Part shown: positions 1-64,000 of the stretch, piece after piece
How the letters are laid out: the number at the start of each line of letters is the position of its first letter
Numbering within the stretch: the first letter of the stretch is position 1
Origin: Cytobacillus oceanisediminis
GTDB taxonomy: Bacteria > Bacillota > Bacilli > Bacillales > Cytobacillaceae
NCBI RefSeq assembly: GCF_022811925.1
Contig: NZ_CP065511.1
Coordinates: forward strand, 4,581,501-4,645,500
Length of the DNA: 64,000 nucleotides
Reading direction: 5' to 3'
Translations under genes and position numbers: made by a program
Notes under the pieces: generated by a model
Databases searched by the model: none
Told to the model about the DNA's origin: nothing
Seen by the model: the letters and a program-made list of their open reading frames with translations, nothing else

Positions 1-1824
1 ATTGTCCCCTACAACAAGCATGTATGGAGTCTTTTGCATTTGCGCTTCACGGATCTTATAGCCGATTTTTTCATTACGGTCATCCAGCTCTACGCGGAAA
101 CCCTCTGCCTGAAGCTGCTCCTGGACTTGTTTTGCATAATTAAAGTGAATATCAGGAGAAACCGGAATGACCTGGACTTGAACTGGGGCAAGCCAAGTTG
201 GAAACGCTCCCTTATACTCTTCAATCAGGAATGCCACAAAACGCTCCATAGTGGAAACGACACCGCGGTGGATAACGACCGGACGATGAGGCTTTCCATC
301 TTCAGCTACATAAGTCAGGTCAAAACGTTCAGGAAGCAAGAAGTCCAGTTGGACAGTAGATAATGTCTCATCCTTGCCAAGCGCAGTTTTAACTTGAACA
401 TCCAATTTCGGACCGTAGAAAGCTGCTTCTCCTTCTGCCTCAAAATAATCAAGACCGATTTCATCCATGGCTTCTTTAAGCATTGCCTGTGCTTTTTCCC
501 ACATTTCATCATCATCAAAGTACTTCTCAGTATCCTGTGGATCTCTGTAGGAAAGACGGAATGAGTAGTCATTGATATCGAAGTCTTTATACACTTCAAG
601 AACCAGATGTACTACGCGCTTAAACTCTTCCTTAATCTGGTCAGGGCGGACAAAGATATGAGCATCGTTAAGAGTCATGCCGCGTACACGCTGAAGGCCG
701 GATAGTGCTCCTGACATTTCATAGCGGTGCATTGTTCCAAGCTCAGCAATACGGATTGGCAGTTCACGGTAGCTGTGGATGCCATTCTTATAGATCATCA
801 TATGATGCGGGCAATTCATTGGACGAAGAACAAGCTGTTCGTTATCCATTTCCATTACAGGGAACATGTCTTCCTGATAATGATCCCAATGGCCGGATGT
901 TTTATAAAGATCTACACTTCCCATGATCGGAGTATATACATGGTCATAGCCCAGTCTTTCTTCCTTGTCAACGATATAGCGCTCTATGTTGCGGCGGATT
1001 GTTGCCCCTTTTGGAAGCCACATCGGCAAGCCCTGTCCGACTTTTTGCGAATTCATGAACAAGTTAAGCTCTTTGCCGATTTTACGATGGTCACGCTCTT
1101 TCGCTTCCTCAAGGAGACGCAAATGCTCAGCCAGGTCTTCCTTCTTAAAGAAACCTGTTCCATAAATGCGCTGAAGCATCTTATTGTCACTGTCGCCTCT
1201 CCAGTAGGCGCCAGCAATACTTAATAATTTAAACTCTTTTAGTTTGCCAGTCGATGGAACGTGGACTCCGCGGCAGAGATCAAAGAATTCTCCCTGCTCA
1301 TAGATTGTCACTGTTTCATCTTCCGGGATGGCTTCAATCAGTTCAAGCTTGTATTCATCACCAATTTCCTTGTACATCTGAACCGCCTCATTACGGCTGA
1401 CTTCCTTGCGGACAATGTCAAGGTTTTCATTAATGATTTTCTTCATTTCTTTTTCAATCACAGGAAGGTCTTCTGGTGAAAGTGATTCTTCCAGGTCGAT
1501 GTCATAATAAAATCCGCCTTCAATGACAGGACCTACCCCAAGCTTTACATTTTTATATAAACGCTTGATTGCCTGCGCCATTAGATGGGCAGTACTGTGG
1601 CGAAGAACCTCCAGCGCATCGTTTGAGTCCGGTGTTACAATTTCAATAGCTCCATCCTTTTCGATTGGACGGCGAAGATCATACATTTCTCCATCCAGCT
1701 TGCCGGCAATTGCCTTTTTCTTCAGGCCCGGGCTGATCGAAGCTGCAATATCTTCTGTTGTCGTTCCCTTTGGAAACTCCTTTACAGCTCCATCTGGAAA
1801 CGAAACTTTAACAACTTCTGACAT
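1..1824 (-). CDS. thrS: threonyl-tRNA synthetase, 3' end beyond window
   Basis: Class II aminoacyl-tRNA synthetase that charges tRNA-Thr in the cytoplasm. The ATG at 1824 follows AAGGAGG, and the frame stays open to base 1, giving 608 codons against about 643 in the family, so the C-terminal end of the anticodon-binding domain is missing. The N terminus reads [16 protein letters not shown], typical of the TGS domain. The catalytic domain contains PMNCPHHM (around base 800), whose Cys is a zinc ligand that selects threonine. The gene has its own T-box leader and promoter upstream, and a copy of the interspersed repeat lies between that leader and the ribosome binding site. Identity is secure. 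Confidence 0.97.
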
Positions 1825-1844
1825 GATATTTCCTCCTTATTTAT

Positions 1845-2085
1845 AAAGCGCAAGCGCCTCGATCAGCCCCGACAAGCACAAGACGAGCCTCCTAAAAAGG
1901 CGTTCTTTCCTTTTTTGGAGGATTGCCCGAAATGTGGAGGCGACTGCCCAGGGACGACAAGCATAAGACAAGCCCTGCAAGAAGGCGTTTTCTCCTTCTG
2001 AAAGGGATTGGTTTATGTCTCGAGTCCCTAGGAGCCGCAACTAGACAAACTTGTGACCTCGAGGGGCTAGGCGCTGGAGCTGGAT
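1845..2085 (+). repeat. interspersed repeat copy A, long form, inside thrS leader
   Basis: About 240 bp that starts AAAGCGCAAGCGCC and ends GGCGCTGGAGCT. It closely matches the long copy at 41631-41885, including an unbroken run of more than 40 bases through TGTGGAGGCGACTGCCCAGG. Its outer ends are imperfect inverted repeats of each other. Inside, a block beginning CGACAAGCA occurs twice. It sits between the T-box terminator and the thrS start, so it is part of the thrS transcript. Confidence 0.85.
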
Positions 2086-2127
2086 TCAGATTTTGCTCCT
2101 AAAACGCGATATACACTTGAAAAAATA

Positions 2128-2160
2128 AAAAAACCCGTCCCTAAAAAAGGGACGAGTTGT
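2128..2160 (-). terminator. T-box attenuator terminator of thrS
   Basis: On the minus strand CGTCCC and GGGACG enclose a short T-rich loop and are followed by a run of seven T. This is the terminator arm that competes with the T-box antiterminator just upstream. Confidence 0.9.
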
Positions 2161-2380
2161 ATTTAACACGCGGTTCCACCCTACTTCTCGTTCTCTTAGA
2201 AGAAAAACGACTCTGTAGTAAGATAACGGTCTTTTCCCGCCAGCCCATTTCCTGGCTGGAGTTCAGAGGCGGTAAGCATTCGAATCGTGTTAGGAAGGTT
2301 TCAGCCTTGCCTCCCCTCTCTTTAAACCGTATTAGAATACCCATATCCTCATCGCAACTTTTGTTCGATTTTTATAATAT
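2128..2380 (-). promoter_or_regulatory. T-box riboswitch controlling thrS
   Basis: The minus strand carries the canonical T-box AGGGTGGAACCGCG at 2182-2169, directly before an intrinsic terminator. Stem I can be drawn: GAGG pairs with CCTC and GTATTC with GAATGC, leaving an internal loop that contains TTACCG. The loop triplet ACC at 2273-2271 is a threonine codon and is therefore the likely specifier. Uncharged tRNA-Thr would stabilise the antiterminator and allow thrS expression. The family is well known; the specifier assignment is my reading of the fold. Confidence 0.93.
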
Positions 2381-2387
2381 GTACGTT

Positions 2388-2416
2388 ATTATAGTTTGTT
2401 ATTTCAGGAAAATCAA
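2388..2416 (-). promoter_or_regulatory. thrS promoter
   Basis: On the minus strand, TTGATT (2416-2411) and TATAAT (2393-2388) are separated by 17 bp, a good sigma-A promoter. The -35 element overlaps the last bases of ytxC. Transcription would start near 2381 and enter the T-box leader. Confidence 0.75.
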
Positions 2417-3297
2417 GGGTATCTTTTACATTTTTCATCATCGGCATAAGAATGGGCGTTTTGATAATTATAAAAGGCTTCGATAGAGCTTAATTCAAGT
2501 CTTTCTTCAAAAATATTGCGGATTGTTCTGACCAGCGGCTGCTCGAAATCATCTGAATACAGATAAATAGCTGAAGGTGCGATTGAGAGCAGCGGCGCAA
2601 TCGTAACGGAATCCACGTATACAGGATGATTGGATAATAGCTTGCGGTCAATCATTCTTAATAGCTCTCCGCGTTTAATTTCGCACAATTGCTCATCATA
2701 AAAATATACGCCTTCATCCATCAGGACATGGATCGTATTAATCTTTGGCTGCTTTCCTGACAGGAAATCTCTCAATGTATGAATAAACATCTGATATTCC
2801 TGCTCCATTTTATATTCATCGATGGAAACTTCAACGTATTTGGTCATTTCATTCATAAGCGGCCGCATTCGGAATTTTACGAAAGAATCAAAAGAAAAGG
2901 AAATGTTATTCTGGAACAGCTGATCAATTGCGCTTTTCAAACTTTCTTTTACATCCAGGCCACTGACAAACGCAGCAAGATCCTCCCGGCTTCCTTCCAA
3001 AATAGAGTGAATGATTTCAAGAATCTGCTGCTGCTCACCTTCGTCCTCATAATAATAATGCTCCATGAGTATCCGTTTAAACCAATCATCCTGCTTCTGA
3101 TTCACTATAAATTGAAAAAATACTTCCTTAACAGTATTTAGGACAGCGCCGCTATTATCAGCAGAAATTCTGACTATATGTTGACCTTCAAAATGAAGAA
3201 TATTATTATCACATTGACAAAAAGACTGCAGCTGTTCATAAAGATGCTCATAAAAATTCCTCGCATCCGTGCTGCTTTGGAAAATGATTTCGATCAA
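2413..3297 (-). CDS. ytxC: YtxC-like sporulation protein
   Basis: A 294-residue soluble protein placed between thrS and dnaI, matching the position of B. subtilis ytxC, which is annotated as a putative sporulation protein. I recognise it by neighbourhood and general sequence character; no catalytic motif is evident. I chose the TTG at 3297 because AAAGGGGGG lies seven bases upstream and the protein then begins MIEIIFQ. A longer TTG start at 3318 would leave this ribosome binding site inside the gene. B. subtilis has ytxB between ytxC and dnaI; it is absent here, replaced by a repeat and a terminator. The biochemical role is unknown. Confidence 0.8.
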   Translation of the reverse strand: MIEIIFQSSTDARNFYEHLYEQLQSFCQCDNNILHFEGQHIVRISADNSGAVLNTVKEVFFQFIVNQKQDDWFKRILMEHYYYEDEGEQQQILEIIHSILEGSREDLAAFVSGLDVKESLKSAIDQLFQNNISFSFDSFVKFRMRPLMNEMTKYVEVSIDEYKMEQEYQMFIHTLRDFLSGKQPKINTIHVLMDEGVYFYDEQLCEIKRGELLRMIDRKLLSNHPVYVDSVTIAPLLSIAPSAIYLYSDDFEQPLVRTIRNIFEERLELSSIEAFYNYQNAHSYADDEKCKRYP

Positions 3298-3390
3298 CCA
3301 AATCCCCCCTTTATACAAATCTCTGTTCTATGTATATGGTGGACTTGGCCAAATTAGAAGTGGGATTAGCCTTTTAGTGCATTAAACTAT

Positions 3391-3521
3391 AAGAAAAGCG
3401 GAAGCACCTTGCCCACCCCCGATACCTCGAGGGGGTAGGCGCTCCTCCTAAAAGCTAACGCTTTTAGTCGTGCGATGAATATGCTGCCGAAGCGTTCCTT
3501 GTGGAGCTAGACAGTTATCAA
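3391..3521 (+). repeat. interspersed repeat copy B, medium form
   Basis: It starts AAGAAAAGCGGAAGC, continues CACCTTGCCCACCCCCGA and CCTCGAGGGGGTAGGCGC, and ends GGAGCTAGACAGTTATC. A different middle (CTCCTAAAAGCTAACGC...) separates the two conserved ends. It lies in the dnaI-ytxC gap, downstream of dnaI. Confidence 0.8.
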
Positions 3522-3554
3522 AGTTCCAAGGAATGATTTCTTTCTTAATAATAA

Positions 3555-3582
3555 AAGCTGCCGGAAACTTTATCGGCAGCTT
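3555..3582 (-). terminator. dnaI terminator
   Basis: AAGCTGCC and GGCAGCTT form a hairpin immediately after the dnaI stop, followed on the minus strand by TTATTATT. Confidence 0.8.
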
Positions 3583-3588
3583 AATATG

Positions 3589-4518
3589 TTATACTCTTCT
3601 GTTCGGTCCTTCCACAAGCACTGGTTCAGCAAGGTATTTAATGCGCTCCATGATTCTCCTTGCCTTCATTTTCTCTTCCTCGCCGCGCTGGCTGTAGGAG
3701 AGATGATGTTCGAGACCCTGCAGGTCGAAATTGGAAGTAAAGAAGGTTGGCAGGCTTTCCTGCATGCGGAACTGCAGAATCGGCCCTAAAATCTCATCCC
3801 TTGTCCAGCTGGACATGGTTTCTGCACCAATGTCATCGAACATTAAAACCGGTGCTTTTTTAATGGTTTCAATCTTGCTGTTCAAAGTTTGATCTCCAAT
3901 TGAATTTTTCAATTCCCTGAATAGTTCAGGAACGTAGACAATCATGGAGGATACTTTCTGGCTTGCAAGCTTATTGGCAATAGCACCAAGCAAATAAGAT
4001 TTGCCTACACCGAATTTCCCATAAAAATAAATTCCCTTTCCCTTGGATCCCGGCTGGTAGTCCATAACAAAAGATGCCGCCTTATCAACAGCCTCAATGC
4101 GATCGTCATCATCATATATGGAATCAAAAGTGGCATGAAGGATATCCGATGGTACATATAAGCTCTGAATTAATTTTTCATTTCTCCGCTTCTCATCGTG
4201 CATGACCTTGCGCGGGCACTTATCATATTTCAGATCGACCGATCCTCTTTGAATCACAAGTTCCGGATGATAGCCCTGCATAAAATTCACACAGCCCTCC
4301 AAGCTCGGACATTTATTGCACTCCTTGCTCTGCTGTGTATACTCAAAGAGTTTGCTAAGGCTCTTTTCAACCATCTCGGATGTTAATTCATCCCGATGAG
4401 TTTGGATAAAAGCCTTCACTTCAGGGTGATTGAGCGTTTGGTTTCTCATCAATTCATACCTTTTTTGAAAACCTTCATTGCCCGCAAGGCGCCTTAATGT
4501 TTCATTAATTTTCTCCAT
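3589..4518 (-). CDS. dnaI: primosomal helicase loader DnaI
   Basis: AAA+ ATPase (309 aa) that loads the replicative helicase DnaC at oriC and at restarting forks, working with DnaB and DnaD. The N-terminal domain has four cysteines (about 67, 70, 76, 101) matching the zinc-binding helicase-interaction domain. The C-terminal ATPase has Walker A GKFGVGKS (about 167-174) and Walker B VLMFDDIGAE. I take the ATG at 4518, which overlaps the dnaB stop as TGATG; a TTG one codon earlier is possible. AGGAGGTGA lies upstream inside dnaB. Co-transcription with dnaB is expected. Confidence 0.95.
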   Translation of the reverse strand: MEKINETLRRLAGNEGFQKRYELMRNQTLNHPEVKAFIQTHRDELTSEMVEKSLSKLFEYTQQSKECNKCPSLEGCVNFMQGYHPELVIQRGSVDLKYDKCPRKVMHDEKRRNEKLIQSLYVPSDILHATFDSIYDDDDRIEAVDKAASFVMDYQPGSKGKGIYFYGKFGVGKSYLLGAIANKLASQKVSSMIVYVPELFRELKNSIGDQTLNSKIETIKKAPVLMFDDIGAETMSSWTRDEILGPILQFRMQESLPTFFTSNFDLQGLEHHLSYSQRGEEEKMKARRIMERIKYLAEPVLVEGPNRRV

Positions 4519-5954
4519 CAATCAGTCACCTCCTGTGAACGCAGTTTTTTTAATTTTTCATGAAGCTCCTTTTTTTTCATTTCCAGTTCATACTGATCCT
4601 TTTCGCTTATTTGCTGCTGGGGCTCTTTCTTTTTGGCGGATGCACTGCTTTTTTCATCAAACCAGTCCGGAAGCATCTCTGTCCTGATCGGCTTCTTTTT
4701 GTTTCCAGTTGTGCTGGCTGCTTTCTTTCCTTCCGCCCAATCCAGGTATTGCCGGTGTTCTTTCTTAGCTAAAAGCATAGCTTCCTGGGGTGTTTTTATT
4801 TTCTTTCTAGCCCAGTGGCCTGCTATTTTTTCTACGTAGCCTTTGGTCAATTTCATATCTGTTTTGAGCATAACATATTGAATCAGCACATTAATTACCC
4901 CTGGCAAAAGCTTTTGCTGAAACATGACATCTTCAATGATCTGCAGATCGGCTTTAGATGGCTCTGCCCCTCCTGATATATCTTTTAACAGCTGCCTTGG
5001 TGAGGTGATTTCCAAATAACGGATCAACTCTTCTTCCTGCGTTTCAGGCTGTTTTTTATGAGTCTGATGGATGGCAGGCTGAACCCTGTCAATTAGGGAT
5101 GGCAGCTGGTCCTGGTTTTGGAATTGATACCAGTCCCGTGCAGATTTTCTCAACTCATCAATGTTTATCTCATTATCTTCATTTACAGCGCTGATGACGA
5201 TATTTTTCATTTGAATAGGGTCGATTCCGTACAAAAAGGCAAGATTGCTGATGGATTCCTTTACTTTAACTGTAATAGCCTTTTTTGGTACTAGTGATTC
5301 ATTCAGCCCTGCCTGAAGCAGTTCAAAATTAAAATCTTCATTCCCGATTTGAATACCTTCCTGCTCCTGCCTTCCAATATACCCTTCCACCTCTGATTCA
5401 TTCATCATCTGCACCACTTCATCGTCAATCTCAAAAGAACCGGGGTGTCCTGATTGAAATACATCCTGAAAAGCCTTGGTTACTTCCTCATACCCTGTGG
5501 CTGTCTTCACCTTCTGGTCTGAGAAGAAGCGTTTCAGCCTCATAAATTGGTTTCTGCCCAATTTCTTATAAAGGTAAATATTGAGCATGCCATCAAGGAA
5601 AAATTGTTCAGGTGTCAGCGGGGGAAGCAGTTCATAAATAAATGACCTTGTCTCTTCACCTTTGTTTACGTATACCTTTAAAAGTCCTATCCCCTCAAGC
5701 TTGAGGCGGGCTTCATATATATCCTTGAGCCCCAAGTCCATGAAATTCATTAAACTATGGTGAGAATTAGAAGATGACCATAGCCGATTTTCTTCAAGTT
5801 CCGCCCATAATGTCATATATAAACTGAAGCACAAAGAGCCAATGAGCGGCTGGTATAACAGCGTCAGCACTTTTCGATCATAATCATGCAAAAGCCCGCT
5901 GGCTGCTACTGTATATCGATCAATGGGGAGCATCTCCTGCCAATGCTGGGCCAT
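4518..5954 (-). CDS. dnaB: replication initiation and membrane attachment protein DnaB
   Basis: Firmicute-specific primosome protein (478 aa), not the Gram-negative DnaB helicase. It acts with DnaD and DnaI to load helicase and to attach the origin to the membrane. The N terminus LPIDRYTV with LLYQPLIGSLCFSLYMTLW closely resembles the family. The C-terminal third carries the lysine-rich DnaD/DnaB2-like region with YVEKIAGHWARKKI. I prefer the ATG at 5954, five bases after AAAAAGGTGA, over an upstream GTG at 5963, because the family starts MA-x-x-W. Translation is coupled to dnaI. Confidence 0.95.
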   Translation of the reverse strand: MAQHWQEMLPIDRYTVAASGLLHDYDRKVLTLLYQPLIGSLCFSLYMTLWAELEENRLWSSSNSHHSLMNFMDLGLKDIYEARLKLEGIGLLKVYVNKGEETRSFIYELLPPLTPEQFFLDGMLNIYLYKKLGRNQFMRLKRFFSDQKVKTATGYEEVTKAFQDVFQSGHPGSFEIDDEVVQMMNESEVEGYIGRQEQEGIQIGNEDFNFELLQAGLNESLVPKKAITVKVKESISNLAFLYGIDPIQMKNIVISAVNEDNEINIDELRKSARDWYQFQNQDQLPSLIDRVQPAIHQTHKKQPETQEEELIRYLEITSPRQLLKDISGGAEPSKADLQIIEDVMFQQKLLPGVINVLIQYVMLKTDMKLTKGYVEKIAGHWARKKIKTPQEAMLLAKKEHRQYLDWAEGKKAASTTGNKKKPIRTEMLPDWFDEKSSASAKKKEPQQQISEKDQYELEMKKKELHEKLKKLRSQEVTD

Positions 5955-6093
5955 GGTATTCACCTTTTTCTATTAAGAATCTTTATTACATTGATTACTA
6001 TCAAAAACATATACCGTAAAAAAAGAGCCAAAGAATCCTTCAGCCCATCAAACTATTTATTTCGAAACCAGGGACAGCGGCAACTGACCTGAT

Positions 6094-6555
6094 TTAAGAG
6101 TGTTCTTTTTTGATTAATTCTTTGAGTTCATCAATAAAAACATTGATATCTTTAAATTGCCTGTAAACCGATGCGAAACGAACATATGCCACATCATCCA
6201 CATTTGCGAGCCTGTCCATGACCATTTCGCCAATTTCATCGCTTTTTATTTCGGAGACACCGTTGCTGCGGAGCTCTTTTTCCACTTCAAAAGTAATGTC
6301 CTCCAGGTCCTTTAGGGCAACCGGCCTCTTTTCACATGCTTTAATAAGGCCTCTCAGTATTTTTTCCCGGCTGAATTCCTCTCTGGTGCCTTCTTTTTTC
6401 ACAACGATTAAAGGAATTTCTTCCACTTTTTCAAAAGTCGTAAACCGGTATCCGCATTTCTCGCATTCCCTTCTGCGCCGAATGGACCTGCTGTCATCAA
6501 CAGGACGGGAATCGAGAACACGGGTATTATTGTTTTGGCATGAAGGGCATCTCAT
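6094..6555 (-). CDS. nrdR: transcriptional repressor NrdR
   Basis: Represses ribonucleotide reductase genes in response to ATP/dATP. The 153-residue protein has the family layout: an N-terminal zinc ribbon with CPSC near residues 3-6 and CEKC near 31-36, then an ATP-cone beginning around [15 protein letters not shown]. The ATG at 6555 follows GGAG by eight bases. It sits upstream of dnaB with a 139-bp gap, as in B. subtilis (ytcG). No NrdR box is visible in this window, so its targets are elsewhere. Confidence 0.97.
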
Positions 6556-6669
6556 ACAATCAGCTCCGAATTCTTTTATAAGTAAGTTATTTTGCTGGCG
6601 TTAGACCAATTACCGAATTTTATTTGTTACTCTTATCTTATAAAAAAGGAGTTGTCAGTACAAGTACAA

Positions 6670-7074
6670 CTATTTATCTGCGTTTCTTGCAGAACCGAGA
6701 AAATCATGCCGTTTATTCACCTTTTCATAAATGGAAAGAACTTCTCTCTTAAGGATTGGGTGGACACCTGCCGGAGAGGATTGCTCAGTTGAGATATTGA
6801 TATCTACAGCCGTTTCGAAAGGCCTGACAGTCACGACTGTGACAATGGCAAAACAAGATTTATCTTTCTTAATTTCTGCTGCTATCTCGCCGCGTTCTCT
6901 GGAAGTGCTGAGAATGTTCACATTTGGGTCTGCTTTAAATAAATCTTCAATCGTTTGCATCATTTGAGCTGTATTGGTTCTATAATATCTTGTAGTGAGC
7001 TCAGGATCAGAGTGGTTTTCATTTGTTTCACACTGCTTTTTATAGCGGCTGGCAAGCTGCCTGAAAATAGACAT
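6670..7074 (-). CDS. conserved hypothetical cytosolic protein
   Basis: A 134-residue protein with no signal peptide, membrane segment or motif I recognise. The ATG at 7074 is preceded by GGAGGAAAGAGG, so the reading frame looks real. It lies between speD and nrdR on the same strand, a place with no matching gene that I can name in B. subtilis. The centre (FAIVTVVTVRPFETAVDINIS) looks like alternating beta strands. I assign no function. Confidence 0.75.
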   Translation of the reverse strand: MSIFRQLASRYKKQCETNENHSDPELTTRYYRTNTAQMMQTIEDLFKADPNVNILSTSRERGEIAAEIKKDKSCFAIVTVVTVRPFETAVDINISTEQSSPAGVHPILKREVLSIYEKVNKRHDFLGSARNADK

Positions 7075-7160
7075 CCTCTTTCCTCCGTTATTTATTATGT
7101 ATCCTTATTGTACTATTTTTGCGGAAGATACTAAAGGCAGTGGTAGTGTATTAAAGCAAA

Positions 7161-7189
7161 ATAAAAAGAGGTGTATTCAATACACCTCT
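7161..7189 (-). terminator. speD terminator
   Basis: AGAGGTGTATT and AATACACCTCT form an almost perfect hairpin, followed on the minus strand by TTTTTATTTTG. It lies just past the speD stop. Confidence 0.88.
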
Positions 7190-7213
7190 GGATTGCCTAA
7201 GTTCATTCTGTTA

Positions 7214-7588
7214 TTAAAGTACTTGAGCTTGTTTAACTTGAACTGGACCCATACCGCGAGGAATTTCGATATTCTCACGCGTTTGAGCTCCTAACGATTC
7301 TGCAATAAAGTCTGCAGCGATGTTAGGGTCAAGATCTCCACACGTATATACATCAATGCTGGCATAGCCATGCTCCGGGAAGCTGTGAATAGTTAAATGA
7401 GATTCAGAGATGATAACCACTCCGCTTACACCCTGTGGCGCAAATTTATGAAATGCAACCTCGCGAATTTCAGCACCAGATTTTAATGCAGCATTTACGA
7501 ATGTCTGCTCAATAAAATCCATATCATTTAACTTTTCAAAATCGCATCCCCAAAGTTCTGAGATTACGTGACGACCCATAGTTTCCAT
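7214..7588 (-). CDS. speD: S-adenosylmethionine decarboxylase proenzyme
   Basis: Makes decarboxylated SAM for spermidine synthesis. The 124-residue proenzyme is nearly the size of the Bacillus enzyme (126 aa). Self-cleavage is expected before Ser63 in [10 protein letters not shown], giving the pyruvoyl cofactor; His68 and Cys83 (DVYTCGD) fit the family's active-site residues. I chose the ATG at 7588 (METMGRH), as in B. subtilis; a TTG two codons upstream at 7594 is possible. The ribosome binding site AAAGGGGG is unusually G-rich and has an exact complement in the leader (see the leader entry). The gene lies directly downstream of gapB but has its own promoter. Confidence 0.97.
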
Positions 7589-7595
7589 ATTCAAA

Positions 7596-7740
7596 TTTCC
7601 CCCTTTAAACTTTTAAGCTATTAATTAATGAAATTCCAGATTTAAACTGGTCCATAACTACCACGGGGGAAAGTTAGTCCAGAGAGGTCCTAACCCTTTA
7701 AGTAGCTACCATACCAAAACCTCGGAGAAGTTCACGAGGA
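7596..7740 (-). promoter_or_regulatory. structured speD 5' leader with anti-Shine-Dalgarno
   Basis: The leader of about 140 nt folds on paper. CCTCG/CGAGG forms a first hairpin (7739-7720). A nested stem follows: TGGT (7716-7713) with ACCA (7651-7648), GTAGCTAC (7709-7702) with GTAGTTAT (7661-7654, two G-U pairs), and GTTAG (7694-7690) with CTAAC (7677-7673). Directly after CTAAC comes TTTCCCCC (7672-7665), exactly complementary to GGGGGAAA of the ribosome binding site (7603-7596). CCAG/CTGG (7650-7636) competes with the outer stem. This suggests translational control, perhaps a riboswitch. I do not match it to a class I know. Confidence 0.6.
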
Positions 7741-7742
7741 TT

Positions 7743-7771
7743 AGTATACTTTGTTTAATTTCTTTTTGCAA
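7743..7771 (-). promoter_or_regulatory. speD promoter
   Basis: On the minus strand TTGCAA (7771-7766) and TATACT (7748-7743) are 17 bp apart. The start point would be near 7736, at the beginning of the structured leader. Confidence 0.7.
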
Positions 7772-7842
7772 CACATTGTTTTACATTTTTTTTGGCAAAA
7801 TTTTTGAAGACTTTGTCCTTCTCAGGATTAAATTTGTCCAAT

Positions 7843-7871
7843 AAAAGGAGCCTGCCGGGGAATGGCAGGCT
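7843..7871 (-). terminator. gapB terminator
   Basis: AGCCTGCC and GGCAGGCT enclose a short loop, followed on the minus strand by CCTTTTATT, 40 bp past the gapB stop. Confidence 0.8.
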
Positions 7872-7911
7872 TTAAGGGTATGGGTAGTTTTATATTAAGA
7901 GAAACTGGCTA

Positions 7912-8943
7912 TTAACCAATTTTTACTGCAGATGCCTGGAAAAGTTCCTGTGCAACAAATTTTGTTAAGTCTACAACGCGGCAAGAATAGCCCCACTCAT
8001 TATCGTACCATGCAAGTACTTTCACTTTGCTGGTGCCGATTACCATTGTAGATAATCCATCAATGATGGCAGAGTGTTCATTTGTGTTGAAATCAATTGA
8101 AACCAATGGTTCGTCAGTAATATCAAGGATACCGTGCAGCGATCCGTGTGAAGCAGTTGCAAATGCCGCATTCACTTCTTCTATTGTAACGTCGCGCTTT
8201 AAATCCACCACGAGGTCAACTAAAGAAACGTTTGGCGTTGGGACACGGAGTGCCATTCCATGCAATTTGCCCTTTAAGTGAGGCAATACCAGCGACAAAG
8301 CTTTGGCGGCACCAGTGGAAGTCGGGATTATGGACTGTCCGCAAGCACGTGCCCGGCGTAAATCCTTGTGCGGGTTATCAATATTCTTTTGGTCGTTTGT
8401 ATATGCATGAACTGTGGTCATAAGTCCGTTTTCAATTCCAAATTGTTCATCAAGGACTTTTGCAACAGGTGCAAGGCAGTTTGTTGTACATGATGCATTT
8501 GAAATAATATCATGTTCTTCAATTTTTAATGCGCTTTCATTTACGCCCATAACAATAGTCACATCTTCATTTTTTCCAGGAGCAGTAAGAATTACTTTTT
8601 TAGCCCCGGCTTCAAGGTGAAGAGCTGCTTTATCACGTGAATTGAACTTTCCAGTAGCTTCAATGACGATATCGATGTTCAATTCTTTCCACGGAAGTTC
8701 TTCAGGATTCCGGTTGCTGACAAGCTGAACACTTTTGCCGTTCACTACAATAGCATTGTCTTCTGGAACAACACTTCCTTCGAATGGTCCGTGGTTTGTA
8801 TCATATTTAATTAAGTGTGCCAAAGTTTCAGCTGGATAACTTGCATTTATGGCAACTACTTCAAGATTTTCATCAAGGATGGCTTTTCTAAAAACCATTC
8901 GTCCAATTCTTCCAAAACCATTAATCGCTATTCTCGCCTTCAT
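7912..8943 (-). CDS. gapB: NADP-dependent glyceraldehyde-3-phosphate dehydrogenase (gluconeogenic)
   Basis: Interconverts glyceraldehyde-3-phosphate and 1,3-bisphosphoglycerate. The 343-residue protein has the Rossmann start GFGRIG (9-14) and the catalytic SCTTNC with Cys152. Position next to coaE and speD matches B. subtilis gapB, the gluconeogenic paralogue that prefers NADP, rather than the glycolytic gapA in the cggR operon. The ATG at 8943 follows GGAAGGGG. Two boxes matching the CcpN operator lie in the promoter region, consistent with repression during growth on glucose. NADP preference is inferred from family and context, not read from a motif. Confidence 0.93.
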   Translation of the reverse strand: MKARIAINGFGRIGRMVFRKAILDENLEVVAINASYPAETLAHLIKYDTNHGPFEGSVVPEDNAIVVNGKSVQLVSNRNPEELPWKELNIDIVIEATGKFNSRDKAALHLEAGAKKVILTAPGKNEDVTIVMGVNESALKIEEHDIISNASCTTNCLAPVAKVLDEQFGIENGLMTTVHAYTNDQKNIDNPHKDLRRARACGQSIIPTSTGAAKALSLVLPHLKGKLHGMALRVPTPNVSLVDLVVDLKRDVTIEEVNAAFATASHGSLHGILDITDEPLVSIDFNTNEHSAIIDGLSTMVIGTSKVKVLAWYDNEWGYSCRVVDLTKFVAQELFQASAVKIG

Positions 8944-8963
8944 GTTACGGCCCCTTCCGCATT

Positions 8964-9008
8964 AGTGTTATACTTTTTGTTACCCTAAGATGTAATTAGT
9001 ATAACATA
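8964..9008 (-). promoter_or_regulatory. gapB promoter region with two CcpN-like boxes
   Basis: The published CcpN consensus as I recall it is TRTGHYATAYW. The minus strand has TATGTTATACT at 9008-8998, an exact match that also contains the likely -10 (TATACT). The plus strand has AGTGTTATACT at 8964-8974, a match at ten of eleven positions in inverted orientation. No good -35 lies 16-18 bp upstream of the -10. The arrangement resembles CcpN repression of gapB in B. subtilis. Confidence 0.6.
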
Positions 9009-9163
9009 TTAAACATCATTTGTGATGAATAAAATGCGGATTTTTTAATGTTTAACAATTCAGAAATATAAGTTCCTTACTTTCATCAGGATTTATGGGG
9101 GAATGGCCTAAATACAGAAACATAATGTTTATTTTTGTCATACTAATTGGGTATTAAATGGAT

Positions 9164-9189
9164 CAAAAAAAAGAGCCTGTCACAGGCCC
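9164..9189 (-). terminator. coaE terminator
   Basis: GGGCCTGT and ACAGGCTC pair directly after the coaE stop and are followed on the minus strand by eight T. Confidence 0.82.
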
Positions 9190-9789
9190 TTAGATAGCAT
9201 TCCATTTTCTTAAAATATCCCACAATTGTTTCTCTGTTTCTTCAATTCTGCCATTATTATCGATTACAGCATCGGCCAATGCCTTCTTTTCTCTTAAAGG
9301 CATTTGGGAATGGATTCTTGCCATTGCTTCTTTCTCGGAAAGCTGATTTCTTTGCATCAGCCTCTGCAGCTGTATATCTTCATCTGCATAAACTAATAAT
9401 GTTTTGTCGCACATGTATTGTAATTTACTTTCAAATAAAAGCGGTATATCAAGAATAATCAGTTGTTCATTACGGCTGATAGCTTGTTCCTTTTTGGCTG
9501 TCATTCTTTTGCGGACGGCAGGATGTACAATGCTATTTAATGCTTTCCGCTCTTTTTCATCATGAAAAATAATGGAGCCCAGTTCCGCACGATCAATTGA
9601 ACCGTCTTTGAGTAGAACCCTTTCCCCAAAATGACGGACAATTTCCTGATAAGCTTCTTCTCCTTTTTCAACAGCTAATCTGGCTTCTATATCCGCGTCG
9701 ATTACAGTGTATCCTTTTTCGATGAGGAGAGATGAAACGGTGCTTTTCCCGCTTGCAATCCCGCCTGTCAAACCTACAGTCAGTGACAT
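9190..9789 (-). CDS. coaE: dephospho-CoA kinase
   Basis: Catalyses the last step of coenzyme A synthesis, phosphorylating the 3'-OH of dephospho-CoA with ATP. The 199-residue protein has the P-loop GGIASGKS (9-16), the DIPLLFE motif and a lid region RLMQRNQLSEKEAMARIHSQM typical of the family. The ATG at 9789 follows AAAGGAAC. It lies 24 bp downstream of ytaF in the polA-mutM-ytaF-coaE cluster and ends in its own terminator. Confidence 0.97.
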   Translation of the reverse strand: MSLTVGLTGGIASGKSTVSSLLIEKGYTVIDADIEARLAVEKGEEAYQEIVRHFGERVLLKDGSIDRAELGSIIFHDEKERKALNSIVHPAVRKRMTAKKEQAISRNEQLIILDIPLLFESKLQYMCDKTLLVYADEDIQLQRLMQRNQLSEKEAMARIHSQMPLREKKALADAVIDNNGRIEETEKQLWDILRKWNAI

Positions 9790-9813
9790 AGTGTGTTCCT
9801 TTCATATAAAATG

Positions 9814-10449
9814 CTAGATTTTTAATATCCCGATTACGATTAAAATAATCCCAGGGATGAATGAGAACTTATGGACCCATCCGCTTTTGGAGAAGAGGGA
9901 TCCTACCTGCATTCCCATAAACACAAACAGAGAACTCATAACGGCGACTGTCATTGCCAGGTAAAAAGGCGAGTACCCTAGCATGGCTGCACCGATTCCA
10001 GCTCCGAAAGCATCAAGCGATAAAGCGAGCCCAAGCATAAGTGCTTCAATTCCTGTGATGGTTCCGGATTTATCAAAATCAGCGGACATCGGCTTTTTCA
10101 GGATATTAATGACAAGCCCAAGAGATTTGATTTCCAGGTTTACAATCGTTTTTTCATGCGGCAGAACATCCTTAACCTTTTCCGGCCTGAAAAATTGATA
10201 AAGAACCCAGGCACCAAGAAAAATAAGAATGACTCCCCCTAAACTTTCAGCTAAAGCCGGAGATAAAAAGGCTTCTATAAAATGGCCAATTGTCATGGCA
10301 GCCATTAATGTTATAGCTGAACAGCAAGCGATTATACTGATCGATTTAAATGGTATTCTCATTTTCCTTAAGCCATAGGTTAAACCGACACTAAAACTGT
10401 CAAGACTGACAGCAAAAGCAAGTATCAAAAGTGAGAATGTATGCGCCAT
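9814..10449 (-). CDS. ytaF: sporulation membrane protein YtaF (MntP-like)
   Basis: An integral membrane protein of 211 residues with about six hydrophobic segments. It contains the duplicated LDSFSVGLTYG and LDAFGAGIGAAML motifs of the MntP/YtaF family, where the aspartates may handle cations. The ATG at 10449 is placed nine bases after AAGGAG; an upstream start at 10506 would lack a ribosome binding site. In B. subtilis YtaF is annotated as a sporulation membrane protein. Manganese export, as for MntP, is possible but not shown by the sequence. Confidence 0.9.
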   Translation of the reverse strand: MAHTFSLLILAFAVSLDSFSVGLTYGLRKMRIPFKSISIIACCSAITLMAAMTIGHFIEAFLSPALAESLGGVILIFLGAWVLYQFFRPEKVKDVLPHEKTIVNLEIKSLGLVINILKKPMSADFDKSGTITGIEALMLGLALSLDAFGAGIGAAMLGYSPFYLAMTVAVMSSLFVFMGMQVGSLFSKSGWVHKFSFIPGIILIVIGILKI

Positions 10450-10543
10450 AGAATAGAGCTCCTTCCTGTCAATCGCTACAATAGTATATGGAAGAAGCCC
10501 ATCCAATGTTATTCGAAACGCATTTCAGCTCTATTCTTCATTA

Positions 10544-11371
10544 TTATTTTTTCTGGCAAGCTGGACAGTAAACTGTCCCCCTGCCTCCTGTCACGATCCG
10601 CTCAAGCGTGCTTCCGCAGACTTTGCAATCCTCCCCTTTTCGCCCATACACGAAAAGTTCGAGCTGAAACATGCCAATTTGCCCCTGGGAATTAACATAG
10701 GAGCGAATGGTGCTACCTCCCTTATCAACCGCTTCCCTCAGGGTATCCGCAATCTCTTTGTGAAGTGTCTCCATTTCGCTCCTTGTTAAGCTATTTGCCG
10801 CTCTTTCAGGATGTATTCGTGAACGGAATAATGCTTCATCTACATAAATATTTCCTAGCCCTACGATCGTTTTCTGATCGAGAAGTGCAGTTTTGATATT
10901 GCGGGTGGTCCGGGCAAGTCTCGCAGCAAGGTCGTCTGCCGTAAACTCTTCTGCAAATGGTTCCGGTCCCAGGTGTGCCAGCGGAAGAGTCTTAAATTCT
11001 TCGCCCTTTGCATATAGGTGCATCGTTCCAAATTTACGGACATCCTTATATCTGAGCTCAGTGCCATCTGTAAAATGAAAAATCACATGAGTGTGTTTTT
11101 CAACAGGTTCTTCTTTTGAAAAGAGTCCGTACCTGCCTTCCATTCTCAGATGGGACACAAGGGCATAATCATTGGTATAGAGTATTAGAAACTTTCCTCT
11201 CCTGCCAATGTCCTGAAAAACTTGACCTGCTAAAGCATCCTTGAATTGGGCAAGCTCTTCCGGATGCTTAACCATTTTGGGCCAGAAAACCGAAACATGT
11301 GCAATGGTTTTGCCGATCACCAATTCCTGCAATGTTTTTCTGACCGTTTCAACTTCAGGAAGTTCCGGCAT
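10544..11371 (-). CDS. mutM: formamidopyrimidine-DNA glycosylase
   Basis: Base-excision repair enzyme removing 8-oxoguanine and formamidopyrimidines and nicking the abasic site. The 275-residue protein starts MPELPEVETV, with Pro2 as catalytic nucleophile and Glu3. The C-terminal zinc finger has C249, C252, C269 and C272 with a TGGRGTVYC loop. The ATG at 11371 follows AGGAGGGAGG. It lies 64 bp downstream of polA on the same strand, consistent with a repair operon polA-mutM-ytaF-coaE. Confidence 0.98.
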   Translation of the reverse strand: MPELPEVETVRKTLQELVIGKTIAHVSVFWPKMVKHPEELAQFKDALAGQVFQDIGRRGKFLILYTNDYALVSHLRMEGRYGLFSKEEPVEKHTHVIFHFTDGTELRYKDVRKFGTMHLYAKGEEFKTLPLAHLGPEPFAEEFTADDLAARLARTTRNIKTALLDQKTIVGLGNIYVDEALFRSRIHPERAANSLTRSEMETLHKEIADTLREAVDKGGSTIRSYVNSQGQIGMFQLELFVYGRKGEDCKVCGSTLERIVTGGRGTVYCPACQKK

Positions 11372-11435
11372 GGTCCTCCCTCCTTTTTAATGCAGTTTAG
11401 AAAACTTATTCTGTATTCAAAAATACAATCTGCTT

Positions 11436-14069
11436 TTATTTCGCATCAAACCACGTTGGCCCGAAGGAATAATCCACTTTAAGCGGAACTTTCAATTCTA
11501 CTGCATTTTCCATAACGTCCGGTACGATTTTTTTGAGCGTTTCTATTTCATCCTCTGGTACTTCAAAGATCAGTTCATCGTGAACCTGCAGCAGAAGGCG
11601 TGCTTTGAGTTCTTCTTTTCTTAGGCGGTCGGCCATGTCAATCATGGCTTTTTTAATTATATCTGCCGCGCTTCCCTGGATTGGTGTATTCATGGCGGTT
11701 CGTTCTGCAAAGCTTCGCAGGTTGAAGTTTCGGCTTGTAATTTCAGGCAGATACCTTCTTCTGTGAAGAAGGGTCGAGACATATCCTTTTTGTTTTGCAT
11801 CATGGATAATATCGTCCATGTACTGCTTAACGCCAGGATAGCTTTCCAGATAGCGCTCAATAAATTTACCCGCTTCTTTCCGTGTGATGCCCAGGCTTTG
11901 AGAAAGGCCATAATCACTGATTCCGTAGACAATTCCAAAGTTAACGGCCTTTGCATGGCGCCGCATATTGGAGGTAACTTCATCGGCATTAACGTGGAAT
12001 ACCTCCATTGCCGTTTTGGTGTGAATATCCATATCTTCAATAAATGCTTCTATCAGCTTTTCATCATCTGCAATATGAGCCAGTACTCTCAGTTCAATCT
12101 GCGAGTAGTCTGCTGCAAAGATGGACCAGCCAGGTTCTGAAGGGACAAATGCCTGCCTGATTTTTCGCCCTTCCTCCAGACGGATCGGAATATTTTGCAG
12201 GTTCGGATCTGTTGAGCTTAACCTTCCTGTCTGTGTAAGAGCCTGATTAAATCTGGTGTGGACTTTGCCTGTTTCATAGTTAACCACCTTAAGCAGGCCT
12301 TCAATATAAGTGGATTGAAGTTTGCCAAGCTGGCGGTAATGCAGAATGTCCCGGATAATTCCATGGCTGTTCTCAAGTTTTTCCAGGACATCAGCAGAAG
12401 TGGAATAGCCTGTTTTGGTTTTTTTAATGACAGGCAGCCCTAATTTTTCAAAAAGGATCACACCGAGCTGTTTTGGAGAATTGATATTAAAGGCTTCCCC
12501 GGCAAGCTCATGTATGCGCTTTTCGATTTCATCCAATTTGGAGAGCAGGTCTTGTCCCATTGTTTTCAGGCGTTCAAGATCCACTTTAATACCGGTTGAT
12601 TCCATATCAGCCAAAATCAGAGACAGCGGCATTTCCAGGTCATAAAACAGCTCGGATTGCTGATTTTCCTTTAATTCACTATCGAGTTTTTCCTTCAGTG
12701 TCATCAAGGCCGCTGCTTTCCTTGCCAAATGACCGGCAAGTTCCTTTTCATCCGGAATCCGCCTTTTTGCTCCTTTTCCGTAAAAAGCTTCATCAGATTG
12801 AATCGCATTATAGCCATGATTTTTTGCTATAGAGGCTATATCTTCAATAGTCTGAGACGGGTTAATAAGATAAGAAGCAATATAAAGGTCAAAATCGGCA
12901 CCTTTTAGATGAATACCATGATGCCGGAGTGAGACTTCCGATCTTTTTGCATCATATACTGTCTTCTTTTTGGTTTCATCTTCAGCCCATCTTTGAAAAA
13001 CATCAGACTCTAGTGCCGTATCTTTGGAGAAGAAAAAATTCCCCTTATCATTCGCAACGGAGAAACCAATAATGTCTGCATAATGGTAATTATCTTCCAG
13101 AAGCTCAACATAAAATGCATTTTCATCAGTAAACATCTCTTCCTTAATTTCATCTGCAATGGTAAATTCAATTTCTTCCAGATTCTCTTCGACTGCTTCT
13201 ATGTCTCCGCCAAGCTTTTCCAGTAAAGAGTTAAAGCCTAATTCTTTAAAGATGCTTATGACTTTTTCTTTTTCAAAACCTTCATATTCAATGTCTTCAA
13301 TTTCAATTTCAACAGGGGCCTCTCTCGTGATAGTGGCAAGTTCTTTGCTCATTAAAGCTTGATCCCTGAATTCTTCCAGCTTTTCTTTCAGTTTTTTTCC
13401 GCTCACCTTATCAACAGAATCCAAGAGCTCTTCAAGGGTTCCAAACTCTTTCAGCAATTTAAGGGCAGTTTTTTCTCCTACTCCTGGAACACCTGGGATA
13501 TTATCTGAACTATCTCCCATTAGGCCTTTCATATCAATAATCCTGTCAGCAGTGATTCCGTATTTTTCTTCTATATGAGCTGGTGTGTATTCTTCAATAT
13601 CAGTAATGCCTTTGCGGGTAATGCTGACTGTTACAGAATCGGAACTTAACTGTGTTAAATCCTTATCCCCTGATATAACTTTAACTTCATAGCCATCTTT
13701 TTCGGCATGGAGGGACAGTGTTCCAATAATATCATCCGCTTCAAAGTTTTCCAGTTCATATCTGGAAATTCCGTAAGCATCAAGAAGTTCTCTGATATAA
13801 GGGAACTGCTCTGATAGCTCAGGCGGTGTTTTCTGCCTTCCGCCTTTATACTCGCTGAAGGTTTTATGGCGGAAGGTTGTTTTTCCGGCATCGAACGCCA
13901 CAAGGAGATGCGTTGGTTTTTCATCCTCCAGAATCCTTTGCAGCATCATGGTAAATCCGTAGACAGCATTTGTATGTATTCCTTTGTCATTGTTTAAAAG
14001 CGGTAAAGCAAAAAATGCCCGATAAGCGATGCTGTTGCCATCTATCAGAACAAGCTTTTTTTTATCCAA
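11436..14069 (-). CDS. polA: DNA polymerase I
   Basis: Gap-filling and primer-removing polymerase (877 aa). The N-terminal 5'-3' exonuclease starts KLVLIDGNSIAYRAFFALP. The middle 3'-5' exonuclease fold lacks the DxE metal-binding motif (it reads FYVELLEDNYH), so proofreading is probably absent, as in other Bacillus PolA proteins. The C-terminal polymerase has FAADYSQIELRVLAH, the RRHAKAVNFGIVYG helix and LLQVHDELIFE. The start is TTG at 14069 behind AGGAGGAGA. It is followed closely by mutM. Confidence 0.98.
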   Translation of the reverse strand: MDKKKLVLIDGNSIAYRAFFALPLLNNDKGIHTNAVYGFTMMLQRILEDEKPTHLLVAFDAGKTTFRHKTFSEYKGGRQKTPPELSEQFPYIRELLDAYGISRYELENFEADDIIGTLSLHAEKDGYEVKVISGDKDLTQLSSDSVTVSITRKGITDIEEYTPAHIEEKYGITADRIIDMKGLMGDSSDNIPGVPGVGEKTALKLLKEFGTLEELLDSVDKVSGKKLKEKLEEFRDQALMSKELATITREAPVEIEIEDIEYEGFEKEKVISIFKELGFNSLLEKLGGDIEAVEENLEEIEFTIADEIKEEMFTDENAFYVELLEDNYHYADIIGFSVANDKGNFFFSKDTALESDVFQRWAEDETKKKTVYDAKRSEVSLRHHGIHLKGADFDLYIASYLINPSQTIEDIASIAKNHGYNAIQSDEAFYGKGAKRRIPDEKELAGHLARKAAALMTLKEKLDSELKENQQSELFYDLEMPLSLILADMESTGIKVDLERLKTMGQDLLSKLDEIEKRIHELAGEAFNINSPKQLGVILFEKLGLPVIKKTKTGYSTSADVLEKLENSHGIIRDILHYRQLGKLQSTYIEGLLKVVNYETGKVHTRFNQALTQTGRLSSTDPNLQNIPIRLEEGRKIRQAFVPSEPGWSIFAADYSQIELRVLAHIADDEKLIEAFIEDMDIHTKTAMEVFHVNADEVTSNMRRHAKAVNFGIVYGISDYGLSQSLGITRKEAGKFIERYLESYPGVKQYMDDIIHDAKQKGYVSTLLHRRRYLPEITSRNFNLRSFAERTAMNTPIQGSAADIIKKAMIDMADRLRKEELKARLLLQVHDELIFEVPEDEIETLKKIVPDVMENAVELKVPLKVDYSFGPTWFDAK

Positions 14070-14087
14070 CTAGTATCTCCTCCTCTT

Positions 14088-14113
14088 AAGAAAAGCGCAA
14101 ACGCCTTGCCCAC
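14088..14113 (+). repeat. interspersed repeat copy C, end fragment
   Basis: AAGAAAAGCGCAAACGCC followed by TTGCCCAC matches only the left end of the repeat family. It lies between the hflC terminator and the polA ribosome binding site. No right end is present. Confidence 0.6.
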
Positions 14114-14120
14114 AATAAAA

Positions 14121-14179
14121 AAGCCGATATTTTCCTTTATTCTATCATGAGCAGATAGAGAAAGAAAAATAACGGCTTT
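14121..14179 (-). terminator. hflC terminator
   Basis: A long imperfect hairpin: AAGCCG at one end pairs with CGGCTT at the other, with further pairing of CTCTATC/GATAGAA inside. On the minus strand it ends in TTTTTTATTG. It lies just after the hflC stop. Confidence 0.75.
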
Positions 14180-14193
14180 CGGGTTATAAATTA

Positions 14194-15126
14194 TTAATCC
14201 GTATACCCCATCAGCAGCCGGGCATATGGTGAGTCCGAAGGGAGAACAATGACAGTCTCGCCATTAATGGTCTTTTTATAGGATTCAAGCGTGCGGTATA
14301 AGGAATAAAATTCAGGATCCTTTGAGAAGGCTTCGTTGTAGACCTTCGCAGCTCCCGCTTCTCCTTCCGCCCGGATCGTTTCAGCATCCGCCTGGGCCTT
14401 GGCAAGCATTTCCCTGACATTCCTGTCCGTGTCAGCAATGATGATGTTCTTCTGGGCATCACCCTTGGACAGGTATTCCTGGGCTGTTGACTGGCGCTCT
14501 GAAATCATCCTGGTGTACACGGACTGTTCATTTTCAGAAGGTAAATCTGTTCGTTTAATTCGTACATCTGAAACTGTGATTCCATAGTTATCATTAGAAA
14601 GCAATTCATTCACTTTAGTAGTAATTTGATCATTCAATGATCCCCGTGATGACTTTTCATCATTAATTATTTCATCATAATTCAGCCGGCCTAATTCGGA
14701 GCGGGTCACAGAGTAGATGAACTCTTCCATTCTGGCCTCCGCCCCCTCCAATGTTCTGGCGTTTGATATCATTTTCTTCGGGTCATCAATTTTCCATACT
14801 GCATAATTATCAATAATCATGACCTTTTTGTCCTTTGTATTGATTTCAGCTTCGGACACGTCATAAGTCATTTGGTATTTTGGCAGCGTCGAAACACTTT
14901 GGATAAATGGTATTTTGTATGCTAATCCAGGCTCGCTCTCAATCCTGACCACTTCTCCAAATTGACGGATGACCTTGTACTCCCCTTCCTTTACAATAAA
15001 AAGGTTACTGAAAAGAATTACGAGTGCGGCAATGACAAGCACAAGGGTGATTCCAAGTTTGGTATAACTTCTCCACTGGAAATTCCCGCCCCGTTCTTTG
15101 ATATTTACGACATTTTGATCACTCAT
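14194..15126 (-). CDS. hflC: HflC-like SPFH/prohibitin protein
   Basis: One of a pair of membrane-anchored SPFH proteins that in other bacteria bind and modulate the FtsH protease. The 310-residue protein has one N-terminal transmembrane segment (LGITLVLVIAALVILF), the SPFH domain (VKEGEYKVIRQFGEVVRIESEPGLAYKIP) and an alanine/glutamate-rich coiled coil (AKAQADAETIRAEGEAGAAKVY). The ATG at 15126 overlaps the hflK stop by eight bases; an upstream in-frame start would lie within hflK. Together with hflK it is inserted between polA and phoR, which are adjacent in B. subtilis. Confidence 0.9.
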   Translation of the reverse strand: MSDQNVVNIKERGGNFQWRSYTKLGITLVLVIAALVILFSNLFIVKEGEYKVIRQFGEVVRIESEPGLAYKIPFIQSVSTLPKYQMTYDVSEAEINTKDKKVMIIDNYAVWKIDDPKKMISNARTLEGAEARMEEFIYSVTRSELGRLNYDEIINDEKSSRGSLNDQITTKVNELLSNDNYGITVSDVRIKRTDLPSENEQSVYTRMISERQSTAQEYLSKGDAQKNIIIADTDRNVREMLAKAQADAETIRAEGEAGAAKVYNEAFSKDPEFYSLYRTLESYKKTINGETVIVLPSDSPYARLLMGYTD

Positions 15127-16084
15127 TATCCGCACCGCCTTCCTCTTTCGGTTTGGCCTGTTCTTTCTCAAGCGGCCTGATCGGGAAATATTTCATTGTA
15201 TTTCCATCGTCATTCATAATGTAAATTTCAGCGCCTGGAAGGACTTGCTCCAGCGTTTCAAGGACAAGCCGCTCTCTAGTGATATCAGGATTATTTTTGT
15301 ATTCTCCGTACAATTTATTAAATACTGCCACATCTCCACGCGCTCTTTCCAGACGGGCCGCCTTTTCTCCTTCTGCTTTGGAGGCAAGAGCCTCCTTCTC
15401 ACCTTCTGCTTCATTCATTCTCTGGTTCTTATATTTTTCTGCTTCATTTATTTTGGTATTAGCTGTTTCCCTTGCATCCGTTACATCCGTAAAAGCTTTT
15501 CTGACATCATCATTCGGCAATTCCACATCCTGCAGCTTGACTGCAAGAACGGAGATGCCTATATCATATTTGCCAATTAATGAGGTTAGGAGCTCTCTTA
15601 CATCCGCTTCGATCTCTGCTTTCCCTGAAGTTAGCGCATCATCAATTTTAGAGCCTCCTATAATACTTCTTAAGGATGAGGAAGTAGCATCATATAGGAT
15701 TTCTTCTGGATCTTCAGCATTATATAGATATTTTTCCGGATCCGTAATTTTCCACTGTACCACCAGATCTGCAAGAACGATATTTTCATCACCGGTTATC
15801 ATCTTTGTCTCATCAGGAAAATCCTTTATTTCTCCGTCTTTTTCTTCATATCCAAACTGCAGTGAAAAAGTTTCTTTTGAAAGTTTCTCCACGCTTTGGA
15901 CAGGCCATGGCAATTTGAAATGAAGTCCCGGCTCCGTAATGCCTTCCTCAACTTTCCCAAATGTTAAAATGACTGCCTGATCCGATTCATCGACGGTATA
16001 CCATGTTGTAAAGGCAACTATACTTAAAATAACAATTGCCAGAATTAGCCCTGCGATTGTATAAATTCGCTTTAAGCTGACCAT
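15119..16084 (-). CDS. hflK: HflK-like SPFH/prohibitin protein
   Basis: Partner of HflC (321 aa). It has an N-terminal membrane anchor (YTIAGLILAIVILSIVAFTTW), an SPFH domain starting around VDESDQAVILTFGKVEEGITEPGLHF, and a C-terminal coiled coil with NEAEGEKEALASKAEGEKAA. The ATG at 16084 follows GGGAAGGGGAGAG. Translation is coupled to hflC by overlap. The FtsH-regulator role is inferred from homology. A Pho box and a terminator lie between phoR and this gene, so its own promoter is uncertain. Confidence 0.9.
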   Translation of the reverse strand: MVSLKRIYTIAGLILAIVILSIVAFTTWYTVDESDQAVILTFGKVEEGITEPGLHFKLPWPVQSVEKLSKETFSLQFGYEEKDGEIKDFPDETKMITGDENIVLADLVVQWKITDPEKYLYNAEDPEEILYDATSSSLRSIIGGSKIDDALTSGKAEIEADVRELLTSLIGKYDIGISVLAVKLQDVELPNDDVRKAFTDVTDARETANTKINEAEKYKNQRMNEAEGEKEALASKAEGEKAARLERARGDVAVFNKLYGEYKNNPDITRERLVLETLEQVLPGAEIYIMNDDGNTMKYFPIRPLEKEQAKPKEEGGADNE

Positions 16085-16191
16085 TTCTCTCTCCCCTTCC
16101 CTAGCGCTTTCTATAACTTTTCATACGATTTATTTACGTAAAGGTTTCATAAATATGACAAAAGTTAAAGAAAGAAAGAAAATCAAAGATG

Positions 16192-16226
16192 AAAAAGGCG
16201 AAAGCGGGGTCAGCTTTCACCTTTTT
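16192..16226 (-). terminator. terminator in phoR-hflK gap
   Basis: AAAAAGGTGAAAGC and GCTTTCGCCTTTTT form a 14-bp stem (one G-U) around TGACCCC, followed by CATCTTTG. It is about 105 bp past the phoR stop and before hflK. It can end phoPR transcripts or a short RNA started at the Pho box. Confidence 0.8.
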
Positions 16227-16256
16227 CTATGGCTCCTTGGATGAAGGGGTTTAACA
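16192..16256 (-). ncRNA. candidate PhoP-controlled small RNA, about 65 nt
   Basis: A start about seven bases after TAAAAT (16268-16263) and an end at the terminator give a 65-nt RNA with no open frame. Its 5' part contains TTAAACCCCTTCATCC, single-stranded on paper and complementary to Shine-Dalgarno-like GAAGGGG. This is an inference from a promoter-terminator pair, not a match to a known RNA. The alternative is that the Pho box serves hflKC by read-through. Confidence 0.35.
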
Positions 16257-16262
16257 ATTATG

Positions 16263-16316
16263 ATTTTATCAGCGGAATGTAAAGGGAACATAAATCTGCT
16301 GTAAAAATAATGTAAA
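16263..16316 (-). promoter_or_regulatory. Pho box (four repeats) with -10
   Basis: On the minus strand TTTACA, TTTACA, TTTATG and TTTACA begin at 16316, 16305, 16294 and 16283, exactly 11 bp apart with 5-bp spacers. This is the arrangement bound by two PhoP dimers in Bacillus. TAAAAT follows nine bases after the last repeat, a position typical of PhoP-activated promoters without a -35. The box points away from phoR towards hflK. Confidence 0.65.
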
Positions 16317-16331
16317 GTTAATCCTGCCACT

Positions 16332-18107
16332 TCACCCATTTTTTTCATTATTCATTTTAGGAAGTTCAATTATAAAGGAGGTGCCCTTACCGACCTCACT
16401 TTTTACTGAGATGGATCCTTTATGGGCTTCAACCAGATGTTTTACGATTGCAAGGCCCAGTCCTGTACCGCCGGAATTCCTGCTTCTGGCTTTATCCACC
16501 CGATAAAAACGTTCAAAAATACGCGGAATTTCACTGGCTTCAATTCCAATCCCCGTATCCCTTATTTCAGTAAAAACTGTGCTGCCGGTCTTTGCCGTCG
16601 AAATATAGATGACCCCCTGATTCGGCGTATAAGAAATTGCATTTGATATGATATTTATAAACACCTGCTTAAGCCGGTGAACATCACCTTCGATATATAC
16701 CGGTTTTTCATCTCTCTGATATTCAAAAACAATTTCCTTTTCTGCTGCTTTCCCCTTCATGATGGCCATCACATCTTCGAGCACATCAGTCAAATCCAGC
16801 TTCTGAATGGAAAGGCTGAATCCTTGCTTTTCGATTTTCGATAGATCCAGCAACTCCTGAATAAGAGATTGGAGACGATCACTTTCCTTCAGGATGATAC
16901 TGAGAAAATCATTCAGAGCCTGTTTGTTTTCCATCGCACCATCCAAAAGAGTTTCCGAGAAACCCTTTATAGAAGTTATAGGTGTTTTCAATTCATGGGA
17001 AACATTCGCTACAAAATCCTTCCTCATCTGCTCCAGCTTCTTCAGTTCTGTAATATCATGAAAAACAAGCAAAATCCCTTTCCATTCATCATTCGTGCCA
17101 ATAATCGGAACTCCATATACTTCAAAGTAACGTCTTTCGATATTGACAGGAATAATAAGCTGCTTTTTTACTTTCTGCTCAGTCATGAAAATTTCTTCGA
17201 CCATTTCGGTAATACCTTTGTGCTCAATCACTTCATAATAGAGTTTGTATAGGTATTCGGAAGGATTTACATTGAAAACCTCTTTGTATGGCCGGTTCAC
17301 TAAATTAATATAGCCCCTGCTGTCAATAAGAATCAGGCCGCTTCCCATGTTTTCAATGAGAGCTCCAAGCCGGTCCTGCTGCATTTCCTGGGACTTCACC
17401 ATTTCCTGAAGATTCCTCGCCAATACATTGATAGACTTACTCAGCATACCTGTTTCGTCTTCCTGATCTTCATATGTTCTTGCCCGGTAGTTTCCCTTTG
17501 TAAGTTCAATCGCAACCTTTGTGGCTGACTCGATAGGCTTTGTATATCGTGCCGTAATTCTTGATCCAAGCAGAATAATCACAAATAAAGAAAGTCCCAG
17601 GCTGATAGTCAAAATCCACCAAATCTGCTGATAAGCCCTTTGGAATTCAGCCATCTTTGTGCTTAAGAAGATATAGCCTTCCTTCTCGCCATTTATCATG
17701 ACAGGCTGCCAATAATAGTGCAGGTTAAACCCTCCGCCCACTTCCAATCCTGATTCATTTGCAGATTCCTTTTTTAAGACTTCTAATATAATTTCCTGAT
17801 GCCTGCTTTTTGTTGTCTCGCTTTTGACGCTGCTGTCCATTAATATTCTGCCCTGGCTATCAGTAGCAGTTACACGCAAATCAAGAATCTCTCCGAACTC
17901 ATTGACTTTATCAATACTGAGGGAGCCAATGCCTCCGTTGCCCTCAACATAGCTCGATACCAGTTCAGACTCTTTTTGCAGACGGGCATCAAATGTATTT
18001 AAATAATAGCTTTTAAAAAGCTGGCCTAAAAGAAGGCCTAACGCAATTAAAACAACCAGAATTAAAGTAAGCAATGCGAATAGCAGGCGGGTGCGAAACG
18101 TGTTCAT
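16332..18107 (-). CDS. phoR: phosphate sensor histidine kinase PhoR
   Basis: Membrane kinase that phosphorylates PhoP under phosphate limitation. The 591-residue protein has two transmembrane segments (about 7-30 and 163-182) flanking an extracytoplasmic domain, then HAMP (183-240), PAS (about 245-355), the dimerisation domain with phosphoacceptor His371 in NVSHELKTP, and an ATPase domain with GTGLGLAIVKH. The ATG at 18107 overlaps the phoP stop as ATGA, with AAAGGAG inside phoP. Length and layout match B. subtilis PhoR (579 aa). Confidence 0.95.
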   Translation of the reverse strand: MNTFRTRLLFALLTLILVVLIALGLLLGQLFKSYYLNTFDARLQKESELVSSYVEGNGGIGSLSIDKVNEFGEILDLRVTATDSQGRILMDSSVKSETTKSRHQEIILEVLKKESANESGLEVGGGFNLHYYWQPVMINGEKEGYIFLSTKMAEFQRAYQQIWWILTISLGLSLFVIILLGSRITARYTKPIESATKVAIELTKGNYRARTYEDQEDETGMLSKSINVLARNLQEMVKSQEMQQDRLGALIENMGSGLILIDSRGYINLVNRPYKEVFNVNPSEYLYKLYYEVIEHKGITEMVEEIFMTEQKVKKQLIIPVNIERRYFEVYGVPIIGTNDEWKGILLVFHDITELKKLEQMRKDFVANVSHELKTPITSIKGFSETLLDGAMENKQALNDFLSIILKESDRLQSLIQELLDLSKIEKQGFSLSIQKLDLTDVLEDVMAIMKGKAAEKEIVFEYQRDEKPVYIEGDVHRLKQVFINIISNAISYTPNQGVIYISTAKTGSTVFTEIRDTGIGIEASEIPRIFERFYRVDKARSRNSGGTGLGLAIVKHLVEAHKGSISVKSEVGKGTSFIIELPKMNNEKNG

Positions 18108-18820
18108 TCTCCTTTAGGCTCCTCCAATTTGTAGCCCAGTCCGCGAATGGTCTTTATATATACAGGTTTTTTAGTGTTGGTTTCAATCTTCTCTCTTAAA
18201 TGGCTAATATGTACATCAACGATTCTTGTGTCTCCCGCAAAATCATAATTCCAGACTGCGCTAAGAAGCTGATCCCTTGTAAGAACACGGCTCTTATTCT
18301 TAGCAAGATATAATAGCAATTCAAATTCCTTCGGAGTTAATTCAAGAAGTTCATCTTCAAAATAAGCTTCATAATGCTGCGGAAATATCTTCAGGCCGCC
18401 AATCCTAAAAGAATCGCCATCTTCTGTTTTCTCCTCAGCAGTCTCAGGCACAAATTGAGTTCTCCTTAAGATGGCTTTAACTCTGGCAACCACTTCCCGA
18501 GGGCTGAAAGGTTTTGTCATGTAATCATCCGCACCCAATTCAAGGCCAAGAACCTTATCAAATTCATCATCCTTGGCAGTCAGCATTAAAATAGGTGTCG
18601 CAATTTTCTGCTGTCTAAGCTGTTTGCATACTTCAATTCCATCAAGCTTTGGAAGCATAAGATCAAGTACAATAAGATCCGGCTTTTCAGAAATGGCCAG
18701 ATCTTTTCCCTCCTGGCCATCCATGGCTGTGATCACTTCATAGCCCGCCTGCTGCAGGTTATACTGAAGTAAAGTTACGATAGATTGTTCGTCATCTACA
18801 ACTAGAATTTTCTTATCCAT
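18104..18820 (-). CDS. phoP: phosphate response regulator PhoP
   Basis: OmpR-family response regulator (238 aa). The receiver domain has the acidic pair D9/D10 and the phosphoacceptor Asp53 in LIVLDLMLP. The C-terminal winged helix has ELTPKEFELLLYLAKN and VDVHISHLREKIE. It binds direct repeats of TTAACA-like hexamers 11 bp apart; one clear set lies downstream of phoR in this window, while none is evident upstream of phoP itself. Translational coupling with phoR by ATGA. Confidence 0.97.
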   Translation of the reverse strand: MDKKILVVDDEQSIVTLLQYNLQQAGYEVITAMDGQEGKDLAISEKPDLIVLDLMLPKLDGIEVCKQLRQQKIATPILMLTAKDDEFDKVLGLELGADDYMTKPFSPREVVARVKAILRRTQFVPETAEEKTEDGDSFRIGGLKIFPQHYEAYFEDELLELTPKEFELLLYLAKNKSRVLTRDQLLSAVWNYDFAGDTRIVDVHISHLREKIETNTKKPVYIKTIRGLGYKLEEPKGE

Positions 18821-19010
18821 ACGATCCTCCGAGTGAATGAATTACCCCTGTTTGAAACCTCAGCTGAAACAGCACCATTGGAGTGTCAGCAATTTTTATA
18901 AAAGCAGGTATCCCTCCTGCCTATCAAACCCCTATTTGCCATATACCTTTATTATAATATATTTCATGATTTTTTTTCGGATCAATTGTTGGATGGGACT
19001 GGATTTCATA

Positions 19011-19044
19011 AAAAAAAGATGTGCGTTTGCTGCACATCTTTTTA
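19011..19044 (-). terminator. terminator of MaoC-like gene
   Basis: AAAGATGTGC and GCACATCTTT pair around GTTTGCT, with T-runs on both strands. It follows the MaoC-like gene and precedes phoP. Confidence 0.85.
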
Positions 19045-19047
19045 CTA

Positions 19048-19524
19048 TCAGAAATTATCCAGAGCATTCCCATCCAATGGCTGAGGCTTGTATGGCGGGC
19101 ATATAAGGAGCTGTCCGTTAATAACCGTCTGCTCCTCTTCATTTGTTCCCTGTACCTTAATTTGTACAGTATGACTTGAGGTGTTCACTTCTGTTACCTC
19201 GAATAAGAATTGAACGGTGCCATAATGATAGACAGGCTTCACATACTCGATCTCCTGCTTTAAAACATGGCTTCCTGGCCCCGGCAAATATTTTGATATG
19301 GCAGAGTTAATGATGCCATTCAGCATAACACTTGGTACAATCGGTTTTTTATAAGGTGTTTGTGAGGCATAATCATGCTGGATATATAAAGGGTTTGCAT
19401 CGTTCGTTAAGCCCAGGTACAGCAATAGGTCCTTATCTTCTATTTTTTCTGTAAGCGTCAATTTTTCGCCAACAGATATTTCATCAATGGTTCTTCCCAG
19501 TTTTCTTTTCTTTCCAAGCAGCAT
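19048..19524 (-). CDS. MaoC-like hot-dog dehydratase
   Basis: A 158-residue protein of the MaoC/enoyl-CoA hydratase hot-dog family. The motif DANPLYIQHDYASQTPYKKPIVPSVML follows the usual D-x-N-P-x-H hydratase pattern, though the expected H after the motif is shifted and should be checked. The substrate is probably an acyl-CoA or acyl-carrier ester. The ATG at 19524 follows TTGGAGGTG. B. subtilis has no gene here between mdh and phoP. A perfect cre site lies 21 bp upstream of the start, so the gene is probably under catabolite repression. Substrate unknown. Confidence 0.8.
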   Translation of the reverse strand: MLLGKKRKLGRTIDEISVGEKLTLTEKIEDKDLLLYLGLTNDANPLYIQHDYASQTPYKKPIVPSVMLNGIINSAISKYLPGPGSHVLKQEIEYVKPVYHYGTVQFLFEVTEVNTSSHTVQIKVQGTNEEEQTVINGQLLICPPYKPQPLDGNALDNF

Positions 19525-19544
19525 ATCTAAGCACCTCCAAGTAT

Positions 19545-19558
19545 TGTAACCGTTTACA
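19545..19558. promoter_or_regulatory. cre (CcpA) site before MaoC-like gene
   Basis: TGTAAACGGTTACA on the minus strand matches TGWAANCGNTNWCA at all fourteen positions and is close to a perfect palindrome. It lies just upstream of the ribosome binding site, a position that would block transcription. Confidence 0.8.
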
Positions 19559-19568
19559 TAGTTGCTTT

Positions 19569-19613
19569 AAAAAATAGACTGTAAAATATTTTATATTATT
19601 CAGTCTATTTTTT
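19569..19613. repeat. 45-bp AT-rich inverted repeat
   Basis: AAAAAATAGACTG and CAGTCTATTTTTT are perfect 13-bp arms around a 19-base AT loop, between the mdh terminator and the cre site. It could be a second terminator or an operator for the MaoC-like gene. Confidence 0.7.
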
Positions 19614-19655
19614 ATATGATATCATTTTATACTATTTCCCAAAAGAGCTTCCAGT

Positions 19656-19688
19656 AAAAAAATTCGGAGAGTGGTCCCCGAATTTCTT
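19656..19688 (-). terminator. mdh terminator
   Basis: AAATTCGG and CCGAATTT pair and are followed on the minus strand by a T-run, 35 bp past the mdh stop. Confidence 0.85.
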
Positions 19689-19722
19689 TACTGTCTATTT
19701 TCTCAAAGATTAATTATTAGCC

Positions 19723-20664
19723 TTAGTACGCTAAAACTTCCATTACCTTGCGAACTGAATCTGCCGATTTATCTAGGGCAGCTTTTTCCTCGCTTGTCAG
19801 TTCAAGCTCTATTACTTTTTCAATTCCGTTTGCTCCAAGGATTGCAGGCACACCCAGATAGATTCCTTCGTAGCCATATTCTCCTTCAAGGTAAGCAATG
19901 GAAGGCAGTACACGCCGCTGATCTTTAAGGATAGCTTCACACATTTCCACAAGGGAAGCAGCTGGAGCATAGTATGCACTTCCGTTGCCTAATAAGTTGA
20001 CGATTTCTCCGCCGCCTTTACGTGTGCGCTCAACAATGGCATCAAGACGATCTTTTGAAATTAATGTTTCCAAAGGAATGCCGCCAGCATATGAATAGCG
20101 GACTAGCGGAACCATGTCATCACCGTGTCCGCCAAGTACGAATCCTGTAATGTCTTTAACAGACAAATTCAGTTCCTGGGCCACAAATGTCCGGAATCGG
20201 GCTGTATCAAGAACGCCTGATTGGCCAATTACACGGTTTTTGGGGAATCCTGATTCTTTGAAGACTGTATAGGTCATCGCATCGACTGGATTTGTCAGAA
20301 CAACAATATAGCTATTCGGGGAATGTTTTACAATCTCCTGAGCTACACTTTTCATAATCTTCTGGTTCGTTTGCACAAGGTCGTCCCGGCTCATGCCTGG
20401 CTTCCGTGCAATGCCTGCTGTAATAACGACAATGTCAGAGTCCTTTGTATCTTCATAGCTTGAAGTACCCGTAATGTTCGCATCGAATCCTTGAACAGGA
20501 CTAGCTTCAAGCATATCAAGAGCTTTACCCTTTGTCGGATTTTCCATTTGCGGAATATCGACCAGCACAACGTCTCCAAGTTCCTTTTGGGCAAGCAAAA
20601 ATGCGGTTGTTGCACCAGTAAATCCCCCACCGATTACAGAAATCTTTTTGCGTTTCAATGACAT
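19723..20664 (-). CDS. mdh: malate dehydrogenase
   Basis: Tricarboxylic acid cycle enzyme oxidising malate to oxaloacetate with NAD. The 313-residue protein is of the lactate-dehydrogenase-like type, with [10 protein letters not shown] for NAD binding (12-21), NPVDAMTY, the catalytic His in [10 protein letters not shown] and the arginine-rich [13 protein letters not shown] substrate loop. The ATG at 20664 follows AAAGGAGGAA. It lies downstream of citZ and icd as in B. subtilis, with a 220-bp gap holding a hairpin (GGCTGTTTAATAAAACAGCC around 20727-20746). Confidence 0.97.
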
Positions 20665-20852
20665 GAGCAGTTCCTCCTTTAGGAAATGAAAGTATCAGGA
20701 ATTTGCATTCCTTATGTAAGAGGCTGTTTTATTAAACAGCCATCCTATTAGCTTTACACATTCATCACTTATAAAAAATCGCAAGCTGCCAGCTGCAGAA
20801 GTTTCCCCAAGAAGCAATCTAAATAACACTGCAGAAATAGTATATTAGCCAA

Positions 20853-20876
20853 AAGCGCCTTTTATTAAAGGCGCTT
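20853..20876. terminator. hairpin after icd
   Basis: AAGCGCCTTT and AAAGGCGCTT form a strong stem immediately past the icd stop. The T-tail is weak on the minus strand (TTTTGGC), so termination may be partial and allow read-through into mdh. Confidence 0.6.
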
Positions 20877-20884
20877 CTGTTTTT

Positions 20885-22153
20885 TTACTCCATATTTTTA
20901 ATTAATTCGTCTGCAAATTCAGAGCATTTCACTTCAGTTGCTCCATCCATTAGACGGGCAAAATCATATGTTACGACTTTAGAAGCGATAGATTTTTCCA
21001 TAGATTTAACGATCATGTTTGCAGCTTCGTTCCATCCAAGGTGTTCAAGCATTAATACACCTGAAAGAATAACAGAAGAAGGGTTAACCTTATCAAGGCC
21101 AGCATACTTTGGAGCTGTACCATGAGTTGCTTCGAAGATCGCATGTCCAGTTTCATAGTTGATGTTTGCTCCTGGAGCAATACCAATGCCGCCAACCTGT
21201 GCAGCAAGTGCGTCAGAAATATAATCGCCGTTCAAGTTCATTGTCGCAACAACATCAAACTCTTTTGGACGGGTAAGGATCTGCTGAAGGAAAATATCAG
21301 CAATCGCATCTTTAACGATAATTTTGCCAGCTGCCTCTGCATCTGCCTGTGCTTTGTTCGCAGCTTCAACACCTTGCTCATCTTTAATGCGGTCATATTG
21401 TGCCCAAGTGAATACTTTTTCTCCGTACTCCCTTTCAGCAAGCTCATAACCCCAATTTTTAAAGGCGCCTTCAGTAAATTTCATGATATTGCCTTTATGT
21501 ACAAGTGTTAGAGATTTGCGGCCTTCTTTGATTGCATACTCGATGGCAGCGCGTACAAGGCGGCTAGTTCCTTCTTCTGAAACAGGCTTAATGCCGATGC
21601 CTGAAGTTTCCGGGAAGCGGATCTTATTAACGCCCATTTCATCCTGAAGGAATGAAATTAGCTTTTTAACCTCATCAGAGCCTTTTGCATACTCAATGCC
21701 GGCATAAATATCTTCAGTATTTTCACGGAAAATAACCATGTCAGTATCCTGAGGGCGCTTAACTGGAGAAGGAACGCCTTCAAACCAGCGGACCGGACGC
21801 AGGCACACGAATAGGTCAAGCTCCTGGCGAAGCGCAACGTTCAGAGAACGGATGCCGCCGCCGATTGGTGTTGTTAATGGTCCTTTAATCGCAATAAGAT
21901 ATTCATTGATCACATCAAGTGTTTCAGAAGGAAGCCACTCACCAGTCTGATTGAAAGCTTTTTCTCCTGCTAACACTTCTTTCCAGACAAGCTTGCGCTC
22001 ACCTTTATATGCTTTTTCAACAGATGCATCCAATACACGGGAAGCTGCTGCCCAAATATCAGGGCCTGTTCCGTCTCCTTCGATAAAAGGAACGATTGGA
22101 TTGTTTGGTACGTTTAATACACCATTAGTAACTGTGATTTTTTCACCTTGCAT
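20885..22153 (-). CDS. icd: isocitrate dehydrogenase (NADP)
   Basis: Converts isocitrate to 2-oxoglutarate in the TCA cycle. The 422-residue protein has [12 protein letters not shown] near the N terminus, the substrate loop [20 protein letters not shown] with the phosphorylatable-type serine position, and [11 protein letters not shown] near the C terminus (NADP-type). I chose the ATG at 22153 behind TGGAGGG; an upstream ATG at 22186 lacks a ribosome binding site. It lies 200 bp downstream of citZ, in the citZ-icd-mdh arrangement of Bacillus. Confidence 0.97.
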
Positions 22154-22354
22154 TGTTATACCCTCCATTTTGAAAAGTGCGAGCATCAGCCTTTTTATTT
22201 ATATAGTCTGCGGCACGATACTGCATCAGTATATCAGAATCAAAGGTTAGAAGGCATTTGCCCCTAACCTTTTCCCTGCTCTCTCTCTATTACAGCAATT
22301 TTTTAATAAAAAGTAAAATGCTGAGTAGTAATTTTAGTTCTATTAATCTGCTTT

Positions 22355-23476
22355 TTAAAGGCCTCTTTGCTCTACTGGCACGTATTTCTGCATTCCCGGG
22401 CCTGTATAGTCAGCACGAGGGCGGATCAGACGATTATTCTCATATTGTTCGAGAATATGAGCCAGCCAGCCAGATACGCGGCTTACAGCGAAAATCGGCG
22501 TGAACAGGTCGTGGTCGATTCCCAGACTGTGGTATACAGATGCAGAATAGAAGTCGACATTTGGCGGAAGTTTTTTCTCTCCGGTAACAATCGCTTCAAT
22601 TTGCGTGGACATTTCGTACCAGTGTGGTTCCCCGGTAAGTTCAGTAAGCTTTTTGGACATTTCTCTTAAGTGCTTGGCACGAGGGTCGCCCTGACGGTAT
22701 ACACGGTGCCCAAAGCCCATGATTTTCTCTTTCTTTTCAAGCTTTTCACGGATATAAGGCTCCACATTTTCAAGAGTGCTGATTTCAGTAAGCATTTTCA
22801 TTACCGCTTCATTGGCACCGCCATGCAGCGGCCCTTTTAAAGCGCCAATTGCAGCTGTAACTCCGGAATAGATATCTGACAATGTGGCTACACATACACG
22901 TGCAGTAAAAGTGGAAGCATTTAGTTCATGGTCAGCATGAAGAACTAGCGCTTTATTAAATGCTTCAATCGCGATTGGTTCAGGCTCTTTGCCTGTAAGC
23001 ATGTATAGGAAGTTGGCTGCAAATCCAAGATCTGTTCTAGGAGCAATTGGCTCAAGGCCTTTTCTTACTCTAGCAAATGCCGTTACGATAGCAGGCATTT
23101 TAGCTTGAAGGCGAATTGCTTTTTGATAATTTGCTTCTTCATCCATCTGGTCTGCTTCTTCATCATAAAGTCCTAATAGAGACACTGCAGAACGAAGGGC
23201 AGCCATTGGATGCACTTTCTCAATTGGATATGTTTTAAAATGGTTCAGAACTTCCTGTGGAAGAGAGTAGTTTGCTGCAAGCTGACTCTTTAACTCATCA
23301 AGCTGGGATTGAGTAGGAAGCTTTCTGTGCCATAAAAGATAAATAACCTCTTCAAAGCTTGCATTTTCAGCCAAATCATCAATATTGTAGCCTGCATAGG
23401 TTAATGTATCGTCTATGATGGAGCTGATAGACGAAGTAGTAGCTACTACCCCTTCAAGACCGCGTGTTACTGTCAT
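22355..23476 (-). CDS. citZ: citrate synthase
   Basis: Condenses oxaloacetate and acetyl-CoA, the entry to the TCA cycle. The 373-residue protein contains PLHGGANEAV with the catalytic His, HADHELNAS, and FGHRVYRQGDPRAKHLRE. The ATG at 23476 follows AAAGGAGAG and gives the family start MTVTRGLEGV; an in-frame upstream ATG at 23539 is not supported. The promoter with an overlapping cre site lies about 430 bp upstream, so the mRNA leader is unusually long. Confidence 0.97.
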   Translation of the reverse strand: MTVTRGLEGVVATTSSISSIIDDTLTYAGYNIDDLAENASFEEVIYLLWHRKLPTQSQLDELKSQLAANYSLPQEVLNHFKTYPIEKVHPMAALRSAVSLLGLYDEEADQMDEEANYQKAIRLQAKMPAIVTAFARVRKGLEPIAPRTDLGFAANFLYMLTGKEPEPIAIEAFNKALVLHADHELNASTFTARVCVATLSDIYSGVTAAIGALKGPLHGGANEAVMKMLTEISTLENVEPYIREKLEKKEKIMGFGHRVYRQGDPRAKHLREMSKKLTELTGEPHWYEMSTQIEAIVTGEKKLPPNVDFYSASVYHSLGIDHDLFTPIFAVSRVSGWLAHILEQYENNRLIRPRADYTGPGMQKYVPVEQRGL

Positions 23477-23911
23477 ACCGAATCTCTCCTTTACATAATA
23501 AAATTTCCCCATACCCATTTTTGTCTGTACATTAAACATAAGTAAGCCGAACCTGATTTTTCATTTTTCAGAAAAGCTTCCTTGTCATGTCCACATTCTG
23601 TTTTATCTTTATTATGAACACCTTATAGGGCTGCAGGACAGCCATTGCTAAGCCGGCTGTATTAGCCGATCTACAGACCAAAACCATGAAAGGTGAAACT
23701 TCCATTTAGTGAAAGGGCACTCCCCGATATACGGAAGAAATAAACTTTCTTTTGGCATGCATTTCATCGAGCGGTTGCTCGGTACTCTTTTAAAAAAAGA
23801 AAATGCTTACATTTTTTCAGAATAGAAAAAAATAAAATATATTAATAACATTTTAATAGAGCTTAACTGAATATAATAGGTACCGTGAAATAGGTTACGC
23901 TTACAAGTCCT
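23477..23911 (-). promoter_or_regulatory. long citZ mRNA leader without gene
   Basis: About 430 bases lie between the citZ start and its best promoter. I find no open frame with a ribosome binding site. Possible stems include CGAGC/GCTCG (around 23769-23782) and pairing between AGCCGGCT blocks near 23650-23680. Aconitase is known to bind the citZ leader RNA in B. subtilis, so a regulatory role is plausible but not shown. Confidence 0.4.
23892..23906 (-). promoter_or_regulatory. cre (CcpA) site at citZ promoter
   Basis: TTGTAAGCGTAACCT on the minus strand fits WTGNAANCGNWNNCW at every position. It begins five bases after the -10 and covers the predicted start point, as expected for repression by CcpA. 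Confidence 0.65.
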
Positions 23912-23940
23912 ATTATAAACAATTATCTGACTTTTGTGAA
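23912..23940 (-). promoter_or_regulatory. citZ promoter
   Basis: TTCACA (23940-23935) and TATAAT (23917-23912) on the minus strand are 17 bp apart. The start point falls inside the adjacent cre site. Confidence 0.7.
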
Positions 23941-24013
23941 TGAAAAGCACTTAAAATGTTAAAAAATAATATTTTTCAAAAAAAGTTTATTTACATTAAT
24001 GCCCAAGGGCAAT

Positions 24014-24084
24014 AAGAAAAGCGGAAGCGCCTTGCCCATCCCCGACACCTCGAGGGGATAGGCTGCTTGCGCTAGACAGATATC
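24014..24084 (+). repeat. interspersed repeat copy D, compact form
   Basis: AAGAAAAGCGGAAGCGCC, TTGCCCATCCCCGACACC, TCGAGGGGATAGGC, then GCGCTAGACAGATATC. The CCCC/GGGG and GCGCC/GGC parts form a hairpin. It lies downstream of ytwI and upstream of the citZ promoter. Confidence 0.8.
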
Positions 24085-24141
24085 AAAATTCAAAGTTTTC
24101 TTTCTTCTTTTCAAAAAATCTATCATGAGCACTTTAATCAT

Positions 24142-24603
24142 TCATTTAAAGAGCTCAAAGATTTTCATTGCCATATACGCAATTCCTGCCCCTATCAGAG
24201 GACCGACGGCAACACCTTTAAAAAGGGAAACAGCAAGAATGGTCCCAAGAACAAGAGCAGTAGTAATATGAGGGTCTTCAGCCAGCAGAACGATGCCGCC
24301 TTTTGCCAGAAGCGCAACTGCAATCCCTGAGACAAGGGCAACCCATGCATAAGGGGACTTGAATGCTCCGCCTAAATCCCGGAAGCCGATTTCACCGCTT
24401 GCTATAGGTGCCAGGACAGCGATTGTAATAATGGTTACACCCCAGTTAATCCCTTTGGACTGCAGGAATGAAAAGGCTTTTGAATCGAGGCCGGCTGCTT
24501 TAAGGACAATCAATACAAAGACAGCAATGATCAATGATTGATTTTTTGCTATTACACCTATACCCAGCAAAAGAAACAAAAAAATGAGCGATTGGGAAAA
24601 CAT
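24142..24603 (-). CDS. ytwI: DUF441 membrane protein YtwI
   Basis: A 153-residue membrane protein with four to five hydrophobic helices (QSLIFLFLLLGIGV, INWGVTIITIAVLAPIA, YAWVALVSGIAVALLA, ITTALVLGTILAVSLF). Small size, composition and place between citZ and ytvI match B. subtilis YtwI of the DUF441 family. The ATG at 24603 follows AGGTGA. It is transcribed away from ytvI. No function is known to me. Confidence 0.85.
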   Translation of the reverse strand: MFSQSLIFLFLLLGIGVIAKNQSLIIAVFVLIVLKAAGLDSKAFSFLQSKGINWGVTIITIAVLAPIASGEIGFRDLGGAFKSPYAWVALVSGIAVALLAKGGIVLLAEDPHITTALVLGTILAVSLFKGVAVGPLIGAGIAYMAMKIFELFK

Positions 24604-24829
24604 TTGCTAATTCACCTGCCAGCTTTCTATATTATCGTAACATAATTTAATTTAATTTAATAATTTATGAGTTCTTTACCGCATTTTAATAAATAGAATA
24701 AGTATTACTAGACAATAGCTAATTATTTTTAGCTCCATCAAAAATGATGTATGATATGACTAATAACATTACATAAAAGCGGCAGCTGCAATGACTTAGT
24801 CTGTTCTAATTAAATAAGGAGGCTATTAC

Positions 24830-25951
24830 TTGAACCCGGCATATATCTATCGGACCGTAAGATTTTTCTTTGTCATTGGAGTAGTGATCTTAAGTCTCTA
24901 TGCTTTCTTATATTTATCCAAAGTGACTTACCCTTTCATTATTGGACTGGCTATTGCCTTTCTAATAAATCCCCTTGTCAACATGATGGAAGTTAAATGG
25001 AAAATCCCCAGGGCTCTTGCAGTCCTCATCGCTCTGATTCTTATCTTTGCCATTTTTGCTGGATTAATCACCTTGCTGGTGGCAGAGATCGTATCAGGTG
25101 CGGATTATTTGGCAAAAGTAGTGCCGCAGCACCTCGATACTTTAATTGACTTTATTGAGCAGTTCTTTGCTGGGCAAATCATTCCTCTTTATAACCAGCT
25201 TGCAAGTTTATTTAATAATCTTGGCACAGGCCAGCAGGATACCATAATGACGAACATAGAAAATGTCGGGAAGCAATTTGGCTCCACTCTGGGAGATTTT
25301 ATCCAGGCATTTTTCGAGAAAATCCCAAACATCCTTTCCTGGTTTCCCAATGCAGCAACTGTCCTGATTTTCTCGCTGCTGGCCACTTTTTTCATCAGCA
25401 AGGATTGGCATAGGCTGTCAGGCCTCTTCAGCCGCATACTGCCCAGCCGTGCAAAAAAGAGCGGCAGAACTGTATTTGCCGATCTGCAGAAGGCCTTGTT
25501 TGGCTTTGTCAAAGCACAGGCTACCTTAGTATCCATTACGACTGTTATCATACTTGCCGGACTGCTGATTTTGCGTGTCGATTATGCTATTACAATTGCA
25601 CTTGTGACTGGCCTTGTCGATATAATTCCCTATCTCGGAACAGGGCTGATTTTTGTGCCATGGATCATCTATGAGGCAATTGGGGGAGAAATGAGCAGGG
25701 CAATCGGACTTGGCATTCTTTATATCATCGTATTGGTGCAGCGCCAGATTATGGAGCCAAAAATTCTTTCATCAAGCATTGGACTTGATCCTTTAGCTAC
25801 TCTGATTGCTTTATTTGTCGGTTTTAAACTGATTGGATTTCTGGGCTTAATCGCCGGGCCGGTTACTCTTGTACTCATCACCACTCTTCATAAAGCTGGA
25901 GTATTCCGGGATATCTGGATGTTTATAAAAGGCAATGAAGAAGCAGATTAA
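24830..25951 (+). CDS. ytvI: AI-2E family transporter-like sporulation membrane protein YtvI
   Basis: A 373-residue polytopic membrane protein of the AI-2E/PerM family. It has the paired N-terminal helices, a long extramembrane segment (about 60-150) and the C-terminal helices LVDIIPYLGTGLIFVPW and LIALFVGFKLIGFLGLIAGPVTLVLI typical of the family. Start is TTG at 24830, seven bases after AAGGAGG. In B. subtilis it is annotated as a sporulation integral membrane protein. It is the first plus-strand gene in the window and lies between ytwI and fxsA as expected. Its substrate is unknown. Confidence 0.9.
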   Translation: MNPAYIYRTVRFFFVIGVVILSLYAFLYLSKVTYPFIIGLAIAFLINPLVNMMEVKWKIPRALAVLIALILIFAIFAGLITLLVAEIVSGADYLAKVVPQHLDTLIDFIEQFFAGQIIPLYNQLASLFNNLGTGQQDTIMTNIENVGKQFGSTLGDFIQAFFEKIPNILSWFPNAATVLIFSLLATFFISKDWHRLSGLFSRILPSRAKKSGRTVFADLQKALFGFVKAQATLVSITTVIILAGLLILRVDYAITIALVTGLVDIIPYLGTGLIFVPWIIYEAIGGEMSRAIGLGILYIIVLVQRQIMEPKILSSSIGLDPLATLIALFVGFKLIGFLGLIAGPVTLVLITTLHKAGVFRDIWMFIKGNEEAD

Positions 25952-26070
25952 GATGAAGAACCTGAAATATGGGCATCGCTTTCAATCAGGCTATGTAATG
26001 GATTACCTATTTGGCACTTTACATGACCAAAAGGTGTGAATACGTCAGAAAATACAAATGCCAATAAAAT

Positions 26071-26106
26071 AAACAAGCCGCTCCCATTTAAAGGAGCGGC
26101 TTTATA
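26071..26106. terminator. bidirectional terminator ytvI/fxsA
   Basis: AGCCGCTCC and GGAGCGGCT pair around CATTTAAA, with T-rich tails on both strands, between the convergent genes ytvI and fxsA. Confidence 0.85.
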
Positions 26107-26117
26107 TATAGCTGTTT

Positions 26118-26504
26118 TCACCTGATTATCGTGATCGTTCCCTTGTTCATCCATTTTTTCAGCCCTATATACAGGATGTTTTTAAATACTTTTCTTGCAG
26201 AAGGAAGAAGCAATGTAAATCCTAATGCATCTGTAATGAATCCGGGTGCAAGAAGCAAGGTGCCTCCAATAAGGATGCTGACCCCATCAAGAATGGCATC
26301 CCCAGGCATTTGCCCGCAGCGGAGCTGATCCTGTATTTTTCTAATTGTTTCAAGGCCCTGTTTTTTAGCCAGATAAGCACCGAGAACGCCTGTAAACAAG
26401 ATAATCGCAAGAGTAGGCCATAGCCCAATTGTGTTCCCTGATAGAAGTAAAACACCGATTTCAGCAGCAGGAACGATTATCATCAGCAAGAAAATGTAGC
26501 GCAT
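26118..26504 (-). CDS. fxsA: FxsA family membrane protein
   Basis: A 128-residue cytoplasmic-membrane protein with hydrophobic segments at the N terminus (IFLLMIIVPAAEIGVLLL), then LWPTLAIILFTGVLGAYLAKKQG and a third near LLLAPGFITDALGF. The AKKQGL-ETIRKIQ and PGDAILDG motifs mark the FxsA/YtzA family. The ATG at 26504 is preferred over a TTG directly before it because of spacing to AGAGGTG. In E. coli FxsA counters phage exclusion by F plasmid PifA; the normal role is unclear. Confidence 0.9.
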   Translation of the reverse strand: MRYIFLLMIIVPAAEIGVLLLSGNTIGLWPTLAIILFTGVLGAYLAKKQGLETIRKIQDQLRCGQMPGDAILDGVSILIGGTLLLAPGFITDALGFTLLLPSARKVFKNILYIGLKKWMNKGTITIIR

Positions 26505-26587
26505 CAAGCACCTCTATTTTGTATAAGACTTATCTTCATTATATCAAACATGGAACTGAGAATATAACAATTTGTCTTTCCCAGGAA

Positions 26588-26620
26588 TCAAAAAAAGGAA
26601 GGGCATCCCCTTCCTTTTGT
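26588..26620 (-). terminator. pyk terminator
   Basis: AAAAGGAAGGGGATGCCCTT with CCTTTTTTT on the minus strand forms a stable hairpin and T-run right after the pyk stop. Confidence 0.88.
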
Positions 26621-26629
26621 GATTCCTAA

Positions 26630-28390
26630 TTATAGCACACTTGCATGGCCGTTATAAATTACGCCGCGCTGAGAATCGACTGTTACTTCCTGTCCATCTT
26701 TGAGAAGGGTTGTTGCTTTTTCAACCCCTACAATGACAGGTATGCCAATATTAAGGCCTACAACAGCCGCATGGCTTGTAAGCCCGCCTTCTTCTGTAAT
26801 AAGTGCACTGCATTTTTCAATAGCAGGCACCATTTCACGGTCAGAACCGATTGTAACCAGAATAGACCCTTCTGTTACTTTTGCCAATGCTTCCTCTGCA
26901 TTTCTAGCCACAACGACTTTTCCAAAGGCTGATTTGCGCCCTATTCCTTGCGCCTTAGCCAGGATATCCCCCACCACATGAATTTTCATTAAATTGGTGG
27001 TACCTGCTTCACCAACAGGCACTCCTGCTGTAATAACCACTAAATCTCCTGATGCAACAATTCCGCTGTTCACGCTTTCTTCAACTGCAATATCAAGCAT
27101 ATCGTCCGTAGTAGACGCTTTTTGGCCAATTTGAGGATAAACACCCCATGTTAAAGATAAACGGCGTGATACATAGTCATTTGATGTAACGGCAACAATA
27201 GGAGCTTTTGGACGGTACTTTGAAATCATTCTTGCTGTATGGCCGCTCTCAGTCGGTGTAATAATTGCGTTAACATCAAGGTTTAGAGCTGTATGTGCCA
27301 CGGATTGTCCAATGGCATCTGTAATGTTATGTTCATTATCTTTGCTCCGATTTGATAGGATTTCTTTATGATCTAATGCAGATTCTGCTCTTGATGCGAT
27401 GTTGTGCATCGTCTGCACAGCCTCGACAGGATAAGAGCCCGCAGCCGTTTCGCCGGATAACATGATAGCATCAGTACCATCAAAAATGGCATTTGCTACA
27501 TCACTCGCTTCTGCGCGTGTTGGGCGGGGGTTGCGCTGCATGGAATCCAGCATTTGTGTTGCGGTAATAACAGGTTTACCCTGTGCATTGCACTTTTTAA
27601 TTAATTTCTTTTGCACGAGCGGAACTTCTTCTGCTGGAATTTCAACACCAAGGTCTCCGCGCGCTACCATAAGACCGTCGGAAATTTCAAGAATTTCATC
27701 AATGTTATCTACACCTTCCTGATTTTCAATCTTAGGAATGATGTTGATATAAGAGGCATTGTGCTCTTCAAGCAGCTGTCTGATTTCCAAAACATCAGAC
27801 GCTCTGCGGACAAAAGAAGCGGCGATGAAATCGACGCCCTGTTCGATTCCGAAGATGATGTCCTGAGCATCTTTCTCCGTTATGCCAGGAAGATTCACAG
27901 ATACTCCCGGAACGTTGACTCCTTTTTTATTTTTAAGTGTTCCGCTGTTTAATATTTTTGTGTGGATTTCACTGTTGGCTTTATCAATTTTTGTCACTTC
28001 AAGTCCAATTAAACCGTCGTCAAGCAGAATTTTGCTTCCTGTGTGTACATCTTCAATAAGCCCTGCATATGTAACGGAAAACTTATCTGCTGTTCCTTCA
28101 ACCTCGTTCATGGAGATAATAATGTTTTCCCCAGCTCTCAGTTCAATCGCACCATCCTGCATATTGTTTGTGCGGATTTCCGGTCCTTTGGTATCCAAAA
28201 GGATCGCTACTGTTTTGCCGGTCTTTTCTGCAGCCACACGGATATTCTGAATTCGCTGTCCATGCTCCTGGAAATCACCATGGGAAAAATTTAAACGGGC
28301 AACATTCATCCCTGCTTCAATAAGCTGTGTTAACTTTTCAACACTTTCACTGGCAGGTCCAATAGTACAAACGATTTTCGTTTTACGCAT
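26630..28390 (-). CDS. pyk: pyruvate kinase
   Basis: Last step of glycolysis, making pyruvate and ATP from PEP. The 586-residue protein has the kinase core ([41 protein letters not shown]). It also has the extra C-terminal PEP-utilizer domain of Bacillus enzymes, with the histidine loop [13 protein letters not shown] near residue 545. The ATG at 28390 follows GGAGG. It lies 85 bp downstream of pfkA on the same strand, so pfkA-pyk is likely one operon. No attenuator is seen in the short gap. Confidence 0.98.
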
Positions 28391-28475
28391 TATAATTTAC
28401 CTCCTGAATTGATGCAGCTTGAATACCAGCACTGACAGCTTAATGCCGCTTGGTGCCGGCTTATATCTGATTAGA

Positions 28476-29816
<1,341 letters not shown>

Positions 29817-29842
29817 TAAAAGCGTGCCCGAAAGCACGCTTT
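29817..29842 (-). terminator. accA terminator
   Basis: AAAGCGTGC and GCACGCTTT pair around CCGAAA; TTTTATTTTT follows on the minus strand. The stem touches the accA stop codon. Confidence 0.88.
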
Positions 29843-30819
29843 TATTTTACCCCAATAAATTCCTTTAAAAACGAATATTCACCAATGGATTTGAACTTGT
29901 TGTATCGGTGATCGATCAGCTGATCTTCAGAAAGGACCATCAAATCCTTCAATGATTGATAAAGGACCTCTCCGATTTCCGCAGCCTGAACCTTTACATC
30001 TTTGTGGGCTCCACCCTTTACCTCTTCGATAATCTCATCCACAACACCTAATTCTTTTAAATCCGGAGCAGTAATTCTCATGGATTCTGCAGCCTTTTTA
30101 GCCTGCGTGGCATCTTTCCAGAGAATGGCTGCCGCTCCTTCTGGAGAAATAACCGAATAAGTGGAGTTTTCGAGCATATGAATATGGTTTCCCACACCGA
30201 GAGCCAGCGCTCCGCCGCTTCCGCCTTCACCGATGACAATACAGATAACAGGAACCCTAAGGCTGGCCATTTCAAACAGGTTTTTGGCAATTGCCTCACT
30301 CTGTCCGCGTTCCTCTGCGGCTTTCCCAGGGTAGGCACCCTTTGTATCAATGAAACAAATAATCGGCCTTCGGAATTTATCAGCTTGCTTCATAAGCCTT
30401 AATGCTTTGCGGTAACCTTCGGGATGCGGCATTCCAAAATTTCTGCGGATATTCTCTTTTGTGTCTTTTCCGCGCTGATGCCCGATGACGGTAACCGGAA
30501 GACCCCTAAATTTTGCAATACCTCCAACAATTGCCTCGTCATCCCCAAAAGCACGATCTCCATGACACTCGAAAAAATCCTCAAAAAGATAGGAGATATA
30601 GTCCTGTGTAGTTGGCCTTGCGGGATGTCTTGCAACCTGCACACGATCCCACGGTTTCATATTTTCATATATATCGGTTTCTAATTTTTCCAAGCGCGCT
30701 TCCAGCTTCTCTATCTCAGAGGATAGGTCTACATCGGCTGTTTTTGTAAACTCTTTTAATTCAGCAATCTTTTTTTTCAGTTCCATAACCGGACGTTCAA
30801 ATTCTAATTCTCCTGCCAT
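29842..30819 (-). CDS. accA: acetyl-CoA carboxylase carboxyltransferase subunit alpha
   Basis: With AccD transfers the carboxyl group from carboxybiotin to acetyl-CoA, making malonyl-CoA. The 325-residue protein carries the crotonase-like core motifs [37 protein letters not shown] and [15 protein letters not shown]. The ATG at 30819 overlaps the accD end by 16 bases, with AGGAGGTGA inside accD, so the two subunits are translationally coupled. It ends at a strong terminator. Confidence 0.98.
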
Positions 30820-31682
30820 TGGAAGTCACCTCCTGGTTGATGTATCGATAAAATGGCTGATATCTTGTCCTTTAGCTCTGTTCTGGGAATTACTGCATCC
30901 AATTGACCGTGTTTTAATAAGAATTCTGCTGTCTGGAAGTCTTCCGGCAATTCTTCTCGGATTGTTTGTTCTATGATTCTGCGTCCCGCAAAGCCAATCA
31001 AAGCACCAGGTTCCGCCAGATTGTAATCTCCCAGTGAAGCAAAGCTTGCAGACACACCTCCTGTTGTAGGATGAGTCATGATGGAGATAATCAGGCCTCC
31101 ATTATCACTGAATCTTTTTAAGGCTACACTTGTCTTAGCCATTTGCATCAGGCTCAAAACGCCTTCCTGCATTCTTGCTCCGCCTGAAGCGGTAAATATA
31201 ATAAAAGGAACTCCCAATTCATCTGCTTTTTCAATGGCACGGGTAATTTTTTCTCCGACTACTGAGCCCATGCTTCCCATTCTGAATGTGGAATCCATAA
31301 CAGCCACTGCAAGTTTTTGGCCATTTACAGTGCCTGTCCCAGTCACTACCGCTTCATTAATCTTTGTTTTTTCCCTATCCTTCTCAAGCTTTTCAATATA
31401 ATCCGGGAAATTCAGAGGATTTTCAGAAATCATGTTTGCGTTAATTTCTTCAAAGCTATTGGCATCCAAAAAGCTTGCCAAACGCTCTTTTGAATTCATG
31501 GTGTGGTGGTATTGACAGTGGAAACACACTTTAAGGTTCTTAACCAATTCTTTTGTATACATGATCTTCTTGCAGTTCGGACACTTTGTCATGATTCCTT
31601 CCGGCACATCCTGCTTTGCCGTTTCCGATGGAATGGTTGCATATTTCTTCTTCTTCGTCTTAGTAAAAATATCTTTAAGCAA
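30804..31682 (-). CDS. accD: acetyl-CoA carboxylase carboxyltransferase subunit beta
   Basis: Beta subunit of the carboxyltransferase (292 aa). The N-terminal zinc ribbon has C34, C37, C53 and C56 (CPNC ... CFHC). The catalytic core has the oxyanion-hole sequences [12 protein letters not shown] and [14 protein letters not shown]. Start is TTG at 31682 behind GGGAGG. A TGGTCAGACCA operator lies about 50 bp upstream, suggesting control by the neighbouring GntR protein, while no FapR site is evident. Confidence 0.97.
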
Positions 31683-31730
31683 GATGAAACCTCCCTGATA
31701 ATCGCTGAATCATTTCCATTAATTTCAACA

Positions 31731-31743
31731 GTGGTCAGACCAC
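31731..31743. promoter_or_regulatory. GntR-type operator upstream of accD
   Basis: GTGGTCAGACCAC is a 13-bp inverted repeat whose core TGGTNNNACCA is the site type bound by the FadR/FCD branch of GntR regulators. The same core occurs upstream of ytsJ. It lies between gntR and accD. Confidence 0.65.
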
Positions 31744-31835
31744 CGATTTAAAAATGAATGCCTAACTCTCCTAGGCTCCATTTATGCTTGTCTGATTATT
31801 TAAATATAGAGGATATCAGCTTTAAAATCTGCAAA

Positions 31836-31862
31836 AAATTGTCGTTAGCTTTTCGACAATTT
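31836..31862 (-). terminator. gntR terminator
   Basis: AAATTGTCG and CGACAATTT are perfect arms around a 9-base loop, followed on the minus strand by TTTTTTGC. It overlaps the last codons of the gntR gene. Confidence 0.8.
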
Positions 31863-32480
31863 CCTCAGATTTCTATATACACGAATAACTTCGGATTCAT
31901 TTCTGGAAATCAATGTCTCAATCAGCTCTGCATATTGTTCCTTGGTTACCATCATTGTCTCCAGATCCAGAGAATTATAATAATCTTTAAGGATGATCCA
32001 GATACGGAGGAAAAGATGATTATCTGCAAGTGTGACGATTTCCAGGAAAAAGTCATCATCTGAGTAGTCTGCTTCAAGAGTCCACTTTTTGAACCTAAGA
32101 AGCTGATCTTCTCCAGCCTTTTGAATGATCAGCCATAAACAATCCAGTTCGATCAGAAACTTGGTTTCTTTAACATCTCTTATGGATTTCTTATCCTGAA
32201 GAATAAACGTGCTAAGCAGCTGTACAAGCTGATGCCCTCTAAAATCTCTCACAAAAGTCCCCTCGCCTCTCCTTGTCTCTATTAAGCCAAGAAGTTCAAG
32301 GGCTCTTAATGCTTCCCGAACGGAAGAGCGCCCGACACCCAGGCGCTCTGACAGCTCTCTTTCGGAAGGCAATCGATCTCCAGGCTTAAGTCCGTCATGT
32401 TCAATCATGGACCTAAGCTGTTTGACAATGCCGATATAAACCTTCGTGTTATTTTGAGGTGAATTCACGTATGGAGTCAC
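31845..32480 (-). CDS. GntR family (FadR/FCD type) transcriptional regulator
   Basis: A 211-residue repressor-type protein. The N-terminal winged helix (about 38-80) reads LPSERELSERLGVGRSSVRE followed by ALRALELLGLIETRRGEGTFV, classic for GntR. The C-terminal alpha-helical FCD domain has D and H ligands in LADNHLFLRIW that may bind metal and an organic acid or acyl effector. Start is GTG at 32480, overlapping the ytsJ stop as GTGA; a second GTG at 32468 is possible. It is in an operon with ytsJ and upstream of accDA. Two TGGTCAGACCA operators nearby are its likely targets. The effector is unknown. Confidence 0.9.
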   Translation of the reverse strand: MTPYVNSPQNNTKVYIGIVKQLRSMIEHDGLKPGDRLPSERELSERLGVGRSSVREALRALELLGLIETRRGEGTFVRDFRGHQLVQLLSTFILQDKKSIRDVKETKFLIELDCLWLIIQKAGEDQLLRFKKWTLEADYSDDDFFLEIVTLADNHLFLRIWIILKDYYNSLDLETMMVTKEQYAELIETLISRNESEVIRVYRNLRKLSKS

Positions 32481-33715
32481 TCACCTTTTCCAATGACAGC
32501 AAGTTGCTTCGTTTTTTCCTTTACTTCTTCAGGATCCACTTTAATGCGGGCAACACCGGTTTCCATAGCTGCCTTTGCCACAGCAGCCGCAACTGCAGGT
32601 GCGACACGGGGATCGAATGGCCCCGGGATGACATAATCTGCGTTCAGTTCATCCTGATGAACCAAATTGGCAATGGCTTCTACAGCAGCTACTTTCATTT
32701 TCTCATTGATATGAGTTGCACGGACATCCAGAGCTCCGCGGAAGATTCCAGGGAAAGCCAGCACATTATTGACCTGGTTTGGAAAGTCGGATCTTCCTGT
32801 ACCAACTACCATCGCTCCAGCTGCTTTCGCTTCTTCAGGCATAATTTCAGGAGTTGGATTGGCCATAGCGAAAATAATCGGATCCTGATTCATGGTACCA
32901 ATCATCTCTGCCGTTAACGCTCCAGCCACAGATACCCCGATGAATACGTCTGCGCCTTTAATAACATCAGCTAGGCTTCCCTTCGCATTTTCCCGATTCG
33001 TATACTTCGCTACTTCATTTTTTATCTCATTCATTCCCTGCGGGCGGCCTTCATAGATGGCACCCTTGGTGTCACACATAATAATATCGCGAACACCATA
33101 GCTGTAAAGAAGTTTAATGATGGCAATTCCGGCCGCACCCGCACCATTTGCCACAACCTTAATTTCATTCATTTTCTTTCCGGAAAGCTTCAAGGCATTC
33201 ACAAGACCTGCAACAGTCACAATGGCAGTGCCATGCTGGTCATCGTGGAAAACAGGAATATTTGTTTCCTTCTTTAGTCGCTCCTCTACATAAAAGCAAT
33301 TTGGAGCAGCAATATCCTCAAGGTTTACGCCCCCAAATGTAGGTTCAAGAAGTTTTACCGTCTCAACGATTTTATCTACATCAGTCGTATTGAGGCAAAT
33401 TGGAAATGCATCCACTCCTGCAAAACTTTTGAATAGTACAGCTTTCCCTTCCATTACAGGCAGGGCGGCTTCCGGCCCGATATTTCCTAATCCCAGCACT
33501 GCTGTTCCATCGGAAACAACCGCGACCATATTGCCTTTCATCGTATATTCATAGACAGTTTCCGGCTTATCATAAATCTCCTTGCAGGGCTCAGCAACCC
33601 CCGGGGAGTAAGCAAGGCTTAAGTCTTTGGCATTTCGCACCTGTACTTTTGATTTAGATTCCAATTTCCCTTTATTAGCTCTATGCATATGCAGTGCTTC
33701 TTCGCGTAAGGTCAA
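32477..33715 (-). CDS. ytsJ: NADP-dependent malic enzyme
   Basis: Decarboxylates malate to pyruvate and makes NADPH. The 412-residue protein has SLAYSPGVAEPC near the N terminus, VFHDDQHGTAIV with catalytic aspartates, the NADP-binding NGAGAAGIAI and NPTPEIMPEEAKAAGA. I chose TTG at 33715, eight bases after GGAG, giving the start MTLREEAL as in B. subtilis YtsJ; the upstream GTG sits within the ribosome binding site. It forms an operon with gntR. The operator in its promoter suggests autoregulation of the pair. Confidence 0.95.
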   Translation of the reverse strand: MTLREEALHMHRANKGKLESKSKVQVRNAKDLSLAYSPGVAEPCKEIYDKPETVYEYTMKGNMVAVVSDGTAVLGLGNIGPEAALPVMEGKAVLFKSFAGVDAFPICLNTTDVDKIVETVKLLEPTFGGVNLEDIAAPNCFYVEERLKKETNIPVFHDDQHGTAIVTVAGLVNALKLSGKKMNEIKVVANGAGAAGIAIIKLLYSYGVRDIIMCDTKGAIYEGRPQGMNEIKNEVAKYTNRENAKGSLADVIKGADVFIGVSVAGALTAEMIGTMNQDPIIFAMANPTPEIMPEEAKAAGAMVVGTGRSDFPNQVNNVLAFPGIFRGALDVRATHINEKMKVAAVEAIANLVHQDELNADYVIPGPFDPRVAPAVAAAVAKAAMETGVARIKVDPEEVKEKTKQLAVIGKGE

Positions 33716-33780
33716 AATTTTCACTCCTCATATTCCGAATAGAATTTATATATAAACATAGATCGACGAACAAATATCTG

Positions 33781-33812
33781 CTGCACTTCTGCTTAATTAA
33801 CAGATGGTGCAG
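33781..33812. repeat. hairpin in ytsJ leader
   Basis: CTGCACTTCTG pairs with CAGATGGTGCAG around CTTAATTAA, within the ytsJ leader. No T-run follows, so it may stabilise the mRNA rather than terminate. Confidence 0.5.
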
Positions 33813-33832
33813 GGCTTATCTTTTCGCTTCAG

Positions 33833-33843
33833 TGGTCAGACCA
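33833..33843. promoter_or_regulatory. GntR-type operator upstream of ytsJ
   Basis: TGGTCAGACCA, identical to the core of the accD operator. It lies 13-23 bp after the predicted start point, a position that would block transcription. Confidence 0.7.
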
Positions 33844-33862
33844 GTTTATTTTTCTTCTTACA

Positions 33863-33890
33863 AATATACCATAATTGTTATTGTTGTAAA
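33863..33890 (-). promoter_or_regulatory. ytsJ promoter
   Basis: TTTACA (33890-33885) and TATATT (33868-33863) on the minus strand are 16 bp apart, just upstream of the operator. Confidence 0.55.
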
Positions 33891-33896
33891 GGGTAA

Positions 33897-36800
33897 TTAC
33901 TTTAAAATGACGTTATTCTGTCCAAGCATTTTCATAAGCAATTTAAGGAAATCCTCTGATGGCGAGATTAGATCCTCTTCACCCAGGCGAATGGTTTTTC
34001 GGGAGCTTTCATAATACAAAACCACCTGAACCCGGCCTTCATTTTTTTTAAATAATTCTTTAAGAAAACGAAGATTTTCCGATGTTTCCCGATCCTCAGT
34101 AATCCTTAAATACAAAACGGGATCTTTGTTTTGTATTTTTTCAATAGCTTCCTTCACATCATCAAGATGCTGGACAATCAGCTGTTTCTTTCCATCCCGC
34201 TCCTCTATCCTTCCTTCCGCTAAGACGATGTTTCCCTGGGAGCAGAGCATTGAAAATCGGTTAAACACCTTTGGAAAAACAACTGCCTCCATATCCCCCG
34301 ACTGATCGCTCAAGGAAAGAAACGCCATTGGCTCGCCTTTTTTCGTACGAATCTTTTTCACTTCGGATAAATAAGCAACTGTTTTTGCCTTATTTGCAGT
34401 TCTTTCTAGTTCAAGAAGCGGACAAGCATCCAGCAGGTGAAAAGATGATTCGTAAATCGAAACCGGATGATCCGATAAATACAGGCCCAGCACTTCTTTT
34501 TCAAATCTCAGCTTGTCCTCGGAACGGATCGGATCTACTTCAGTATATTTAGGCTTAGGAAAAAATTCATCATCCTCAAAGAAATCCGCTTGGTCGTCCT
34601 CCGGCATAACAAGCTGGGCATGTTCTGCAGCCACATCCAGGCTGGCAAGAAGAACAGCTCTATCTTCCCCAAATTCATCAAAGCTGCCTGAATGAACCAG
34701 GGATTCGAGAATCTTGCGATTAACAGCTTTTGTTGAAACCCTTATGCAAAAATCAAACAGATCTTCAAAGCGCTTATTTTTCCTTGCCTGAAAAATATCC
34801 CTTAAAGCTGCAGCACCTACGCCTTTTATGGCTGCAAGACTATACCTGATTGAATCTTTTTCTACCAGAAATGAATAGCCGCTTTTATTAATGGAAGGCG
34901 GGCTGAGCGGCAAACCCATCTGTCTCAGTTCTCCAATATATTGGGCAATCCTTCCTTCATTTCCTACGGCTGAAGTCAGCAGGGAAGCCATAAAGTGAAG
35001 CGGATAATGAGTTTTTAAATATGCCAGCTGATAAGCTATGAAACTGTATGCAACCGCATGGCTCCGGTTGAATCCATAGTTTGCAAACCGGACAATTAGA
35101 TCATATATTTCATGAGCAGCTTGTTCATTATAGCCTTTCTTCACTGCCCCCCCTACAAAATGGGCACGCTCACGGTCCAGCACTTCTTTTTGCTTCTTGC
35201 TGACCGCTCTCCGAAGCAAATCGGCTTCCCCCAGTGAAAATCCTGCCATTTTTGCAGCGATTTGCATAATTTGTTCCTGATATACGATGACACCATACGT
35301 GTTTTCAAGAATAGGCTTCAAATCGGGATGAGGATAATTTATCGGCTTTCTCCCATGCTTCCTGTCAATAAACAGCGGGATATTTTCCATTGGACCGGGG
35401 CGGTAAAGGGCATTGACAGCCACAATATCTTCAAAGCGTGTTGGCTGAAGCCTTGTCAGCACACTTCGCATCCCCTCAGATTCAAGCTGAAAAATGCCTG
35501 TAGTATCTCCTTTTCCCAATAGACTGTATACTGCCTCATCATCTAGGGGAATGTTTTTTATATCAATCTGTGTGCCTGTTTTTCTCTGGATAGAGCTTAG
35601 GATATTCTCGATTAATGTCAGGTTCCTAAGACCGAGAAAATCCATTTTTAATAGGCCGACATCTTCAAGATGCTCCATCGAGTATTGAGTCAGATAAACA
35701 TTTTCATGTCCCTTTTGAATAGGAATGGCCTCAACCAGCGGGTGCTCGCTGATTACAACACCGGCAGCATGAGTGGATGTATGTCTTGGCAGACCTTCCA
35801 GTTTGATAGCCGTTTCAAAAAGTCTCCGATTTAAATCGGATTCCTGGGTGAATCTTCTTAGAGGCTCTGATTCTTTGTAGGCCTCTTTGAGACTGATGCC
35901 CAATTTGGAAGGTACTTTTCTTGAAAGCATGTCCAGCTCTTTCGGATTAAGCCCAAATGCCCTGCCGACATCCCGAAGTGCAGCCTTGGCTGCCAGTGTT
36001 CCAAACGTAAGAATTTGGGCAACATGGAGCTCTCCATATTTCCTGGATACATACCGAATCACCTCATCCCTTCTGTGATCCGGGAAATCGATATCAATAT
36101 CAGGCATGGAGATTCTCTCTGGATTTAGGAATCGCTCGAATAATAACTGATGCTCAATTGGATCCACATCTGTAATATATAAGACATAAGCAACCATTGA
36201 ACCGGCAGCAGATCCCCGCCCCGGGCCGGTTAAAATTCCATTTTCTCTCGAAAACTTCATAAAATCCCATACGATTAGAAAATAATCGCTGAACTTCATG
36301 TTTCTAATTATGTTCAGCTCATACCGCAAACGTTCCCTATGCTCATCATCTGCATCCGGATATCTGTCAGCAAAACCCTGCCAGCAGACTTCTGACAATA
36401 GCTCATCGGCACTCATGCCTCTTACAGCAGGGTATTTAGGAAGGTTCTGTTTATCTAGCTCAAGCATGACATTGCATTGCTCTGCTATCTTAATCGTATT
36501 CTCCAAAGCATCAGGATAACCCGATAACAATTCCGCCATTTCACCGGATAATTTTAAATAATACTCATCACTCTTCAGCCGCTCTCTCTCTTCATCCTGA
36601 AGCTTCTCTCCATTTTTAATGGCCATCAGGCACTCATGGGCAAAAGCATCTTCTTTCTTTATGTAACAGACACCATTTGAAGCAGCCAGGCCAATCCCTG
36701 TTTCCCCAGAAAGCTGAACCAGAAGTTCATTGTTTTTTTTCTCTTCACGCAGCCCATGATCCTGTATAGCGAAAAAGAATGAATTTGGCTCGAAAAGACT

Positions 36801-37256
36801 GCTGAAAAGTTCAGCTGTTCTTTTTGCCTGGCCGTATTCACCTGCCTCAAGATATTGTTCGATTTCCCCATCAAGGCCGGGAGTTAAAGCAAACAATCCA
36901 CCTGCATAGTGCTTAAGCCATTTAACAGGGATGCCTTCAGGCGATTTTGTCTGGACTGTGCTTGTGATTTTTAATAGATTCTGAAACCCCTGCCGGCTTT
37001 TAGCCAAGAGGACCATTGGATAAGCTTCGCCTTCGGATATCTCGCTTAACACATCCACAGAGAGACCCAGGATCGGCTTTATGGACTGCTTAAGACATTC
37101 TTTATAAAAGGCAACGGCTCCGTACATGACATTCCGGTCCGTTAAAGCCAGGGCAGGAAACCTGTTTTCCCTGGCGCCTGACACAAGCTGCTCTATTCTT
37201 GCCGTGCTCGACAGCAGGCTATAAGCGCTATATACATGAAGGTGAATAAATGACAC
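33897..37256 (-). CDS. dnaE: DNA polymerase III alpha subunit DnaE
   Basis: Second replicative polymerase of Firmicutes; extends RNA primers, especially on the lagging strand, before PolC takes over. The 1119-residue protein has an N-terminal PHP domain (FIHLHVYSAYSLLS), the polymerase core with GRGSAAGSMVAYVL and catalytic PDIDIDFPDHRR, then a helix-hairpin-helix and a C-terminal OB fold (KTVAYLSEVKKIRTKKGEPMAFL). Start is GTG at 37256 behind AAGGGTGTGA; upstream in-frame codons lack a ribosome binding site and would give an atypical leader. Length matches B. subtilis DnaE (1115 aa). Confidence 0.96.
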   Translation of the reverse strand: MSFIHLHVYSAYSLLSSTARIEQLVSGARENRFPALALTDRNVMYGAVAFYKECLKQSIKPILGLSVDVLSEISEGEAYPMVLLAKSRQGFQNLLKITSTVQTKSPEGIPVKWLKHYAGGLFALTPGLDGEIEQYLEAGEYGQAKRTAELFSSLFEPNSFFFAIQDHGLREEKKNNELLVQLSGETGIGLAASNGVCYIKKEDAFAHECLMAIKNGEKLQDEERERLKSDEYYLKLSGEMAELLSGYPDALENTIKIAEQCNVMLELDKQNLPKYPAVRGMSADELLSEVCWQGFADRYPDADDEHRERLRYELNIIRNMKFSDYFLIVWDFMKFSRENGILTGPGRGSAAGSMVAYVLYITDVDPIEHQLLFERFLNPERISMPDIDIDFPDHRRDEVIRYVSRKYGELHVAQILTFGTLAAKAALRDVGRAFGLNPKELDMLSRKVPSKLGISLKEAYKESEPLRRFTQESDLNRRLFETAIKLEGLPRHTSTHAAGVVISEHPLVEAIPIQKGHENVYLTQYSMEHLEDVGLLKMDFLGLRNLTLIENILSSIQRKTGTQIDIKNIPLDDEAVYSLLGKGDTTGIFQLESEGMRSVLTRLQPTRFEDIVAVNALYRPGPMENIPLFIDRKHGRKPINYPHPDLKPILENTYGVIVYQEQIMQIAAKMAGFSLGEADLLRRAVSKKQKEVLDRERAHFVGGAVKKGYNEQAAHEIYDLIVRFANYGFNRSHAVAYSFIAYQLAYLKTHYPLHFMASLLTSAVGNEGRIAQYIGELRQMGLPLSPPSINKSGYSFLVEKDSIRYSLAAIKGVGAAALRDIFQARKNKRFEDLFDFCIRVSTKAVNRKILESLVHSGSFDEFGEDRAVLLASLDVAAEHAQLVMPEDDQADFFEDDEFFPKPKYTEVDPIRSEDKLRFEKEVLGLYLSDHPVSIYESSFHLLDACPLLELERTANKAKTVAYLSEVKKIRTKKGEPMAFLSLSDQSGDMEAVVFPKVFNRFSMLCSQGNIVLAEGRIEERDGKKQLIVQHLDDVKEAIEKIQNKDPVLYLRITEDRETSENLRFLKELFKKNEGRVQVVLYYESSRKTIRLGEEDLISPSEDFLKLLMKMLGQNNVILK

Positions 37257-37350
37257 GTTTCTCACACCCTTAATTTCTCTGCTATTTTTTATTATAGAAC
37301 GCCCGTTTCCAAAAAGAAAATATGTTCTCTTTTTAACGGCAGCTAAAAAA

Positions 37351-37378
37351 CATATTTTACTAAGTTTGTCCATATGAT
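37351..37378 (+). promoter_or_regulatory. candidate sigma-E promoter for ytrHI
   Basis: CATATT (37351-37356) and CATATGAT (37371-37378) are separated by 14 bp, close to the sigma-E pattern KMATATT-N14-CATACAHT. The ytrHI genes are sporulation genes in the mother cell in B. subtilis. Confidence 0.5.
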
Positions 37379-37430
37379 GAAGTATCAAGATAATTCTGGC
37401 AGGGCCATTCCTGCAGCGAGGACGGATGAT

Positions 37431-37769
37431 ATGAATACCCAGCCCTTTTTTTCCACTTTAATTGAGAGTTATTTTATTGCTTTCGGTGTTTTGATAGGAG
37501 GTTCAATCATTGGAGGCATGGCTGCTTTTCTGACAGGAAAGCCTCCTTTAAATCAAATCTTCCAGATTTCCAATATGATACGCATTTGGGCCATTATTGC
37601 AGCAATCGGAGGAACCTTTGATACAGTTTACAGCTTTGAAAGAGGTGTCATGGACGGACAGACAAAGGATATATTTAAACAATTCATGCTGATTCTTTCT
37701 GCTCTCGGAGGGGCCCAGACAGGCGCCATGCTCATTAACTGGCTGACTCAGGAGAACATTTCAGCATGA
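37431..37769 (+). CDS. ytrH: sporulation membrane protein YtrH
   Basis: A 112-residue membrane protein with three to four helices (SYFIAFGVLIGGSIIGGMAAFL, IRIWAIIAAIGGTFDTVYSF, FMLILSALGGAQTGAMLINWL). Size and place divergent from dnaE match B. subtilis YtrH, needed for efficient sporulation. The ATG at 37431 follows GAGGACGGA. The stop overlaps the ytrI start as ATGA. A sigma-E-like promoter lies about 55 bp upstream. Confidence 0.92.
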   Translation: MNTQPFFSTLIESYFIAFGVLIGGSIIGGMAAFLTGKPPLNQIFQISNMIRIWAIIAAIGGTFDTVYSFERGVMDGQTKDIFKQFMLILSALGGAQTGAMLINWLTQENISA

Positions 37770-38266
37770 GGATACCGCCTTACTACCGATTGCCATCCTG
37801 GCAGCGCTTTTTTTCAGGAATGGCCATAGGGGGCATCATCAGCTGGTTTATTTTTTTATTTGTTTTTGGGCAATGGCAGGAGAGATACAGCAAAGAAATC
37901 AAGCTTCAAAAGGATGCTATTTATGAATTGGAAAAAGATAAAGAAATCTGGCAGGAGGAATTCAAAAAACTAAATAAAGAAAACCAGAAAAAACTGACTG
38001 TCCAGGATATATCCATTAAAATTGTCAACAGCGATAAATATAAACTGGATTCCTTCAGTGTTTTTCAGCTGGAAGATGAAATAAAAGAGGATATTAGCAT
38101 GATGATTGCCAAAGACATCGATACGGTTTATAAAAGCAGTGAACTGATCAAGAAAATAATAGAAAATAAGACACATCGGGTTAACGAAAAGAGATACCGG
38201 GTGGAAGTTAAAGAATTGGTCATCTATACAACTGTCTCAATTGAATTGAATATTATGCTGGATTAA
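37766..38266 (+). CDS. ytrI: sporulation membrane protein YtrI
   Basis: A 166-residue protein with one N-terminal transmembrane segment (GMAIGGIISWFIFLFVFG) and a charged coiled-coil region (ELEKDKEIWQEEFKKLNKENQKK) followed by a soluble domain. The ATG overlaps the ytrH stop by four bases, so the pair is coupled. B. subtilis YtrI is required for sporulation with YtrH. It ends at a bidirectional terminator shared with nrnA. Confidence 0.9.
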   Translation: MRIPPYYRLPSWQRFFSGMAIGGIISWFIFLFVFGQWQERYSKEIKLQKDAIYELEKDKEIWQEEFKKLNKENQKKLTVQDISIKIVNSDKYKLDSFSVFQLEDEIKEDISMMIAKDIDTVYKSSELIKKIIENKTHRVNEKRYRVEVKELVIYTTVSIELNIMLD

Positions 38267-38289
38267 TGCCCGGCTTTTGCCGGGCATTA
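38264..38289. terminator. bidirectional terminator ytrI/nrnA
   Basis: TAATGCCCGG and CCGGGCATTA pair around CTTTTG between the convergent genes. T-rich sequence flanks both sides. Confidence 0.85.
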
Positions 38290-38293
38290 TATT

Positions 38294-39232
38294 TTAGTCA
38301 GCTTTGCAGACATCCTCCAGATCTCTTACAACTGATTCCATCTCTTCCCATGAATAAATGGAAGCTCCGGCAGCAAGAGGATGTCCTCCGCCTTTATACT
38401 TCCTTGCAATTTCATTAATTATTGGACCCTTCGAGCGGAACCGCACACGGATTTGATCACTTTCCTCAATAAAGAAAACCCATGCTTTTATTCCCTTCAC
38501 ATCGCCAAGAGTGCTTACAAGCAGGGAAGCTTTAGAAGGTACTGCCTGAAATTCTTCGAGCAATTCTTTTTTCAGGATCATAACAGCAGCCCCGCTGTCT
38601 CTCATTTCAAAGTTCTGCAGTACATAGCCCTTCAATTTAACAATATTTGCGTCCAGCTCGTACATCTTATCAAACAGTCCCGGCCGTGAAAAATTATAGT
38701 GAATCAGTTCACCTGCATACGCAAACGTCTTATCTGTCGTGCTTGGATAGAGGAATCGGCCGGTGTCCCCTACTATTCCGGCAAATAACAATCTTGCAGC
38801 TTCATCCGACATTTTCAGGCCCTGATCTTTGCCGAAAAGATAAAACTCATAAATCATTTCACTGGTAGAACTTGCATCCGTATCAACCCACATCATATCT
38901 CCATACGGATCCATATTCGGGTGATGGTCAATTTTGATCAGTTTATTACCCGTTCCATATCTATCATCACATATCCGTTCCGCATTTGCTGTATCACAGA
39001 CAATGACCAGCGCCCCATTATATGTATCATCAGATACTTCATCAAGCCTTCTCATATAATGAAGTGTTTCTTCTTCCTTCCCGACAGTGAAGATCGATTT
39101 TTCAGGGAAAGAAGCCTTCAGGATTTCAGCAAGGCCTCCCTGTGAACCATATGCATCCGGATCAGGACGGACATGCCTATGAATAATGATTGTTTCATAT
39201 TTTTTGATTTCATCAAGTATCTTTTGTTTCAT
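38294..39232 (-). CDS. nrnA: bifunctional oligoribonuclease/pAp phosphatase NrnA
   Basis: DHH-family phosphodiesterase that degrades short RNA and dephosphorylates pAp. The 312-residue protein has HRHVRPDPDAYGSQ near the N terminus, the DHHPN motif, further metal ligands (VIVCDTANAER) and the DHHA1 motif GGGHPLAAGA near the C terminus. The ATG at 39232 follows AAAAGGAGCGCGCC. The position next to ytpI and ytrI matches ytqI/nrnA in B. subtilis. Confidence 0.96.
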   Translation of the reverse strand: MKQKILDEIKKYETIIIHRHVRPDPDAYGSQGGLAEILKASFPEKSIFTVGKEEETLHYMRRLDEVSDDTYNGALVIVCDTANAERICDDRYGTGNKLIKIDHHPNMDPYGDMMWVDTDASSTSEMIYEFYLFGKDQGLKMSDEAARLLFAGIVGDTGRFLYPSTTDKTFAYAGELIHYNFSRPGLFDKMYELDANIVKLKGYVLQNFEMRDSGAAVMILKKELLEEFQAVPSKASLLVSTLGDVKGIKAWVFFIEESDQIRVRFRSKGPIINEIARKYKGGGHPLAAGASIYSWEEMESVVRDLEDVCKAD

Positions 39233-39349
39233 GGCGCGCTCCTTTTATTCTGAATACTACTTTATTTTTACCATATCACCATGAAAAGAAAAAGAAAACA
39301 CTGCATGCTTATGGCAATTTTTTAATAATGAAGGTAAAATAATAAGAGA

Positions 39350-39357
39350 TTGTCGAA
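39350..39357 (+). promoter_or_regulatory. possible Spo0A box before ytpI
   Basis: TTGTCGAA matches the core 0A box TTGTCGAA exactly, 17 bp upstream of the ytpI start. A single eight-base match can arise by chance. Confidence 0.25.
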
Positions 39358-39373
39358 ACTTGGAGGTTATGAA

Positions 39374-39679
39374 ATGCCTATCTTTGTTATCCTGATTATT
39401 CTCTCTTTTTCTTTCTATATTTTCTATAAAGTGAAATTCTTCAGAAGCAAACAGCCGGCTGAAAGACAATGGATATCAGCCAAGTCCAGGATTGCGCTCG
39501 GTTCATTCGTCGCCATATTTGGCCTTAATCAGCTGTTTTTATACAATACAACAACAGCTCTCATTGTGGGAATTGTGTTTATCCTTATTGGGGGATTGAG
39601 CATTTGGGGCGGCATAAAAGCATACAAGTTTTACATGCCTCACGCAGCAAAAGAAGCTGAGGAAGCAAGGAAGAGTTAA
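39374..39679 (+). CDS. ytpI: YtpI family membrane protein
   Basis: A 101-residue membrane protein with three hydrophobic segments (PIFVILIILSFSFYIFY, RIALGSFVAIFGLNQLFLY, ALIVGIVFILIGGLSIWGGI). Size, topology and place between nrnA and ytoI match B. subtilis YtpI. The ATG at 39374 lies seven bases after TTGGAGG; an upstream ATG at 39350 would place that site inside the gene. Function unknown. Confidence 0.88.
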   Translation: MPIFVILIILSFSFYIFYKVKFFRSKQPAERQWISAKSRIALGSFVAIFGLNQLFLYNTTTALIVGIVFILIGGLSIWGGIKAYKFYMPHAAKEAEEARKS

Positions 39680-39711
39680 GTTTAACCGGACTTCCCAAAG
39701 GGACCTGCAAA

Positions 39712-39739
39712 AAAAGCCGTTCAAATGTGAACGGCTTTT
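39712..39739 (+). terminator. ytpI terminator
   Basis: AAAAGCCGTTC and GAACGGCTTTT pair around AAATGT, followed by TTTGTTTA. Confidence 0.88.
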
Positions 39740-39778
39740 TGTTTATTAGTAAGAAAGTATAACCTTGAACGTGGATTA

Positions 39779-39900
39779 CTGTCTAGCTCCAGCGCCTACC
39801 CCCTCGAGGTGAGGCCCCAGGATGGGGGTCATGCATACGTTGCCACAGGACGTGGCGTTCTTAGTCTGCGTTCATTCGTGGGCAAGGCGCTTCCACTTTA
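39779..39900 (-). repeat. interspersed repeat copy E, medium form, inverted
   Basis: On the plus strand ACTGTCTAGCTCCAGCGCC, TACCCCCTCGAGG, then CGTGGGCAAGGCGCTTCCAC. This is the family in reverse orientation with its own middle sequence. It lies between ytpI and the ytoI stop. Confidence 0.8.
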
Positions 39901-39906
39901 CTTGTA

Positions 39907-41226
39907 TTAATGCCTGTCAATAAGCTGGCACATCATCATCGCCTTGCCTACAAGGACACCTTCGTTAAAAACTTCAACATCCACTTTTCCGAACTTCCGT
40001 CCTACTTCCAATACTTTTGGATAGATTTCAAGCATACTGTCGATCTGAACAGGCTTAATAAAGTAGACAGTCATATTTTCAACTACGAGATCTCCTTTTT
40101 TATAGCTTCTTAAGACTCTGTTTGCAGCTTCCGAAACAATGGTTGTAAAGACTCCATAGGATATCGTTCCAAGGTGGTTGGTCATCTGCGGAGTAACCTC
40201 ACAGCGATAAACGTCATCCCCTTTTGTTTTTCCCCGTGTCATAACCAGCTGGTTGGTGACTATATCGTCAATTGTTTCACCCACCTGCGGCTGCCTTTGG
40301 ATCATCTGCAGCGCCTTCAGCACATCCTGACGGCTAACAATCCCTTCGAGTTTATTCGCTTCATCTACCACAGGAAGCAATTCGATTCCTTCCCATACCA
40401 TCATATGCGAGGAAGAAGCAACACTCGTTTTTCCGCCAACCGTCATAGGATTTTTGGTCATGATTTTTTCAATAAGCGTTTCCTTTTCATGTCCCATAAT
40501 ATCCTTGGAAGTGACAACTCCCTGCACCTTCAGATTACTGTCGACAACCGGGAATCGGCTATGGCCGGTTTCACGATTGTACGTTAGCCAATCCGCAATT
40601 GTATCGGTTGTTTTCAGGAAAATCGCTTCTTGCAGAGGAGTCAGGATGTCTTCAACAAGTACAATCTCCTTTTTGATCAGCTGGTCATAGATAGCCCTAT
40701 TGATCATAGTTGCCACTGTGAAGGTGTCATAGCTGCTTGAGATCACAGGAAGCTGCAGGTCGTCAGCAAGCTTTTTGACATGGTCTTCTGTATCAAAGCC
40801 CCCAGTAATTAACACAGCAGCCCCAGCCTTCAATGCCAATTCGTGTGCCTGGGTCCGGTTTCCTACAATCAGCAGGTTTCCGGCATCAGTGTATCTCATC
40901 ATCGCTTCAAGCTTCATCGCTCCAATAACAAACTTGTTCAGTGTTTTATGGAGGCCGGCTCTTCCACCAAGCACCTGGCCGTCAACAATATTAACAACTT
41001 CTGCAAAAGTAAGCTTCTCAATATTTTCTTTCTTTTTCCGCTCGATTCTTATTGTCCCAACACGTTCTATTGTACTGACATATCCCTTATTTTCAGCATC
41101 CTTAATCGCTCTGTATGCAGTCCCTTCACTCACAGCGAGCGCCTTGGCGATCTGTCTGACCGATATTTTTTCTCCAATTGGCAGTTCATCAATGTATTGT
41201 AATATTTGCTCATGCTTAGTAGCCAA
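39907..41226 (-). CDS. ytoI: CBS domain-containing regulator YtoI
   Basis: A 439-residue multidomain protein. The N-terminal winged helix-turn-helix (ISVRQIAKALAVSEGTAYRAIKDAENKG) is followed by a DRTGG domain (about 65-180), two CBS domains (about 190-310, with SRFPVVDSNLKVQGVVTSKD and ELLPVVDEANKLEGIVSRQD) and a C-terminal hot-dog thioesterase-like domain (GTISYGVFTTIVSEAANRVL). The combination suggests a regulator sensing a nucleotide and an acyl ligand. Start is TTG at 41226, five bases after AGAGGGTGA, giving MATKHEQIL as in B. subtilis YtoI. Targets are unknown. Confidence 0.93.
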   Translation of the reverse strand: MATKHEQILQYIDELPIGEKISVRQIAKALAVSEGTAYRAIKDAENKGYVSTIERVGTIRIERKKKENIEKLTFAEVVNIVDGQVLGGRAGLHKTLNKFVIGAMKLEAMMRYTDAGNLLIVGNRTQAHELALKAGAAVLITGGFDTEDHVKKLADDLQLPVISSSYDTFTVATMINRAIYDQLIKKEIVLVEDILTPLQEAIFLKTTDTIADWLTYNRETGHSRFPVVDSNLKVQGVVTSKDIMGHEKETLIEKIMTKNPMTVGGKTSVASSSHMMVWEGIELLPVVDEANKLEGIVSRQDVLKALQMIQRQPQVGETIDDIVTNQLVMTRGKTKGDDVYRCEVTPQMTNHLGTISYGVFTTIVSEAANRVLRSYKKGDLVVENMTVYFIKPVQIDSMLEIYPKVLEVGRKFGKVDVEVFNEGVLVGKAMMMCQLIDRH

Positions 41227-41310
41227 GACTTTCACCCTCTACAAATTATTCCTTATTTTTCATTATAAGGGTAAAGAGGCCTTGATACAATTGACTTCGG
41301 GAATCTTAGA

Positions 41311-41559
41311 TTATCTGCCGAAGGAGCGCACCCGCTTCCTGTCTGCCATTTTGCGTACCTGCTTCCCCGAAGCAGCCGCTTTTTTCGGGGCAAACAGCAA
41401 TGCAGTCAGGTTTCCGGCAATGACAAAAAGGGCAAGGGCCAGCCAGCTTATGGCAAAGATCCCTTCAGTCCCTCCATTAAACACACCCATTCTTGGAGCG
41501 GCATAATAAAGCATCAAGCCGCACAGCAGCAAACATAGCAAATATCGGTTTTTATTCAA
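41311..41559 (-). CDS. small two-helix membrane protein
   Basis: An 82-residue protein with two hydrophobic segments (YLLCLLLCGLMLYYAA and IFAISWLALALFVIAGNLTALLF) and a basic tail (KKAAASGKQVRKMADRKRVR). I chose TTG at 41559, eight bases after AAAGGAGG. The frame extends upstream into the repeat, but without a ribosome binding site there. It lies between ytkL and ytoI. I cannot name it; a role at the membrane is all that can be said. Confidence 0.7.
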   Translation of the reverse strand: MNKNRYLLCLLLCGLMLYYAAPRMGVFNGGTEGIFAISWLALALFVIAGNLTALLFAPKKAAASGKQVRKMADRKRVRSFGR

Positions 41560-41630
41560 TTTAGCTTCCTCCTTTATCCTATCCTCCCTAAAATGTATGC
41601 GGACAGGCTGGGAAAATGATTGGTTTTTAA

Positions 41631-41885
41631 AGAAAAGCGGAAGCGCCTTGCCCACCCCCGACAAGCACAAATACGAGCCTCCCGGAAAGGCGTTCTTTGC
41701 CTTTTTGGGAGGGTTGTCCGAAATGTGGAGGCGACTGCCCAGGGACGACAAGCATAAGACGAGCCCTGCAAGAAGGTGTTCTTTCCTTCTGGAAGGGATT
41801 GACTTATGTCTCGAGTCCCTAGGAGCCGCAACTAGACAGGCTTGTGACCTCGAGGGGGTAGGCGCTGGAGCTAGACAGTTATCTA
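41631..41885 (+). repeat. interspersed repeat copy F, long form
   Basis: A 255-bp copy starting AGAAAAGCGGAAGCGCC and ending GGCGCTGGAGCTAGACAGTTATC. It is the best-preserved long copy and the closest relative of copy A at thrS. Its presence explains the 389-bp gap between ytkL and the small membrane gene; nothing else is seen there. Confidence 0.88.
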
Positions 41886-41948
41886 ACTTCAGGGTTTATA
41901 CATTCCTCATTAACAAACGCAGCCTCCATTAGAAGCTGCGTTTTCATA

Positions 41949-42629
41949 TTATAATTCGATTGATTCTCCTGCTTCCAGCACCTGGCCGACTCCAGTTTCC
42001 AGCATGCTGATGAATTTATGCGGATCCTGCTTGATTGGCGGGAACGTGTTGAAGTGAATCGGAACCACCTTTTTGGCGCCAAGGAGTTCTGCTGCGTATG
42101 CTGCATCATCCGGCCCCATGGTAAAGTTATCTCCGATTGGCAGAAATGCCAGATCGATTGGATGACGGTCACCGATTAACTTCATGTCAGAGAAAAGCCC
42201 GGTATCCCCTGCATGGTAAATCGTTTTTCCTTCTAAAGTGATAAGCACACCCGCAGGCATTCCCAGGTAGATAATTTCCTTATTTTCTGTCTCAAGGCCT
42301 GTCCCATGAAAGGCAGGTGTCAGCTTCACTCTTCCAAAATCAAAGTCATAACCCCCGCCGATGGACATCCCGTGAGCATTGACACCCTGCCAGCCCAAAT
42401 AGGTGGCAAGCTCAAAGTTTGCAATAACAAGTGAGTCATTGCGCTTTGCCAATTCAACCGTATCCCCAAGATGATCACCGTGTCCGTGTGTGACAATGAT
42501 AACATCAGGTTTCTGGTCTTCGGCTTTTAAATCAGTTAAATCATTCCCGGTAATAAAAGGATCTATTAAGATTGTTTTTCCCTGTGATTCGATTTTCACT
42601 ACTGCATGGCCATGAAATGATACTTTCAA
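41949..42629 (-). CDS. ytkL: UPF0173 metal-dependent hydrolase YtkL
   Basis: A 226-residue metallo-beta-lactamase fold protein. The metal-binding motif [10 protein letters not shown] is near residue 53, and further His/Asp ligands lie in [17 protein letters not shown] and IPIHFNTFP. Start is TTG at 42629 after AAAGGAG, giving [11 protein letters not shown] as in the family; upstream codons lack a ribosome binding site. The substrate is unknown. It is divergent from the peptidase gene. Confidence 0.92.
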
Positions 42630-42793
42630 TTTTATTCTCCTTTCAAATTTAGAAGTTATGTAAGTTACTTCAACGGAAATCAAGTTATTCCTGCTCCCTT
42701 TTTAATATATACCCGAATTGGCAATGTTTAAAAAGTTTACTTTTTCTTATTTAGTTGCTACTCTCAAAGTATCAGTACATAAGGAGGTTCACT

Positions 42794-43891
42794 ATGAATA
42801 ATAGATTGCAGAAACTATCACAGTGGATGAAAGAAAATGATATCCAGGTCAGTTTTGTAACATCACCGGATAATGTTTTTTATTTAAGCGGTTTTTTAAG
42901 CGACCCTCATGAACGTTTGCTTGGATTGGCTGTTTTCCAGGAAGAAGAGCCTTTCCTCGTATGTCCGGCCATGGAAAAAGAAGATGCAAAAAAAGCCGGC
43001 TGGAGCCATGAAATTATTGGCTACAGCGATATTCAGAACCCTTGGGAATTTATTCAGACATCCATACATAAAAGAATTGGAAAAGTAAATAAAGCAGCCA
43101 TTGAAAAAGAACATATGAATGTGGAGCGGTATGAAGCGATCTCGGGACTATTCGGCGGGGCTTCATTCGTTTCGGCAGAAGAAAAGCTGCAGCAGCTTCG
43201 TATGGTGAAAGATGACAAAGAATTGGAAATCATTCGCGAAGCATGCGCACTGGCCGATTTTGCGATTGAAACAGGCTGTGCCGAGATCCAGGAAGGAAAA
43301 ACTGAACTGGATGTTCTAGCTGCTGTAGAATATGCACTAAAGAAAAAAGGCGTTAACGAAATGTCTTTTTCTACCATGGTCCTGACGGGGGCTAACGGAG
43401 CTTCCCCTCATGGCACACCAGGAATGGCGAAGATTCAAAAAGGGGATTTAGTCCTATTTGACCTCGGAGTTGTCTGGAATGGCTACTGCTCAGATATTAC
43501 TAGAACTGTGGCTTACGGTGATATCAATGATAAACAAAAAGAAATTTATGATACGGTCTTAAAAGCTCAGCTTGCAGCTGTGGAAGCGAGCAAGCCGGGA
43601 GTCACTTGCGCAGATATTGACCTGACAGCAAGAAATCTGATAGCAGAAGCCGGCTATGGCGAATATTTTCCGCATCGATTGGGCCATGGACTGGGTGTGA
43701 GCGTTCATGAATATCCTTCATTAACAGAAACAAACTCACTTTTGCTTGAAGAAGGAATGGTCTTCACCATCGAACCGGGAATCTATGTCCCAGGTGTTGC
43801 AGGAGTGCGGATTGAAGATGACCTTGCTGTAACAGCAGACGGAGTTGAAATTTTAACCAAGTTCCCGAAAGAACTTCAGATTATTAAATAG
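42794..43891 (+). CDS. Xaa-Pro peptidase, family M24
   Basis: A cytosolic metallopeptidase of 365 residues with an N-terminal creatinase-like domain and a C-terminal pita-bread domain. The metal ligands are visible as LVLFDLGVVWNGYCSDITRT (two Asp), GHGLGVSVHEYP (His), FTIEPGIYVPG (Glu) and GVRIEDDLAV (Glu). It probably removes residues before proline in short peptides (Xaa-Pro dipeptidase or aminopeptidase). The ATG at 42794 lies five bases after AAGGAGGTT. It is not part of the B. subtilis order I recall at this place, so local gain or loss is possible. Confidence 0.9.
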   Translation: MNNRLQKLSQWMKENDIQVSFVTSPDNVFYLSGFLSDPHERLLGLAVFQEEEPFLVCPAMEKEDAKKAGWSHEIIGYSDIQNPWEFIQTSIHKRIGKVNKAAIEKEHMNVERYEAISGLFGGASFVSAEEKLQQLRMVKDDKELEIIREACALADFAIETGCAEIQEGKTELDVLAAVEYALKKKGVNEMSFSTMVLTGANGASPHGTPGMAKIQKGDLVLFDLGVVWNGYCSDITRTVAYGDINDKQKEIYDTVLKAQLAAVEASKPGVTCADIDLTARNLIAEAGYGEYFPHRLGHGLGVSVHEYPSLTETNSLLLEEGMVFTIEPGIYVPGVAGVRIEDDLAVTADGVEILTKFPKELQIIK

Positions 43892-43915
43892 AGACTTGAA
43901 CAAATTTCCACAGAA

Positions 43916-43946
43916 AATCCGGAGCTGTCCAGCCCCGGATTTTTTT
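43916..43946 (+). terminator. peptidase gene terminator
   Basis: AATCCGG and CCGGATT pair with inner CTG/CAG contacts and are followed by TTTTTTT, 25 bp past the stop. Confidence 0.85.
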
Positions 43947-43980
43947 ATGAAATAAGTGTATAAATTCTGAATTTAGATAA

Positions 43981-44045
43981 GTGTCTAGCTCCAGGCGCCA
44001 TCGGTTCGATGTCATAATCCGATAAGCTGGCGCCTGCAGCTTTTC
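43981..44045 (-). repeat. interspersed repeat copy G, variant hairpin
   Basis: GTGTCTAGCTCCAGGCGCC begins like the inverted right end of the family. GGCGCCATCGG pairs with CCGATAAGCTGGCGCC, followed by GCAGCTTTTC. It is an inverted, diverged compact copy directly after the ald stop and may also act as its 3' hairpin. Confidence 0.6.
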
Positions 44046-45167
44046 CTATTGCTGCTCCAATTGTGTTCCCGTATCTGAATAGTCAAGGTTATGGGCTTCA
44101 GCTACCGCCTTGTATGTCACATAGCCATTTAATGTATTAACTCCCTTTAATAAAGCCTCATTATCCAGACATGCCTGCTTGTAGCCTTTATTCGCAATTT
44201 GTACTGCATAAGGCACCGTCACGTTGGTCAGTGCAAGAGTTGATGTTCTGGGAACTGCTCCCGGCATATTAGCTACCGCATAATGAACTACGCCATGTTT
44301 TTCATATGTGGGATTGTCATGGGTAGTAATTCGATCAGTTGTTTCAAAAATCCCTCCCTGATCGATTGCGATATCCACGATAACAGAACCAGGGCTCATC
44401 GTTTTGATCATCTCCTCTGTGACAAGCTTAGGAGCTTTTGCACCCGGAATCAGTACAGCTCCAATCACGAGGTCTGAATCCTTAACAGCTTCAGCGATAT
44501 TGTAAGGATTTGAGATTAATGTTGTTACTTCTTTTCCAAAGATATCATCAAGCTGCCTAAGGCGATCTGGATTCAAATCGATCATAGTCACCTTTGCCCC
44601 AAGGCCTATTGCCATTTTTGCCGCATTGGTTCCAGCAACCCCGCCGCCGATAATGGTAACATTTCCCCGCTGCACCCCCGGTACCCCCGATAGCAGGATT
44701 CCTTTCCCTCCATGTATTTTTTCTAAAAATTGAGCTCCTACCTGAGCTGCCATTCTCCCGGCCACTTCACTCATAGGAGTCAATAGAGGCAAAGTCCGGT
44801 TGGGAAGCTGGACTGTTTCATATGCGATGCCCGCTACTTTCTTATCAATTAAAGCACTTGTCAAATCGGGTTCAGCAGCCAAATGCAGATATGTAAAGAG
44901 AATTAACCCTTCCCGAAAATATACATATTCGCCCGGAATCGGCTCTTTTACTTTCATGACCATATCCATTGACCATGCCTCTTCTGCAGTTTGAACAATA
45001 TGTGCACCCGCACCCATATAGTCGTTATCCGAAAAACCGGAACCAGTCCCGGCATCAGCTTCGATATAGACTTCATGTCCAAATTGGATGAGATTCATAA
45101 CACCAGCAGGGGTCATAGCAACCCTGTTTTCATTGTTTTTTACTTCCTTTGGAACCCCGATACGCAT
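44046..45167 (-). CDS. ald: alanine dehydrogenase
   Basis: NAD-dependent enzyme converting alanine to pyruvate and ammonia, used for alanine catabolism and in sporulation. The 373-residue protein has [18 protein letters not shown], the substrate residues MKVKEP (Lys) and YLHLA (His), and the dinucleotide fold [20 protein letters not shown]. The length is close to B. subtilis Ald (378 aa). The ATG at 45167 follows ACGGAGG. No regulator gene lies next to it here. Confidence 0.96.
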
Positions 45168-45286
45168 GCTGCATACCTCCGTATTTTAAGTGATATACCT
45201 ATTAACTTTATATGGCTATTTGAGGGAAAAGTATACAATAGCTTTGCCCATTTTTTATCATTACCCGGTATTGCCAAATCCTCATT

Positions 45287-45316
45287 AAAACAGCTCTCAT
45301 TAATTTATGAGAGCTT
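45287..45316 (-). terminator. terminator of small 55-aa gene
   Basis: AAGCTCTCAT and ATGAGAGCT pair around AAATTA, followed on the minus strand by GTTTTAATGAG. Confidence 0.75.
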
Positions 45317-45322
45317 GCTTTC

Positions 45323-45490
45323 TTATTGCAGATTGCCTTCATTCCGTTCGTGAGCTTCCATGTCAAACTCTGCATTCGGCTGATCAATAACACCGCTGTT
45401 ATAAGCATTCATGATTTGTGCGCTAACTTCATTTGTACCCTGCTCATCAAAAAAATACGCGGACCCTGCTTTCGGTTCTCTCTTTTCCAT
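45323..45490 (-). CDS. small acidic conserved-type protein, 55 aa
   Basis: A short reading frame with its own ribosome binding site (AAAGGAG, nine bases before the ATG at 45490) and a terminator seven bases past the stop. The protein begins MEKREPKAGSAYFFDEQG and ends EAHERNEGNLQ; it is hydrophilic and acidic, with SAQIMNAYNSGVIDQP in the middle. A second ATG two codons upstream (45496) is closer to the ribosome binding site and less likely. It sits alone between ald and the usp gene. I recognise no family with certainty. Confidence 0.7.
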   Translation of the reverse strand: MEKREPKAGSAYFFDEQGTNEVSAQIMNAYNSGVIDQPNAEFDMEAHERNEGNLQ

Positions 45491-45599
45491 TTTCATCTGC
45501 TCCTTTAATAAATTTTCATCAGCCTTACTATTGTTCGATTTTTTGTTACAGATATTCAGATTTAACAGCTGTATAATATAGGTAAAGGAGGAGATTCAA

Positions 45600-46055
45600 A
45601 TGGGCATGAAGTATAAAAACATATTAGTCGCTGTAGATGGTTCAACGGAAGCAGAATGGGCTTTTAAAAAGGCAATTGAAATTGCGAAGCGCAATAATGC
45701 TTCTCTTGTATTGGCACATATCATTGATACCCGCACCTTTGCTACGGTTGAAGCCTATGACCGCACGATAGCTGAAAGAGCTGACCGTTTCGCAACCGAA
45801 TTAATGGAAAAATACAAAAGAACTGCAATGGATGCAGGCATCGAGAATGTAACATATGAAGTCGATTATGGTTCCCCAAAAGTGAAGGTTCCAAAAGATA
45901 TTGCAAGAAAGCACAACGTCGACCTGATCATTTGCGGTGCAACAGGCATGAACGCAGTTGAACGTTTCATCATCGGCAGTGTATCTGAACATATTACCCG
46001 CTATGCCCGCTGTGATGTCCTCGTTGTCAGAACGGATAAAGAAGATGAAGAATAG
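45600..46055 (+). CDS. universal stress protein UspA family
   Basis: A 151-residue cytosolic Usp domain protein. The N terminus YKNILVAVDGSTEAEWAFKKA and the C-terminal nucleotide-binding motif GATGMNAVERFIIGSVSEHI (G-2x-G-9x-G-S) show the ATP-binding type. The ATG at 45600 follows AAAGGAGGAG. It has a TATAAT at 45572-45577 but no good -35, which may indicate a special sigma factor. The precise role in stress or energy sensing is unknown. Confidence 0.92.
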   Translation: MGMKYKNILVAVDGSTEAEWAFKKAIEIAKRNNASLVLAHIIDTRTFATVEAYDRTIAERADRFATELMEKYKRTAMDAGIENVTYEVDYGSPKVKVPKDIARKHNVDLIICGATGMNAVERFIIGSVSEHITRYARCDVLVVRTDKEDEE

Positions 46056-46088
46056 AAAAAATGGCGCTGCCTGCTGCAGCGCCATTTT
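46056..46088. terminator. bidirectional terminator usp/argH
   Basis: AAAAATGGCGCTGC and GCAGCGCCATTTTT form a very stable stem between the convergent genes. Confidence 0.9.
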
Positions 46089-46089
46089 T

Positions 46090-47487
46090 CTATTCTTTAT
46101 TGACATACTCTTTAATGCCGAGAGATTTCTTCGCTTTTTCAATCGCGATGCTTACTTGTTTAAATCCTGTTCCGCCTGCACTATTTCTTCTTTTGACAGC
46201 TGTATAAGGATCCAGTACTTCATAAATATCTTCTTCAAACAATGAATGGGCGTTCTTGAAATCTTCAAGCGGCAAATCTCCAAGGAAGCATCCCTTTTGT
46301 ACACAGACAAGGACCAGTTTCCCGACAATCTCATGTGCTTCTCTGAATGGAATGCCTTTATCAGATAGATAATCAGCCAATTCAGTAGCATTGGAAAAAT
46401 CATTTTTAGTCGCCTTTTCCATCTGCTCTGTTTTAACCTTCATGGTGCGGATCATTCCTGCAAAGATTTTCAGTGAACCTGTGACTGTCTTTACAGTATC
46501 AAACATCCCTTCTTTATCTTCCTGCATATCTTTATTATAGGCTAGCGGCAGACCCTTTAGTACTGTCAGCAGCCCCATAAGGTTACCGTATACACGTCCC
46601 GTTTTACCGCGGATGAGTTCCGCCATATCCGGATTCTTCTTTTGCGGCATAATGCTGCTGCCAGTTGCAAAGCTGTCGTCCAGTTCAATGAATTGAAACT
46701 CCTGGCTTGACCAAAGGATGAATTCTTCACTTAAACGTGACAGATGCATCATCAGGATTGAGCTTGAGGATAGAAACTCCAGAATAAAGTCTCTGTCACT
46801 GACTGCATCCAGGCTGTTTTCATAGATGCCTTCAAATCCGAGAAGTTCCGCGGTATACTCACGGTCGATTGGGAAAGTGGTTCCAGCGAGAGCCCCTGCT
46901 CCAAGCGGAGATAGGTTGATTCTTTTTAAGCTTTCAGAAAATCGCTCTTTGTCTCTCTCAAGCATCCAGAAATAAGCCATTAGATGATGACCGAAAGAGA
47001 TCGGCTGTGCCCGCTGCAGATGCGTATAGCCCGGCATGATGGTTTCCACATTATTTTCAGCCTGGATGATTAACTCTTCCTGCATTTCCTGAATCAATTC
47101 AACAATCTGCTCCACCTGCTTGCGCAGGTATAAATGCATGTCTGTTGCCACCTGGTCATTTCGGCTTCTTGCGGTATGAAGTTTACCGCCGACAGGCCCA
47201 GACAGTTCGGTCAAATGACTCTCAAGATTTAAATGAATATCTTCAAGTTTTACTGAGTAATCCAGTTCATCCTTGGCAGCTTTCTCTTTTAGCTGCTGAA
47301 GGCCTGTTTTGATTTTTTGAGCTTCGTCCTCAGTGATGATTCCTGTTTTAGAAAGCATGGCAACGTGGGCCATGCTCCCTTCAATATCTTCCATAACCAA
47401 TTCCTGGTCAAATGAAATCGACGCTCCGAATTCATCTACCCATTCTTCAGCAGATTTTGTGAATCTGCCTCCCCATAACTTTTTCAC
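46090..47487 (-). CDS. argH: argininosuccinate lyase
   Basis: Last step of arginine synthesis, splitting argininosuccinate to arginine and fumarate. The 465-residue protein has the fumarase-superfamily signature [24 protein letters not shown] and the helix bundle [10 protein letters not shown]. Start is GTG at 47487, overlapping the argG stop as GTGA, with GAAGGTGACA upstream inside argG. The longer open frame reaching 47544 would lie inside argG and is not used. It forms an operon with argG. Confidence 0.97.
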
Positions 47488-48692
47488 ACTGTCACCTTCT
47501 TGCTGTTTTGAACAATGCTCTGCACCTTTGTCGGCAATCCCCAAAGCTTAATAAAACCAACTGCCGCATTATGGTCAAATTCATCATCGGAAGTATAAGT
47601 TGCTAACTTTTCATCGTACAGGGAATAAGGAGATTTTCTTCCTTCAACAATCGCATGGCCTTTAAACAGCTTCACTCTGACTGTTCCTGTAACAAAGGTT
47701 TGTGTCTCTTTAAGGAAAGCTGTTAATGCATTGTTAAGCTGAGAGAACCACAATCCTTCGTATATAAGCTCAGCCACTTTTTTCTCAATAACCGGTTTAA
47801 AGTGGGCCAATTCTTTTACCATCGTTAAGTCCTCAAGCTCTTTATGTGCTTTAAGAAGTGTCATCGCTCCCGGACACTCGTAAACTTCACGGGATTTGAT
47901 TCCGACAAGCCGATTTTCCACATGGTCGATACGCCCAACTCCATGCTTGCCTGCAACCTCATTCAGTTCGGCAATAAGCTCGGAAAGCTTTATACTTTTG
48001 CCATTCAAGCTGACTGGCACACCCTTTTCAAAACCGATTTCAACGGTATCAGGTGTATCAGGAGCTTTTTCAAGAGAAACGGTAAGATCGTATGCATCTT
48101 CCGGAGGAGCTGCCCATGGATCTTCCAGGACTCCGCACTCATTGCTTCTGCCCCATAAGTTTTGATCAATGCTGTAAGGAGAATCCAGATTAATTGGGAT
48201 GGGGATATTATTTTGTTTTGCATATTCAATTTCTTCCTCACGTGACCAGCTCCACTCACGAACTGGAGCTAACACTTGAAGATCAGGGTTTAGAGCCTGG
48301 ATTGCCACTTCAAAACGAACCTGGTCATTTCCTTTGCCGGTACATCCATGTGCGACTGCTACAGCACCTTCTTTTTCTGCTACTTCAACAAGCTTCTTGG
48401 CGATCAGCGGACGTGAAAGAGCAGAGATCAATGGATACTTATTTTCGTATAAAGCATGTGCCTGCAGCGCTATTAATGCATATTCATTAGCAAATTCTTC
48501 TTTTGCATCAATCACATAGGATTGGACAGCACCAACCGTTAATGCTTTTTTCTGGATAAAGTTGAGATCTTTTCCTTCACCAACGTCAAGACAGCAGGCA
48601 ACAACTGCATAACCTTGATCCTGCAGCCATTTAACCGCAACTGATGTATCCAAACCGCCTGAGTATGCAAGAACTACTTTATTTTGAGACAT
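47484..48692 (-). CDS. argG: argininosuccinate synthase
   Basis: Joins citrulline and aspartate with ATP to make argininosuccinate. The 402-residue protein begins with the PP-loop [15 protein letters not shown] and has [15 protein letters not shown] and the C-terminal [13 protein letters not shown]. The ATG at 48692 follows AAGGAGGAA. It is coupled to argH. An AhrC/ArgR-type box is likely upstream. Confidence 0.97.
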
Positions 48693-48734
48693 ATATATTT
48701 CCTCCTTGGATTATACGTATAAATATACAATCAA

Positions 48735-48752
48735 ATTATGTTTTTATTCATT
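48735..48752. promoter_or_regulatory. candidate ARG box upstream of argG
   Basis: AATGAATAAAAACATAAT on the minus strand matches CATGAATAAAAATKCAAK at about fourteen of eighteen positions. It lies 43 bp before the argG start. AT-rich sequence raises the chance of a random match. Confidence 0.4.
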
Positions 48753-48842
48753 TATTATTCTCTTACTTTAACAACCTTTTCTTTAAAAATCAATACTTAT
48801 TCTTAAAAATGTATAAAAATAAATATAATTTCCCAATAAAAA

Positions 48843-48871
48843 AGGCAAAAGCTCCGTTTTGGCTTTTGCCT
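48843..48871 (-). terminator. terminator of serine hydrolase gene
   Basis: AGGCAAAAGCC and GCTTTTGCCT pair, followed on the minus strand by TTTTTTATTGG. Confidence 0.87.
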
Positions 48872-48879
48872 GCAATAGT

Positions 48880-50271
48880 TTAGTGATTTAATGCTTCATA
48901 AACAGCTGAGATTACACTTCCATATTGACTGATGCTGTATGTGTCACCTTGAAACTTATGCGGATCTTTTAATGGATCGATGACTGAAGAATGTTTTTTA
49001 TTTGTCAGGAGAGCAATAGCTAAATTATTTTCTCTGTCTATCACCGTTACCGTTCCTGTCCAGCCTGTATGCCCAAATACTTCTTTCCCAGCATACTTGC
49101 TGAACATCCACTCCATACTTGGATCTCCGTTCAAACGCCATCCTAACCCATATGTAGGATTCATATCATAAGGTTCTACAAACTCATCAATTGTTCGTTT
49201 ATCAAATAACTTTATATTTCCATAGCCTCCATCATTAAGCATCACCTGCATCAGGACAGCAAGATCTGTAGTTGTGGAAAAGAGGCCTGCATGCCCGGAT
49301 ATTCCATCCATTGAATAAAAGGACTTCTCATCATGAACCTCTCCCTGAAGAGTATAGGTCCGGATATTAGGGAAGGAAATGACCCCATCCCTGGTGTTGC
49401 CGTGTAATTCAGTTGCTGCGAAATCTTTTTCTTTGAATCCCTTGCGAAGCGGATTAAATAAAGTATGCTTTAACCCTAAGGGCTTATAGATATGATTCTC
49501 AGTATAATGGTCAAGCTGCACTCCCGTTATTTTTTCAATAATAAATCCCAGCAGCATATAGTCAATGTCACTGTAAACCTGTTTGGTGCCAGGTTCATAC
49601 TGAAGGGGTGTTTTTAAAATCATGGAAAGCGTTTTACTGCGTTCCTGGGAATACAATTCTCCCGCCCTTTCAGGATTATGATAATGGATGCTTGAAGGAA
49701 ATCCGGCAGTATGGTGGAGCAAGTCGATTATCCGGAGTTCACCTTTCCCTTTTATTTCATCGTCCGCTGAATCTTTAAATTCAGGAAAATAATGCTGAAT
49801 TTTTTCTTCAAGATTGATCTTTCCTTCACTGACAAGAAGCTGCAGTGAAAAGTTAACGGCATACATTTTCGTGTTTGATGCTAAATCAAACATGGTTTTT
49901 GTCTTCATTTTCTGCGGGTGATTTAACGGATCAGATTCATCAAAGACTTTGGCTGAACCATATGCGGAGTTTTTAACAATCTTGCCATCTTTAATTACGA
50001 CTAAAGCTGCTCCTGGAAAACCATTTTCTATTTCTCCCTCGATCAGCTTATCAACCTCTCTTAGCTTTTTGGAAGAAAAGCCTGCATCCTCAGGGCGCTT
50101 TGCTTTTGACAAGGTTGGATATTCTAATGGTTTTTTATGTTTAAATACTTGCTCTTCTGAGCTGCTGCTTCCTGTTCTGCCCAATTCTTCTCCTAGGGCT
50201 GCAACGGGGTAAGGCAAAAGCAAACCCAGCACTAGGCCTAAAACTGTTAAATGTGTTATAAACCTTTTCAT
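48880..50271 (-). CDS. secreted serine hydrolase, beta-lactamase/AmiE-like
   Basis: A 463-residue exported protein of the serine beta-lactamase/PBP fold. The signal peptide (MKRFITHLTVLGLVLGLLLP ... VAALG) is clear. The active-site motif is SNTK in MFDLASNTKMYAVNFSLQ, the second motif YSD (QVYSDIDYMLLG), and HTGW (EVFGHTGWTGTV) takes the KTG position. The central sequence resembles B. subtilis YbbE/AmiE, an N-acetylmuramyl-L-alanine amidase for murein recycling, but the ybbD/ybbC partner genes are not adjacent here. The ATG at 50271 follows GGGGGAG. The amidase role is inferred; a general esterase or DD-peptidase is possible. Confidence 0.85.
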   Translation of the reverse strand: MKRFITHLTVLGLVLGLLLPYPVAALGEELGRTGSSSSEEQVFKHKKPLEYPTLSKAKRPEDAGFSSKKLREVDKLIEGEIENGFPGAALVVIKDGKIVKNSAYGSAKVFDESDPLNHPQKMKTKTMFDLASNTKMYAVNFSLQLLVSEGKINLEEKIQHYFPEFKDSADDEIKGKGELRIIDLLHHTAGFPSSIHYHNPERAGELYSQERSKTLSMILKTPLQYEPGTKQVYSDIDYMLLGFIIEKITGVQLDHYTENHIYKPLGLKHTLFNPLRKGFKEKDFAATELHGNTRDGVISFPNIRTYTLQGEVHDEKSFYSMDGISGHAGLFSTTTDLAVLMQVMLNDGGYGNIKLFDKRTIDEFVEPYDMNPTYGLGWRLNGDPSMEWMFSKYAGKEVFGHTGWTGTVTVIDRENNLAIALLTNKKHSSVIDPLKDPHKFQGDTYSISQYGSVISAVYEALNH

Positions 50272-50513
50272 ATTCTCCCCCTTTTAATTGTTTTAATATT
50301 CTTAATAGTCAATATGTTATTCGATATCTATTAAATCTGTAAACCAATACCTTAGCCTTTCTATTAAATCAGTACTTGTGAACCAAGTTCATTTATCTTT
50401 ACATTAGTTCCATAGTAGTATCTGCAGAAAAAGATTGAATACTAAAACATTCATGCACCGCAAACACCTTTATAGTAAAATAAAAACAAGATTTATCGTT
50501 TGGGGGATTAATA

Positions 50514-50828
50514 ATGGAGGAGCATTTTTCACATAATGGCCGTCTTGGCATTCCCATACCCGCCTTTGACCGGGATTGGGATGAATATTCACCAAAAACA
50601 CAGCAGATGATCCTGTTTCAATGGGAAAAAATAAGAGGCAGGATTCCTGACCGCATTGCCGAGCTTGAAGCGGACATCAACAGGAAACAGGCTGAGCTAT
50701 CAGATGAGGGCAATTTCGAAAGATCATGCAGACTCAACAGTGAAATTTCAGAACTGGCATCAGTCATAAATGATCTGTGGCTATGGTATCGAACGAATCA
50801 GGATATTACAGGGAAAATGCATTCATAA
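50514..50828 (+). CDS. small coiled-coil protein, 104 aa
   Basis: A 104-residue cytosolic protein with an N-terminal segment rich in aromatic and proline residues (LGIPIPAFDRDWDEYSP) and two helices forming a predicted coiled coil (RIPDRIAELEADINRKQAEL and LNSEISELASVINDLWLWY). The ATG at 50514 lies behind GGGGGA with six-base spacing. It is alone on its strand between the serine hydrolase and moaB. I do not recognise the family. The 240-bp upstream region shows no clear promoter. Confidence 0.75.
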   Translation: MEEHFSHNGRLGIPIPAFDRDWDEYSPKTQQMILFQWEKIRGRIPDRIAELEADINRKQAELSDEGNFERSCRLNSEISELASVINDLWLWYRTNQDITGKMHS

Positions 50829-50890
50829 AGAAAAGCGGAAGCGCCCCCACACCTCGTGGGGCCAGGCTGCTTGCACTAGACAGTTCTCGA
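50827..50890 (+). repeat. interspersed repeat copy H, compact form
   Basis: AAGAAAAGCGGAAGCGCCCC, CACACCTCGTGGGGCCAGGC, then GCACTAGACAGTTCTCGAAG. The GCCCCAC and GTGGGGC parts form a hairpin. It lies directly after the stop of the 104-aa gene. Confidence 0.8.
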
Positions 50891-50930
50891 AGTTAAAAAT
50901 TATACTTCCCTATCATTTTAAAAAAACCTT

Positions 50931-50951
50931 TCCGCGGCGGAAAGGTTTTTT
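50931..50951 (-). terminator. moaB terminator
   Basis: AACCTTTCCGCC and GCGGAAAGGTT pair, followed on the minus strand by TTTTTTTAAAATG. Confidence 0.85.
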
Positions 50952-50956
50952 GCCCT

Positions 50957-51469
50957 TTATAAATCTTTTCTTAGTTCCCTGACGATATGCCCGAGTTCAG
51001 GCAGAATCAGCTTATTCATCGCAAGGCGAACAGCCCCGGATGATCCTGGTGTTGAGAAAACTGCTTTATTTTGCACTGTGCCTGCAGCAGCTCGTGAAAG
51101 AATGGCCGCAGACCCGATATCTTCCGTGTAGCTTAGCATCCTGAACAATTCGCCGAATCCGTCAATTTCTTTATCAAATAATTCTCTTACTGTCTCAATA
51201 GTCACGTCCCTTAACGCAATTCCTGTGCCTCCATTTGTAAGGACAGCATCAATGCCGGGGTTTTCACACCCTTTTAATACGGCCTCACGAATGAGATTTC
51301 CTTCATCTTTGACGATTTCATAGTCAGCTATGACATGTCCCGCCTCTTCCAGCAGGCGGATCATCAGCTTTCCGCTTTTATCTGTTTCTTTATTTCTCGT
51401 ATCACTTACGGTGACCACTTTGCATCTAACTTCTTTTGGGGCCTCTTTTTTATGCTCGAATGTACTCAT
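50957..51469 (-). CDS. moaB: molybdenum cofactor biosynthesis protein MoaB
   Basis: MogA/MoaB-fold protein (170 aa) that likely adenylylates molybdopterin. It has VVTVSDTRNKETDKSG, NGGTGIALRDVTIE with the cofactor-binding loop, and STPGSSGAVRLAMNKLILPELGHI. The ATG at 51469 follows AAAGGTGATG. It stands alone here, as in B. subtilis moaB; other molybdopterin genes are not in the window. Confidence 0.96.
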   Translation of the reverse strand: MSTFEHKKEAPKEVRCKVVTVSDTRNKETDKSGKLMIRLLEEAGHVIADYEIVKDEGNLIREAVLKGCENPGIDAVLTNGGTGIALRDVTIETVRELFDKEIDGFGELFRMLSYTEDIGSAAILSRAAAGTVQNKAVFSTPGSSGAVRLAMNKLILPELGHIVRELRKDL

Positions 51470-51509
51470 TTGGCATCACCTTTGCTTAAATTCATAGTAA
51501 TCCGGGAGT

Positions 51510-52349
51510 TCACTGCTGAATGTTTTTTCTATGCAAATATCTCATTTGATAATATTTATGAGCGAAATCTGTTACTTTTCTTGTCAGCTGATAATTTGTC
51601 CCGGCTCCAATGGCCATGCTGATGAACGGAATTCCCTGTACTGACTTTCTGCGGAAAAAGTAAATAGCCATTGCTTTAAAAAGCTGCTTCATTGGCTGTT
51701 CAATCCAGGTTATATCAGTCAATTCTTCTTTTCCTTCATAAAAATAGAATTCTTCCTGATTCTTCAGCTCGTTCATCAGTTCTTCCCAAGCACTGCCCTG
51801 CATGCGCGGCGGCAGTGTGGCTGCGTGAAAAACCTTAAGAGAGCTCATCATTTCGAATGGAGTATTGACCTCAAAACCATAGGTCATGGCAATCAGCTGG
51901 ACGGCACGAAGATTAATAACCGCCATAGCAGGAATATCTGTACCCAGCATGAGTGAGCTGCCTGAACCCGCAATGCCGCCTTGTGCAAAAGAATAAAGGC
52001 GATGCCGGGCAATCTGCTGTTGAGCTATGTATTGAAGCTGGTCGATATTCAATTGCTTAAGGTCTTCAATCGTCTCAATATCAGAATGAAAAACACGGCC
52101 TGCCGTCAAAATGCGCTCTTTCGCATCCATTTGAAGCTGTGAGCCTTGAATAAGCGCATGAAGATGAAACAGCCAGCTATCCATTGCTGAAAAAAATTGC
52201 TGCTGAACTTCTTCAGGCAATAGTGAAAAAGACCTTTCCAATGATTTATCATAAACCATTTCCAAATCATTGGGCTCATAATTCAACAGCTTGTTTTCCC
52301 ACTCCTGAATACCGGCCAAAACACTTTCTTCCCTTTCGTTCAATGGCAT
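51510..52349 (-). CDS. EcsC family protein
   Basis: A 279-residue protein of the EcsC family. It has the family's alternating hydrophobic pattern with GGIAGSGSSLMLGTDIPAMAVINLRAVQLIAMTYGF in the middle and IPFISMAIGAGTNYQLTRKVTDFAHKYYQMR at the C terminus. EcsC-type proteins were named from the ecs ABC transporter operon, but their role is unclear. The ATG at 52349 lies seven bases after GGGAGG. It is between moaB and ackA on the same strand. Confidence 0.85.
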   Translation of the reverse strand: MPLNEREESVLAGIQEWENKLLNYEPNDLEMVYDKSLERSFSLLPEEVQQQFFSAMDSWLFHLHALIQGSQLQMDAKERILTAGRVFHSDIETIEDLKQLNIDQLQYIAQQQIARHRLYSFAQGGIAGSGSSLMLGTDIPAMAVINLRAVQLIAMTYGFEVNTPFEMMSSLKVFHAATLPPRMQGSAWEELMNELKNQEEFYFYEGKEELTDITWIEQPMKQLFKAMAIYFFRRKSVQGIPFISMAIGAGTNYQLTRKVTDFAHKYYQMRYLHRKNIQQ

Positions 52350-52452
52350 CGCAATTCCTCCCAAAACATTTTTTCTTGGACTCAGTATAGCATAAGTCAG
52401 ATGATGAATTCTCTTTCCGCCTGATGGGCAATAAATCTCGATAAAAACAAAA

Positions 52453-52479
52453 AAGACAAGAGCGTTAAGCCCTTGCCTT
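52453..52479 (-). terminator. ackA terminator
   Basis: AAGGCAAGGGC and GCTCTTGTCTT pair imperfectly around TTAAC, followed on the minus strand by TTTTTTGTTTTT. Confidence 0.82.
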
Positions 52480-52489
52480 GTTATGAATG

Positions 52490-53677
52490 TTATTTAGACA
52501 TTCTCACAACATCACGTGCAATCATGACTTCCTCATTTGTTGGGATAATCATGACTTTAACTGGTGAATGAGGGTAGTTAATGAACGCTTCTTCACCGCG
52601 CACTTTATTTAATGCAGGATCCCAGTATACGCCCATGAATTCCAGCCCCTGAAGAACACGATCACGGATAACATCACTATTTTCACCGATTCCGGCTGTG
52701 AAGATGATCGCATCTACGCCATACATGCGGGATGCATAGGATCCAATATATTTGTGGATTCTGTTTGCGAATACTTCAAGAGCCAATTCTGCTCTTTCAT
52801 TTCCTTCAACAGCTTGAACTTCAATGTCGCGAAGATCACTAGAGAATCCGGAAACACCAAGCATACCGCTCTTTTTATTAAGAACGTCAAGAACTTCATC
52901 TGCATTCTTGCCCGTCTTTTCCATAATGAATGGAATAAGTGCAGGGTCAATGTTCCCTGAACGGGTACCCATTGTAACACCCGCTAACGGAGTGAATCCC
53001 ATGGAAGTATCAATTGACTTTCCGCCTTCAATAGCTGTAATACTTGCTCCATTCCCTAAATGGCAGGAGATGAGGCGAAGCTGTTCAAGCGGACGGCCAA
53101 GCATTTCTGCAGCACGCTCTGATACATATTTATGTGAAGTGCCATGGAACCCATACTTGCGGATGCCATATTTTTCATAATACTCATATGGCAAGCTATA
53201 TAGGAATGAGCTTTCAGGCATCGTCTGATGGAAGGCTGTATCAAATACTGCCACTGCAGGCACATTCGGAAGAACCTGCTGGAATGCCTTAATTCCCGTA
53301 ATATTAGCCGGGTTGTGAAGGGGTGCAAGTTCAGAAAGTTCATCTATTTTCGCAAGCACTTCATCCGTAATGACTACAGAATCGTTGAATGCCTCACCGC
53401 CGTGTACTACACGATGGCCAATGCCATCTATTTCATCAAGAGATTTAATAATCCCAAGATTTGTTAATTTATCAAGCAGGATTTTAACCGCTACTGAATG
53501 ATCAGGTATATCAGTTACTTCCTTAATTTTTTCGCCATTTACAGAAATATTGAAGACTGCGTTATCCAGCCCAATACGCTCGATTAAGCCTTTCGTAATT
53601 ACTTCTTCACTCGGCATGTCAAATAATTGAAATTTTAACGAAGAACTGCCGGCATTGATTGCTATGATTTTTGCCAT
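52490..53677 (-). CDS. ackA: acetate kinase
   Basis: Makes acetate and ATP from acetyl phosphate in overflow metabolism. The 395-residue protein has the ASKHA fold with [23 protein letters not shown], the Asp in [24 protein letters not shown] and [14 protein letters not shown]. The ATG at 53677 follows AAAGGAGCGG. In B. subtilis it is activated by CcpA through an upstream cre; a cre-like site is also present here. It is followed by the EcsC-type gene. Confidence 0.98.
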
Positions 53678-53738
53678 AAAGCTACCGCTCCTTTAGAAGA
53701 TGTTCAAAGGGACTGACTTGTCTCTCCAAACCCATACT

Positions 53739-53767
53739 TTTATATAACAATGTGTGATACGACACAA
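53739..53767 (-). promoter_or_regulatory. ackA promoter
   Basis: TTGTGT (53767-53762) and TATAAA (53744-53739) on the minus strand are 17 bp apart. The leader would be about 55 nt. Confidence 0.55.
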
Positions 53768-53866
53768 AAAGTAATACAACTTTATTTTGTGCATCGGCCA
53801 CAATTAATATCTCTCAATTTTCCATTTAAACACTGTAAGCAATACATTTCAAGAAGCACCTTGCAA

Positions 53867-53880
53867 TGGTATCGTTTTCA
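53867..53880. promoter_or_regulatory. cre-like site upstream of ackA
   Basis: TGAAAACGATACCA on the minus strand matches TGWAANCGNTNWCA at thirteen of fourteen positions. It is centred about 140 bp upstream of the predicted ackA start point, further than the activating cre of B. subtilis ackA. Confidence 0.55.
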
Positions 53881-53928
53881 TGATAAATTAAATATTTTCT
53901 GATACTTCCCTATATTAATACATTTAAA

Positions 53929-53959
53929 AAAGAAGCCGGCAAAATGCTCGGCTTCTTTT
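53929..53959 (-). terminator. ytxK terminator
   Basis: AAAGAAGCCG and CGGCTTCTTT pair and are followed on the minus strand by TTTTTTAAATG, just past the ytxK stop. Confidence 0.87.
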
Positions 53960-53968
53960 CGTTTATCC

Positions 53969-54952
53969 TTATTTGCTTTCTTTAAACCAGACATCAATTT
54001 TCTTGAGTATTTTTTCAGCTTCTGCTGTTTTGGATAAGCTGGGCAAGTTGACCAGGAGGGCCTGCTTAGGCGGAGTGACTCCATCCCCTTTTTTCTGAAG
54101 GATAAATATGCTTTTGGCCGCTTTTTCATTTTTAAACATGGTAAGCGGCAGCTGTACCAAACCTTGAATATAGGCATACTCCTTAAGGAATTCATGCAGC
54201 TTTGGTGCCTGCTCACTTTCAAACAGCCCATTTGGAATGATAAAAAATAGATAACCTCCAGATTTCACATGATTCATGCTCTGCTCAATAAATAAGTGAT
54301 GAGAATAAGAATGTCCCTCATCTGCTTTTAACTTATACTCAGCTGAACGGACATCATTCGGATAATAGCCAACAGGCAGATCACTCACTACAGCATCAGC
54401 AGCTTCTATAAACAGGGGCTCAAGGCTATCCTGGTTAAAAAATTGAATGGGATGCTCCTGTAAATTGGCATTTATATAAGCAAGCTTAATTAATAAGTCG
54501 TCAATCTCAATCCCAGTTGCCTCAACCGTTTTATCCTTTTGGTGATTCATAACGGTTGTCAATAAATTTCCTGTTCCTACTGCAGGATCCAGCAGGCGGA
54601 AACCTTTTTCCTGAATGAATTTTTCGACCAGATACCCCATCAGCATGCCCACTGCATCTGGAGTCATTTGATGATTAGGCTGGACGTTTTCTTTCATGCC
54701 TTTTAATATGGCAAGCTGAAAGGATTTTCTAATCTCTTCTTTTGTGCAGCTGCTTAAGTCAATGGATTCATAACTCTTCCTAAGCCTTTTAACTGTTAAT
54801 TCGCTGAGCTCATCCTGAAGAATGCTTTCATGGAATAGATTCTCTCCTGTTTCTGCAAGAGCTTCCAAGTATGTACAATGCAGTTCTTCCTGCATAATAG
54901 TAGCCGTTTCGTTTAAAATGGTAAATAAATCCTCAACTGGAGTTATTTTCAC
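53969..54952 (-). CDS. ytxK: class I SAM-dependent methyltransferase YtxK
   Basis: A 327-residue protein similar to N6-adenine DNA methyltransferases of the HsdM type. The SAM-binding motif is LLDPAVGTGNLLTTV (about 117-131). The catalytic NPPY motif is replaced by SDLPVGYYP (about 189-197), so DNA methylation is doubtful. Start is GTG at 54952, eight bases after GGAGG. It lies between ackA and tpx as in B. subtilis. The substrate is unknown; no restriction subunit is nearby. Confidence 0.9.
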   Translation of the reverse strand: MKITPVEDLFTILNETATIMQEELHCTYLEALAETGENLFHESILQDELSELTVKRLRKSYESIDLSSCTKEEIRKSFQLAILKGMKENVQPNHQMTPDAVGMLMGYLVEKFIQEKGFRLLDPAVGTGNLLTTVMNHQKDKTVEATGIEIDDLLIKLAYINANLQEHPIQFFNQDSLEPLFIEAADAVVSDLPVGYYPNDVRSAEYKLKADEGHSYSHHLFIEQSMNHVKSGGYLFFIIPNGLFESEQAPKLHEFLKEYAYIQGLVQLPLTMFKNEKAAKSIFILQKKGDGVTPPKQALLVNLPSLSKTAEAEKILKKIDVWFKESK

Positions 54953-55041
54953 AGCTTATTCCTCCCGTCCTTATTCTTTTTCCTATTTTAACGGGCTTTT
55001 GTTTTATTCACAAGTTTGGTGCTGAAGGGACGTAAAATAAT

Positions 55042-55068
55042 AAAGCTCCGGAACAAATCCGGAGCTTT
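55042..55068 (-). terminator. tpx terminator
   Basis: AAAGCTCCGG and CCGGAGCTTT pair around AACAAAT and are followed on the minus strand by ATTATTTTAC. Confidence 0.85.
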
Positions 55069-55082
55069 AAATATTCGTATAA

Positions 55083-55583
55083 TTATTTCGCTTGCTTAGC
55101 AGCTTCCACTGCAGCTTCATAGTTTGGATGATCTGTTGCTTCACTTACATATTCCGCATATGTAACTGTGTCATTTGAATCGACAACAAAAACGGCACGA
55201 GCCAATAGGCGAAGTTCCTGGATGGCAACCCCATAAGCTTCACCGAAAGAAAGGCCGCGGTGATCGGAAACGGTTTGAACATTTTCAATGCCTGCTGCTG
55301 CACACCAGCGTTTTTGAGCAAATGGAAGATCCACGCTTACAGTAAGAATCTTAACATTGTCGAGCTTGGAAGCTTCTTCATTAAAACGGCGTGTCTGCGC
55401 ATCACAAACTCCCGTGTCAATAGAAGGAACTACGCTGATTAGACGCACCTGCCCTTTTGAATCAGCAAGAGTTACTTCAGAAAGGTCATTTGCCAGCACC
55501 TTGAATTCAGGAGCTTTATCTCCAACTTTTACTTCATTGCCCAGCAATGTTACAGGATTTCCTTTGAACGTAATAGATGCCAT
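55083..55583 (-). CDS. tpx: thiol peroxidase
   Basis: Atypical two-cysteine peroxiredoxin (166 aa) that reduces hydroperoxides. The peroxidatic Cys60 is in [15 protein letters not shown] and the resolving Cys94 in [10 protein letters not shown]. The ATG at 55583 follows AAGGAGGA. No PerR box is obvious upstream. It is followed by a strong terminator. Confidence 0.97.
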
Positions 55584-55675
55584 TTAAATCGTCCTCCTTA
55601 ATCACTTATGTACAGTGTAAATCATATCTTTTCAGAATCTTTTTTGCAATTATTAAGGATACATTCCAAGAAAAA

Positions 55676-55703
55676 AGTTAACTCTCCCTGGGAAAGTTAA
55701 CTT
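55676..55703 (-). terminator. ytfJ terminator
   Basis: AAGTTAACT and AGTTAACTT pair with inner CCC/GGG contacts, followed on the minus strand by TTTTTTC. Confidence 0.83.
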
Positions 55704-55710
55704 CCTTCTC

Positions 55711-56175
55711 TTAGATATCAAGGTCTTGTTTCTTGCCGCTGTACTCATCATTGTTTTGATCCTGAGGCTGGCTTTGCTGATTGCCGGTTCCTCCGTCTTT
55801 CTTATTGAACATTTGCTGAATTTTATCGACGGCCTGTGGAGCAAGGTCAAGAATTTTCTCATATAAATGAGTGCTTTCATCCAGATGAACCATTTTCACC
55901 CCTTGAGAATTGACAATCAAAAAGGCGATTGGAGTGATGGAGACACCGCCGCCGCTTCCGCCGCCAAACGGGTGGCCCTTTTCCTCGCCTGATTGTCCAT
56001 CAAGCATAAACTCGCTTCCTCCTGCGGCAAAGCCAAAGCCCACCTTTGAAACGGTTAAAATTACACTTCCATCAGGGGTTTCTACTGGATCCCCAATTAT
56101 GGTGTTAACATCAATCATCTCTTTCAGGTTTTCCATGGCAGTTGTCATAAGCCCTTGAATAGGATGGTCAGACAT
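55711..56175 (-). CDS. ytfJ: GerW family sporulation protein YtfJ
   Basis: A 154-residue protein of the GerW/YtfJ family. Key parts are NLKEMIDVNTIIGDPVETPDG near the N terminus, the glycine-rich HPFGGGSGGGVSITPIAFLIV core, and a glutamine/asparagine-rich tail. The ATG at 56175 follows AAGGAGGAG; the longer open frame to 56214 overlaps ytfI without a ribosome binding site. GerW proteins are needed for spore germination with some nutrients. It lies 16 bp downstream of ytfI and is probably co-transcribed. Confidence 0.93.
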   Translation of the reverse strand: MSDHPIQGLMTTAMENLKEMIDVNTIIGDPVETPDGSVILTVSKVGFGFAAGGSEFMLDGQSGEEKGHPFGGGSGGGVSITPIAFLIVNSQGVKMVHLDESTHLYEKILDLAPQAVDKIQQMFNKKDGGTGNQQSQPQDQNNDEYSGKKQDLDI

Positions 56176-56191
56176 TCTTGCTCCTCCTTTT

Positions 56192-56887
56192 TTAGACAGT
56201 TTTAGTACCATCATCAGATAAGGCAGAAAGCGGCTTTGTCCTGAAATCCGGCCGTCCGCCTTTCCAATATTTGATCAGTTTAATTCCTGCTAACATAGCA
56301 TGCCCGACACGAAAATGAATCATACATGAAATGGCCGTTTGTGAGACGGAAAATTGGAAATGGGGAGTTACGGTGATGCTGGGAGGCGTTTTCAGTTTCA
56401 TATAATGACTTATTAATCCAATAATGCTCCCTTTTATCGCCCAAAGAGCCCCAGTAAGCATTCCCGTATGGGCTGCATCCCCAAGACCAGCAAATGTATG
56501 CCATTCAAGATTCCGGATGGTCACACGCTTGAGAAATTTCCGTATTATTTTGTGAAGAGACACGATATGATTTATCATTGCTTTTGTATCATGCAAGCTA
56601 TCAATAAGATCTTTTGCGGAGTATTGCGTTGTATCTTTTTTAGGAGCATTCTCCTGTGGTCCAGCAGCCGTCTTTTCCTTAACAACAATAGTTGGCGAGT
56701 TATCATCCACTTTTATTAGAGGGACTTCAATTTTGTACCTGATCAGTCCGAACCAGGCTTTGAATTGGATTTTCACATGGTCATTATCATTTCCATGGTA
56801 AAAATGAAAATATATCTTCAGTTTTGTTGCCATGATTAGAATTAAAAGAAGTATGAGAGCAATTACGGCAATCAGAAGCCACTTCAC
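56192..56887 (-). CDS. ytfI: DUF2953 membrane-anchored protein YtfI
   Basis: A 231-residue protein with one N-terminal transmembrane segment (WLLIAVIALILLLILIMA), then a soluble region with a basic patch and several amphipathic strands (HVKIQFKAWFGLIRYKIEVPLI). I use GTG at 56887 because AAAGGGTG lies upstream; GTG at 56896 is an alternative three codons longer, but too close to that site. It precedes ytfJ as in B. subtilis. In sporulation context the pair may act in the developing spore, but this is inference. Confidence 0.85.
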   Translation of the reverse strand: MKWLLIAVIALILLLILIMATKLKIYFHFYHGNDNDHVKIQFKAWFGLIRYKIEVPLIKVDDNSPTIVVKEKTAAGPQENAPKKDTTQYSAKDLIDSLHDTKAMINHIVSLHKIIRKFLKRVTIRNLEWHTFAGLGDAAHTGMLTGALWAIKGSIIGLISHYMKLKTPPSITVTPHFQFSVSQTAISCMIHFRVGHAMLAGIKLIKYWKGGRPDFRTKPLSALSDDGTKTV

Positions 56888-56936
56888 TTTTTTCACACCC
56901 TTTCAGCTTTGTATTATGCCCAACTCTAAAAAAATA

Positions 56937-56963
56937 AACCTGCCACCAAGCGGTGACAGGCTT
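56937..56963 (-). terminator. yteJ terminator
   Basis: AAGCCTGTCACCG and GGTGGCAGGTT pair, followed on the minus strand by TATTTTTTTAG. Confidence 0.85.
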
Positions 56964-56970
56964 CCATTTC

Positions 56971-57558
56971 TCAATTATAGCCCTGTTCATTTTGCCTTTC
57001 ATGAACAACGGAGGTATCTGCAAAAAGATCATGCAGTCCCTGTTTCTTCGGCAGGAATGCTACAATTACATATCCGACAAAAATGGTCGCTGATATAAAG
57101 CGGCCGATCCATTCACGGAACAAAATTGTGCTCCATGTCAGTTTTTTTCCTTTAAGATTTACTACCCTTAAACCAAATACCATTTTCCCGAGTGTCTGGC
57201 CAAAAAACTTGGTCATCAGCACAAAATAGGCATAAAACGTAATAGCAGTAGCTATGGAAATCGGAGCAAACAAATTGCTTTCATGCAAAGGAATATCCAG
57301 TGCTCTAAAAATTGGATTAACCAATATCCGGTCAACACTGCCAACTACAACTAAATCTAAAAGATAAGCCCAAAATCTCATCCAAAACCCGGCAAACCTG
57401 ATTGGTTCTGCAGCTTTTTGAATGGGGAGGGTTTCTGCTTGTGTGATTGTTTCGTTAACAGCAGGATCTGCTTCATCAAAGGATGACTTATTCCTGCCCT
57501 CATCCTGCAATGAATCAGGACGGGCAAGCTCTCTTTCATTCTGATCATTTGAGGTCAT
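56971..57558 (-). CDS. yteJ: RDD family membrane protein YteJ
   Basis: A 195-residue protein with a hydrophilic N terminus (about 1-55) and the RDD domain: AGFWMRFWAYLLDLVVVGSVDRILV (R and D of the name), then FYAYFVLMTKFFGQTLGKMVFGLRVV and a final helix ISATIFVGYVIVAFL. The ATG at 57558 lies behind GGGGGAGAG. It is 15 bp downstream of sppA, so it is in an operon with it, as in B. subtilis. Transport of ions has been proposed for some RDD proteins; not shown here. Confidence 0.92.
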   Translation of the reverse strand: MTSNDQNERELARPDSLQDEGRNKSSFDEADPAVNETITQAETLPIQKAAEPIRFAGFWMRFWAYLLDLVVVGSVDRILVNPIFRALDIPLHESNLFAPISIATAITFYAYFVLMTKFFGQTLGKMVFGLRVVNLKGKKLTWSTILFREWIGRFISATIFVGYVIVAFLPKKQGLHDLFADTSVVHERQNEQGYN

Positions 57559-57573
57559 CTTCTCTCCCCCTCC

Positions 57574-58584
57574 TTATTCAGCATAAAGATACATTAAACG
57601 CGGTGAGTTTGGCTGAGATAACAATTTCATCATTCCCGCCATTTCCAGGTCATCACCCATGATTTTTCTCGCTCCCATGCTGAACATGGAGCCGAACCCA
57701 AAATTCTCAGAGTACTTTACAACCTGGGCACCATTTAATTTATGGTCTTTCTTTAATTGTTCGATTACATCATCGCCATAGCCAAAACCGTCGATCAGAT
57801 TCAGTTCTTTTGCCTGCCGTCCGTCATAAATACGGCCATCCGCAATTTCCTTCACCTGCGCCTCAGTTAGTCCGCGGCCTTCCGAGATGACTTTAACAAA
57901 CCCTGCATATGAATTATCAATCATGGATTGAAGGATTTTTCTTTCCTCATCTGTCATATCCCTGGTAGGGCTCATGATATCTTTATATGGCCCGCTCTTA
58001 ATCGTTACAAACTCGACACCATATTTTTCAGCAAGCCCAGCATAATTATAGCCCTGCATGATAACACCCAGCGAACCGGTCAATGTCTCGGGGCTCGCAA
58101 AAATCTTGTCAGCCGGAGCGGATATATAATAGCCTCCTGATGCAGCCATTGATCCCATTGATATGTATACCGGCTTCTTTGTTTCTTTTTGAATTTCAAT
58201 AATCTTATCATGTATTTCGGCGCTTTCCACTACCCCTCCGCCTGGAGAATTAACCTTAATGACAATCGCCTTTACTGTGCTGTCTTCTTTTACATATTCA
58301 AGATTATCCATGAATCCTTTGTGATTGTATCCCGGGCTTGCAAATAAAGAAGCTGCATCTCCGGTATCCTGAATCACTCCATTTACATCAAGCACGGCTA
58401 TCTTTTTCTGTGCATTTCCCTCTTCAATGACTTCTTCCAAAAATGCTTCATTGCTTCCTGCAAACAGTTCATTAACCGAGCTTTCAAAATCTGTAAATGC
58501 AAATGCAGTCACAAAGTTCAGCACAACTGAAAAAACAAACAGACCTGCTGCTATTCCCAGTGCAGCCCAACGTTTTCCATTCAT
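57574..58584 (-). CDS. sppA: signal peptide peptidase SppA
   Basis: Membrane serine protease (336 aa) that degrades cleaved signal peptides. An N-terminal membrane anchor (WAALGIAAGLFVFSVVLNFV) precedes the protease domain. The catalytic dyad is Ser149 in MAASGGYY and Lys201 in SGPYKDIMSP, matching Ser147/Lys199 of the B. subtilis enzyme. The ATG at 58584 follows AAAGGAGGAT. It is co-transcribed with yteJ. Confidence 0.97.
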   Translation of the reverse strand: MNGKRWAALGIAAGLFVFSVVLNFVTAFAFTDFESSVNELFAGSNEAFLEEVIEEGNAQKKIAVLDVNGVIQDTGDAASLFASPGYNHKGFMDNLEYVKEDSTVKAIVIKVNSPGGGVVESAEIHDKIIEIQKETKKPVYISMGSMAASGGYYISAPADKIFASPETLTGSLGVIMQGYNYAGLAEKYGVEFVTIKSGPYKDIMSPTRDMTDEERKILQSMIDNSYAGFVKVISEGRGLTEAQVKEIADGRIYDGRQAKELNLIDGFGYGDDVIEQLKKDHKLNGAQVVKYSENFGFGSMFSMGARKIMGDDLEMAGMMKLLSQPNSPRLMYLYAE

Positions 58585-58838
58585 TTTGAAATCCTCCTTT
58601 TAATATGCTTTCTCCTTCAACATAACCAGCCGCCTTTTTGAATGATTATGATTCCCAGAAAACCTATTCGTCACATATTCTTCATACGTATAAACTTTTA
58701 AAATGTTTCAAAAAAAGGTAAACTGAACTCAGGCAACCATAATCATAGCAAAATATGAATTATTTGGGAAAGAAAATCATCAAGGACATTTTCCCCCCTG
58801 GAATTCCACAACCTTTATTACTGTTTGGAGGAATGAAT

Positions 58839-59639
58839 ATGCCTGAAAGACGCAATATATACTTTTATCACAAAAAAGATGAAGCAACGATGGAAAAAGT
58901 AGCACCGCTTTATAGCCTGGCTGAAGAGCATGCCTTTACCATTGTTAATGACTTCAAACAAGCCAATATCATTGTAAGCATCGGGGGAGACGGAACGTTT
59001 TTGCAGGCTGTCCGCAAAACTGGCTATAGGGATGATTGTTTGTATGCCGGGATTTCAACTACCGGCAGCCTGAGCCTGTACTGTGATTTCCATCTCGATG
59101 ATACCGACAAGATGGTAGAGGCAATGACAAATGAACAAGTAGAAGTAAGACGCTATCCCACTATTGATGTTACGGTTGATGACCAGACATCGTTTCAGTG
59201 CTTAAATGAATTCAGCATCCGTTCTGCCATAATTAAAACTTTTGTAATCGATGTCTTTATTGATAATTTTCATTTTGAAACGTTCCGCGGGGACGGAATG
59301 ATTGTTGCCACCCCAACTGGAAGCACAGCCTATAATAAATCTGTAAATGGAGCTGTTGTTGACCCGCTGCTTCCTTGCATGCAGGTGAGCGAACTCGCTT
59401 CACTGAATACTAATCGCTATCGCACTCTCGGCTCTTCCTTTATCCTGAGCGGAAACAGAAAGCTGACCCTAAAGGTGGTTCAAGATGGCAACGACCATCC
59501 TACAATGGGAATGGACAACGAAGCCCTCAGCATCCAGCATGTAGAAAAGATTGATATTAAACTTAGCGACAAAATCATTAAAACCGTAAAACTGAAAGAC
59601 AATTCCTTTTGGGAAAAGGTTAAGAGGACATTTTTATAA
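58839..59639 (+). CDS. NAD kinase 2
   Basis: Phosphorylates NAD to NADP. The 266-residue protein has the conserved IVSIGGDGTFLQAV motif, CLNEFSIRSAII, and TPTGSTAYNKSVNGAVV. It corresponds to B. subtilis YtdI (NadF/PpnKB), the second NAD kinase. The ATG at 58839 lies seven bases after TTTGGAGG and gives MPERRNIYF as in the family; the open frame extends upstream without a ribosome binding site. It is divergent from sppA. Confidence 0.95.
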   Translation: MPERRNIYFYHKKDEATMEKVAPLYSLAEEHAFTIVNDFKQANIIVSIGGDGTFLQAVRKTGYRDDCLYAGISTTGSLSLYCDFHLDDTDKMVEAMTNEQVEVRRYPTIDVTVDDQTSFQCLNEFSIRSAIIKTFVIDVFIDNFHFETFRGDGMIVATPTGSTAYNKSVNGAVVDPLLPCMQVSELASLNTNRYRTLGSSFILSGNRKLTLKVVQDGNDHPTMGMDNEALSIQHVEKIDIKLSDKIIKTVKLKDNSFWEKVKRTFL

Positions 59640-59641
59640 AA

Positions 59642-59673
59642 AAAGAGTTTCGCATGATGGTGCGAAACTCTTT
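59642..59673. terminator. bidirectional terminator NAD kinase/rarD
   Basis: AAAGAGTTTCGCA and TGCGAAACTCTTT form a long stem between the convergent genes with T-runs on both sides. Confidence 0.9.
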
Positions 59674-60609
59674 TTACTCTATGCCAATACCTTTTCCGCG
59701 CTTTAGTTTTGTTTCCCAATGGACAAAGAGTTTTGTCCTTGAAACAGAGTAAATCGTTAAGGCCAGCCAAATAAACATAAAGGAAAGCAAGTGAAGTTTT
59801 GTAAAGTGCTCATGATAAACGAAGATCCCCAGAATCAGCGTAATGGTCGGCGCAATATACTGCAGAAAACCAAGCATGGACATCGGTATCTTTTGTGCCC
59901 CTTTGGCAAAGTACAATAGCGGCACTGCTGTGGCTGCGCCTGCTCCTATAAGGAGCAAGTCGGAGCTTAGCGAAACATGCAGAAATGCCTGTTTGCCATC
60001 CATAAAAAGCATAATCATATAAATAAATGCGATCGGGGTCACTACAAGTGTTTCAAGCGTTAAACCAACTGCAGAATCTACCTTTATGAGCTTTTTGGCT
60101 AGCCCATAAAGGCCAAAGGATAAAGCGAGGACAATGGCTATCCAGGGAAACCGCCCATAGCTGACAGTCAAAATCATAACCCCTGCAAACGCAAATCCAA
60201 AAGATACGTATTGCGCAGGTGATAGTTTCTCTTTAAAAACCACCATGCCCAGAATCACACTTACGAGCGGATTAATATAATAGCCAAGACTAGCCTCAAT
60301 CATCTGATCGGTATTGACCGCCCAAATATATAAAAACCAGTTGGTGCTGATCAAAAGGGAGGCAATTACAAGGGCGTAAAGCTGTTTTCTATTTGTTTTA
60401 AATCCTTTTAGCGTTTCAGCAAAAGCATTCCATTTCTTTGAAGCCAGCAAAATCACCAGCATAAAGAAAAACGACCAAAAAATCCTGTTTGCCAAAATCT
60501 CATCTGCTTGGACGTGATCTAAAAACTTCCAATAAACCGGGAGAATGCCCCATAAAAAGTAAGCAAACCCTGCGTATAGAGCTCCCGTTTGCACTTCATT
60601 ATTTTTCAT
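59674..60609 (-). CDS. rarD: RarD-like EamA transporter
   Basis: A 311-residue polytopic membrane protein of the drug/metabolite transporter superfamily with about ten helices. FAYFLWGILPVYWKFL near the N terminus, YYINPLVSVILGMVVFKE in the middle and LGFLQYIAPTITLILGIFVYHE near the C terminus are typical of RarD. The ATG at 60609 follows GAGG by eight bases. RarD is named from chloramphenicol sensitivity, but the substrate is not known. B. subtilis does not have it at this exact place to my knowledge. Confidence 0.9.
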   Translation of the reverse strand: MKNNEVQTGALYAGFAYFLWGILPVYWKFLDHVQADEILANRIFWSFFFMLVILLASKKWNAFAETLKGFKTNRKQLYALVIASLLISTNWFLYIWAVNTDQMIEASLGYYINPLVSVILGMVVFKEKLSPAQYVSFGFAFAGVMILTVSYGRFPWIAIVLALSFGLYGLAKKLIKVDSAVGLTLETLVVTPIAFIYMIMLFMDGKQAFLHVSLSSDLLLIGAGAATAVPLLYFAKGAQKIPMSMLGFLQYIAPTITLILGIFVYHEHFTKLHLLSFMFIWLALTIYSVSRTKLFVHWETKLKRGKGIGIE

Positions 60610-60700
60610 TGCCATTTCCTCAATTCTTTCTAGTATCGAAATATTTATATTATAAATCTGCCATAAAAATGTTTGCAATCATTTTTTCCTGCTAAAACGA

Positions 60701-60732
60701 TGCCAGGCACCTGCTGGAATAGGTGCCTGGCA
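60701..60732 (-). terminator. hairpin after ytcJ
   Basis: TGCCAGGCACCT and AGGTGCCTGGCA are perfect 12-bp arms around GCTGGAAT, just after the ytcJ stop. The T-tail on the minus strand is short (CGTTTTAG), so it may be a repeat element acting as a 3' hairpin. Confidence 0.65.
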
Positions 60733-60739
60733 CTTTCAC

Positions 60740-62335
60740 TTATGCTTCGTATACTATTTTTCCGTCAATAACGGTTTTGTTTACTGAAATGGCGGCAATG
60801 TGCCCTATTGGCTTTTTAAAGATATCTTCATTTAATATGGTGAAATCTGCCAGATACCCTTCTTTTATTACACCTCTATCATTTTCATGGGATCCAGCAT
60901 ATGCACTGCCTTTTGTGAATAAGCATACTGCTTCATAAACAGTTAACGCTTCACTTGGATAATAGACTGTATTGTGCGGATCATCTATATTTGTTCTTGT
61001 AACAGCCGCATGAATTCCAAGAAACGGATTGACCGGCTCAATCGGTGCATCAGAGCCTCCTGCACAATGTATCCCTTCTTTCAGAAGTGTCTTCCAAGCG
61101 TAACAGTACTCCATATGTTCTTCACCAATGCGGTCAATCACCCATGGAAAATCAGATGCTGTAAATCTTGGCTGGATATCAAGGATTAATGGCAGTTTTT
61201 TAGCCCTGTCTATAAGTTCTTTGCGCAATATTTGTGCATGAATCAGCCTGTCTCGTCCCAAACCTTCCAATGGGTGCTTTTCTATCGCATTTAATGCCAT
61301 TTCAAATGCCAAATCTCCAATCGTATGGACGGCAACCGGCAATTCATGCTTGCGGGCTTTCTCCACTAATCCATCAAGCTGCTCCTGTGAAAAAATGGCA
61401 ACTCCCGAAGTGGATGGGTCATCTGCATACGGATGGCTTAATAAAGCTGTTCTTCCGCCCAGGGCTCCATCGGCGAATATCTTCATTGCCCCAAACTCTA
61501 TATGTTTACTTCCCTCTAGAAACCCTCCGCCTGATTCCTTCATTTCATCTGCAACTTCATGATGAACAAGCAGATGTGCACGGAAAGGAAGACCATCCTC
61601 CTCTATTACCTGTTTGAAAGCCTGATAAGTTTGGCTGAATCCTCCATAATAATTGAGATCCTCAGTATGTCCCCCTGTCAGTCCAAGCTTATAGGCATCT
61701 TTAATGGCAGCATGAAGTGCCTTCCTTAAATAGCTTTCTGAGACAGCCGGCATCACATTAAATAAAAGCTCCTGGGCCTGGTCTTTCAAAATTCCATTTA
61801 GTTTCCCATATTCATCTTTATCGATTACTCCTCCTGGAGGACATTCAGTATCTTCAGTAATATTTGCTTTTTCTAATCCAAGGGAGTTCACTGTAAGGGC
61901 ATGTCTGCACACACGTTTCAGCATGACAGGATGATTCGGAACAAATTGATCAAGCTCTGAAGCATAAATAGGTTCCGGCTGATCCCATAAATTTTCATTC
62001 CAGCCTTCCCCAATGACCCACTCTCCCTCTTCTATGGTCTCTGAAAATTCCTTTACAGCCATAAGAACTTCCTGCTTTGATGTGTGCTTAGATAAGTCGA
62101 GCCTTATTAGCCTTTCACCATGCCCGATTAGATGCATATGGCTATCCACAAATCCTGGCAGCATGGTGCTTCCCTGCAGATCTATCTCTTTTTGAACCTC
62201 TTCTTTATATTTGCTTCTTAACTCTCTCAAGGCGCCAATTTCAATGATACGGCTGCCTTCTGTAAAAACGGCCTCTATCTGATGACCTTCCTGCTGAAGG
62301 GTATAAATCGAGCCCCCATGCCAAAGCGTTCCCAT
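60740..62335 (-). CDS. ytcJ: YtcJ family amidohydrolase
   Basis: A 531-residue metal-dependent hydrolase of the amidohydrolase-3 type. The metal-binding motif GFVDSHMHLIGHG is near residue 60, further ligands are in VHTIGDLAF and GGSDAPIEPVNP, and the C terminus returns to a small beta domain (GVIKEGYLADFTILNEDI). Length matches B. subtilis YtcJ (529 aa). The ATG at 62335 follows AAAGGAGAAAAG. The natural substrate is unknown. It is transcribed in the same direction as the acyl-CoA synthetase upstream, across a terminator. Confidence 0.93.
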   Translation of the reverse strand: MGTLWHGGSIYTLQQEGHQIEAVFTEGSRIIEIGALRELRSKYKEEVQKEIDLQGSTMLPGFVDSHMHLIGHGERLIRLDLSKHTSKQEVLMAVKEFSETIEEGEWVIGEGWNENLWDQPEPIYASELDQFVPNHPVMLKRVCRHALTVNSLGLEKANITEDTECPPGGVIDKDEYGKLNGILKDQAQELLFNVMPAVSESYLRKALHAAIKDAYKLGLTGGHTEDLNYYGGFSQTYQAFKQVIEEDGLPFRAHLLVHHEVADEMKESGGGFLEGSKHIEFGAMKIFADGALGGRTALLSHPYADDPSTSGVAIFSQEQLDGLVEKARKHELPVAVHTIGDLAFEMALNAIEKHPLEGLGRDRLIHAQILRKELIDRAKKLPLILDIQPRFTASDFPWVIDRIGEEHMEYCYAWKTLLKEGIHCAGGSDAPIEPVNPFLGIHAAVTRTNIDDPHNTVYYPSEALTVYEAVCLFTKGSAYAGSHENDRGVIKEGYLADFTILNEDIFKKPIGHIAAISVNKTVIDGKIVYEA

Positions 62336-62387
62336 AAATCTTTTCTCCTTTAATATACTAAAAGTTCACATTTACCATAGTATAACA

Positions 62388-62418
62388 AAAATACAGGCGG
62401 AATTCCCGCCTGCATTTT
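62388..62418 (-). terminator. acyl-CoA synthetase gene terminator
   Basis: CAGGCGGG and CCGCCTG pair around the AATT centre, followed on the minus strand by TATTTTTGTT. Confidence 0.87.
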
Positions 62419-62427
62419 TCATAGCAT

Positions 62428-64000
62428 TCAGTTTTGCGCTGAAGCAGTCTCCGCTTCTTTTTTCCGTAACTCCACACGCATAATTTTTCCTGAAGTAGTT
62501 TTAGGAAGCTCTGATAGAAATTCAATTTTCCGAGGGTATTTATAAGGAGCCGTCAGCTCTTTTACATGTTCCTGCAGCTGGGAAACAAGGTTAGGGTCGC
62601 TTTGGTCAACACCTTCCCTTAATACAACGAATGCTTTAACGATCAATCCGCGCACTTCATCCGGACTCCCCACAACTGCACATTCCGCTACATATGGATG
62701 CTTTACAAGCGCATCTTCCACCTCGAAAGGTCCAATGGTATAGCCTGAACTGATTATAATATCATCACCGCGGCCTTCAAACCAGAAATAGCCATCTTCA
62801 TCTTTCTTTGCTTTATCTCCGGTAATATAGTAATCTCCGCGGAATTGCATAGCTGTTCTTTCCGGATCTTTATAATAGTTTTTGAAGAGCGCAGGAGTTT
62901 CGACATGGACAGCGATATCTCCTACCTCACCAACAGCACATACCTCACCTTCTTCATTGATAATGTCAACTCTGTTGCCAGGGGTCGGTTTGCCCATTGA
63001 ACCTGCTTTTAGCTCCATATCCTTCGTAATGCCTACAAGCAGGGTATTTTCTGTCTGCCCATACCCGTCACGGACATTTACGTTAAAATGCTTTTTGAAT
63101 GTATCAATCACTTCGCGGTTTAGCGGTTCACCGGCTGAAACAGCACTATGAAGCGCCGGCAGCTTGTATTCATGAATATTTTCAGCCTTTGCCATCAGCC
63201 TGTATTCAGTCGGCGTACAGCAAAGGACATTTACCTGATAATCCTCTAACAGCTGCAAATATTTCTTCGGCTCGAACTTTCCATTGTAGACAAGTCCAGT
63301 TGCACCAGAACCCAAAACAGAAAGGAATGGGCTCCAGATCCACTTTTGCCAGCCAGGGCCTGCTGTTGCCCATACTGTATCGCCTTCATTAATGCATAGC
63401 CAGTTCGGTGCTGCTGTTTTTAGGTGAGCAAATGCCCAGCCATGTGTATGTACTACACCTTTGGGATTTCCTGTTGTTCCTGATGTATATGAAAGAAACG
63501 CCATGTCATCCCGGGAAGTATCAGCCAACGAAAGTTCATCGGAAGCCTTTTTCATTTCCTCATCCAGCCCGATCCAGCCTTCTGCGTTTCCGCCTATCAC
63601 AAACTTCGGCAGGGCTGCTGCTTCCTTAATATCTTTAAATTGGTCAACATATGGATAATAACTTACAATACCTTTAACATCCCCATGATTAATGCGGTAT
63701 TGGAGATCTTTCGACCGAAGCATTTCTGAACTTGGTATGACGACAATTCCCGCTTTTAATGATGCAATGTAAACCTGATACGCTTCAATCAGTCTTGGAA
63801 CAATGATCAGAATAACATCCCCTTTATTCAGACCATTTTCTAAGAAAACGTTTCCAATTCTATTTGCATTAAGTATCAGTTCACTGTATGTAATCTCTTT
63901 CTTTTCTCCCTGCTCATTTTCCCACTTTATTGCAAGTTTGTCCTTATCTCCGGCAAACCGCTCCATTTCTGATACGAGATTGTATTTCTCCGGTGCAATT
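62428..64000 (-). CDS. acyl-CoA synthetase (AMP-forming), 5' end beyond window
   Basis: ANL-family enzyme that activates a carboxylic acid to its CoA thioester. The frame is open to the right edge: codons before the internal ATG at 63966 read IAPEKYNLVSE, matching the N terminus of acetyl-CoA-synthetase-like proteins, so only a short N-terminal piece is missing. The adenylation motif SYTSGTTGNPKGVVHTHG, DGYGQTENTL and the C-terminal catalytic Lys in KTTSGKIMRVEL are present. By position it corresponds to B. subtilis ytcI. The substrate (acetate, propionate or a medium-chain acid) cannot be decided. Confidence 0.93.
   Translation of the reverse strand, partial: IAPEKYNLVSEMERFAGDKDKLAIKWENEQGEKKEITYSELILNANRIGNVFLENGLNKGDVILIIVPRLIEAYQVYIASLKAGIVVIPSSEMLRSKDLQYRINHGDVKGIVSYYPYVDQFKDIKEAAALPKFVIGGNAEGWIGLDEEMKKASDELSLADTSRDDMAFLSYTSGTTGNPKGVVHTHGWAFAHLKTAAPNWLCINEGDTVWATAGPGWQKWIWSPFLSVLGSGATGLVYNGKFEPKKYLQLLEDYQVNVLCCTPTEYRLMAKAENIHEYKLPALHSAVSAGEPLNREVIDTFKKHFNVNVRDGYGQTENTLLVGITKDMELKAGSMGKPTPGNRVDIINEEGEVCAVGEVGDIAVHVETPALFKNYYKDPERTAMQFRGDYYITGDKAKKDEDGYFWFEGRGDDIIISSGYTIGPFEVEDALVKHPYVAECAVVGSPDEVRGLIVKAFVVLREGVDQSDPNLVSQLQEHVKELTAPYKYPRKIEFLSELPKTTSGKIMRVELRKKEAETASAQN

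Follow-up and report, generated by a model that had tools for sequence, protein, structure and literature searches.

The speD leader of Cytobacillus oceanisediminis raises the question of whether a messenger RNA can hide its own Shine-Dalgarno (SD) sequence and, if so, what signal would set it free. The window, that is, the whole stretch of 64,000 nucleotides that we analysed, carries this leader on the minus strand (7742-7586), between gapB (7912-8943) and speD. It is about 150 nt long and ends with the SD GGGGGAAA, followed by 7 nt and an ATG. The downstream protein is a SAM decarboxylase of the B. subtilis type (TIGR03330 SAM_DCase_Bsu, 137 bits for a cut-off of 75.65). A terminator-like hairpin (7871-7849) lies between gapB and the speD promoter, which suggests that speD is transcribed separately, and the transcript probably starts a few bases 3′ of the -10 box TATACT, to judge from the promoter-like site. 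Such sites are weak evidence alone, since two were found for a mean of 2.0 in shuffles; by eye, the -35 box TTGCAA recurs in relatives. No terminator was found in the window's speD leader, and a T-run of at least six bases occurs in the linker of 31 of 259 distinct leaders. The features of the locus are:

7214..7588, minus strand: speD, S-adenosylmethionine decarboxylase proenzyme (TIGR03330), likely start ATG 7588-7586
7766..7771, minus strand: -35 box TTGCAA of the speD promoter, promoter-like site with a 17-nt spacer
7743..7748, minus strand: -10 box TATACT of the same promoter-like site
7849..7871, minus strand: terminator-like hairpin in the interval between gapB and the speD promoter
7167..7189, minus strand: terminator-like hairpin 3′ of speD

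The original prediction, made from this DNA alone, held that TTTCCCCC at 7672-7665 complements the speD ribosome binding site at 7603-7596 and lies next to a nested stem. Both strands are exactly where it placed them (minus strand) and form a perfect 8-base complement. The coordinates of the stem are exact as well: TGGT/ACCA (7716-7713 with 7651-7648) is the outer P2, GTAGCTAC/GTAGTTAT (7709-7702 with 7661-7654) is P2, which covaries, and GTTAG/CTAAC (7694-7690 with 7677-7673) is P3. Two elements had escaped it, a long-range helix, P1 (GUGAACUUCU, 7735-7726, with GGAAUUUCAU, 7637-7628), and an invariant GGG at 7696-7694. By comparison of relatives, P2 closes a near-invariant core formed by J2/3, P3 with its 12-nt loop and a C-rich J3/2, and P1 is usually present. 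In the window these elements are:

7726..7735, minus strand: P1, 5′ strand GUGAACUUCU, conserved in the family and near the 5′ end of the transcript
7713..7716, minus strand: outer P2, 5′ strand UGGU, with both-side changes
7702..7709, minus strand: P2, 5′ strand GUAGCUAC, from covariation tests
7694..7701, minus strand: junction J2/3, UUAAAGG plus the first P3 base, including GGG 7696-7694
7690..7694, minus strand: P3, 5′ strand GUUAG, invariant in 80 of 80 leaders
7678..7689, minus strand: P3 loop of 12 nt, GACCUCUCUGGA, conserved save for 2-3 central bases
7673..7677, minus strand: P3, 3′ strand CUAAC, invariant in 80 of 80 leaders
7665..7672, minus strand: anti-SD UUUCCCCC, 5′ strand of the proposed pseudoknot
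7654..7661, minus strand: P2, 3′ strand GUAGUUAU, from covariation tests
7648..7651, minus strand: outer P2, 3′ strand ACCA, with both-side changes
7628..7637, minus strand: P1, 3′ strand GGAAUUUCAU, from a swap test and a model-fitted alignment
7596..7603, minus strand: speD SD GGGGGAAA, 3′ strand of the proposed pseudoknot

One part of the prediction did not survive. The CCAG/CTGG stem (7650-7647 with 7639-7636), said to compete with the outer pair, is present in the linker of just 9 of the 259 distinct leaders and hence lies outside the conserved device; all nine come from genomes of the window's own genus. Folding energy was abandoned as evidence because single-sequence folds were no better than those of shuffled sequences, either for the leader (z = +0.32) or for the core (z = +1.05). 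A helix abutting the SD (P4) reaches at least 7 bp in 26% of the 259 leaders and is clade-specific at best, since its mean length is barely above that of shuffles (5.3 compared with 4.7). In some clades (L159, L118, L165, L193 and others) a local helix, for example CUUUUACAA/UUGUAAAAG, adjoins the GGGGG of the SD and possibly replaces P1 in presenting it. A conserved upstream open reading frame was rejected: an SD-preceded upstream start codon exists in only 51 of 259 leaders, and the short MVAT frame of the window, present in 6 of 259, is not conserved.

These comparisons rest on leaders gathered by several routes. A search for SpeD across 151 genomes of the family gave matches in 121, and leaders were taken from 70 genomes (30 best loci and 40 picked across genera); the core was present in all 70 leaders fetched through the protein. 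An alignment of the window with 45 fetched leaders gave a covariance model, and a core-pattern scan of named genomes gave at least 118 stretches. Of the resulting 259 distinct leaders, the core-pattern scan supplied 91, and protein or model searches supplied the others. Tests on a tree cover the 193 that share a frame and have enough speD for a tree; among the 66 left out, 47 had a short speD or flank and 19 were junction variants.

Almost no variation is seen in a core of about 40 nt. Across the 193 leaders, 36 of 70 aligned columns reach at least 98% identity, while 28 four-fold degenerate speD sites of the same genes have a mean identity of 0.46 and a maximum of 0.76. The full core string is found in 60 of 61 distinct protein-anchored leaders, and GGG 7696-7694 in 259 of 259 distinct leaders (two of its three G lie within the extraction pattern). 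The invariance of P3, of part of the loop and of CCCC is partly by construction, because the scan and extraction patterns fix these bases; the P2 strands, GUG and the J2/3 bases lie outside both patterns, a J2/3 filter having been used only in choosing the 193 rows. Strongly conserved nucleotides that are predicted to be unpaired, and would suit a binding pocket, were thereby found, and the P3 loop is a candidate sensing element.

The predicted stem also carries compensatory changes in the speD leaders of relatives. The conserved secondary structure of the 5′ leader shows covariation, strongly in P2 and, in a model-fitted alignment, in P1 and outer P2. The usual P2, ACUAC/GUAGU, reads by eye UACACA/UGUGUA in L129, UGAUGU/ACAUCA in L133, AAUUAC/GUAAUU in L040 and CGCAAC/GUUGUG in L202. 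On the speD tree (193 leaders) 57 double changes that preserve pairing were counted among the nine P2 pairs, compared with a mean of 8.4 and a maximum of 18 in 200 runs of a null in which columns evolved independently along that tree. Not all slid controls were clean, with 50 double changes and 39% of cells paired at +1, and 14 double changes and 71% of cells paired at -3, for 57 and 78% in the true register. When 2278 column pairs were scored in an R-scape-like test, three stacked P2 pairs came out highest, with E of 0.10-0.19 over all column pairs; the top P2 pairs are significant only when the test is restricted to the nine helix pairs (E about 0.0004-0.0008), and the other six of the nine gave no standout signal in the all-pairs test.

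A further comparison used 80 diverse leaders aligned to the covariance model, an alignment that leans towards the model. In it 85.7% of cells pair (74.5% when shuffled) and 230 cells show a change on both sides (79 when shuffled), a number reached in 0 of 500 shuffles. Such changes fall in 19 of 26 pairs (15.7 when shuffled; 4 of 500 shuffles reach 19), including 4 of 4 outer P2 pairs, in which 69.9% of cells are paired, and 8 of 9 P1 pairs in this model-fitted alignment. When P1 strands were swapped between species (n=216 of the 259), own strands gave -10.4 kcal/mol compared with -8.7 for swapped ones, and beat them in 67% of cases; they beat shuffled strands (-7.0 kcal/mol) in 86%. P1 is more weakly supported than P2. 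Neither the pseudoknot nor P3 has covariation support, because both hardly vary.

The pairing of the SD is accordingly a matter of conservation and not of covariation, both strands being invariant. A CCCCC/GGGGG pairing could form in 259 of 259 distinct leaders, with at least five contiguous pairs in each and eight contiguous pairs between C tract and SD in 130. GGGGG lies within 24 nt of the assigned speD start in 258 of 259 leaders, the exception, L288, having its start assigned too far downstream. For comparison, 905 other ORFs, crudely called, were drawn from the window and from the 118 named-genome loci; 50 of them have GGGGG no more than 24 nt from the chosen start, or 77 if any candidate start is allowed. 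The SD duplex amounts to -12.9 kcal/mol by itself, and a GC-rich pseudoknot of 5-8 bp may be stable without ligand. Minimum-energy folds show an alternative partner for the C tract, GGG 7696-7694; one C tract with two alternative partners would have what a switch requires. In six of the 259 leaders (L116, L126, L203, L303, L316 and L280, the last from Exiguobacterium) the anti-SD is UUGCCCCC instead of UUUCCCCC, a variation uncompensated at the SD, since the base after GGGGG is A in all six.

The motif is widespread within one class. At E up to 0.001 the covariance model matches 244 of the 299 order genomes, which represent 94 of 117 genera. The class sample, in which genomes of the order are included, has matches in 114 of 250 genomes (56 of 106 genera); among the matches listed there is one per matching genome. 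In a sample of the phylum 4 of 199 genomes match, all four within class Bacilli. Bacillus tequilensis, B. halotolerans, B. paralicheniformis, Priestia, Metabacillus, Halobacillus, Planococcus, Exiguobacterium and an Alicyclobacillaceae bin are among those listed from the named-genome scan, and the leader of Cytobacillus firmus (L206) is almost identical to that of the window. Viral contigs gave 0 exact core-pattern matches, and no credible second copy was found in the window's own genome, where the next best match has E 4.2.

In the examined loci, of which some genomes give two, 313 of 314 motif copies run into a SpeD start, and the remaining copy (L296) is truncated by the end of its locus; a simpler neighbour check had left 3 of 144 copies unassigned, of which two were later assigned to speD and the third is L296. 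No copy was found before a gene other than speD among these 314. Fifty-five genomes of the order gave no match, and of 20 tested among them 15 had no SpeD match either, four had a SpeD 68-75% identical and one had a distant homologue (35%). Motif presence hence tracks speD in the order genomes tested, and the canonical core is missing at four SpeD genes (L134-L137, with 68-75% identity).

The original prediction could match the fold to no known class, and indeed no Rfam 15 family matches the leader. No model matched it at its gathering score, and 4227 models taken to E up to 10 gave no match in the window leader or in 19 divergent relatives. At this E the SAM-I covariance model found nothing in the leader, and neither did the SAM-II, SAM-V, SAM-III and preQ1 models in the window and the 19 relatives. 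In SAM-II/SAM-V and preQ1-II/III riboswitches the 3′ strand of the pseudoknot is the SD, as in the layout proposed for speD; in the latter, however, the anti-SD strand sits in the junction of a nested P2-P3 hairpin, and we know of no SAM-II/SAM-V or preQ1-II/III core that resembles the speD core. The autoregulatory ribosomal-protein leaders of Bacilli also have one gene per RNA, restriction to the class and a near-invariant core, but speD is the gene of a metabolic enzyme and no Rfam leader family matches its leader.

Because no Rfam family matches, the leader is not a spermidine riboswitch of the SAM-I type. That riboswitch is a rare and close SAM-I variant (13 examples) with a four-stem junction, of which a tested member terminates transcription; the report, from 2023, deems earlier claims of spermidine riboswitches unconvincing (PMC10853860). 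It resembles the speD leader in lying before polyamine genes of Gram-positives, speD included, with presumed feedback control (PMC10853860). It differs in that the window's leader has no SAM-I match or terminator, and in that the SD-pairing layout, far from rare, is found in most speD genes examined. Another polyamine-gene leader with a pseudoknot, which in the speD leader is putative, is the odc1 motif, which precedes ornithine decarboxylase and is built on a uORF (PMC8632094); by description, its gene and its construction set it apart.

The leader has nonetheless left a trace in published data. An Hfq co-immunoprecipitation in B. subtilis lists a peak of 79 nt (2966841-2966919; RPKM ratio 14.1) annotated as 'Unknown or speD leader region', in a table row that comes without structure, conservation or function in the part of the report seen (PMC3574147). 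Lying between gapB and speD, this peak is very probably the same leader. Beyond this row we found no description of a speD leader RNA in the portions of the literature available, and a word search for speD in the main texts of PMC11109978, PMC8632094, PMC6429828 and PMC2864571 returned nothing. On these searches the novelty of the class is probable, not certain.

Comparison shows a conserved architecture, association with a single gene and complementarity to the SD, and the switch-like layout proposed for translation of speD has strong support. We consider it practically certain that the leader is a conserved cis-regulatory RNA, and very likely that it controls translation by sequestering the SD. 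In the OFF state, pairing of the CCCCC of J3/2 with the GGGGG of the SD would produce a pseudoknot and so bury the ribosome-binding site; in the ON state, the GGG of J2/3 would hold the C tract, or the tract would be free. The invariant bases left unpaired in J2/3, J3/2 and the P3 loop would most likely form a pocket for spermidine, decarboxylated SAM (dcSAM) or SAM, and ligand binding would stabilise the pseudoknot, so that SpeD is repressed. In SAM-II and preQ1 riboswitches the ligand likewise stabilises a pseudoknot and represses the gene.

We prefer a metabolite sensor because unpaired bases are near-invariant throughout the class while P2 varies, invariant unpaired bases with a freely changing helix being the usual mark of an aptamer. 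The best explanation, which we hold to be probable, is a cis-acting 'speD motif' of class Bacilli that works as an SD-pseudoknot translational switch and probably as a metabolite riboswitch. Direct sensing of a metabolite by the leader seems rather likely on the same grounds; small-molecule binding and a polyamine- or SAM-linked ligand are both what we infer from comparing leaders. As SpeD diverts SAM to spermidine synthesis, repression by the end product spermidine or by the immediate product dcSAM would make sense, as would activation by SAM. Spermidine is abundant and binds RNA; given sensing, it is a fair candidate for the ligand that still falls somewhat short of likely. Only tentatively, therefore, would we speak of a new spermidine/dcSAM riboswitch class that represses speD translation through an SD pseudoknot and is the principal polyamine-pathway riboswitch of Bacilli.

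The serious rival to a metabolite sensor is a protein-binding autoregulatory leader, in which SpeD or another RNA-binding protein of Bacilli would bind the core and thereby lock the pseudoknot at the SD, much as ribosomal proteins act on the leaders of their own messages. It could leave much the same sequence trace, and we judge it unlikely without dismissing it. Association with one gene only is typical of such leaders, and the single-gene association of the motif, its lack of matches outside one class in our sample, its invariant loops and the way its presence tracks speD all agree with this reading. To our knowledge, though, SpeD has no RNA-binding role, and the four genomes with a SpeD 68-75% identical and no canonical core argue against SpeD as the binder, since they imply that SpeD does not require the core. 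A constitutive attenuator or a temperature-sensitive fold, which would lower or heat-tune SpeD translation without a specific signal, is improbable. The SD helix is strong alone (-12.9 kcal/mol for the duplex) and L134 keeps its SD pairing despite a decayed core, as such a device would predict, but a plain attenuator has no need for class-wide near-invariance of unpaired core bases, and thermosensors usually drift in sequence.

We give a similarly low probability to the leader being targeted by, or acting as, a C-rich small RNA with Hfq, its exposed UUUCCCCC pairing in trans. The co-precipitation of the 'Unknown or speD leader region' peak with B. subtilis Hfq favours this idea, yet in the same report known cis-acting leaders are also Hfq-associated (PMC3574147); moreover, the complementary GGGGG stands in cis beside the speD start in 259 of 259 distinct leaders, and no motif copy was found apart from speD among the 314. 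A diverged copy of a known class, for example the spermidine-sensing SAM-I variant, shares the pathway, and speD is among the genes of that variant (PMC10853860). We consider it scarcely credible given 0 matches in the leader among the 4227 Rfam models at E up to 10, the SD-pairing layout, the lack of a terminator in the window's leader and of a four-stem junction in the model. Chance complementarity, with which the unremarkable folding energy would agree, deserves as little credence, being refuted by comparison: every one of the 259 distinct leaders, which come from across the class, retains the pairing, and P2 covaries.

This candidate precedes the SAM decarboxylase gene at most of the speD loci examined in Bacilli, those of close B. 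subtilis relatives among them. Binding of spermidine, dcSAM or SAM by the leader would account for the way in which these bacteria balance methylation against the supply of polyamines; binding of a protein would make it an uncommon leader for a metabolic enzyme. Either way it is a near-invariant RNA of class Bacilli without a matching Rfam 15 model.

A natural variant deserves mention. L134, from the same genus as L133, has a decayed core and a different loop, and by eye it keeps P2 (UGUGUGAU/AUCAUACA), P3 (GGUAG/CUGCC), an ACCCCC strand and the GGGGG SD in unchanged order. The SD-pairing layout here seems, by eye, to have outlived the conserved core, and this leader may have lost or changed its signal.

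Some further observations were made along the way. In Bacillus sp. FJAT-42315 (L276) promoter, leader and speD start occur twice, 565 bp apart (333-362 and 898-927, plus strand), and the copies are identical across the compared stretch; either speD is duplicated in tandem or the assembly is at fault. A Bacillaceae-type core also precedes speD in records named Pseudomonas sp. ISL-84 (L255) and Paenibacillus sp. FSL R5-0490 (L216), whose organism names look wrong. Distant SpeD homologues (34-48% identity) lie inside open frames of about 420-506 codons (G101:C11:118074-118376, G126:C21:30319-30630 and G031:C1:1965081-1965419), hinting at SpeD fusions. Elsewhere in the window, 39814-39880 (minus strand) is a Bacillaceae-1 RNA (RF01690), with 72.5 bits for a gathering score of 35.
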